Shown: positions 1 to 23,463 of the stretch, piece after piece | Layout: the number at the start of each line of letters is the position of its first letter | Numbering within the stretch: the stretch's first letter is position 1 | Origin: a virus | DNA: 23,463 bases | Virus record (IMG/VR): IMGVR_UViG_3300034198_008282 | Location: 1 to 23,463 of that record | Direction: 5' to 3' (one strand) | Notes under the pieces: generated by a model | What the model saw: the letters and a program-made list of their open reading frames with translations, nothing else | Databases searched by the model: none | Told to the model about the DNA's origin: nothing | Translations under genes and position numbers: made by a program

Positions 1-123
1 GGTCAACGAAAAACAGCGGAGGTTTTCGATGGGGGGTGTTTTGACTAGAATCCCCACGAAAAATGGACCCGGCGGCGTCCACTAAACGTGGCAGATTACG
101 GTGGGCAAATAGCCCAAGAAAAA
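1..123 (+). other. Left-edge region, possible 3' end of an upstream gene
   Basis: No complete gene is visible here. Frame 2 is open from the window edge to TAA at 83-85 and would encode the end of a basic protein (VNEKQRRFSMGG...GPGGVH). Frame 1 is open only to TAG at 46-48. I cannot tell which, if either, is the tail of a real gene that starts outside the window. The segment holds the first copy of a 12-base direct repeat (80-91) that recurs at 335-346. No clear promoter or SD sequence was seen. Confidence 0.3.
80..91 (+). repeat. 12-base direct repeat, left copy
   Basis: CACTAAACGTGG at 80-91 recurs exactly at 335-346, so the pair brackets the conserved part of the small gene between them. 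The left copy lies just after the possible upstream stop; the right copy lies 10 bases before the ParB-like start. This could be chance or a trace of insertion. Confidence 0.45.
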
Positions 124-444
124 ATGGCACGCACAGTCATCCACGTGAACCAGCACATCATCCGATCCAACTACAAAAAGGGGGAGCGGCATCCGGTCTT
201 GACGGTCAAGAGCAAAGGCAGCAATATCTATGCCCACGAGGCCGTCATCAACGGGCCGTGCCGCATCGTGTATTCCCCGGACAAGCCGCTGCCGTGCGGC
301 GCACGGGTTTGGATTGAGACGGAATCTGCGGTCACACTAAACGTGGAGGAAGATCGTGAAGATCAGAGACAGGATCAAGGAGTTGAGGCGTGTCAAAGCC
401 AGCGAGTTGCTGCCGAATCCCAAGAACTGGAGGACGCACCCTAA
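124..444 (+). CDS. Small conserved hypothetical protein
   Basis: A 106-residue reading frame beginning MARTVIHVNQH. The first ~73 residues have the look of a small conserved family that I have seen in bacteria and phages without a known function: beta-rich, with the signature VVYSPDKPL-CGARVWIET here as RIVYSPDKPLPCGARVWIET. The last ~33 residues, after position 345, are very polar (EEDREDQRQDQ...) and are simply another frame of the start of the next gene, so the native protein may once have stopped near residue 74. ATG 124 was chosen because the conserved part starts there; an in-frame GTG at 88 is possible. Neither has a good SD. It overlaps the ParB-like gene by 89 bases, unusually long for this genome. 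Confidence 0.6.
   Translation: MARTVIHVNQHIIRSNYKKGERHPVLTVKSKGSNIYAHEAVINGPCRIVYSPDKPLPCGARVWIETESAVTLNVEEDREDQRQDQGVEACQSQRVAAESQELEDAP
335..346 (+). repeat. 12-base direct repeat, right copy
   Basis: Second exact copy of CACTAAACGTGG (first at 80-91). Its last two bases begin the GGAGGA SD sequence (345-350) of the ParB-like gene that starts at GTG 356. Confidence 0.45.
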
Positions 445-1009
445 GTCGCAGCAGGATGCCCTGCGGGGCGTGCTGTCGGAAGTCGGTTTTGCGGACGCTG
501 CGATTGCCCGGGAGTTGCCGGACGGGAGCCTCATGCTCATTGACGGACACCTCCGGGCGGAGACGGCGGCGGACGCCAACGTGCCCGTGCTTGTCCTTGA
601 CGTCACGGAGGCTGAGGCAGACAAACTGCTGGTCACTCTGGACCCGCTGGCTGCGATGGCCGACACGAATGCTGAGGCACTTGAGTCGGTCTTGGGGGAA
701 GTCGAGACAAACAGCGAGGCAGTGTCAGAGATGCTGTCCCGTCTCGCGCACCGGGCGGGCTTGTTCCTTGAGGGGGCCGGTCAGTCTGACGAGGCGGAGC
801 CGGGTGAGTCGGATGACGGACCGGCGGAGGAGGAGTCTGCTGAACCGGCCGGGGTTCGGATGGTTCAGTTGTTCCTTGATGAGACAAACATTGAGGAGTT
901 TCAGGACCGGACTGCCCGGTTGGCGGAGGAGTACGAAACCAGCAACCTGACCGACACGGTACTGGAGGCGGTGCGGCGTGCAAGTCTACACCTGTACGAC
1001 CAAGATTGA
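356..1009 (+). CDS. ParB-like (ParB/Srx fold) domain protein
   Basis: 217 residues. The N-terminal ~90 residues match a ParB/sulfiredoxin-fold domain: VKASELLPNPKNWRTHP (residues 13-29), then the signature LMLIDGHLRAE (about 59-69), then LVLDVTEAEADKLLVTLD (about 78-95), as in phage ParB-like nucleases and adaptor proteins. The second half (about 130-217) is acidic and low in complexity (DEAEPGESDDGPAEEESAEP), with a helical C-terminus. The GTG start at 356 has GGAGGA (345-350) five bases upstream. The 3' end overlaps the next gene by 32 bases. ParB-like proteins are known companions of phage base-modification operons (Iyer, Aravind and colleagues' comparative genomics), and this gene heads such a cassette. 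Whether it cuts DNA, hydrolyses CTP, or guides modification cannot be told from sequence. Confidence 0.85.
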   Translation: MKIRDRIKELRRVKASELLPNPKNWRTHPKSQQDALRGVLSEVGFADAAIARELPDGSLMLIDGHLRAETAADANVPVLVLDVTEAEADKLLVTLDPLAAMADTNAEALESVLGEVETNSEAVSEMLSRLAHRAGLFLEGAGQSDEAEPGESDDGPAEEESAEPAGVRMVQLFLDETNIEEFQDRTARLAEEYETSNLTDTVLEAVRRASLHLYDQD

Positions 1010-1856
1010 GGCGGATGACCTTGCGGGCGTCCACCTTGATGAATCCCACTACGACGTCTTGGTGGGAGGAGATGAGGCCGCGGACATCTTCAAGCCGGAC
1101 GGCACGCCGCTGGTTCGCTACCGCCCCGGGTGGTTTGACGCGGAGTTGTGCGCGTCGGTCCTGCCCGCCTGTCGCAAGGCTGCCAAGCCAACGCAGAACC
1201 GGGGCACAGCCGCCGGAGACATGGGCAACGGGGAGGAGAAGTTCAGACGGGCCAAGGACGGCAAGATCAGCCACACCAAACGGATCAAGCCGGTCAACAG
1301 CGGGATCATCGGCTACTTTGATCGCAGCGTCCGGACCCCGTACTGCCGCCAGACTTCATTCCTAATCAACTCCGCGGCACACTGGAGGCGGTTTCTGCCG
1401 TACATCGTCAAGGCCGATGAGGGGCTGAAGGCACTCATGCCTGACCGTTGGGAGGCTCAGCGGCAGTACGCTGACCGGACGGCGGAGGATTGGCTGATAC
1501 CGGAAAGCACGTTCACGACGGTGACCGTCAACCGCAACTTTGCGACCGCAACGCACAAGGATGCCGGTGACCTCAAGGCCGGTTTCGGTGTGCTTTCGTG
1601 CCTCCGCAACGACAAGTACGAGGGTGCCCACCTTTGTTTCCCGGCCTACCGGGTTGCCGTTGACCTTGGGCACGGCTGCCTCTGCCTTGCGGACGTCCAT
1701 GAGTGGCACGGCAACACCGCGTTCCGGCAGATCAAGGCCGGGTACGAGCGTGTCACGCTGGTGTTCTACTACCGTGAAAAAATGGTCCGCTGCCTGCCTG
1801 TCGCGGAGGAAGTCGAGTGGGCCAAGAACCGCCGCCGCGGGGAGCCGCTGAAATAG
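978..1856 (+). CDS. TET/JBP-type 2-oxoglutarate/Fe(II) DNA base dioxygenase
   Basis: 292 residues. The C-terminal half has the double-stranded beta-helix signature of TET/JBP enzymes, which oxidise the methyl of thymine or 5-methylcytosine in DNA. Visible residues: H193-x-D195 (TATHKDAGDLKAGFG) as iron ligands; GAHLCFPAYRVAVDLGHGCL (217-236); the distal histidine in HEWHGN (most likely H244); and R258 in ERVTLVFYYREKM, expected to bind 2-oxoglutarate. The N-terminal ~100 residues are a variable extension. The GTG at 978 has GGAGG (964-968) nine bases upstream, and the gene overlaps the ParB-like gene by 32 bases. Phage TET/JBP members are known to make hydroxymethylated bases that are then decorated further. 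The substrate here could be thymine or 5-methylcytosine; no methyltransferase or hydroxymethylase gene lies in the window. Family assignment is by motif recognition, not a database search. Confidence 0.85.
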   Translation: MQVYTCTTKIEADDLAGVHLDESHYDVLVGGDEAADIFKPDGTPLVRYRPGWFDAELCASVLPACRKAAKPTQNRGTAAGDMGNGEEKFRRAKDGKISHTKRIKPVNSGIIGYFDRSVRTPYCRQTSFLINSAAHWRRFLPYIVKADEGLKALMPDRWEAQRQYADRTAEDWLIPESTFTTVTVNRNFATATHKDAGDLKAGFGVLSCLRNDKYEGAHLCFPAYRVAVDLGHGCLCLADVHEWHGNTAFRQIKAGYERVTLVFYYREKMVRCLPVAEEVEWAKNRRRGEPLK

Positions 1857-1859
1857 CGA

Positions 1860-1907
1860 CCCCCCCGGAGTTGTGAGATTCAAGTTTCAAACAAGTGTTT
1901 TCGTGGG
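1860..1907 (+). repeat. C-run/18-mer dispersed repeat, copy 1
   Basis: Seven Cs, then GGAGTTGTGAGATTCAAG, then a short hairpin-capable segment (AAAC-AAGT-GTTT) and CGTGGG. It fills nearly all of the 58-base gap between the TET/JBP gene and the next gene, the largest gap in the left operon. Its 3' end merges into GGGAGA (1905-1910), the likely SD for GTG 1915. Other copies: 8690-8737, 8787-8812 and, inverted, 23377-23424. Confidence 0.85.
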
Positions 1908-1914
1908 AGATAGC

Positions 1915-2943
1915 GTGGTAGCGGACTGGAGGCTGAACCGCCGTGAGGGGTTTGACCTGTTCTACCGGTTCCACTGCGAGAGCAACGATTGCTCCCCGGA
2001 CTTGGCGGTTGAGCGGTGGATGGCCGATGAGGGCGGGTTTGACTTTGAGAAGCGTTGCGTCATGGCACTTTTCCATGGAGCAACCTACGCTGGCCCGTGT
2101 GAGTCGATGTTCGCAGACCGGTTCCCGCGTCTCACCTCTGACGTTTCGGGGCTGGTCGCATTCTTCAACCGGGAGAAGCGGCGGCTGCTGTTCAGCCCCG
2201 ACTGCAAGTATCGCAAGATGGTTTTCCCGCGGTTCCTTGAGTCGGTCGGGCAGTCGGTCGCGGCATACGGCACGCTGGGCAAGTTCATCACGGATTGCTT
2301 TGGCTCCGCGGACCCCAAGGTGAACTATCTGCGGCTCAAGGCTCAATGCCAGTCCGTCTGGTACCACTGGGGCAGGATGGGGCACTGGTGTTTCTCTGAG
2401 GCGTTGGCGCGGCTGGTGGACGCCCCGATAGAGGCGGCTGACATGGAGTTCAGCGACGGGGCCAGCCACCGGGCCGGGTGGGCTTTCTGCATCGGGCGCG
2501 ATGACCTGACGGGTGATCGCGTCTCCGCCGCGGACGTCCGGATGCTTGAGCGGACGGCCGCGGAGTACCTGAGCGGTCTTGACTTCCCGCGGGCTGACCG
2601 GTTCACTCTTGAAACCGCATGCTGCAACTACAAAAGGCAGCACCGCGGGAGTCGGTACGGCGGCTGCTACATTGACGAGCAGTACGCTGAGACGGTCCAG
2701 ATGATGACCGACTGGCCTGAGTACGGATGGCTTTGGGAGAAGTACCTTGAGGGGCGGCTGGCGGTGCTTCCGCGGTCGCTGCTGTTTGAGTTGAGCGGGG
2801 AGAAGCCTCCCGCATATCGCAAGGACTGGAACCGGTCGATGCAGAAGTACGGCCGGATGCCGCGGGTTGAGGCTTGGGCGTCCGGGGAGGCCCAACGCTG
2901 GTGCAAACTGGAGGACGTTTGTGGACGCCAAGCAAGTCAATAA
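1915..2943 (+). CDS. 5-hmdU DNA kinase helical / aGPT-Pplase-type hypermodification protein
   Basis: 342 residues, predicted mostly helical. I recognise the pattern of the phage family annotated as 5-hmdU DNA kinase helical domain or alpha-glutamyl/putrescinyl thymine pyrophosphorylase: RREGFDLFYRFH (about 9-20), the helix with ALFHGATYAGP (51-61), DGASHRAGWAFCIGRDD (181-197), ETACCNYKRQ (233-242) and GGCYIDEQ (249-256). Family members act on 5-hydroxymethylpyrimidine-containing DNA, in steps after base phosphorylation that attach an amine or amino acid; which step this protein performs is not settled by sequence. GTG 1915 is preferred: GGGAGA ends four bases upstream. An upstream in-frame GTG at 1873 lies inside the dispersed repeat with an SD too close to use. 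It is sandwiched between a base oxidase and a P-loop kinase, which supports the role. Confidence 0.72.
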   Translation: MVADWRLNRREGFDLFYRFHCESNDCSPDLAVERWMADEGGFDFEKRCVMALFHGATYAGPCESMFADRFPRLTSDVSGLVAFFNREKRRLLFSPDCKYRKMVFPRFLESVGQSVAAYGTLGKFITDCFGSADPKVNYLRLKAQCQSVWYHWGRMGHWCFSEALARLVDAPIEAADMEFSDGASHRAGWAFCIGRDDLTGDRVSAADVRMLERTAAEYLSGLDFPRADRFTLETACCNYKRQHRGSRYGGCYIDEQYAETVQMMTDWPEYGWLWEKYLEGRLAVLPRSLLFELSGEKPPAYRKDWNRSMQKYGRMPRVEAWASGEAQRWCKLEDVCGRQASQ

Positions 2944-4000
2944 GTTCATCGCCCAATACGCCAAGGGCTACCAAGGCGGTCAGTTTGCCGCACCGCTGCC
3001 CAAGGAGTTGGAGGCCAATCCGGGTGCCGTGCTGGAGGCGGAGGGGTTTGTTGCGATCCGCAAGACGCTGCCGCGGGGTTCCTCCCGCAAGGACTTCACC
3101 GGGCGGGCGTACAAACTCCCGCCGGGGGCGTCCGTCCTGACTCACGTTGCCCGGGAGCCGGGTGCCGCGCTTCCCCGCTGGGTTGGGCATTACAACTACG
3201 TCTACACCTACGTTGAGGACGGTGAGTTGTCTGACCAGATGCGTCAGGCCGGTTGGAAGGTCAAGGCATACCGCGTCTCCGCCACGAGTGAAATCATGGC
3301 TTGCTGGTGCCGCGCGGAGGAGCCGCCGCTGCCGATCAGCGTGGCGGACTTGAGGACGTTCACCCGCCTGAACATTCCCGTGCCCGTCGCTGCGTTTGAG
3401 GCGGAGTTGGCATCGGTGGACTGCTGGCACGATGACTTCCCCTATTACTCTGACGGAACGTGGTCAGCCGTGTCGATACGGGGCTACAAGCAGGATGACC
3501 CAAGGTGGGGCGTGAAGCCGTCAGAGATGCCGCAGAAGTGGCGTGACGAGCATCCTGATGACCTCAACCTGAAGTGCGACTGGACCGTGCTTGCAAGCCG
3601 CACCCCCAAAATCCGCCAGTGGGTTGAGCAGACGGTCGGGGGCGGGGAAGTCGAGCGGGTCAGGCTGTTCAGGATGACCGCCCGGAAAGACAAGGACGGG
3701 AAACTGGGGCGGCACAGCGACATTCAGGATCAGGACGTTGGGACGCGGGACGGGATGCTTGCCCGTCTCCACATACCGATCAGGACTCACCCTGACATCA
3801 AGATGACCGTTTGGGACTTGGACGGCAACGAGCGTTCCGCCCATCTCGCTGCCGGGGGCGTCTACTACCTTGACACCCGAAAGCCGCACAGCGTCCAGAA
3901 CAAATCAGACGTTGACCGCGTTCATTTGGTGGTCGATTTGGTGGTCACGCCAGAGGTTCGGGTCAGGCTGATGGAGTCAGAGGAGGTGGCAGCGGGATGA
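2921..4000 (+). CDS. Asp/Asn beta-hydroxylase-like 2OG dioxygenase with unassigned N-terminal domain
   Basis: 359 residues. Residues from about 155 to 359 match the aspartyl/asparaginyl beta-hydroxylase branch of Fe(II)/2-oxoglutarate oxygenases: WHDDFPYYSDGTWSAVSIRG, then GRHSDIQDQD with H265-x-D267, RLHIPIRTHPD, YYLDTRKPHSVQN with distal H323, and R333 in DRVHLVVDL for 2-oxoglutarate. The first ~140 residues (FVAIRKTLP..., GHYNYVYTYVEDGEL, SATSEIMACWCRAEE) form a separate domain that I do not recognise. GTG 2921 is chosen because GGAGGA (2910-2915) sits five bases upstream; an in-frame ATG at 2867 lies deep inside the preceding gene. It overlaps that gene by 23 bases and its stop overlaps the kinase start (ATGA). 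It likely tailors either the modified base or a protein partner; the substrate is unknown. Confidence 0.75.
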   Translation: MDAKQVNKFIAQYAKGYQGGQFAAPLPKELEANPGAVLEAEGFVAIRKTLPRGSSRKDFTGRAYKLPPGASVLTHVAREPGAALPRWVGHYNYVYTYVEDGELSDQMRQAGWKVKAYRVSATSEIMACWCRAEEPPLPISVADLRTFTRLNIPVPVAAFEAELASVDCWHDDFPYYSDGTWSAVSIRGYKQDDPRWGVKPSEMPQKWRDEHPDDLNLKCDWTVLASRTPKIRQWVEQTVGGGEVERVRLFRMTARKDKDGKLGRHSDIQDQDVGTRDGMLARLHIPIRTHPDIKMTVWDLDGNERSAHLAAGGVYYLDTRKPHSVQNKSDVDRVHLVVDLVVTPEVRVRLMESEEVAAG

Positions 4001-4560
4001 AAACTCTCACGTACATCATCGGCCAGCCCGGGGCCGGAAAGACAACGCTGATGAACGCCATCTGCAAGGGGGCGTCAACCCTGTACACCGCGGACTCCCC
4101 GGTTTCTCACCGCGGCATGAAGGGTCCGCACGGCCTGTTCAGCGTGCTTGGCAAGGACCGGCACCCGTTCGGCGGGACGGATACGATGTCACACGCGGCC
4201 GCGGGAAACTGCGAGGCATGGGTTGAGGAGTTGTCGCGATGTGCGGCGGGCGGAGTCGTGTTTGGGGAAGGGGACAGGCTGGCCACCAAAAGGTTCCTTG
4301 CCGCTGCGCGGGTCCACTACCGCGTGCTGGTGTTCTACCTTGACCTTGACGATGCGGTTGCCGCGGAGCGGAGGGCCGTCAGGGCTGAGGAACACCGCCT
4401 GAAGCAACAGAGTGCGTCTTGGGTCAAAGGCCGCGTCACCAAGCACGCGAACTTGGCCTTGGCAGAGTCGGCCGTTAGGCTTGATGCTAGGCAGCCTGCT
4501 GAGGAGAACGCACTGCTGGTGTGGAGTGAGGTCAATGGGAAAACGCGGACCACCGCCTGA
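3997..4560 (+). CDS. P-loop nucleotide/base kinase, probable hydroxymethyl-base DNA kinase
   Basis: 187 residues. Walker A is G9-QPGAGKT near the N-terminus. A conserved GTD (60-62) follows in FGGTDTMSHAA, then VVFGEGDRLA (87-96) as the Walker B/core strand region, then LVFYLDLDDAVAAERRAVR and a basic lid QQSASWVKGRVTKH (127-140). This matches the small phage kinases that phosphorylate 5-hydroxymethyl pyrimidines in DNA so that the phosphate can be displaced later. ATG 3997 overlaps the previous stop, so translation is probably coupled. The 3' end overlaps the small terminase gene by 26 bases. A generic phage nucleotide kinase is the alternative, but the flanking hypermodification genes favour a DNA base kinase. 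Confidence 0.75.
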   Translation: MKTLTYIIGQPGAGKTTLMNAICKGASTLYTADSPVSHRGMKGPHGLFSVLGKDRHPFGGTDTMSHAAAGNCEAWVEELSRCAAGGVVFGEGDRLATKRFLAAARVHYRVLVFYLDLDDAVAAERRAVRAEEHRLKQQSASWVKGRVTKHANLALAESAVRLDARQPAEENALLVWSEVNGKTRTTA

Positions 4561-5038
4561 GCCGTCAATCCTGCGGTACATACGTGGGAACCCAAGCAAG
4601 ACTCCGCTCAACCCCGGGGAGCCAACCCCGGACTTGATGCCGCAGGGGGCGGAGCCTCCGGCTTGGCTTGAAGGCGTTGCCCTTGAGAAGTGGCACGAGA
4701 TTGTCCCGGTCTTGGCCGCGATGCGGGTGATGACCGTGGCGGACCGGGAGACGATTGCGAGGTACTGCGCCCTGTGGGAGCAGTGGAAGAAAAACTACGA
4801 CATCGTGAAACGCGGGGCGGACGTCATCATCGGCCGGGACGCGGCCGGTGAAGTCAAGTACATGCAAGTCACCCCGTATGCCAGCCAGATGACCAAGATT
4901 GCTACGCTTTTGCTCCGGATTGAGCAGGAGTTTGGCCTAACGCCAAGCAGCCGGTCTCAAGTCACAATCCACGGGAGCAGAGACGATGACCCACTTGCCA
5001 CGTTTGCCCAAAAGCGCAGCCGCGGAACAGGGGCTTGA
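4535..5038 (+). CDS. terS: Terminase small subunit, P27 family
   Basis: 167 residues beginning MGKRGPPPEPSILRYIRGNP, the usual N-terminus of P27-type small terminases (K-RGP-P-P--L-LLRGNP), followed by PPAWLEGVALEKWHEIVPVL, ADRETIARYCALWEQW and a C-terminal helix LLRIEQEFGLTPSSRSQV. It recognises phage DNA and feeds it to the large subunit. ATG 4535 starts the conserved block; longer in-frame extension upstream would run within the kinase gene and has no family similarity. It overlaps both neighbours, consistent with a tightly coupled operon that links the modification cassette to packaging. Confidence 0.9.
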   Translation: MGKRGPPPEPSILRYIRGNPSKTPLNPGEPTPDLMPQGAEPPAWLEGVALEKWHEIVPVLAAMRVMTVADRETIARYCALWEQWKKNYDIVKRGADVIIGRDAAGEVKYMQVTPYASQMTKIATLLLRIEQEFGLTPSSRSQVTIHGSRDDDPLATFAQKRSRGTGA

Positions 5039-6593
5039 GCATTACTTCAACGAGGAAAAGGCAGCCCACGTTGTCGAGTTTTTCAAGCAGTTTCTCAGGC
5101 ACTCAAAGGGGCGGTTCGCCAACAAGCCGTTCACCCTCCTCCCGTGGCAGCAGACGTTGCTTGAGGACTTGTTCGGCTGGGTGAGGGTCAGCGATGACTT
5201 GCGGCGGTTCCGGGTCGCGTACATCAGCACCGCCAAGAAGTCAGGGAAGTCAACCCTGTTGTCTGGAGTCGGGCTGTATTTGCTGACGGCTGACGGTGAG
5301 CAGTCTGCGGAAATCTACTCCGCCGCGGCTGACCGCGACCAAGCAGGCATCGTTGCCCGTGAGGCCATGAACATGGTCCGGGCGTCTCCGTCCCTTGCCC
5401 GGTCCCTTGAGGTTGTCGAGTCTCGCAAGACGATCACGCACCGCCGTTCATCATCGTTCTGGCGGGTGCTGTCCGGAGACTCATTCCGTGCTGAGGGTTT
5501 GAATATCCACGGGTTGCTGTTCGATGAGTTGCACACGCAGCGTGACCGGCGGCTTTGGGATGCCTGCCGCTACGGCGGTGCCGCCCGGGACCAGAGTTTG
5601 CTCATCAGCATCACAACCGCAGGCTATGACCGAAACTCCATTTGCTACGAGCAGTACGAATACGCCAAGGCGGTTGAGCGGGACTGGCGGCATGACCCGC
5701 AGTTCTACCCCTGCATCCACGAGACGCCCGCTGATGCGGACTGGGCAAACCCGGAGAACTGGCCCAAGGCCAACCCGTCTTGGGGAGTGACGATTGACCC
5801 CGCGGACTTTGCCGCGGACTTCCGCGAAAGCCTGCGGAGCAGCACCAAGGAAAACTCATTCCGCAGATACCGCCTCAACCAGTGGACGCAACAAGACACA
5901 CGTTGGATAAAAATGGAGGCTTGGGCGGGATGCAAAAGCCTGCCCCCGGGGCCGCTGGACGGCCGTGAGTGCTTTGTCGGTCTTGACCTTGCGACCACCT
6001 TTGACACCTCTGCGATGGTTGCCGTGTTTCCGGCGGAGGACGGGACGTTTGATGTCCTTGCCCGGTTTTGGATACCCGGTGACAACGCGATTGAGCGGGA
6101 GCGGCGGGACGGAGTGCCATACGCACTCTGGTCGAATGACCCCAAAAATGGGCTGTCCCTGACGGACGGCAACGTGACGGACTATGACGTAATCCGCCGT
6201 GATGTGGTTGCTTTCGGGCAGAAATACAACGTCCGGCAAATAGCCATTGACAGATGGAACGCCACCCAACTTGCCATCCAACTTCAAGGGGAGGGGTTCG
6301 ATGTGGTAGGGTTTTCGCAAGGCGTCGGTGCGATGTCGCCTCCAAGCAAGATGCTTGAGAACCTGATAGCCACCGGGAGGCTCCGCCATGACGGCAACTT
6401 AGTGCTGTCTTGGATGGCCTCAAACGTCTCCGTCAAGGTAGACTCCAACGACAACATCAAGCCGATCAAGCCTAAGCCGGGGTCACCTCAACGCATCGAC
6501 GGAATCGTGAGTCTGGTCATGGCACTTGGGGCGTTCACGGCCAGCCAGAAAACACAAGTGGGCACGCCAGAACCGGGCATGATTTTCATATGA
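4986..6593 (+). CDS. terL: Terminase large subunit (ATPase-nuclease)
   Basis: 535 residues, the usual length for the HK97-type large terminase. The ATPase half shows an adenine-binding region LLPWQQTLLEDLFGW (51-65), Walker A STAKKSGKST (81-90), Walker B LLFDE (D180, E181) and the coupling motif ISITTAG (208-213). The nuclease half (RNase H fold) shows D334 in FVGLDLATTFDTSAMV, D422 in AIDRWN and D505 in RIDGIVSLVMALG, a plausible metal triad. It translocates DNA into the prohead and cuts concatemers. The ATG lies inside the end of the small subunit gene, 53 bases before its stop; its own stop overlaps the portal start. Confidence 0.96.
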   Translation: MTHLPRLPKSAAAEQGLEHYFNEEKAAHVVEFFKQFLRHSKGRFANKPFTLLPWQQTLLEDLFGWVRVSDDLRRFRVAYISTAKKSGKSTLLSGVGLYLLTADGEQSAEIYSAAADRDQAGIVAREAMNMVRASPSLARSLEVVESRKTITHRRSSSFWRVLSGDSFRAEGLNIHGLLFDELHTQRDRRLWDACRYGGAARDQSLLISITTAGYDRNSICYEQYEYAKAVERDWRHDPQFYPCIHETPADADWANPENWPKANPSWGVTIDPADFAADFRESLRSSTKENSFRRYRLNQWTQQDTRWIKMEAWAGCKSLPPGPLDGRECFVGLDLATTFDTSAMVAVFPAEDGTFDVLARFWIPGDNAIERERRDGVPYALWSNDPKNGLSLTDGNVTDYDVIRRDVVAFGQKYNVRQIAIDRWNATQLAIQLQGEGFDVVGFSQGVGAMSPPSKMLENLIATGRLRHDGNLVLSWMASNVSVKVDSNDNIKPIKPKPGSPQRIDGIVSLVMALGAFTASQKTQVGTPEPGMIFI

Positions 6594-8689
6594 TCGCCAA
6601 CAGCAGGATTTTGTGGCTCCCCAACGGCTATGAGGAGCGTGGGGATTTTGCTTGGGACGATGCCCCGTCAGGGTCAAGCCGGAATCCCGCCGGGGTTCGG
6701 ATTGACCCTGACACAGCCGTGCAATCGACGGTCGTGCTGGCCTGTGCAAGAGTGCTTGCGGAGTCGATTGCTTCCCTGCCTCTGCACCTTTACCGGCGGA
6801 CCACGGACCGGTCCGGCAAGGCAATCGCCCGGGAACACCCGCTGTACCGCCGTCTGCACACCGCACCCAACTCTTGGCAGACCAGTTTTGAGTGGCGTGA
6901 GCAGCAAGTTTTCTGGCTGGCACTTTGGGGCAACTCGTACAACGAAATCCGCCCGGGTGCCGCCGGAGCCGTGGATGAACTTTGGCCGCTGCACCCGTCT
7001 CGCATGAAGGTGGAGCGCGTCGAAAACGGCAGGCTCCGCTACCGGTTCCGCGACGAAAAGGGCACTGAGGTCATCTACAGCCAAGACCAGATCATGCACA
7101 TTCGCTGGATGAGCGATGACGGGATCAACGGCATGGTGCCTGTGGAACTGGCCCGGGACGCCATTGGTCTGGCCCGCGCCTGCGAGATTCATGGCGCCCG
7201 GTTTTTTGGCAACGGTGCCCGCCCGGGGGTCGTGCTTGTCACGCCCAACGAGATGAAGTCAGAGGCCGCTGCCCAACTCCGCGACAACTGGGAGCGGATG
7301 CACCGCGGGGCAGACCGCTCCAACCGGACTGCGGTACTCACGGGCGGTCTGGACGCCAAGGAGTTGACCGGCGCAAGCAACCAAGAGGCTCAGTTCCTTG
7401 AGACGCGACGATTCCAGATTGAGGAAATCTGCCGCATTTTCAGGGTTCCCCCACATTTGGTCGGTGACCTGACGCGGTCAAGTTTCAGCAACATTGAGCA
7501 GCAGAGTATTGACTTCGTGCAGCATTCGCTGCTGCCTTGGCTCCGCCGATTTGAGACTGCGTTTGAGCGGGACTTGATCACGGATGAGACGTTGTTCGCG
7601 GAGTTTGACACCCGCGGGTTCCTCCGCGGGGACGCCACGATGCGTGCCGCGTACTACCAGACCCTCTACAACCTTGGCGTTGCGTCGATCAACGAAATAC
7701 GCGGGTGGGAAAGCCTTGACCCCGTGGAGGGCGGGGACGAAAGGTTTGTGCAACTCAACATGCAGACCCTCACCGCCGCTACGGCTGCGGCTGCCCCCCC
7801 GCCCCCGCCCCCGCCCCCGGAGCCTGCCCCGGAGGCACCACCGGAGGAAGCATCGTCACGGTCGGACAGCCCGGTTGTCGTTGAGGAGGTTTCCATCCCG
7901 TCCCTCAACGGCGGGCAAGTGTCCAGTCTGCTTGAGATTTTGAGTCAGGTGACCGCGGGCAACCTGAGCGGAGACGGAGCCAAGGCAATCATCGCGGCTG
8001 CGTTCCCAAGCATCAGCGGCAGCCTAATCGAACAGATTGTGGCGGGGCTTCCGGTTTCCCCGAATCAGGGGCTGGCGACCCGCGCACGCCCCGGCACTGT
8101 GTCCACCGGGGACTTTGTTTCTTGGGGCGCGAATGACAGCCGCGCCCGCGGGAAAATCCAGAAAATCGTGACCGATGGCAAGATCAACGTGCCTGATTCA
8201 TCGTTTGAGATTGAGGGCACAGAGGATGACCCCGCCGCGCTGATTGCCGTGTACGAGAAAGTCGAGGGAGGCTGGCGAGAGACGGACACGAAAGTGGCAC
8301 ACAAGGTTTCAACGCTGACCAAGATTGACCCGCTGGAGATTGCGACGGACTCCGGGCGCAAGATGATGCGGGCGGCTTTGATGATCGCTAAGGAGTCGCG
8401 GTCCCTGACCGTGTCGATTGACTTTGACGGGACGTTTGCGGCGGACCCCGCGATGTGGACTGAGTTTGTCCAGTCATGCCGTGAGGCGGGCAACAACGTC
8501 CTAATGATCACGAGGCGGGAGGACACCCCGGAGAACCGGGAACACGTGAGCCGCGTGCTGGGGGAGGCGGAGCCGCTGCTGGACACGATCATCTTCGCGG
8601 GTCTTGGCAAGGCCAAGAAGCAGGCCGCGGAGGAGGCCGGAGTCAGCGTTGACATTTGGATTGACGATGTGCCAAGCACTGTCGGCTGA
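6590..8689 (+). CDS. Portal protein with Tudor/KOW-like and HAD phosphatase-like C-terminal extension
   Basis: 699 residues, far longer than a usual HK97 portal (about 400-450). Residues 1-390 are a standard portal: AVQSTVVLACARVLAESIASLPLHL (43-67), FFGNGARPGVVL (205-216), RFQIEEICRIFRVPPHLVGD (284-303), NIEQQSIDFVQHSLLPWL (301-318). Then comes a proline-rich linker (403-420, eight Pro in a row), a helical stretch (434-490), a small beta segment GDFVSWGANDSRARGKIQKI (507-526) that resembles Tudor/KOW-like domains, and a C-terminal HAD-superfamily domain. The HAD motifs are D611-F-D613-G-T, T641 in LMITRR, K674 and D692-D693 in IWIDDVP. No frameshift is needed. The extension could be internal cargo, an enzyme displayed at the portal, or a part cleaved off by the protease. 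Confidence 0.92.
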   Translation: MIANSRILWLPNGYEERGDFAWDDAPSGSSRNPAGVRIDPDTAVQSTVVLACARVLAESIASLPLHLYRRTTDRSGKAIAREHPLYRRLHTAPNSWQTSFEWREQQVFWLALWGNSYNEIRPGAAGAVDELWPLHPSRMKVERVENGRLRYRFRDEKGTEVIYSQDQIMHIRWMSDDGINGMVPVELARDAIGLARACEIHGARFFGNGARPGVVLVTPNEMKSEAAAQLRDNWERMHRGADRSNRTAVLTGGLDAKELTGASNQEAQFLETRRFQIEEICRIFRVPPHLVGDLTRSSFSNIEQQSIDFVQHSLLPWLRRFETAFERDLITDETLFAEFDTRGFLRGDATMRAAYYQTLYNLGVASINEIRGWESLDPVEGGDERFVQLNMQTLTAATAAAAPPPPPPPPEPAPEAPPEEASSRSDSPVVVEEVSIPSLNGGQVSSLLEILSQVTAGNLSGDGAKAIIAAAFPSISGSLIEQIVAGLPVSPNQGLATRARPGTVSTGDFVSWGANDSRARGKIQKIVTDGKINVPDSSFEIEGTEDDPAALIAVYEKVEGGWRETDTKVAHKVSTLTKIDPLEIATDSGRKMMRAALMIAKESRSLTVSIDFDGTFAADPAMWTEFVQSCREAGNNVLMITRREDTPENREHVSRVLGEAEPLLDTIIFAGLGKAKKQAAEEAGVSVDIWIDDVPSTVG

Positions 8690-8737
8690 CCCCCCCGGAG
8701 TTGTGAGATTCAAGTTTGAGACAAGTGTTTCCGTGGG
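8690..8737 (+). repeat. C-run/18-mer dispersed repeat, copy 2
   Basis: Starts at the base after the portal stop: seven Cs, GGAGTTGTGAGATTCAAG, then GAGAC-AAGT-GTTTC, which pairs as a five-base stem with one G-T wobble, then CGTGGG. A second hairpin is possible: GTTTCC 8727-8732 with GGAAAC 8738-8743. A 33-codon frame (8703-8804) runs through it but looks incidental. Confidence 0.88.
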
Positions 8738-8786
8738 GGAAACGCTGGTTTTGAAAAACGAAACAGAGAGTGCCGCGGTGGACTTG

Positions 8787-8812
8787 CCCCCCCCGGAGTT
8801 GTGAGATTCAAG
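8787..8812 (+). repeat. C-run/18-mer dispersed repeat, copy 3 (truncated)
   Basis: Eight Cs followed by the identical 18-mer, but the hairpin part is missing: the repeat stops at AAG and is followed directly by the protease ATG (8814). It lies 97 bases after copy 2, giving a near-tandem pair in the portal-protease gap. GGAG at 8795-8798 is 15 bases from the ATG, too far for an ideal SD. Confidence 0.88.
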
Positions 8813-8813
8813 G

Positions 8814-10013
8814 ATGCCGTACTCAATCCAAAAGTCGGACTCATGCCCGGAGGACCGGCCATACGGAGTGGTCAAGGACGATGACGGCCGGGTGATGGGC
8901 TGTCATTCCAGCGAGGAATCCGCTGCCAGCCAAGTCGCTGCCCTGTACGCTGCTGAGTCAGACGAGGCGGAGGGGCGTGCCAAGTACGACCACATTGACT
9001 TCAAGCCTCCGGACGGCGTGCGGGAGGAGGCAGCCCGCGGACTTGAGTGGCGGCGGGAGTACGGCCGCGGCGGCACGGCGGTCGGTGTCGCGCGGGCCAG
9101 AGACTTGAGCAACGGAGTCAACATCAGCGGGGACATCGCACGCAGGATGAAGGCGTACTTTGACCGCCACCAGTCTGACGATCAGGGCGAGGGATGGTCA
9201 CCCGGTCAGGACGGATTCCCGTCAGCGGGAAGGGTGGCGTGGGCTTTGTGGGGTGGCTCCCCGGGCTGGTCTTGGTCACAAAAACTTGTTAGGCAGATGG
9301 AAGCGGCTGACCGCGACTCAAGGAGCGTTGTGATGAGCAATCTGGAATATCGCTGCATCGGCATCGACGGCGGACCGGCAGACTGCCTGCGCGTCGAGTC
9401 TCGCAGTGAAGTCATTGAATCCAATGGCGAAAAGCGCGAGCAGACCCGCGACTGGATCGTGGGGTATGCAGCCTTGTTTGGCGTGGACAGCCTTGACCTT
9501 GGGGACTTTGTGGAGCGCATCGACCCGGGGGCGTTCTCCATCGTCAAGGAGCGGCGTGGCCGCAAGCGTCCGCTGGAGACGCGGGCACTTTTCAACCACG
9601 ACCCCAATCACGTGTTGGGGCGGTTTCCTGAAACCCTCCGGATGACGATTGACGAGCGTGGGCTGCGCTACGAGGTTTTGCCGCCAGCCTCCCGGGCGGA
9701 CATCGTTGAATCCATAAAGCGTGGTGATATTCGCGGCAGTTCATTTTCATTCACCGTGGCCCCCGGCGGGGAACGCTGGTCAGACGAGGGCGGTCGGTCG
9801 GTCCGGACGATCACTGCGATTGACTCCTTGTTTGACGTTGGTCCGGTCACGTTCCCTGCCTATCCAGAGTCTCACGCATCCGTCGCAAGGCGGTCTTACG
9901 ATGACTTCATCAGCGGGCGTCGGGAGACGGTCCGCCGCGGTGTTGCCGCAGCGGAGCGGCTGGCGTCAAAGCGGACTGAGGTTGAGCGGTTCCTGCGGGA
10001 GCGTGGCCGATGA
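8814..10013 (+). CDS. Prohead protease (S78/HK97 type) fused behind two accessory domains
   Basis: 399 residues. Residues 1-47 form a short domain (CPEDRPYGVVKDDDGRVMGCHSSEESAASQVAALYA) of a type common beside phage head proteases. Residues 57-165 match a separate phage domain (FKPPDGVREEAARGLEWRR, GVARARDLSNG, AYFDRHQ, GRVAWALWGG-PGW). From 174 onward lies the protease: IVGYAALFGVDS, RIDPGAFS, then NHDPNHVLG with H262 and DIRGSSFSF with S310 as the likely catalytic pair, and GPVTFPAYPESHASVARR. It should mature the capsid and trim the scaffold part of the major capsid protein. An internal ATG at 9333 (residue 174) has a strong SD (9320-9325), so a 226-residue protease-only product is also plausible. 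Confidence 0.92.
   Translation: MPYSIQKSDSCPEDRPYGVVKDDDGRVMGCHSSEESAASQVAALYAAESDEAEGRAKYDHIDFKPPDGVREEAARGLEWRREYGRGGTAVGVARARDLSNGVNISGDIARRMKAYFDRHQSDDQGEGWSPGQDGFPSAGRVAWALWGGSPGWSWSQKLVRQMEAADRDSRSVVMSNLEYRCIGIDGGPADCLRVESRSEVIESNGEKREQTRDWIVGYAALFGVDSLDLGDFVERIDPGAFSIVKERRGRKRPLETRALFNHDPNHVLGRFPETLRMTIDERGLRYEVLPPASRADIVESIKRGDIRGSSFSFTVAPGGERWSDEGGRSVRTITAIDSLFDVGPVTFPAYPESHASVARRSYDDFISGRRETVRRGVAAAERLASKRTEVERFLRERGR
9320..9325 (+). promoter_or_regulatory. Internal SD before in-frame protease start
   Basis: AAGGAG lies seven bases before an in-frame ATG at 9333, exactly where the prohead protease domain begins (MSNLEYRCIGIDGG). It is a better SD than the one at the annotated start at 8814. 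It suggests the protease is also, or mainly, made as a separate shorter polypeptide. Confidence 0.6.
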
Positions 10014-10219
10014 AGTCTGGCGACGTCTGCGAGCAGTGCCGCCGCGCGCGTCTTTGTGCCGTCTCAAGTCGGGCGGCGGGAGACTTCCAAGTGCGTTACT
10101 TGCGGTGCCCGTCCTGCGGTGCCTCTGGACGGAGCGTGGTCAAGGCCGACCTAATCCGCCGCCGCGGCACTGACCTACTTAGAACACACGGTGTAGACGA
10201 GACAACGACTGGCCGTTAG
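10010..10219 (+). CDS. Small zinc-ribbon protein
   Basis: 69 residues. Two Cys pairs, C7-x2-C10 and C33-x2-C36, with an additional C16, sit in a beta-type context (FQVRYLRCPSCGASGRSVV), the pattern of a zinc ribbon. Its ATG overlaps the protease stop (ATGA), so it is probably translated by coupling. Small zinc-ribbon proteins between protease and capsid genes are seen in other phages, with no firm role. The C-terminus is polar and non-conserved in appearance. Confidence 0.7.
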   Translation: MKSGDVCEQCRRARLCAVSSRAAGDFQVRYLRCPSCGASGRSVVKADLIRRRGTDLLRTHGVDETTTGR

Positions 10220-10270
10220 GCTTTGAGACAGACGCGGACGGGACCGCAAACACAAGACAAGGAGACTGCC

Positions 10271-11641
10271 GTGGCTTCGCAAGTCAAGATGCTGCTGGAT
10301 GAACTCGCCAAGGTGCTGGCGGAGATGGGTGCCCTTGAGGAGACGCCCAACGCTGACGAGGCTACCGGTGAGGCCGCGCCGATGACTGAGGAGCAGGAGG
10401 CCAGCCTGCGGTCGCTGGAGGTCAAGGCCGACAAACTGCGTGAGCGCATTGCGTTCCATGAGCGTCTTGCCGCCAAGGAGGCGGAACTGCGGTCCGTTCT
10501 GGAGAAGGGTGCCCCCGCCAAGGTGATCAAGGCCGCTGAGGCCAAGGAGGATTCGGTGGAGAATCGTCACTTTGCCGTCCCCAAGGCCCACCGCCCGCTG
10601 CGGGCTTTCGTTGGCCCCAACGCGGAGGAGCGTGCGTTCCGCGCCGGGATGCACCTCAAGGCCACTACGTTCAACGATGCTGAGGCCCGCCGTTGGTGCG
10701 CGGACCACGGCGTTGAGTCGCGCACTCAGTCCAGCGGCGTGCTGTCGCTGGGCGGTGCCCTGACGAGCGATGAACTGATGACGGAAATCATCCGGCTGGT
10801 GGAGGAGTACGGGGCGTTCCCGCAGTACGCCCGCCGCCTGACGATGAGTGCCGACACCATGATCGTCGCCCGCCGGACCGGCGGACTTTCTGCCCGCCCG
10901 GTCGGGGAAAACAGCGAGGTCAGTGCGTCTGACGTCACTTTCGACAACGTGGAACTCAACGCCAAGATTTGGGGAATCGCCAACCGCGTCCCCAACTCCT
11001 TGCTGGAGGATTCCGTGATTGACCTTGCGGACCTGATGGCTGTCGAGACGGCCCAAAGTTTCGCGGAGTCTTTCGACAACTCCGGTTTCGTTGGTGACGG
11101 CACCTCTGCCTACCACGGCACGGTTGGCATTTGCCCCAAGATTCTCCTTGCTGCCCACAGCCGGAGCGTTGTTGCGGCTGCCGCGGGCAACCCGACGTTT
11201 GACACCCTCGACCTGACGGACTTCACCAACACGGTGGCCCGCCTGCCGGTTTATGCCCGCCGGAATGCGGCTTGGTACATCAGTCCGGCTGGCTACGGCT
11301 CCTCCATGCTCCGGCTTGCGATGTCCGCTGGCGGCGTCAGCACGCAAAACATTGAGGGTGGTTTCGGCAACACGTTCCTTGGCTTCCCGGTCCGGCTGGT
11401 TCACAGCATGGAGTCGGACCTGACGGGGACGGCCGGTGAGGTGCTGTGCCTGTTCGGTGACATGGCTCAGGCTGCGACGTTCGGAGAGCGGCGTGCGGTG
11501 AATATCCGGACGGCCAGCGAGCGTTACATTGAGTACGATCAGACCCTTACGTTTGCCACGACCCGCGTGGCGATGGTTGTCCATGACCTTGGATCGACCA
11601 CGGTTGCCGGTCCGCTGGTGGCACTCAAGGGCACTGCCTGA
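10271..11641 (+). CDS. Major capsid protein, HK97 fold
   Basis: 456 residues. Residues 1 to about 120 are helical and highly charged (LLDELAKVLAEMGALEE, LRSLEVKADKLRERIAFHERLAAKEAEL), as expected for the HK97-type delta (scaffold) domain that the protease removes. The HK97 core follows: SSGVLSLGGALTSDELMTEI, ARRTGGLSARPVGENSEV, NAKIWGIANRVPNSLLEDS, FDNSGFVGDGTSAYHG, WYISPAGYGSSMLRL, GFPVRLVHSME, ERRAVNIRTASERYIEYDQT. GTG 10271 was chosen because AAGGAG (10259-10264) lies six bases upstream; an in-frame start at 10223 has no SD. It forms the icosahedral shell. Confidence 0.95.
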   Translation: MASQVKMLLDELAKVLAEMGALEETPNADEATGEAAPMTEEQEASLRSLEVKADKLRERIAFHERLAAKEAELRSVLEKGAPAKVIKAAEAKEDSVENRHFAVPKAHRPLRAFVGPNAEERAFRAGMHLKATTFNDAEARRWCADHGVESRTQSSGVLSLGGALTSDELMTEIIRLVEEYGAFPQYARRLTMSADTMIVARRTGGLSARPVGENSEVSASDVTFDNVELNAKIWGIANRVPNSLLEDSVIDLADLMAVETAQSFAESFDNSGFVGDGTSAYHGTVGICPKILLAAHSRSVVAAAAGNPTFDTLDLTDFTNTVARLPVYARRNAAWYISPAGYGSSMLRLAMSAGGVSTQNIEGGFGNTFLGFPVRLVHSMESDLTGTAGEVLCLFGDMAQAATFGERRAVNIRTASERYIEYDQTLTFATTRVAMVVHDLGSTTVAGPLVALKGTA

Positions 11642-11689
11642 TCCTGACAAGTCTCCTCAACCCCAACCCTAGAAATCAGGAGCGTTCGC

Positions 11690-12130
11690 ATGAACCGTCT
11701 TGAGGGCAGCAAGACCGCTGCCAAGGTTTCCGACATCACCGCCAGCCAGACTCACGAACACACCATCGACACGCTGGGCTTTTCCTACGCCAGCATCGAC
11801 GTTGCGTTTGAGCCGGTTGCCGCTGGCGGCACCGCCAGTGCTGTCGCCAGCGTTCTGACGCTCCAGCACAGCGATGCGGTTGGGTCCGGTTTCTCCGCCG
11901 TCACTGGTTTTGTTTCGGGCACGAACTACACCATCCCCACCCCGTCCAACACGACGGACAGTGCGGTGGTCCGCCTGAACGTAGACCTTGAGGGCAAGAA
12001 GCGTTACCTGCGGGTTTCGGCCACCCCGACCACCGCTGGTGCCGTTTCGTCCGTCGCCCGTCTTGGCGTGGCGGAAGCCGTGCCGGTCGCGGCCAGTGCC
12101 GCTGGCGTCGGTGCCTTTGTGAGCGGTTGA
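11690..12130 (+). CDS. Head decoration-like structural protein
   Basis: 146 residues, beta-rich and low in charge (HTIDTLGFSYASIDVAFEPV, VLTLQHSDAVGSGFSAVTGF, VVRLNVDLEGKKRYLRVSATPT), with an alanine/valine-rich tail. I know this pattern from phage head genes next to the major capsid gene, where it is usually called a decoration or minor structural protein. ATG 11690 has AGGAG (11678-11682) seven bases upstream. Position right after the capsid gene supports a shell-surface role. No enzyme motif is visible. Confidence 0.65.
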   Translation: MNRLEGSKTAAKVSDITASQTHEHTIDTLGFSYASIDVAFEPVAAGGTASAVASVLTLQHSDAVGSGFSAVTGFVSGTNYTIPTPSNTTDSAVVRLNVDLEGKKRYLRVSATPTTAGAVSSVARLGVAEAVPVAASAAGVGAFVSG

Positions 12131-12166
12131 CAACGAGCCGCTGACGCAAGTAACTTGGCCCCCAAG

Positions 12167-12214
12167 GATGGGCACGCGGGCACGGAGGCCCATCCTCCGT
12201 CTCGCGTGCCCGTC
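12167..12214 (+). terminator. Strong GC-rich hairpin, possible terminator
   Basis: GATGGGCACGCG (12167-12178) pairs with CGCGTGCCCGTC (12203-12214) over 12 positions with one G-T wobble, and an inner stem ACGGAGG (12182-12188) pairs with CCTCCGT (12194-12200). Only short T runs follow, so it may be a pause, processing or partial termination site. It lies at the head/glycosyltransferase boundary, the second-largest gap inside the structural module. Confidence 0.6.
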
Positions 12215-12234
12215 TTGCGTTTAGGAGGCCGACT

Positions 12235-12966
12235 GTGCTTGTGAAGATTGGTGACACTGAGGCTGACGTCCGGGTTGAGGCCGTGATGTCCACCCCGCGG
12301 CTGGGGTTCATGGACAACTTTGCCTGCTGGATTGAGGCATTGGTGCCGCTGGGAATCCGCCCCACCAAAGTCACCGGGGCGTTTTGGGGGCAGTGCCTCC
12401 AGCGGGTCATCACGGACCGCATGGACAAGGCGGAATATATCCTCACCATCGACTACGACACATTTTTCACCAAGCAGGACGTTGAACTGCTGTTTGCGAT
12501 GGCGATGACGTTCCAGTGCGATGCCCTGACGGGGTTCCAGAGCAAGCGTGATGACGGCAGGCCGATGATCACGCTGCTGGGAACGCAGGACGCCCCGCCG
12601 GAGGAAGGCAAGTCAACGGTGCCAGCGGAGTGGTTTACCCATGCCGTTCAGGAGGTTGACGCGATTCACTTCGGGCTGACGGTCATCAGCACGGCCGCGC
12701 TGCGGAGGACGCCCAAGCCGTGGTTCATCGACGTCCCCAACAAAGATGGAGAGTTTGGGGAGGGCAGGACGGACGCGGACATGTATTTCTGGCGGGCGTT
12801 TCGGCAAGCCGGAAACCGAGTTTTCATCACCCCCCGCGTCACGCTGGGGCATGGCGAGTACAAGATTACTTGGCCCGGAAAGAACCTTGGCCCCGCCGTC
12901 CATCAAAATCCGATAGACTTCCTGAGCAGCGGAAACAAGCCGGAGGGCGCGTGGAGGGTTGAATGA
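12235..12966 (+). CDS. GT-A-fold glycosyltransferase-like protein
   Basis: 243 residues with a nucleotide-sugar transferase layout: an N-terminal strand region (VEAVMSTPRLGFMDNF), helix, then a DxD motif D73-Y-D75 in YILTIDYDTFFTKQDVELL, an acceptor-side segment AIHFGLTVISTAALRRTPKPWF (143-164), an acidic patch DGEFGEGRTDADMYFWRAF (171-189), and LGHGEY with H206. The DxD would hold a metal and nucleotide sugar. GTG 12235 has AGGAGG (12223-12228) six bases upstream, and a strong hairpin precedes it. It sits between head and connector genes, so it could glycosylate virion proteins; because the phage also appears to hydroxymethylate bases, sugar transfer to DNA is another option. Sequence alone does not decide. 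Confidence 0.75.
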   Translation: MLVKIGDTEADVRVEAVMSTPRLGFMDNFACWIEALVPLGIRPTKVTGAFWGQCLQRVITDRMDKAEYILTIDYDTFFTKQDVELLFAMAMTFQCDALTGFQSKRDDGRPMITLLGTQDAPPEEGKSTVPAEWFTHAVQEVDAIHFGLTVISTAALRRTPKPWFIDVPNKDGEFGEGRTDADMYFWRAFRQAGNRVFITPRVTLGHGEYKITWPGKNLGPAVHQNPIDFLSSGNKPEGAWRVE

Positions 12967-13565
12967 TCAGTTTTCGCAGCCTCAAGCGGGTTGGTGGACC
13001 GACCGTTGAGCCGGTCACGCTGTCTGAGGCCAAGACGCACTGCCGCGTTGACAACTCATCCGATGACTCATATCTGGCTGCCTTGATTGTGGCTGCCCGG
13101 GAGTACGTTGAGGACTACCTTGACCGCACGCTGGTGCATACCCAATGGCGGATGAGGATGGACGGGTTCCCTGCGGAGATTGAGTTGCCCCGTCCGCCGA
13201 TGGCATCGTCAGGCACCAACACGGCCGTGACGATCACGTACACCATAGGGGACTCCGGCGGCACGGCGGTGCTTTCGACGAGTGAGTACCGGATTGACCG
13301 TGACGCTACACCCGGAGTCTTGAGGCCGCTGTACGGCGGGTCTTGGCCGTCTCACCTGTTCGATCAAAACTCCATCAGCGTTGACTGGACGGGCGGGTTT
13401 GGGGCTGACGGGGATTCCGTCCCCCGTGCGGTGCGACACGCAATGCTGATGATCCTCGCATCGTGGTACGAGCGGAGGCAAGCCGTGGATTCCGTCGCTG
13501 CGACGGAGGTGCCGATGGGTGCAAAGGCGTTGCTTGATTCAGCAAAGTGGGGTCAGTACGTATGA
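12963..13565 (+). CDS. Head-tail connector, gp6-like
   Basis: 200 residues. VTLSEAKTHCRVDNSSDDSYLAALIVAAREYVEDYLDRTL (about 18-57) is the hallmark of HK97 gp6/SPP1 gp15-type head-tail connectors. A mid beta domain follows, then PRAVRHAMLMILASWYERR (about 158-176) and VPMGAKALLDSAKWG near the end. It forms a ring under the portal. Its ATG overlaps the glycosyltransferase stop. Confidence 0.9.
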   Translation: MISFRSLKRVGGPTVEPVTLSEAKTHCRVDNSSDDSYLAALIVAAREYVEDYLDRTLVHTQWRMRMDGFPAEIELPRPPMASSGTNTAVTITYTIGDSGGTAVLSTSEYRIDRDATPGVLRPLYGGSWPSHLFDQNSISVDWTGGFGADGDSVPRAVRHAMLMILASWYERRQAVDSVAATEVPMGAKALLDSAKWGQYV

Positions 13566-13960
13566 GCATCGCAGGCCGGAGCATAGTGGACATTGTTTTC
13601 CACGACACCAGCGGATCGTCCCTCAAGGTGCTTGCCCTTGAGTCAACGGACAGCCAGACGAGCGGCAAGGTTGCCATCGTTGAGGGGACGCACGGAGCGT
13701 CCAGCCACACGATCAATCACAACTCCCCCGGCTATCGGGACGCGGCTGGCGACCTAGTTTCGTTTTCTACCGTGTCTAGGATTGCGCTAAAATCAAGCAG
13801 GCCGATGAAACTGGCAACGCATCAAAGTGTCGTTGTCGTTCAGTCTGACGCAAACAGGGTTGCTTTTAGCGATGCCTCAATGACGAGCGGCAACCTGACG
13901 CTGACCCCCCTCTACACTTCCGGAACAGCCTCGTACACGGTGTTCCTCTACGGCACATGA
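13562..13960 (+). CDS. Hypothetical virion-associated protein
   Basis: 132 residues, rich in Ser, Thr and Val, probably all-beta (MSIAGRSIVDIVFHDTSGSSLKVLALESTD...LTLTPLYTSGTASYTVFLYGT). I do not recognise a family. ATG 13562 overlaps the connector stop (ATGA); an in-frame ATG at 13547 lies inside the connector gene and is less likely. The end overlaps the next start by four bases. Its place between two connector genes suggests a structural or assembly role. Confidence 0.7.
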   Translation: MSIAGRSIVDIVFHDTSGSSLKVLALESTDSQTSGKVAIVEGTHGASSHTINHNSPGYRDAAGDLVSFSTVSRIALKSSRPMKLATHQSVVVVQSDANRVAFSDASMTSGNLTLTPLYTSGTASYTVFLYGT

Positions 13961-14274
13961 TCAGGGCTGGTGAACTCCGCGAGCGGGTGACGGTGCAAAC
14001 CCCGGCGGAGTCTCGCAATACGCTTGGCGAGACTGTCATGAGTTGGGCTGATTTTGCGACGGTTTGGGCGAGCGTTGAAGGGACCAGCGTCAGGGAGGCT
14101 TTGCAGTTTGGGCAGCAGGACATTGCCGTTACGCACCGTGTTGTGATGCGGCATCTGGACGGACTCACCGGCAAAATGAGGCTTGTCTGGCGGAGCAGGG
14201 TGCTTGAAATCGTGAGCCTGCTGGAGCATGACAACCGCAGCCGCCACGAGTTGATTTGTCAGGAGGCCGTCTGA
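13957..14274 (+). CDS. Head closure / head-tail adaptor (SPP1 gp16-like)
   Basis: 105 residues. MIRAGELRERVTVQTPAESRNTLGETVMSWADFATVWASVE is the typical N-terminus of head-tail joining proteins (small beta barrel), followed by RVVMRHLDGLTGKMRLVWRSRVLEIVSL. It plugs the connector after DNA packaging. Start and stop overlap the neighbouring genes. Confidence 0.9.
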   Translation: MIRAGELRERVTVQTPAESRNTLGETVMSWADFATVWASVEGTSVREALQFGQQDIAVTHRVVMRHLDGLTGKMRLVWRSRVLEIVSLLEHDNRSRHELICQEAV

Positions 14275-14948
14275 TGGCTGGGAGTTTCATGGCCGGTCAG
14301 GCCGTCAAGGTCACGCCGCCAATCAGCGACATTCAGGAGGCGTTCAGCCAGATTCCCAAGCGTCTGGCTGCGATCCACATTGGTGCCTCACTGAAGAGGG
14401 CGGCGGACCCGCTGCAAAAGTCGCTCAAAAACAAGATCAGGCAAAAGCACAAAGGCCCAACCGGGAATCTCCTCCGGGCAGTCACGCTCAAGGTGAAGCG
14501 TTACCCCAAGGACGGGAATGCCGTTGCCCTTGTTGGCTTTGCCGCGACCGGCAAGAAGAAAATCCCCAAGGGGGCCAAGAAAGAAAAAGGCAAGGACCGG
14601 GCGTATCACCAAGGTTTCTTGGAGTTTGGAACAAAGCCAAGGCAGACCAAGAGCAACGTGGCGTCCAGTTTCAGGTCGCAGGGAGCGTTCAAGATCAAGG
14701 GGTCTGGCCGCGGAGGCCGCGGGCCGTTCAAGACGTCCCCCAAGCCGCCCAAGGGGTTTTTCAGGAAGGTCAAACGCGGGCAGCAAGTCCAACTGGGGGC
14801 GATGCAGGCTTACGCCCCGGTCGCCAGCACTTACAAGCGTGAGCGCGGCCCACTGGCCGGGAGAGTGCAGAAAGAAATGGCCAAGGGACTCGACAACGCG
14901 GCCAAGGACGCCATCGGGCGTCTTGCCAAAGGAATCGGGGTGGGCTGA
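14274..14948 (+). CDS. HK97 gp10-like tail completion / connector protein
   Basis: 224 residues, basic. IQEAFSQIPKRLAAIHIGASLKRAADPLQKSLKNKI, the TGNLLRAVTLKVKRY block and AYHQGFLEFGTKPRQTKSN fit the HK97 gp10 family. A glycine/lysine-rich insert (about 95-170, e.g. KKKIPKGAKKEKGKDR and KIKGSGRGGRG) makes it longer than most relatives. ATG 14274 is chosen: AGGAGG (14261-14266) is seven bases upstream. A start at 14256 in frame lies before the SD and is unlikely. Confidence 0.85.
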   Translation: MAGSFMAGQAVKVTPPISDIQEAFSQIPKRLAAIHIGASLKRAADPLQKSLKNKIRQKHKGPTGNLLRAVTLKVKRYPKDGNAVALVGFAATGKKKIPKGAKKEKGKDRAYHQGFLEFGTKPRQTKSNVASSFRSQGAFKIKGSGRGGRGPFKTSPKPPKGFFRKVKRGQQVQLGAMQAYAPVASTYKRERGPLAGRVQKEMAKGLDNAAKDAIGRLAKGIGVG

Positions 14949-15370
14949 TGGTTTTGGAGTCTCCGGAGCGTGTCCTGCTGCTGCGTCTCGCCACGGACCC
15001 GTCCTGCGCGGCCGTCTTGGGGTTTCGCATCTACCCGCTGATTGCCCCGACGTCGGCGGAAATCCCGTTTGTTGTCTACCAGCGGACCGCGATTGAGCGG
15101 GAGGGAACCCTTGGCCTGAGCGGGGTTTCTGGCGTCCCGAAAGTGACCGTTGCTTTTGAGATTTATGGGGTCACCTACGAGGAGGCCCGGACCGCCGCAA
15201 ACGCAATGCGTGCCGCACTGGACGGGTGGACCGGAACTCATTACGGTGTAGTAGTGAGCCGCGTGTCCGCGGATCAGGAAACTGACGAGTTGGCAGCCCT
15301 TGACGGGGGAGAACTGCCGCCCGTCTACCAAGTCACGCAGTCCTACGAGATACTTTGGCAGGAGGCATAG
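14948..15370 (+). CDS. Tail terminator/completion protein (DUF3168-like)
   Basis: 140 residues. LLLRLATDPSCAAVLGFRIYPLIAPTSAEIPFVVYQR, VTVAFEIYGVTYEEARTAANAMRAALDGW and the ending VYQVTQSYEILWQE are the DUF3168/HK97 gp11-type pattern. These proteins cap the tail tube at the head end. Its ATG shares a base with the previous stop. Confidence 0.88.
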   Translation: MVLESPERVLLLRLATDPSCAAVLGFRIYPLIAPTSAEIPFVVYQRTAIEREGTLGLSGVSGVPKVTVAFEIYGVTYEEARTAANAMRAALDGWTGTHYGVVVSRVSADQETDELAALDGGELPPVYQVTQSYEILWQEA

Positions 15371-15373
15371 AAA

Positions 15374-15757
15374 ATGGCAGCAACTCCTCATGACAGCACC
15401 GGAACTACGTTCAGTTTTGCTGGAACGTCATACACCGTCACCAACATCGTCTACAGCCTGAGCGACGTTTCCGGAACCGGCGACGTCATTGACATCAGCC
15501 ATCTTGGTCAGACCACTGGCGCGACCATGCTTTCGCAAATCCGCCCGCTGAAGCCTGCCGCCGGGAACGGTGCCGACACGGGCAAGGAAGTGTCGATTGA
15601 TTACATCGGCTCCGCGGCAATCATCGGCGGAACAAGTGGGACTCTGACGATTGCTGGAGGATTGTCAGTCAGCGGCAACGCAACCTGCCTTTCCTCAAGC
15701 GTGACTCTGGCCATGAATGAAGTGATCCGCGGCAGTGCATCGTTCCGCGTGGCCTGA
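15374..15757 (+). CDS. Tail tube-like protein 1
   Basis: 127 residues, all-beta in appearance (TTFSFAGTSYTVTNIVYSLSD, VIDISHLGQTTGATM, EVSIDYIGSAAIIGGTSGTLTI). ISHL and the position between the tail terminator and the chaperone genes fit a tail tube protein. ATG 15374 has AGGAGG (15360-15365) eight bases upstream. A second beta-type tail protein follows at once, so it is not clear which is the main tube subunit. Confidence 0.7.
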   Translation: MAATPHDSTGTTFSFAGTSYTVTNIVYSLSDVSGTGDVIDISHLGQTTGATMLSQIRPLKPAAGNGADTGKEVSIDYIGSAAIIGGTSGTLTIAGGLSVSGNATCLSSSVTLAMNEVIRGSASFRVA

Positions 15758-15763
15758 ACTGCG

Positions 15764-16081
15764 ATGGCAACATACGCAACCGGGATGACCGTTACGTGGA
15801 ATAGCGTGTCATTCTCTGAAGTCTTTGCCTTGTCCCTGACCACGGGTGCGCAGCGTCAGGGACGTTCGGCACCTTGGCCTCAGGGTGAGGGCGGTTCAGT
15901 GACCGTCAGTGCGTTTGGCAGTGCAAATATGTCAACCGCTCAAATCGGCCTGCGGAGGGCCGTTTCAATCAGCGGCGGCGGAGTCACGTTCAGCGGATTT
16001 GGTATCATGGATGCCGTCACCGCAGACCCGGAGTTGAACGGGGTCACGCGGTATTCCGCAACAATCACGCTGTGTGACTAG
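15764..16081 (+). CDS. Tail tube-like protein 2
   Basis: 105 residues starting MATYATGMTVTWNSVSFSEVFALSL, with GGSVTVSAFGSANMSTAQIGLRRAVSISGG and LNGVTRYSATITLCD. I have seen this pattern in other phages in the tail-tube position. It is six bases after the previous gene and probably co-translated. The SD is weak. It may be the second half of a two-protein tube, or a tube-associated subunit. Confidence 0.65.
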   Translation: MATYATGMTVTWNSVSFSEVFALSLTTGAQRQGRSAPWPQGEGGSVTVSAFGSANMSTAQIGLRRAVSISGGGVTFSGFGIMDAVTADPELNGVTRYSATITLCD

Positions 16082-16090
16082 GAGACAAAC

Positions 16091-16441
16091 GTGGCATCAC
16101 TGAGCAAGGACGCGATCATTGGGGCCGATGACCTTGGGTTGCTCAAGGTTGAGGTTCCGGAGTGGGGCGGAGACGTTTTCATCAGGGTGATGACCGTTGG
16201 CGAGCGGGATGCCTACGAAAATGAGTGGGTTTCTGCCAAGGGGAAAGGCGTGGAGGACTTCCGGACCAAGTTTCTGGCCCGGTGCCTCTGCGATGACAAG
16301 GGTGGCTTGCTGTTCACGACGGCTGATGACTTCGCAAAACTCGCCAAGAAGTCGGCCAAGGTGATGAGCCGTCTCTGGCAGAAAGCCATGGATCACAATG
16401 CCCTGTCGGACGCGGATGTGGAGGAGTTGGCAAAAAACTAA
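16091..16441 (+). CDS. Tail assembly chaperone, short form (G-like)
   Basis: 116 residues: KVEVPEWGGDVFIRVMTVGERDAYENEW, FLARCLCDDKGGLLFTTADDFAKLAKKSAKVMSRLWQKAMDHNALSDADVEELAKN, the usual pattern of siphovirus tail chaperones. GTG 16091 has GGAG (16081-16084) six bases upstream. It ends in GCA AAA AAC TAA, where the A AAA AAC heptamer lets some ribosomes slip back one base and make the longer form. Confidence 0.9.
   Translation: MASLSKDAIIGADDLGLLKVEVPEWGGDVFIRVMTVGERDAYENEWVSAKGKGVEDFRTKFLARCLCDDKGGLLFTTADDFAKLAKKSAKVMSRLWQKAMDHNALSDADVEELAKN
16432..16438 (+). other. Programmed -1 frameshift slippery site
   Basis: A AAA AAC, in phase with the upstream frame (GCA AAA AAC), right before the TAA at 16439-16441. 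This is a canonical X XXY YYZ heptamer. After the slip the new frame (CTA AAC GTC CGG...) is open through to 16746. It fuses the chaperone to its T-like extension. Confidence 0.9.
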
Positions 16442-16746
16442 ACGTCCGGCCAACCCTGCGTTTCGCCATGCGGCTGGCCGGATTCCTCAAGATGACTTTG
16501 GCGGAACTGTTCGACAAGATGGGGTCGCGGGAGTTTGCGTACTGGCAGGCATACCACAGGTTTTTTGAGCCGGTTGGAGGTGAGTGGGAGCAGACCGGGC
16601 TGGCGGTCGCCGCATCCTTGGCTCCGTACTGCGAGCGGCACCAGACTCCCAAACCGGCGGACTTCATACCGATCCAAAAGGCACCGCAGCACCAGTCGCA
16701 GATTGACGAGGTTCTGAGGAAAATCAAGGACGATTTGGAGGGCTGA
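16438..16746 (+). CDS. Tail assembly chaperone frameshift extension (T-like)
   Basis: Read after the -1 slip, this adds 102 residues (LNVRPTLRFAMRLAGFLKMTLAELFDKMGSREFAYWQAYHRFFEPVGG split by the methionine at 16468) to the 116-residue upstream protein, giving a ~218-residue GT-type fusion. The stretch SREFAYWQAYHRFFEPVGG is the well-known signature of the lambda T-like part, which binds the tape measure. An independent start at ATG 16468 is possible but has no SD. Location directly before the tape measure gene fits the family rule. Confidence 0.88.
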   Translation, partial: LNVRPTLRFAMRLAGFLKMTLAELFDKMGSREFAYWQAYHRFFEPVGGEWEQTGLAVAASLAPYCERHQTPKPADFIPIQKAPQHQSQIDEVLRKIKDDLEG

Positions 16747-16749
16747 CGG

Positions 16750-18567
16750 ATGGCTAACGCGGTCGGGCTGGCCATGCAGATCAGCGCGAACACCACGCGC
16801 CTCGCAGCCGGTCTGGATGAAGTCAACAAGCGTCTGAGCAAGACAGGCAACGAGGCCAAGAAAGCCTCCAATGACCTTGGGGTTCTCAAGACCATCGCAA
16901 TCGGCGGGGCGGTCATCAAGGGTTTCGACCTGTTGGCCAGCGGCCTGACGAGTGCTGCATCAGCCGCCATCGGTTGGGCAAACAACGTCCGTCAAAGCAT
17001 CGACGCGACGGGGGACTTGGCGGCACGGACCGGCATCGCAGTTGAGGCGTTGCAGGGGTTCCAGACCGCGGCCAACCTGACTGGCGTTCAGGGTCTTGAC
17101 AAGGCGGTCCAAAAACTGACCGTCACAATCGGACAGGCGGCGGCAAGCGGCAAGACGGATGCGTTCAAGAAGTTGGGCATTGACTTTGATGCGTTGCAGA
17201 CGCAATCGCCGGAGGATCAGTTCAGGACGATTGCCGCGGCAATCTCAAAACTGCCGACACAGGTTGAGCGTGCCGCCGCCGCGGTCAAGATTTTCGGCAA
17301 GGCCGGAGTCGAGTTGCTGCCGCTGTTTGAGGAAAACCTTGCCGCGATTGAGGAGCGTTCCAAGCGTCTAGGAATCGTCCTGTCAGGGGATCAGGTGAGT
17401 GCCGTTCAGGACATGAACGATGCTCTGGACTTGGTCAAGATGACGTTTGACGGGATCATCGGACAGGTCACGGCCAACCTTGCACCGGTCATCAGCGGGC
17501 TGGCTGAGGAGTTTCTGACATTCGTGGAGGGATTTCAGGCAGTCGAGGGCGGGCAGATTGGCGGCGGCGGGATCGCGGACGCCATCACATCGGCACTGTT
17601 CGACTGGGCAGAGTTTTTTGCCGGAATCATTGACACTTTCCTCGCAGAACTGAACCAGTGGATTGCCTATTTTCAGGGGGTCGCTCAGACGTTCGTGAGC
17701 GTCGGTGACATTTTCCAGAGGGTGGGCGACGGATTCACGGCCGCGTTCCTTGGCGTCCGGTCCACGCTTTCTCAGTTTGTCGGTGACTTTGCCGGGGTGA
17801 TCGCCCCCATCGCGGGCATTTTCTCCAGCGATGCACAGCAGTTTTTGGAAAACTTTGCTCAAGAGATGAGGCGGTCAGCCACTGAGGATGCCGAAACAGC
17901 AAGGAAATCCCTGTCTGACGCGGTCAACGGGCGTGCAAAGCAGGAGCAGCAGGCCGTTTCTGGCCCCGTCAGCCGCGTTGTCTCCGGCGCAAGGCAGCGT
18001 TTTGACAACCGGAACAGCCCGGAGGCTCAGGCGGAGCGTGCCGCTGCGGCTCAGCAAAAACTGTTTGACCGACTGAACGCCAACCTCATATCGTCCGCCG
18101 CGCAGGCGGAGGACGTTTTCGGGGAAAACGTGCCAGCCGCCGTTCAGGACGCGGGGAACCGCGTGACGGACTTGCTTGCTGATGCCTTCAGGGACGGGAC
18201 GATTGACGAGGGCGAGCAGAAAAAAATCGCAGAGGCTCAGGCGGCATACAACAAGTCCATCACGGAGGGCAAGGCCGCGCTGGAGGCCGGGAAAAAGGCG
18301 GAGGAGGAGCGGCAAAAGGTGATGGAGAAGATTGCCGAAAAGGCCGCTGAGATTGAGTCAGAAAGAATGGCCGGTCTGTCAGAACTTTCGACCGAAACCC
18401 TCAAGGCTTCCGACGTTCGCTCATCTGAGGGGGCGTCCACGTTCCTCCGTCTCGTGACCGGCAAGCAAGACCCCGCGATTGCGGAGTATCAAAAGCAACT
18501 CAAGGAATTGCAGGAGATGCGCAAGGAGTTGAAAAAGATCGGCGGCACCGTGGAGATTGCTGCCTAA
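16750..18567 (+). CDS. Tail tape measure protein
   Basis: 605 residues. The N-terminus is helical (ISANTTRLAAGLDEVNKRLSKTGNEAKKAS), followed by a hydrophobic segment (about 45-75, TIAIGGAVIKGFDLLASGLTSAASAAIGW), then LAARTGIAVEALQGFQTAANLTG and LPTQVERAAAAVKIFGKAGVELLPLF, typical of tape measures. More hydrophobic segments lie around 340-360, and the C-terminal ~150 residues are charged coiled coil. It sets tail length and passes into the cell at infection. At the usual ~0.15 nm per residue, 605 residues implies a short tail of roughly 90 nm. Confidence 0.95.
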   Translation: MANAVGLAMQISANTTRLAAGLDEVNKRLSKTGNEAKKASNDLGVLKTIAIGGAVIKGFDLLASGLTSAASAAIGWANNVRQSIDATGDLAARTGIAVEALQGFQTAANLTGVQGLDKAVQKLTVTIGQAAASGKTDAFKKLGIDFDALQTQSPEDQFRTIAAAISKLPTQVERAAAAVKIFGKAGVELLPLFEENLAAIEERSKRLGIVLSGDQVSAVQDMNDALDLVKMTFDGIIGQVTANLAPVISGLAEEFLTFVEGFQAVEGGQIGGGGIADAITSALFDWAEFFAGIIDTFLAELNQWIAYFQGVAQTFVSVGDIFQRVGDGFTAAFLGVRSTLSQFVGDFAGVIAPIAGIFSSDAQQFLENFAQEMRRSATEDAETARKSLSDAVNGRAKQEQQAVSGPVSRVVSGARQRFDNRNSPEAQAERAAAAQQKLFDRLNANLISSAAQAEDVFGENVPAAVQDAGNRVTDLLADAFRDGTIDEGEQKKIAEAQAAYNKSITEGKAALEAGKKAEEERQKVMEKIAEKAAEIESERMAGLSELSTETLKASDVRSSEGASTFLRLVTGKQDPAIAEYQKQLKELQEMRKELKKIGGTVEIAA

Positions 18568-19433
18568 TGGGCGTAGTCACGTTCAGAGAGTTGATCGGAC
18601 GAAACATGACGCACCGGCTGGGGGATTCCCCAACTGCGTCTAGGAAGTTTGCTGTCCATCTGGATGACCCCAACACTCCGGCGCAGACCATCATCAGCGC
18701 GGTGGGCATAATCCACGGCTCCTCCCACCCGGAGTGGTCTTTCCTGAAGATGCTCAACGCGACGATCACGGAGGGGACTCCCAATCCGTTCAGCGTTGAA
18801 ATCAACTACGACTACGAGTTGCCGACTGAGGAGGAGAAAGACCCCAACCCCCTTGCGAGGCCCGATGTCTGGTCATTCAGCACAGGCGGGGCGGCGGTCC
18901 CTGCGCTGACCTACTACGACGGCACCACGCTCCGCCCGCTGGTCAACTCCGCGAAGGACTTTTTTGAGGGTGCCATGACGGAGGAGGCTGAGGTCCGCGC
19001 AAGCATCTCCGGCAACCGGCCGCAGTTCCCGCTGGGGCTGGCAGCGTCCGTCACAAACTGCATCAACTCTGACTCATATCTGGGTGCCCCCAAGAACACT
19101 TGGAAATGTCAGGGGATCAGTGCCCAGCAGGCCGTCGAAATGGTCAACGGAACTGAGTTGCGATACTGGCAGATCACGACGGAGTTGGTTTACCGGCAGA
19201 GCGGATGGAACCTCCAACTGCCGGACGTCGGGTATAACTGCATGGAGGGCGGCAAAAAAATCCGGGCCTACGTGTTTGATCCCGATGACAGCACGACCCG
19301 GATCGCATGCGCCAGCCCGATTGCCCTGAACAGTGACGGGACGATTCGCACGACCGGGTTTCCGTCCATCCTTGAGCGGCGGGTTCATCGTGAGGTAGGT
19401 TTCAGTGGCTTTTTCGGCACACCCCCGTTCTGA
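18567..19433 (+). CDS. Distal tail / tail-tip structural protein
   Basis: 288 residues. MTHRLGDSPTASRKFAVHLDDP at the start, a mixed beta middle (VEINYDYELPTEEEKDPNPLARPDVWSFST), and a C-terminal part (SVTNCINSDSYLGAPKNTWKCQGISAQQAV, YWQITTELVYRQSGWNLQLPDVGYN) that suggests a two-domain tail protein. It follows the tape measure directly, which is where distal tail proteins are encoded. The ATG shares its A with the tape measure stop. I do not assign a specific family. Confidence 0.7.
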   Translation: MGVVTFRELIGRNMTHRLGDSPTASRKFAVHLDDPNTPAQTIISAVGIIHGSSHPEWSFLKMLNATITEGTPNPFSVEINYDYELPTEEEKDPNPLARPDVWSFSTGGAAVPALTYYDGTTLRPLVNSAKDFFEGAMTEEAEVRASISGNRPQFPLGLAASVTNCINSDSYLGAPKNTWKCQGISAQQAVEMVNGTELRYWQITTELVYRQSGWNLQLPDVGYNCMEGGKKIRAYVFDPDDSTTRIACASPIALNSDGTIRTTGFPSILERRVHREVGFSGFFGTPPF

Positions 19434-19441
19434 GGACGATC

Positions 19442-19810
19442 ATGCCAGACATCAACTTTTCCATCACAGGCCAAGTCGCCAAGGGTTTTCTCTCGCAGGC
19501 ATTTGCCGCCAACGGGGTGACGTCCGATATGGCTCAGTCGGGGGTTATCTCCGTCACGCTGCCCCTTGGGACAGCCGTCAGCCAGATCGACACATCGACC
19601 ATGACGGCGGTTGGCCTTTGCTTCGCAAGGAGTCTCGCCACGGAGACAACTCACACCGTCTCCATCGGCAGGCTTGTTGGTACAACACTTCATTCTGTCG
19701 TTAGGCTCAAGGCCGGGGACGCGGCTGTGTTCCGGCTTGCACCGGGGGCATTGGCCGCTACGGCATCAGTAGGCGGCACTAGGGCGGTCATCCAGATTTT
19801 TGAGGACTGA
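19442..19810 (+). CDS. Hypothetical virion protein
   Basis: 122 residues, beta-rich and nearly free of charge clusters (INFSITGQVAKGFLSQAFAANG, VISVTLPLGTAVSQIDTSTM, AAVFRLAPGALAATASVGGTRAVIQIF). ATG 19442 has GAGGA (19434-19438) just upstream. The family is unknown to me. It lies in the tail-tip region, so a baseplate or fibre role is plausible. Confidence 0.7.
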   Translation: MPDINFSITGQVAKGFLSQAFAANGVTSDMAQSGVISVTLPLGTAVSQIDTSTMTAVGLCFARSLATETTHTVSIGRLVGTTLHSVVRLKAGDAAVFRLAPGALAATASVGGTRAVIQIFED

Positions 19811-19812
19811 CC

Positions 19813-20301
19813 GTGGGCAGGGCAGGGCATAGCAGCGGTTCCAACCGCGTTGCGTTCACGAAAGCCTCCGCCGACCGGATTGCGGCGGCGGTGCGAGCCG
19901 TTGAGCAAGGGAACCGTGACGGAGTGCCGTTTGTCGGTGCGCCGAGGATGCAGGACTTGGCTACTAAGGCAGTCAAGAAAGGCACGTTCAGTGGCGACTG
20001 GGACATTGGGACCGACAAGACGGTAACGATTTGCAGCACAACGCTGACGGTCAACGTCAGAAATCTGACGATGGACTGGTGGGGCGGCGAAGTCGGGGCT
20101 GGCACGCAGACTGGAACTGTTCTTTTTTCCAAGGCTTGCGGCACGCAGACCGCCATTGAAATCAGCGTTGACCAGTGCAAGAACATAGGCGGATCAATCG
20201 CCAAGATTGCATCGTTCGCGTCCAGCGAAATCCAGATTTTGGGCCACGACGATGCTGGATGCCTCAAGTGGTATTCAATCACGACCTGTAGCACTTCCTG
20301 A
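19813..20301 (+). CDS. Hypothetical tail-region protein
   Basis: 162 residues. A helical, basic N-terminus (FTKASADRIAAAVRAVEQGNRDG) is followed by a beta domain with GTDKTVTICSTTLTVNVRNLTM and several Cys residues. GTG 19813 has GAGGA (19801-19805) seven bases upstream. It resembles small tail-tip proteins seen in other phages with planctomycete-like gene content, but I cannot name a family. Confidence 0.7.
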   Translation: MGRAGHSSGSNRVAFTKASADRIAAAVRAVEQGNRDGVPFVGAPRMQDLATKAVKKGTFSGDWDIGTDKTVTICSTTLTVNVRNLTMDWWGGEVGAGTQTGTVLFSKACGTQTAIEISVDQCKNIGGSIAKIASFASSEIQILGHDDAGCLKWYSITTCSTS

Positions 20302-20840
20302 TGACTCTTATCCCGTTCAGCAGCGGCAAGATCGTGATGCGGGACGGCAAGGTGGGCACGGGGCAACCGTGCTGCTGCGGGTGCCGGTGTCAATGTTCAT
20401 CTCTTGATCCACCTTTCGTTGATGAATCCTGCGACTTGCAGGCCGTGATCGTTGATTTTGACCTTTCCCTCTACGGACCCTGCAAGGGAGCCGCCACGGT
20501 TCAGGTTGAAGCGGCCGACGTTGACTTGGGCTTTGCGTGGAGCAAGGTTCAAGACGTAGAAACGGACGGCGGCATACTTAGGATTGAGGTAAACGTCTGG
20601 TGCCTGAGCAACTGTTTGGCGGTTCAGTTCACCATCTACGCCGCAGTGTACGACGGCACGCAATGTGAGGTCTGCCCACCCAGCGGTTCCGCTCGTGCGT
20701 TTGATGTTTACCTTGATGGAGAGAATAACGAAATGGGCATATGCTGCCCGGTTGGTGCTACGTACCGATTAGGGCCGAATCTTCCTTTTTGCTATGACGA
20801 AACTGTTGAACTCTCACTTGAAATCACGTGCGTTTACTGA
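20301..20840 (+). CDS. Cys-rich hypothetical protein
   Basis: 179 residues with 16 Cys by my count. A dense cluster, PCCCGCRCQC (23-32), sits near the N-terminus, and further Cys pairs are at 101/105, 122/125 and 148/149. The remainder is beta-type (AVIVDFDLSLYG, VNVWCLSNCLAVQFTIYAAVYDG, VELSLEITCVY). The cluster could bind metal or form disulfides; no signal peptide is visible. Its ATG overlaps the previous stop. It may be a virion surface or tip protein; the function is unknown. Confidence 0.7.
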   Translation: MTLIPFSSGKIVMRDGKVGTGQPCCCGCRCQCSSLDPPFVDESCDLQAVIVDFDLSLYGPCKGAATVQVEAADVDLGFAWSKVQDVETDGGILRIEVNVWCLSNCLAVQFTIYAAVYDGTQCEVCPPSGSARAFDVYLDGENNEMGICCPVGATYRLGPNLPFCYDETVELSLEITCVY

Positions 20841-21103
20841 TGCGAGCCATCAAGAAGATCGACGGTGTTTGGTGTTGCTACATCTGCGGAGCCGCCGTCC
20901 CCGACCAGTCGCGGCCACACGTTGGACGGTGCCAGTGTGAGCAGCAAAAAGGCAAGCCGGGGCTGGGGGATATTGTTTCCGCTGGGCTTGAGGCGTTGGG
21001 AATCACCAAGGAAAGGGTCTCAAGGATCATCGGCAAGCCTTGCAACTGCCAAAAAAGGCAGCAGGCTTTGAACGAAATAGGCAAAAAGATGGGTCTGGGC
21101 TGA
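20840..21103 (+). CDS. Small Cys-rich, zinc-finger-like protein
   Basis: 87 residues. An N-terminal WCCYICGAAV...HVGRCQC (C12, C13, C16, H27, C31, C33) looks like a small zinc-binding module. The C-terminal half, GLGDIVSAGLEALGITKERV...KPCNCQKRQQALNEIG, resembles a short motif (G-K-C-xCxxRQ-xLN) I associate with planctomycete and phage proteins. ATG 20840 overlaps the previous stop; an in-frame GTG at 20828 lies inside that gene. Function unknown. Confidence 0.7.
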   Translation: MRAIKKIDGVWCCYICGAAVPDQSRPHVGRCQCEQQKGKPGLGDIVSAGLEALGITKERVSRIIGKPCNCQKRQQALNEIGKKMGLG

Positions 21104-21125
21104 CCCCCCCGCTGGGCTTCAAGCA

Positions 21126-21165
21126 TCCTCCTCAGCCTGAGAAAATGCAGGCAACCGCAGGAGGA
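21126..21165 (+). promoter_or_regulatory. Hairpin that could hide the SD of the zincin-like gene
   Basis: TCCTCCT (21126-21132) pairs exactly with AGGAGGA (21159-21165), and inside it GCCTG (21135-21139) pairs with CAGGC (21148-21152) around an eight-base loop. The outer right arm is the SD of the gene at 21170. If this forms in RNA, translation would be repressed until it is opened. Confidence 0.5.
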
Positions 21166-21169
21166 GTCC

Positions 21170-21481
21170 ATGCCCGGGAAAAGCCGCACGCTGCGGGTCC
21201 AGATTGACGGCAAGGCGTGGCGGTGGATTTACAGGCGGATTCCGCAGAACAACGACGGCCTGACTATTTACGGCAAGTGCGACTGGGCAACCAGAACAGT
21301 CTCAATCAGCCGGACCATTGACGGGCTGGACCGGCTGGACACGGAAATCCACGAGGCTTTGCACGCCATGCAGGGGTTCGCCAGCGAGGAACACGTGACT
21401 GAGGTTGCGACCACGCTGGCTGGCTTGCTTTGGAGGCTTGGCTATCGCATCCCGTCCGGCGGAGACTCCGCCGATGTTTGA
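21170..21481 (+). CDS. Small zincin-like protein (HEALH motif)
   Basis: 103 residues. H61-E-A-L-H65 in TEIHEALHAMQGF fits the HExxH zinc-protease motif, and EEHVTEVATTLAGLLWRLGYR follows, with E74 or E78 as possible third ligand. The family pattern (IHE-LHA---...-EE-V---A--LA--LWRLGY) is common in phages, where the role is usually unknown. ATG 21170 is preceded by AGGAGGAG. The gene starts a small accessory group after the tail genes. Confidence 0.65.
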   Translation: MPGKSRTLRVQIDGKAWRWIYRRIPQNNDGLTIYGKCDWATRTVSISRTIDGLDRLDTEIHEALHAMQGFASEEHVTEVATTLAGLLWRLGYRIPSGGDSADV

Positions 21482-21548
21482 CGAATGGGCTGATGACTAC
21501 GAAATGGACGCAATCCGGATTGACATTACCATCTGGTTTGATGACTAG
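21474..21548 (+). CDS. Tiny acidic ORF
   Basis: 24 residues (MFDEWADDYEMDAIRIDITI then WFDD), strongly acidic. The ATG at 21474 lies eight bases after GGAGA (21461-21465) and overlaps the previous stop region by eight bases. Its stop overlaps the SD of the next gene. It fills the otherwise empty gap between two genes. It is too short to judge by composition alone. Confidence 0.4.
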   Translation: MFDEWADDYEMDAIRIDITIWFDD

Positions 21549-21557
21549 GAGGCAGTT

Positions 21558-23463: not shown

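Follow-up and report, generated by a model that had tools for sequence, protein, structure and literature searches.

What would a tailed phage make of its DNA with a TET/JBP-type dioxygenase, a second dioxygenase of a different kind, a candidate amino acid transferase and a kinase encoded side by side, and on which base would such a pathway begin? The question is raised by the left end of the window, as we call the whole stretch of DNA analysed, a 23,463-base linear IMG/VR fragment of a tailed phage in which terminase, protease and capsid genes come after the genes of interest. A sequence-only reading had described four adjacent genes of the TET, aGPT-Pplase, dioxygenase and kinase kinds, and this description was, with refinements, confirmed by the open reading frames, which lie on one strand, close-set or overlapping, by Pfam scores that all exceed the curated cut-offs, and by intact catalytic residues. 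The contig begins 355 bases ahead of a ParB-like gene, which stands at the corresponding place in relatives and complete phages alike and belongs to the cassette unit. The genes are as follows.

356-1009, plus strand: ParB-like protein (PHROG ParB family, 7.9e-11), the first cassette gene in most relatives
978-1856, plus strand: TET/JBP-family 2OG-Fe(II) dioxygenase (PF12851, 6.5e-25)
1915-2943, plus strand: predicted ADDT (aGPT-Pplase2 type) amino acid:DNA transferase (PF18724, 2.8e-14)
2921-4000, plus strand: second 2OG-Fe(II) dioxygenase, amino-acid-hydroxylase type (PF05118, Asp_Arg_Hydrox, 8.7e-7)
3997-4560, plus strand: P-loop nucleotide kinase 3 family protein (Ploopntkinase3; PF18751, 4.1e-21)
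4535-5038, plus strand: terminase small subunit (PF05119, 3.3e-20), separate from the kinase and marking the cassette boundary

Because the four proteins score above the Pfam cut-offs in families of matching chemistry, the genes probably form a post-replicative DNA hypermodification cassette, in which the TET, kinase, ADDT and hydroxylase steps would follow one another. The TET would hydroxylate a pyrimidine 5-methyl group already present in the phage DNA, either that of thymine or that of 5-methylcytosine made by a methyltransferase encoded off the contig, and the kinase is predicted to phosphorylate the resulting 5-hydroxymethyl group. In the ADDT step an amino acid, joined through its amino group, would then take the place of the phosphate, and the second dioxygenase, which is proline-hydroxylase-like, would hydroxylate the attached, or about-to-be-attached, amino acid. 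The product would be a bulky hydroxy-amino-acid-bearing pyrimidine, which would hinder restriction enzymes. What the sequences show directly is the family assignments, the gene order and their conservation, from which the individual reactions, their succession, the amino acid and the base are predicted. We give an even chance to a product of this kind, whether an aminoacyl cytosine derived from TET-made 5-hydroxymethylcytosine or a thymine adduct that starts with direct oxidation of T by a phage enzyme; to our knowledge, no phage carries such a hydroxylated amino-acid pyrimidine adduct.

Other features of the window

The repeat CCCCCCCGGAGTTGTGAGATTCAAG... is found at 1857-1919, 8687-8749 and 8785-8812, and on the minus strand at 23370-23428, and comes after the stop codons of the TET and portal genes. 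No exact copy of it was found among other viral contigs, and one relative (L005) carries no repeat insertion between TET and ADDT. Toward the other end of the window, the protein at 22412-22894 scores 24.6 bits against PF07659 ('Nucleotide modification associated domain 1'), just below the cut-off of 25, and adjoins a metallophosphoesterase at 21558-22415. The protein at 12235-12966 matches phrog_1574 weakly. L012 encodes a strong member of this family shortly downstream of ADDT-kinase, but the two proteins gave no direct alignment.

Recurrence of the gene set

Searches with the ADDT recovered 18 viral loci, while those with the hydroxylase recovered 14 loci, amounting to 12 lineages once near-identical copies were merged. 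The gene order of the window thus recurs in 12 further viral lineages, including the cultured mycobacteriophage LilMcDreamy, which argues that the arrangement is not due to chance. Each locus found has the kinase after the hydroxylase, and the ADDT before the hydroxylase in every case but one, whose contig is cut. Across TET loci more broadly, the kinase is present wherever TET and ADDT occur together with enough sequence (58 of 58) and in 8 of the 31 TET loci that lack ADDT (Fisher p 7e-15, with loci taken as independent and their relatedness ignored). None of the 14 loci with glycosyltransferase-like genes has it, and sugar transfer requires no phosphate leaving group. TET and kinase also occur without a neighbouring ADDT or glycosyltransferase (L049, L050, L084, L094, L096, L105, L106 and L026), and such cassettes perhaps leave a phosphorylated base.

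The hydroxylases of the window and LilMcDreamy share 44% identity, compared with 23% for the TET and 25% for the ADDT, which suggests that the hydroxylase has either moved between cassettes or evolves more slowly; under both readings, it is tied to cassettes of this kind.

TET, transferase and kinase

The TET protein scores 87.7 bits against PF12851 (Tet_JBP; cut-off 34.9), and its H193, D195, H244 and R258, corresponding to the HxD...H iron ligands and the 2OG-binding Arg, are invariant and align with TET2. Profile and catalytic residues together place it in the PF12851 family. D198, which was compared with the cytosine versus thymine question in mind, is likewise invariant.

The product of 1915-2943 had been described as a '5-hmdU kinase helical/aGPT-Pplase-type' protein. 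The aGPT-Pplase half of that description stands, with 53.8 bits against PF18724 (cut-off 26.2) and homology to the Kuttervirus (ViI-like) aGPT-Pplase2 protein; the kinase helical domain was ruled out, as only ADDT scores in Pfam. The AlphaFold model is of moderate quality (mean pLDDT 66), and it leads to transferases and not to an unrelated fold family: its BFVD matches are proteins named ADDT, and its only credible PDB match is 8z2m (probability 1.0, E 0.05), the PaMx11 5-phosphomethyl-dU (5-PmdU) glycinyltransferase, whose substrate is 5-phosphomethyl-dU according to the PDB title. This match fits a sequence of oxidation, phosphorylation and then displacement by an amino acid. By profile and family fold, the protein is assigned to PF18724, with 5-phosphomethyl pyrimidine DNA as the predicted acceptor of the amino acid. 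In one relative (L032:2536-4455), TET and ADDT are naturally fused in a single 639-residue protein.

The kinase, with GQPGAGKT as its Walker A motif, has PF18751 as its best family, and PF18747, to which the Kuttervirus kinase belongs, is not among the matches listed; the protein thus appears to lie outside the 5-hmdU kinase family of ViI-like phages. The family is not tied exclusively to hydroxymethyl groups, because PF18751 kinases also stand next to the terminase in TallGrassMM, which has no TET-ADDT cassette there, and in Saguaro, beside a deazaguanine gene set. In these Bclasvirinae (Saguaro, L125; TallGrassMM, L123) either ParB with the 7-deazaguanine genes stands ahead of the terminase or the position is empty; the PF18751 kinase is retained, under the name of terminase small subunit or adenylate kinase. 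It is conceivable that the kinase serves in packaging, being retained beside the terminase, with the other cassette proteins working without phosphate activation, and the terminase small subunit annotations of PF18751 genes that precede TerL in phages without a TET-ADDT cassette there speak for this. We consider it improbable, however, given that a separate small terminase (PF05119) is encoded in the window, that the kinase accompanies ADDT in 58 of 58 loci yet is missing from the glycosyltransferase-type cassettes, and that the solved transferase takes a phosphomethyl base.

The second dioxygenase

The start of the second dioxygenase was corrected to GTG 2921, behind a GGAGG box, giving a product of 359 aa; both start and box are conserved in four relatives. 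The protein scores 29.3 bits against PF05118 (cut-off 22.6), although proline hydroxylases are closer by fold, and its HxD...H...R motif is invariant in 12 sequences. By sequence it matches L-proline cis-4-hydroxylase, which also heads the fold ranking obtained with a good model (mean pLDDT 91), followed by a nucleoside antibiotic pathway hydroxylase, proline 3-hydroxylase and AspH. The N-terminal half (about residues 1-200) has no family match, and bacterial genomes searched for the hydroxylase yielded distant partial matches only (25-37%) and no close relative. The second oxidation, previously raised as a possibility, gains support from this resemblance to amino-acid hydroxylases in both sequence and fold.

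The occupants of the same slot elsewhere provide a setting for this step. Reprobate has an FAD oxidoreductase between ADDT and kinase, three IMG/VR loci have a protein there without a Pfam match whose N-terminus was read as dinucleotide-binding-like, and acetyltransferase and amidotransferase genes are present in other cassettes. In thymidine hypermodification, enzymes of such kinds reportedly tailor the amino acid once it has been appended (Lee et al., 2022). Hydroxylation of the appended amino acid would be the simplest reading of the second dioxygenase. We consider it less probable that the enzyme uses an amino acid not yet transferred, or that it modifies the linker or the base; its closest solved relatives are proline hydroxylases of free amino acids, but it is tied to a DNA-acting ADDT in the loci found, and its N-terminal half could bind DNA. 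The amino-acid-hydroxylating step looks new, the rest of the cassette being of a known kind, and no mention of a hydroxylase in such cassettes was found in the literature searched, an incomplete set that lacks the field's main papers.

Thymine or cytosine as the target base

The sequence-only reading saw a hypermodification cassette that starts with a TET and proceeds through kinase and transferase steps, which is upheld here; its choice of thymine as the target is not established, and we regard thymine and cytosine as about even. In kinetoplastids, JBP oxidises T directly to 5-hydroxymethyluracil, and a phage TET doing the same would replace the dUMP hydroxymethylase of thymidine-hypermodifying phages, a route that we judge as likely to be right as wrong. 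As had been noted, no dUMP hydroxymethylase, the marker of the classical pathway (PF00303), is visible in the window, itself a fragment, and none was found in 18 related records or in six complete TET phages, three of them with TET-ADDT-kinase; enzymes of PF00145 are absent from the same set. PF01555 is absent from the window and from four of the six complete phages (LilMcDreamy, Reprobate, LittleMunchkin and Terij), such that the complete genome of LilMcDreamy lacks all three families, and a recognisable C5-methyltransferase occurs in only 5 of 45 other contigs. The 5-phosphomethyl-dU substrate named for 8z2m also favours thymine. However, absence in the window is read from a fragment, the TET and ADDT of LilMcDreamy are only 23-25% identical to those of the window, and many LilMcDreamy genes are hypothetical.

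The alternative, to which we assign a nearly even chance, is that a methyltransferase provides 5-methylcytosine, the TET converts it to 5-hydroxymethylcytosine, and an amino-acid-bearing cytosine results from the action of the kinase, ADDT and hydroxylase. The ADDT of the window falls within a clade in which most of the other cassettes encode a PF01555-like methyltransferase; this has a conserved PC dipeptide, within SPPC or GTPC, at a position that is aromatic in N4/N6 methyltransferases. SPPC is the motif of CmoX, a DNA cytosine C5-carboxymethyltransferase (PMC12783734), and the SPPC/GTPC proteins, putative methyltransferases, are possibly C5 enzymes; examples lie between TET and ADDT at L009:9316-9978, with its relatives, and at L058:1687-2358. 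In G027, whose TET is 65% identical to that of the window, a PPCQ-type C5-methyltransferase is encoded on the ParB strand, about 5.5 kb upstream of that gene, a single case in the only close relative found with that much sequence upstream of ParB, and the region corresponds to sequence beyond the left end of the window. A C5-methyltransferase also lies about 10 kb downstream of one hydroxylase cassette (L039). Against this, no C5-methyltransferase was found in the window fragment or in complete LilMcDreamy, and the G027 cassette differs in having radical-SAM-like and glycosyltransferase-like genes. Absence of PF00145 was dropped as proof of thymine once the PC-motif methyltransferases and the G027 C5-methyltransferase had been found. 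The 5-methylcytosine route fits as well, given the G027 C5-methyltransferase and the position of the window ADDT in the clade associated with PC-motif methyltransferases. With 355 bases ahead of ParB, the window would not reach such an upstream methyltransferase. The question is nevertheless testable for such TET cassettes in a phage growing on M. smegmatis, and, were cytosine the target, this route of amino-acid hypermodification would reach beyond thymine.

Comparison with known systems

In thymidine hypermodification as Lee et al. are said to have described it in 2018 and 2022 for ViI, M6 and PaMx11, a hydroxymethyl pyrimidine is processed by a kinase, an aGPT/ADDT transferase and enzymes that tailor the amino acid, and these phages reportedly start from a dUMP hydroxymethylase. 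The window cassette instead starts with a TET and has a kinase of another family than that of Kuttervirus. A TET start is shared by phages with a TET-associated glycosyltransferase (TAGT, PF20691), which mostly have ParB as well and often place these genes near the terminase, yet in these sugar transfer replaces phosphate and amino acid and there is no kinase. The phage hydroxylase, which carries HxD...H...R, has its catalytic domain fold in common with L-proline cis-4-hydroxylase (4p7w) and proline 3-hydroxylase (1e5r), but it has the extra N-terminal half, and its substrate class is predicted by likeness.

The four-gene combination proves less novel than the earlier reader took it to be. Genes 1-5 of LilMcDreamy (NC_051582) correspond to the five cassette genes of the window in the same order, ahead of TerL, under misleading names (queuine tRNA-ribosyltransferase, hypotheticals and terminase small subunit), and the present assignments offer better names for genes misannotated in cultured mycobacteriophages. 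For Rhodococcus phage Tonitrus, a genome note of 2025 put forward a thymidine hypermodification system made up of ParB, Tet-like, aGPT-Pplase2 and 5-hmU kinase genes (PMC11955845), so that the cassette core of ParB, TET, transferase and kinase is not new. Tonitrus has a ParB-like gene, a Tet/JBP protein, an aGPT-Pplase2 protein and a 5-hmU DNA kinase among its first five genes, but the fifth is termed hypothetical and no amino-acid hydroxylase is named (PMC11955845). The new part is the hydroxylase slot, which adds a predicted 2OG amino-acid hydroxylase to the enzymes that reshape phage DNA bases.

Follow-up and report, generated by a model that had tools for sequence, protein, structure and literature searches.

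A two-domain 2OG oxygenase as a candidate tailoring enzyme of amino-acid DNA hypermodification in phages

Amino-acid hypermodification is a known feature of phage DNA. Here, we analyze a 23,463-nucleotide stretch of viral DNA (IMG/VR record IMGVR_UViG_3300034198_008282; hereafter, the window) in which a predicted DNA-modification operon harbors a gene encoding an N-terminal domain of predicted GNAT fold fused to a 2OG/Fe(II) oxygenase of the amino-acid-hydroxylase type. With moderate confidence, we propose that the fusion protein is a tailoring enzyme that hydroxylates the amino acid attached to phage DNA. An enzyme of this type would probably extend amino-acid DNA hypermodification by a new tailoring step. 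Our literature search yielded no description of such a 2OG tailoring hydroxylase; the supplementary tables of Iyer et al. 2013 may list such oxygenases. If the hydroxylase does finish the amino acid on DNA, the consequence is a new chemistry, in which bases bear hydroxy amino acids, as well as an additional class of tailoring enzyme. A formerly hypothetical protein would also gain an explanation.

The cassette in the window lies on the plus strand in the order ParB–TET/JBP–ADDT–oxygenase–kinase. The first gene (356–1009) encodes a ParB-like protein (phrog_620 ParB-like, 7.6e-11; phrog_498, 3.5e-12). It is followed by a TET/JBP dioxygenase, the predicted maker of 5-hydroxymethyl pyrimidine (978–1856; PF12851, 6.5e-25), and by a member of the ADDT, or amino acid:DNA transferase, family (1873–2943; PF18724, 3.1e-14). 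Beyond the oxygenase gene are P-loop nucleotide kinase 3, a predicted hydroxymethyl-base kinase (3997–4560; PF18751, 4.1e-21), and, marking the cassette end, a small terminase subunit whose start is uncertain (4412–5038; PF05119, 5.7e-20). PF12851, PF18724, and PF18751 are adjacent in the window, each scoring above its Pfam cut-off, the arrangement that defines a TET/JBP–ADDT–kinase operon. Because the upstream neighbor belongs to the ADDT family, what is attached to the base is in all probability an amino acid. These assignments correct existing labels: the TET gene had been annotated as a queuine tRNA-ribosyltransferase and the kinase as a terminase small subunit.

Read directly from the window, the fusion gene (2921–4000, plus strand) starts with GTG at 2921, has a stop codon ending at 4000, and encodes 359 residues, exactly the reading frame called in a first-pass annotation of this DNA. 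A Shine–Dalgarno-like ggagg (2910–2914) lies 6 bases 5' of the GTG. The annotation had also noted overlap with the genes on both sides, which amounts to 23 bases upstream, shared with the end of the ADDT gene (2921–2943), and four bases downstream, the ATGA (3997–4000) that joins the stop to the kinase start, with agaggagg just 5' of it.

The oxygenase domain spans residues 145–359 (3353–3997). Pfam family PF05118 (Asp_Arg_Hydrox) covers residues 225–341 at 29.3 bits against a curated cut-off of 22.6, and 13 of 13 members of the relatives' alignment A2 match this family at E ≤ 1. Judged from its sequence, the domain possesses the H-x-D...H iron triad and the 2OG-binding arginine characteristic of PF05118 oxygenases. 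Specifically, H265-x-D267 (3713–3721), H323 (3887–3889), and R333 (3917–3919), the residues picked out in the first-pass annotation, are identical in 51/51 aligned rows. That annotation considered the enzyme a second 2OG-oxygenase branch, different from and unrelated to TET/JBP. The difference holds, with PF05118 in one case and PF12851 in the other, and "unrelated" is a little strong: TET/JBP and Asp_Arg_Hydrox enzymes are both double-stranded-beta-helix 2OG oxygenases. That same fold is predicted for the domain model (pLDDT 90.9), with VIA Z scores of 15.5–16.7. The nearest VIA folds are proline 3-hydroxylase (1e5r, Z 16.7), Cpz10 (7v4m, 16.5), L-proline cis-4-hydroxylase (4p7w, 15.5), and AspH (15.5), with Z values within 1 treated as tied. 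Protein-acting prolyl hydroxylases, including human ones, appear below AspH, and AlkB is at rank 40 in the Foldseek list. By profile search, the best PDB sequence match is L-proline cis-4-hydroxylase (E 1.3e-6); the best NCBIfam match, TIGR04531 "nonproteinogenic amino acid hydroxylase" (2.2e-5), reaches 24 bits, below that family's cut-off of 300. Two genome-contig scans (alignments A1 and A4) revealed no cellular relatives, the scans being keyed on short peptide patterns that distant relatives could escape, and a plasmid search gave no match.

L-proline cis-4-hydroxylase and proline 3-hydroxylase type II share the Asp_Arg_Hydrox-type fold with the oxygenase domain and match it in sequence. 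Unlike the window protein, their chains possess no GNAT-fold domain before the oxygenase, and the alignment starts at their residue 1. Both are metabolic enzymes that act on free amino acids. Given that known proline hydroxylases use free substrates, the DNA-linked substrate is one that we infer. Cpz10, from caprazamycin biosynthesis (7v4m, 7v4f), has the same oxygenase fold as the window protein, and window residues R282, H284, R333, and H335 align with its R121, H123, R170, and H172. The Cpz10 report (PMC9814697) gives the role of Arg170 and describes hydroxylation of the beta carbon of aminoacyl glycyl-uridine, that is, of an amino acid on a nucleoside. Cpz10 differs in that its 182-residue chain is oxygenase only and its substrate is a small-molecule precursor of a nucleoside antibiotic.

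The N-terminal domain, about 135 residues long, is assigned to residues 1–133 (2921–3319). The first-pass annotation could not place it, and indeed neither Pfam nor PHROG gives a notable match for it; structure prediction and fold searching now suggest a GNAT-like fold. A separate AlphaFold2 model (pLDDT 87.4) gives a best VIA Z of 9.2 over 124 residues, with 16 of 999 chains at Z ≥ 8, and the best 50 of the 999 rows are all GNAT or GNAT-like; the best Foldseek E value is 2.4e-3. Conserved residues are Y13, G20-x-F22-A23-x-P25, R56-x-D58-(F/W)-T-G61, E124, and W129. Because direct sequence evidence for GNAT is absent, the assignment draws on predicted structure. The predicted fold is shared with the acetyltransferases SbzI (8zt3) and NatA/Ard1. 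In contrast to those enzymes, the domain lacks a conserved CoA-binding motif, its modeled helix 3 is short, at only 5 residues, and it has no recognizable sequence profile, so we do not class it as an acetyltransferase. The pyrophosphate-binding (acetyl-CoA) motif of GNAT proteins is [QR]-x-x-G-x-[GA]. It occurs at the correct place in 3/22 relatives, the window protein itself fitting R-x-x-G-x-A there (REPGAA, residues 78–83), and among 29 sister-clade sequences, described below, three contain a match, none at the correct place. No GNAT or acetyltransferase Pfam profile was detected at E ≤ 10 in 12 members, nor at E ≤ 1 in 20. Alignment with the phage Mu Mom profile by hhalign gave a probability of 0.7%, over 11 columns only. 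Our guess is that the domain most likely serves to grip DNA or its modified base and does not transfer acyl groups.

The cassette is shared by 30 sequence clusters, among them that of the cultured mycobacteriophage LilMcDreamy. Local HMMs detect the kinase in 30 clusters, the N-terminal domain in 27, ADDT in 26, and TET in 25; the ADDT misses are truncated or deleted contigs. Pfam finds ADDT in 14/15 records, the single miss being a contig that begins inside the ADDT gene (L016), and in 12/12 of a second record set, in which the kinase is likewise present in every record; tblastn locates the kinase in 16/16 sources. TET is found by Pfam in 11/15 and 11/12 records. TerL and portal of the window match those of L001–L003, L007, and L008 as far as those contigs extend, and have no match in LilMcDreamy, L009, or L010. 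Thus, sitting beside different packaging genes, the cassette seems to move as a unit. A scan with the N-terminal domain returned 27 loci, and all 17 new ones are full fusions, which excludes, among these loci, a domain occurring alone. One locus (L076) carries the C-terminal domain with neither N-terminal domain nor ADDT; its TET frame runs directly into the C-terminal domain, a configuration suggestive of a deletion or of contigs joined in assembly.

The fusion is not confined to TET/ADDT operons. A sister clade of 34 clusters retains it beside an amino-methyltransferase and/or a PLP enzyme, and the fetched flanks of these clusters contain no HMM matches to TET, ADDT, or the kinase. One or both partner genes neighbor the fusion in 31 of the 34; the flanks of L078, L103, and L105 have neither. 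The first-pass annotation held that wide occurrence outside modification operons would undermine a modification role. On this point the outcome is mixed: clusters lacking a TET/ADDT operon do carry the fusion, yet in 31/34 of those cases it lies in what appears to be a second kind of DNA-modification operon. The same hydroxylase thus leads to a second operon type, for which we found no description in the literature searched. The fusion of N-terminal domain and oxygenase is conserved in both clades. Tentatively, we speculate that two-domain hydroxylases, combining a degenerate GNAT domain with a 2OG oxygenase, might read amino acids on DNA bases in two chemically different systems, TET–ADDT–kinase and amino-methyltransferase/PLP enzyme. 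The latter may attach an amino acid to an exocyclic amino group. If so, two different kinds of base in phage DNA would bear hydroxylated amino acids, and the literature searched describes neither.

The notion for the TET/ADDT operon is as follows. TET/JBP would oxidize the methyl group of a pyrimidine, most likely thymine, in phage DNA to hydroxymethyl. The P-loop kinase would phosphorylate the hydroxymethyl group, and ADDT would exchange the phosphate for an amino acid, which is thereby N-linked to the base. Hydroxylation of that amino acid while on DNA would then fall to the 2OG/Fe(II) domain of the fusion protein, with the GNAT-fold domain perhaps holding base or DNA. Gene order, gene families, predicted fold, catalytic residues, and co-occurrence are what the analysis establishes; the substrate, the place of the enzyme in the pathway, the function of the N-terminal domain, and thymine as the base are deduced. 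Hydroxylation of the group added to the base was the first guess of the first-pass annotation, and it is the best-supported reading here. That annotation's outline, a second 2OG branch with a family-less fused domain inside a modification operon and overlapping its neighbors, stands, refined by the GNAT-like prediction and by an amino acid as the probable added group. Regarding the base, a C5-cytosine methyltransferase is present in 0/6 complete cultured phages carrying TET–ADDT–kinase, and a thymidylate synthase/hydroxymethylase homolog in 0/8 records, those six phages included; both absences favor thymine oxidized in place. Three metagenomic cassette records (2/8 and 1/12) do encode a C5-cytosine methyltransferase, making cytosine possible in some. 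The Rhodococcus phage Tonitrus operon, possessing the same core genes, has been termed a thymidine hypermodification system (PMC11955845).

That five-gene operon, and those of actinophages CaiB, Reprobate, Kozie, and MO526, carry TET/JBP, ADDT/aGPT-Pplase, and kinase in the same order as the window, with ParB first where annotated. Unlike the window, all five operons lack the hydroxylase. In Kozie and MO526, the slot between ADDT and kinase is occupied by FAD amino-acid-oxidase-like (DAO) genes that score above the Pfam cut-off; Reprobate has a weaker relative there. All three are candidates for other tailoring enzymes that act on amino acids. CaiB and Tonitrus instead have a gene of about 290 residues, of no assigned family, 3' of the kinase. 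Enzymes known to carry out tailoring in pathways of the M6/ViI type belong to the radical SAM, PLP, flavin, and acetyltransferase classes. In work from 2018 and 2022, which PMC11955845 cites, Lee and colleagues reportedly described the pathways by which M6, ViI, and related phages hypermodify thymidine. Those pathways resemble the one proposed here in that a kinase-activated hydroxymethyl pyrimidine receives an amino acid on DNA that tailoring enzymes then elaborate. They differ in that, in the window, TET/JBP apparently generates the hydroxymethyl group on the DNA itself and tailoring would fall to an enzyme of the 2OG amino-acid-hydroxylase type.

Other substrates merit consideration. The enzyme could hydroxylate a free amino acid before ADDT loads it, the phage thus installing a ready-made hydroxy amino acid. 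The closest sequence relative by profile, a free L-proline hydroxylase, suits this idea, as does the adjacency to ADDT in 26/30 clusters. We nonetheless judge it unlikely: such an enzyme has no need for a conserved extra domain, yet both clades keep the fusion, and Cpz10, equally close in fold, uses a nucleoside-linked amino acid. A catalytic role for both domains, with the amino acid acylated by the GNAT-fold domain and hydroxylated by the oxygenase, is compatible with any of the other readings. It draws on the GNAT-like fold, on the REPGAA match in the window protein, and on acetyltransferases being, reportedly from the 2022 work of Lee and colleagues, a known tailoring class of DNA hypermodification. 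The rarity of the motif among relatives, the 5-residue helix 3, and the missing acetyltransferase profile make this quite unlikely.

Location beside TET in a DNA-modification operon is also what one would expect if the enzyme oxidized the base or hydroxymethyl carbon further, as a second TET-like step, or trimmed the adduct by oxidative N-dealkylation. However, both its family and its nearest relatives hydroxylate amino acids and peptides and are not nucleobase oxygenases, AlkB ranks far down the Foldseek list, and 25/30 clusters already possess TET, so we consider this very unlikely. Finally, AspH and the human prolyl hydroxylases among the fold matches recall a protein substrate, such as a host restriction factor, a ribosomal protein, or a virion protein. 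Action on a protein was the alternative in the first-pass annotation; it found no support in our analysis and strikes us as highly improbable, given that the gene accompanies ADDT and kinase in phages of differing packaging genes and that, in the sister clade, the linkage is to a DNA methyltransferase.

Hydroxylation of the DNA-attached amino acid, the reading we prefer, is open to direct test. A genome announcement for LilMcDreamy has been published. This phage carries the gene as well, its product being gp4, with TET as gp2 and ADDT as gp3, and it is cultured on Mycobacterium smegmatis, so its modified base should be readable by mass spectrometry.

The fusion gene spans positions 2921-4000 of the plus strand and specifies 359 residues from a GTG start, with ggagg six bases upstream in the sequence read. 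It overlaps the preceding gene by 23 bases and the following gene by 4 bases. Residues 225-341 match the Asp_Arg_Hydrox Pfam family (29.3 bits versus a curated cut-off of 22.6). The first-pass annotation was right to call a second 2OG-oxygenase gene overlapping both neighbors. The oxygenase residues it named (H265, D267, H323, and R333) are identical in 51/51 aligned rows. In the window, a single virus record of 23,463 bases, the gene order is ParB-like (356-1009), TET/JBP (978-1856; PF12851, 6.5e-25), the amino acid:DNA transferase ADDT (1873-2943; PF18724, 3.1e-14), the fusion gene, P-loop nucleotide kinase 3 (3997-4560; PF18751, 4.1e-21), small terminase, large terminase, and portal. An aGPT-type gene had been proposed for this operon; the gene present is instead an ADDT, a related family, and the operon includes a kinase as well.

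Neither Pfam nor PHROG gives a useful match to the N-terminal domain, which, as had been noted, is not assignable by sequence. The full-length model has a mean pLDDT of 90.9, and that of the isolated domain (residues 1-152) has 87.4. In structure searches, the isolated domain matched GNAT folds, with a best Foldseek E of 2.4e-3. With VIA, the best match was SbzI (Z 9.2, rmsd 3.5, 124 aligned), and 16 of 999 chains reached Z of at least 8, values that barely exceed the level the tool labels common. The best 50 of the 999 are all GNATs or GNAT-like domains, and it is mainly because of this consistency that we consider a GNAT fold very probable for the modeled domain. The acetyl-CoA motif is in place in only 3 of 22 relatives, one of these three being the window protein, and helix 3 of the model has only five residues. 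Thus, we read the domain as a putative GNAT-derived binding domain, not an acetyltransferase. That it is itself catalytic, a matter separate from the four substrate readings weighed below, seems doubtful.

The only phage-collection match to the fusion protein is gp4 of Mycobacterium phage LilMcDreamy (two records of one phage; 42% identity over 90% of the query), named in UniProt "Aspartyl/asparaginy/proline hydroxylase domain-containing protein". The LilMcDreamy genome begins with ParB, TET, ADDT, gp4, kinase, and large terminase. Its TET-like gene (L005, 855-1787; PF12851 below cut-off) is annotated queuine tRNA-ribosyltransferase, as is that of phage Reprobate (L023, 807-1670), and its kinase (L005, 3761-4333; PF18751, 1.4e-71) is annotated terminase small subunit; these labels are likely misannotations. 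Four scans of viral contigs gave overlapping sets of 4, 14, 27, and 75 loci. Across the first two scans, the window, and LilMcDreamy, with truncated L004 set aside, Pfam finds ADDT in 14/15 records (the single miss, L016, begins inside the gene) and TET in 11/15; the kinase matched in 16/16 sources (excluding L004 and L006). The N-domain scan added 17 loci, and among the 12 checked with Pfam (all but L037-L041, near-copies of L036), ADDT occurs in 12, the kinase in 12, and TET in 11.

Local HMMs applied to all fetched loci (98 entries, some from the same contig) gave 64 clusters at 95% identity. Thirty of these lie in an operon of the TET/ADDT/kinase type, with the kinase in 30, the N-domain in 27, ADDT in 26, and TET in 25. 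Among incomplete clusters, the L004, L016, and L106 contigs begin inside a gene, L011 and L014 are 4.1-kb contigs lacking TET, and L076 carries an apparent deletion. In L076 (5620-6477), the TET frame runs on into the hydroxylase C-domain and the N-domain and ADDT are absent, reflecting either natural deletion or an assembly join. TET follows the kinase in L032, L033, and L045. In L010 (2464-4452), TET and ADDT share a single 663-codon open frame, which supports their joint action. Where contigs extend far enough, the window terminase and portal match those of L001-L003, L007, and L008; they have no match in LilMcDreamy, L009, or L010. Thus, the cassette is common to phages with different packaging genes. 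The kinase family itself matched 391 phage records versus 17 for ADDT. Many Mycobacterium phage genomes open with a member of this family, labeled either adenylate kinase or terminase small subunit. In Mycobacterium phage Dingo (L110, 1-567), the kinase gene lies directly 5' of the large terminase, with neither TET nor ADDT upstream within that record.

The C-domain scan revealed a sister clade, split from the window clade with 100/100 support in a 51-row tree (22 + 29 rows). Its N-domains are homologous to those of the window clade (profile-profile probability 98.9%, E 2.9e-17) and poorly similar, the window-clade HMM matching 11/34 clusters. The concern had been raised that the fusion might be widespread outside modification operons. 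It does occur away from TET and ADDT, yet a DNA amino-methyltransferase and/or a PLP enzyme lies in the fetched flanks of 31/34 sister clusters (methyltransferase 25, PLP enzyme PF00291 21; counts from local HMMs, Pfam having been run on 10 example proteins). Thus, the fusion is linked to two types of DNA-modification operon. The methyltransferase is PF01555-like, with a CPPY or SPPY motif in 30/33 matches. L087 and L094 contain single frames uniting ParB-like, methyltransferase, and hydroxylase parts, and L093 has a 1275-codon frame in which the PLP enzyme, N-domain, and hydroxylase divide the methyltransferase in two, with ParB encoded there too. The PLP family is compatible with amino-acid chemistry, in keeping with a possible common hydroxylase role. 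The sister-clade loci are L061, L069-L075, L077-L101, L103-L105, and L107, and their operon type is built from ParB, the amino-methyltransferase, and the PLP enzyme (PALP). In L104 (4438-6519), the hydroxylase is in-frame downstream of a QueC-like PP-loop domain (PF06508, 3.3e-5) at a locus with three methyltransferase genes. Pseudomonas phage PfAn1 (L108, 5818-6882) encodes, among virion genes and directly 5' of a gene annotated putative acetyltransferase, a small protein weakly like the sister hydroxylase (28% over 43% of the query, E 4e-5).

Among PDB sequences, L-proline cis-4-hydroxylase comes closest to the oxygenase, at a profile E of 1.3e-6 when 13 sequences are used and 1.6e-5 when 22 are. 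VIA Z scores are 16.7 for proline 3-hydroxylase, 16.5 for Cpz10, and 15.5 for both cis-4-hydroxylase and AspH, differences within 1 being ties. Cpz10 of caprazamycin biosynthesis hydroxylates an aminoacyl glycyl-uridine at the beta carbon (PMC9814697). Its Arg170, His123, and His172 align with R333, H284, and H335 of the fusion protein, likewise identical in 51/51 rows.

We favor, with moderate confidence, a pathway in which TET would form hydroxymethyl-T, the kinase would phosphorylate it, ADDT would join an amino acid via its amino group, and the fusion enzyme would hydroxylate that amino acid while on DNA. An amino acid N-linked to the base methylene would be a secondary amine like proline, possibly the reason a proline-hydroxylase-type site may have been recruited. 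Three mutually exclusive alternatives concern the substrate of the same oxygenase. Hydroxylation of the free amino acid before its transfer is unlikely, further oxidation of the base or trimming of the adduct is less likely still, and a protein substrate is the most improbable.

As for the base, we found no C5-cytosine methyltransferase in six complete cultured phages (0/6; LilMcDreamy, CaiB, Reprobate, Tonitrus, Kozie, and MO526), and no thymidylate synthase/hydroxymethylase homolog in those six, the window, or record G001 (0/8). Thus, TET most simply oxidizes thymine in place. C5 methyltransferases occur in G001 and G002 (2/8) and in G025 (1/12), so cytosine is a possible modified base in those records. 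In the Tonitrus paper (PMC11955845), the same core genes are described as a thymidine hypermodification system, with their kinase designated 5-hmU DNA kinase.

Among complete cultured phages with TET, ADDT, and the kinase, the slot between ADDT and kinase varies. Only the two LilMcDreamy records among the 17 phage records with ADDT relatives also match the fusion protein, and we viewed the neighborhoods of five of the fifteen others. Kozie and MO526 carry an FAD amino-acid-oxidase-like gene there (PF01266, 5.4e-20 and 1.2e-11), and Reprobate a weaker relative (DAO 4e-4, below cut-off; PF13450 above cut-off). In CaiB and Tonitrus, the slot is empty; instead, a gene of ~290 residues, with no assigned family, lies 3' of the kinase. 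These varied occupants fit the notion that finishing enzymes acting after ADDT are interchangeable. In 2022, Lee et al. reportedly described the placing of amino acids on hydroxymethyl-U, where enzymes of the radical SAM, PLP, flavin, and acetyltransferase classes then tailor them. In a literature search with limited coverage of the most relevant papers, we met no account of such operons encoding a 2OG amino-acid hydroxylase. Within that known amino-acid hypermodification framework, the new element suggested by sequence would be such a hydroxylase as finishing enzyme.

Finally, two other window genes deserve mention. Among the structural genes, 12235-12966 encodes 243 residues with no Pfam match at E <= 0.01, a product that by eye resembles a glycosyltransferase. 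Distant from the cassette, 22412-22894 resembles DUF1599, "nucleotide modification associated domain 1" (24.6 versus a cut-off of 25 bits), and may belong to the nucleotide metabolism of the same phage.

Follow-up and report, generated by a model that had tools for sequence, protein, structure and literature searches.

The portal protein encoded in a 23,463-nucleotide stretch of viral DNA (the window, a 23-kb virus record) ends in a HAD phosphatase-type domain, and this domain is a mobile module among related phages. We propose, with the balance of evidence evenly poised, that in widespread uncultured phages the portal serves as a polyprotein-like carrier, whose interchangeable tail enzymes are split by copies of the capsid maturation motif and would be released by the prohead protease as free, packaged and injected cargo, with the protease as an alternative carrier. 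For the window's own protein we lean slightly towards a modular portal cargo tail whose HAD domain would be clipped in the procapsid, packaged and injected, a scheme in which the fusion, the conserved active site and the seam motif are computational findings, and cleavage, retention, injection and activity are steps that we infer. To our knowledge, the way in which phages select their injected enzymes and load them is poorly understood outside the T4-like and giant phages. The rule outlined here is readable from sequence: cargo is attached to either portal or protease, with the maturation motif flanking it. If true, it would provide a sequence-based route to injected phage enzymes in metagenomes, make the ends of the processed enzymes predictable to the residue, and bring a phosphatase into the set of known virion-borne enzymes.

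The window's head genes follow the order terminase, portal, protease, capsid, and all features described here lie on the plus strand. Directly downstream of the terminase large subunit gene (4986..6593; PF20441, E 7e-41; PF03354, E 4e-28), the portal frame (6590-8689) encodes 699 residues without an internal stop. Its core, residues 1-397 (6590..7780), matches phrog_12 (E 5e-118) and carries the PF04860 portal domain at residues 48-374 (E 1.8e-109, Pfam scan), and HK97 gp3 aligns with it along its whole length, up to approximately residue 400, where a proline linker starts; the domain and the gene order together place the protein among the HK97/PF04860-type portals. Because the HK97 gp3 alignment stops at this point, the residues that follow constitute an added tail. 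As read from the sequence, this tail opens with eight prolines (residues 403-410; 7796..7819), followed by a short helical segment of the LNGxQ...AAFPxI type (residues 433-492; 7886..8065), which was recognized by direct reading of tails and with an HMM of our own that detects it in 90 ORFs, and which is present as one copy or as repeats in the tails of relatives. A Tudor-like domain (residues 500-580; 8087..8329) and the HAD domain (residues 605-699; 8402..8686) complete the protein, and the initial annotation was right to describe an unbroken frame leading from a portal through an eight-proline linker to a HAD domain. It had also proposed a Tudor-like segment, a designation that we retain in this guarded form (Hva1_TUDOR-related) because the PF11160 match at residues 507-553 (18.6-20.5 bits; E 5e-4 to 2e-3) falls under the Pfam gathering score of 24.1, though the region is confidently modelled and its predicted fold matches Tudor/SAWADEE-type domains (Z ~6).

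The identity of the C-terminal domain as a HAD is close to certain. An AlphaFold2 model of residues 491-699 is confident (pLDDT 87), and that of the HAD domain alone, 95 residues with a short motif I-helix link, reaches pLDDT 91 and pTM 0.79, which removes the concern that the C-terminus might adopt some other fold. A motif I of the form DxDx[TV], the presence of motifs II-IV and a Rossmann-like core without a cap insertion identify it as a cap-less (C0) HAD. Across an alignment of 35 non-redundant copies, motif I (D611-F-D613-G-T615; 8420..8434) is invariant at D611, D613 and T615, motif II (T641-R642-R643; 8510..8518) is invariant at R643 and has Thr or Ser at 641, the motif III lysine K676 (8615..8617) is invariant, and in motif IV (D692-D693; 8663..8668) D692 is invariant and D693 is kept in >90% of copies. 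The active-site residues listed at the outset were thereby largely confirmed (D611, D613, T641 and D692/D693), with the exception of the lysine, which had been placed at K674 and which the same 35 copies locate at K676. Judged from these residues and from the model, the domain is probably an active phosphatase.

By sequence, the C-terminus matches phrog_4919/4256, two PHROG families of unknown function (E ~1e-18). A named family did not emerge for the window's HAD in Pfam, where all matches were under cut-off, and its relatives show weak and scattered Pfam/NCBIfam matches only; a sequence search of solved structures returned just one match, to a designed protein (E 2e-4). Most of the best solved-structure matches of the model are HAD phosphatases, and the top one is the phosphatase domain of T4 Pnkp (PseT), at Z 10.5 (next unrelated, 8.6) and 10.2 (next, 9.2, a narrow margin) in two comparisons, with an rmsd of 2.3-3.2 over 95-98 residues. 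The two share the fold, the DxDxT motif, motif II and the DD motif, but the HAD here has no kinase domain, is much shorter and shows no significant sequence kinship with the T4 enzyme. A true relationship by sequence to T4 Pnkp/PseT was considered and not supported (hhalign probability 1-4%; HMMER E 0.013 vs three sequences). Cap-less HADs often have macromolecular substrates. The absence of a cap, and the T4 Pnkp 3'-phosphatase domain as nearest solved fold, lead us to guess that the HAD acts on phosphorylated nucleic-acid ends or another macromolecule; nucleic-acid ends specifically are a tentative suggestion from the model that we regard as doubtful. Many HAD tails end in a lysine/arginine-rich stretch. 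A link between the HAD domain and the phage's DNA-modification genes was also explored and rejected: among the 8 HAD loci with >4.5 kb upstream of the portal, a small sample, ADDT or P-loop kinase genes were present only in the window and TET in only 2.

Scans of viral contigs yielded 158 portal relatives and >500 HAD relatives, and the best 80 of each were kept. The arrangements found in the kept loci are portal-HAD, portal-HAD-Tudor, portal-Tudor-HAD (as in the window), protease-HAD, HAD-protease and separate genes. Exactly one HAD is present in each of the 61 distinct HAD-bearing loci from the best-80 sets that have a whole portal and protease (61/61), on the portal in 40, on the protease in 20 and as a separate gene in 1, and never on both proteins. 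On the portal tree, the location of the HAD changes at least 13 times, and its presence differs between portals that are 93-97% identical. The domain is optional, since most loci of the portal scan (34 of 45) have none. The same tail slot in sister portals holds Zeta_toxin domains (E 2e-20 and 8e-26), an ADP-ribosyltransferase exoenzyme domain (E 4.5e-10) and DRAT-like domains, as well as HExxH motifs, often behind a cysteine-containing linker; these tails extend to ~1,400 residues. The fusion in the window is not a one-off: such fusions are common in uncultured phages, as part of a wider family of modular portal tails.

These surveys also bear on the possibility that a sequencing or assembly error joined the portal gene to a neighbouring HAD gene. 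A few relatives (L197, L003 and L085) do have a stand-alone HAD gene close by, and a merger of this kind is conceivable on that count. However, the search for the same fusion recovered dozens of independent contigs with portal-HAD fusions in frame, among them the closest relative that has the HAD region (L006), whose portal is 91% identical, and selection acts across the HAD frame, with pairwise dN/dS values of 0.03-0.35 denoting purifying selection. The many independent in-frame fusions rule out the merging of two genes, and we regard such an artefact as exceedingly improbable.

A more substantive alternative is that mature heads retain the HAD on the portal and that it acts at the packaging vertex, for instance by trimming DNA-end phosphates during packaging or ejection, while the Tudor-like domain holds DNA or terminase. 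The in-frame fusion to the portal, a nearest solved fold that is a nucleic-acid 3'-phosphatase and the lysine/arginine-rich ends of many HAD tails are all compatible with such a role. Yet the domain resides on the protease in one-third of loci, or alone, which indicates that the portal position is not required; close relatives dispense with it; and the seam that joins it to the portal tail looks cleavable. We consider a vertex enzyme unlikely, and the twelve-fold tethering at the entry vertex that was pictured initially is probably not the enzyme's lasting state, given the occurrence of HAD on the protease or as a separate gene and the E-x-R tripeptide at the seam.

This tripeptide is located just ahead of HAD, Tudor and cysteine-linker modules on portals, and also ahead of HAD on proteases. 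It occurs at 42 of 68 seams (7-residue zone; 49 non-redundant tails), a figure for which p-values overstate significance because the motif was noticed before the seam zones were chosen and the rows are related. Per 100 residues, seams have 8.8 copies, portal cores 1.12 and the remaining parts of the tails 0.24, which makes the motif, carried at seams as E-x-R↓A/S (the arrow marks the junction), ~37-fold denser there than in the remaining tail sequence. Of 32 distinct portal-HAD seam sequences, 30 have Arg at the seam position and two have it one residue away, and Ala or Ser comes next. About one-third of seams have no E-x-R, among them several of those between protease and HAD and, in the window's portal, the one ahead of Tudor (ATR↓A). 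In the window, the HAD seam comprises E602-S603-R604 (8393..8401), with a predicted cut at R604↓S605 that is based on the Arg position in portal-HAD seams and on the enrichment of E-x-R at seams.

The motif resembles the maturation site of the capsid protein. The window's major capsid protein gene (10223..11641; PF05065, E 4e-31; aligned with HK97 gp5) encodes the site E165-S166-R167↓T168 (10715-10723), which aligns with HK97 gp5 K103↓S104. In HK97, the 103-residue N-terminal scaffold domain of gp5, which is removed, ends at K103 (PMC10275583). In the alignments made here, K103↓S104 corresponds to E-x-R↓A/T in capsid proteins of the clade and, further afield, to E-x-[KR]↓A, and 32 clade capsid proteins have an acidic-x-Arg exactly nine residues ahead of the GGxLV arm. 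The window's prohead protease (Peptidase_S78; 8814..10013; PF04586, E 5.6e-32), which has an extra N-terminal domain matching phrog_2859, carries AEGR55↓A ahead of that domain, so that comparable sites are present in portal (KESR604↓S), capsid protein (VESR167↓T) and protease. A position matrix built from 21 capsid sites gave its top score to a seam in 11 of 64 portals vs 1.3 expected, a genuine signal, if a weak one, as the matrix had also picked up neighbouring residues specific to capsids. The simplest reading of these sequence patterns is that one protease recognises both the capsid site and the tail seams, and cleavage at the HAD seam, predicted from the same patterns, seems to us reasonably probable. 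Removal of the HAD by the protease had been raised at the outset as one option, and it is the best supported of the alternatives then named, in view of the HAD's placement on the protease or apart in relatives and the likeness of the seam to the capsid maturation site, with the cut itself remaining a prediction. Reports of clipped portal tails were not found in a literature search that was thin on subscription papers.

Alternatively, the seam motif might be no more than a scar of recombination that travels with swapped cassettes and is never cut. The modules are swapped frequently and the motif is located where they join, as such a scar would be. Against this, the Ser and Arg codons at seams vary while the E/S/R residues are kept, which points to selection on the protein and not on the DNA; the motif is common to three different module types, is scarce within modules, and matches the HK97-aligned capsid maturation site. 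A scar is in our judgement quite improbable. An internal translation start that yields free HAD was examined as another route to a separate enzyme and rejected: Shine-Dalgarno matches at seams barely exceed background, and in many of the fused copies a start codon is missing at that place.

Portals and prohead proteases of HK97-type phages both enter the procapsid. We envisage that the HAD domain, in the window together with the Tudor-like domain, rides into the procapsid at the C-terminus of each of the 12 portal subunits; there, the S78 prohead protease would cut E-x-R↓A/S seams, a motif apparently used on the capsid protein too. Clipping would free an enzyme of ~10 kDa inside the head. Since clipping from either carrier would leave the same free enzyme, this scheme accounts for portal and protease positions that are interchangeable and mutually exclusive. 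Portal fusion would fix the dose at 12, and the lysine/arginine-rich ends could keep the fragment on packaged DNA. The freed HAD may then stay packaged, be injected along with the DNA and serve early on as a phosphatase for host takeover or counter-defence. By analogy, packaging and injection appear marginally favoured, and an early, host-directed role is suggested by the precedents of virion-borne enzymes and portal-fused domains (PMC5512222; PMC9503650). Clipped fragments could, as a counterpoint to this cargo reading, exit the head or be degraded, and with most portals of the portal scan lacking a HAD, the domain is not essential. It is also conceivable that the HAD acts solely during procapsid assembly, as a regulatory phosphatase or a part of an internal core, and is removed with the other protease products. 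Both HAD carriers are procapsid proteins and the E-x-R seams would suit such removal, but the tail slot is shared with known effector enzymes (Zeta, ART) and not with assembly factors, and HAD presence varies between near-identical portals; we view an assembly-only function as unlikely, if slightly less so than a function at the vertex.

Several known systems share features with the cargo tail proposed here. In polyvalent proteins and effectors fused to portal or MuF, enzymes reside on the portal, MuF or the head-maturation peptidase, and packaging and injection have been proposed (Iyer et al. 2017, PMC5512222; PMC9503650); for example, 2H, PBECR and InPase domains are fused to the portal (PMC5512222), and Nudix is found joined to MuF, to the portal or to the peptidase that processes the capsid (PMC9503650). 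The tails described here likewise place enzyme domains on a head protein, interchangeably among relatives; in sister tails these are of the Zeta, ART and metallopeptidase types. HAD phosphatases are absent from the domains in the 2017 polyvalent text, where 'phosphatase' and 'haloacid' have 0 occurrences (PMC5512222). MuF polymorphic toxins also combine a head-module protein with interchangeable C-terminal effectors (PMC5576092), but the portal itself fills the carrier role here, and a MuF domain was not matched in the window portal by Pfam and PHROG scans. Removal of head-protein extensions by the prohead protease is known for the cleaved portal propeptide of the giant phages SPN3US/phiKZ and for the capsid-targeting sequences of T4 (PMC5694885). 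Those extensions are N-terminal propeptides with sites that end in Glu (A-x-E in SPN3US), in contrast to the C-terminal swappable enzymes and E-x-R sites described here, for which the cut is predicted. A capsid maturation motif at portal module seams was not found described in the literature. Overall, the portal tail appears to work like a polyvalent-type portal effector, and we found no earlier description of a HAD module in such a tail or of a maturation motif at its seams.

True sequence relatives of the HAD domain exist among cultured phages, as the small free-standing HAD-like proteins (phrog_4256/phrog_4919) of rV5-, 4MG- and SSE121-like phages. These have the same motifs but, unlike the HAD here, are encoded alone among small genes (in 4MG, beside a MazG-like gene) and unfused to head proteins. 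A tblastn search of 50,697 phage records showed no portal-HAD fusion among the matches listed, and the HAD matches listed are small separate genes. Among cellular genomes, HAD was present in only 1 of the 392 Planctomycetota genomes searched. The best cellular relatives of the portal lie on Planctomycetota MAG contigs (65% and 54%).

Upstream of the terminase, the segment at 978-4560 encodes a Tet_JBP oxygenase (E 6.5e-25), a P-loop nucleotide kinase 3 (E 4.1e-21), an amino acid:DNA transferase (ADDT; E 3.1e-14) and an Asp/Asn-hydroxylase-like protein (E 9.7e-7). These genes likely comprise a DNA base hypermodification set, together with a gene at 22412-22894 whose product matches nucleotide-modification-associated domain 1 slightly under the cut-off. 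The DNA of the window's phage may contain hypermodified bases. A ParB-like gene occupies the left edge of the window (356-1009); its relatives are found close to head genes in approximately 19 of the related loci compared. Between the capsid and head-tail genes, the gene at 12235-12966 is a possible glycosyltransferase-like candidate as judged by eye, with a weak match to phrog_1574 and none in a Pfam search.

The prohead protease bears an extra N-terminal domain, phrog_2859 (8814-9390), with the sequence pattern 'YDHIDFxPP...GRGGTxVGxARARDL'. This domain is in many cases preceded by E-x-R, the predicted protease cut site at module seams, and in the relatives L167, L171 and L198 it is encoded as its own gene.

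Portal tails of 33 loci share a recurrent cysteine linker, C(G/P)TGxGGxxxxNxC, which joins the tail to the effector domain and possibly serves as a metal site or spacer. In three related tails (L007, L013 and L238), the linker is followed by a C-terminal domain with an HExxH motif that appears metallopeptidase-like by eye; a Pfam search with the L007 domain returned no match. Approximately half of the portal tails bearing the phosphatase-type HAD domain, those of L025, L026, L048, L179 and L213 among them, have C-terminal ends rich in Lys/Arg, as exemplified by KPKRSRRKKK.
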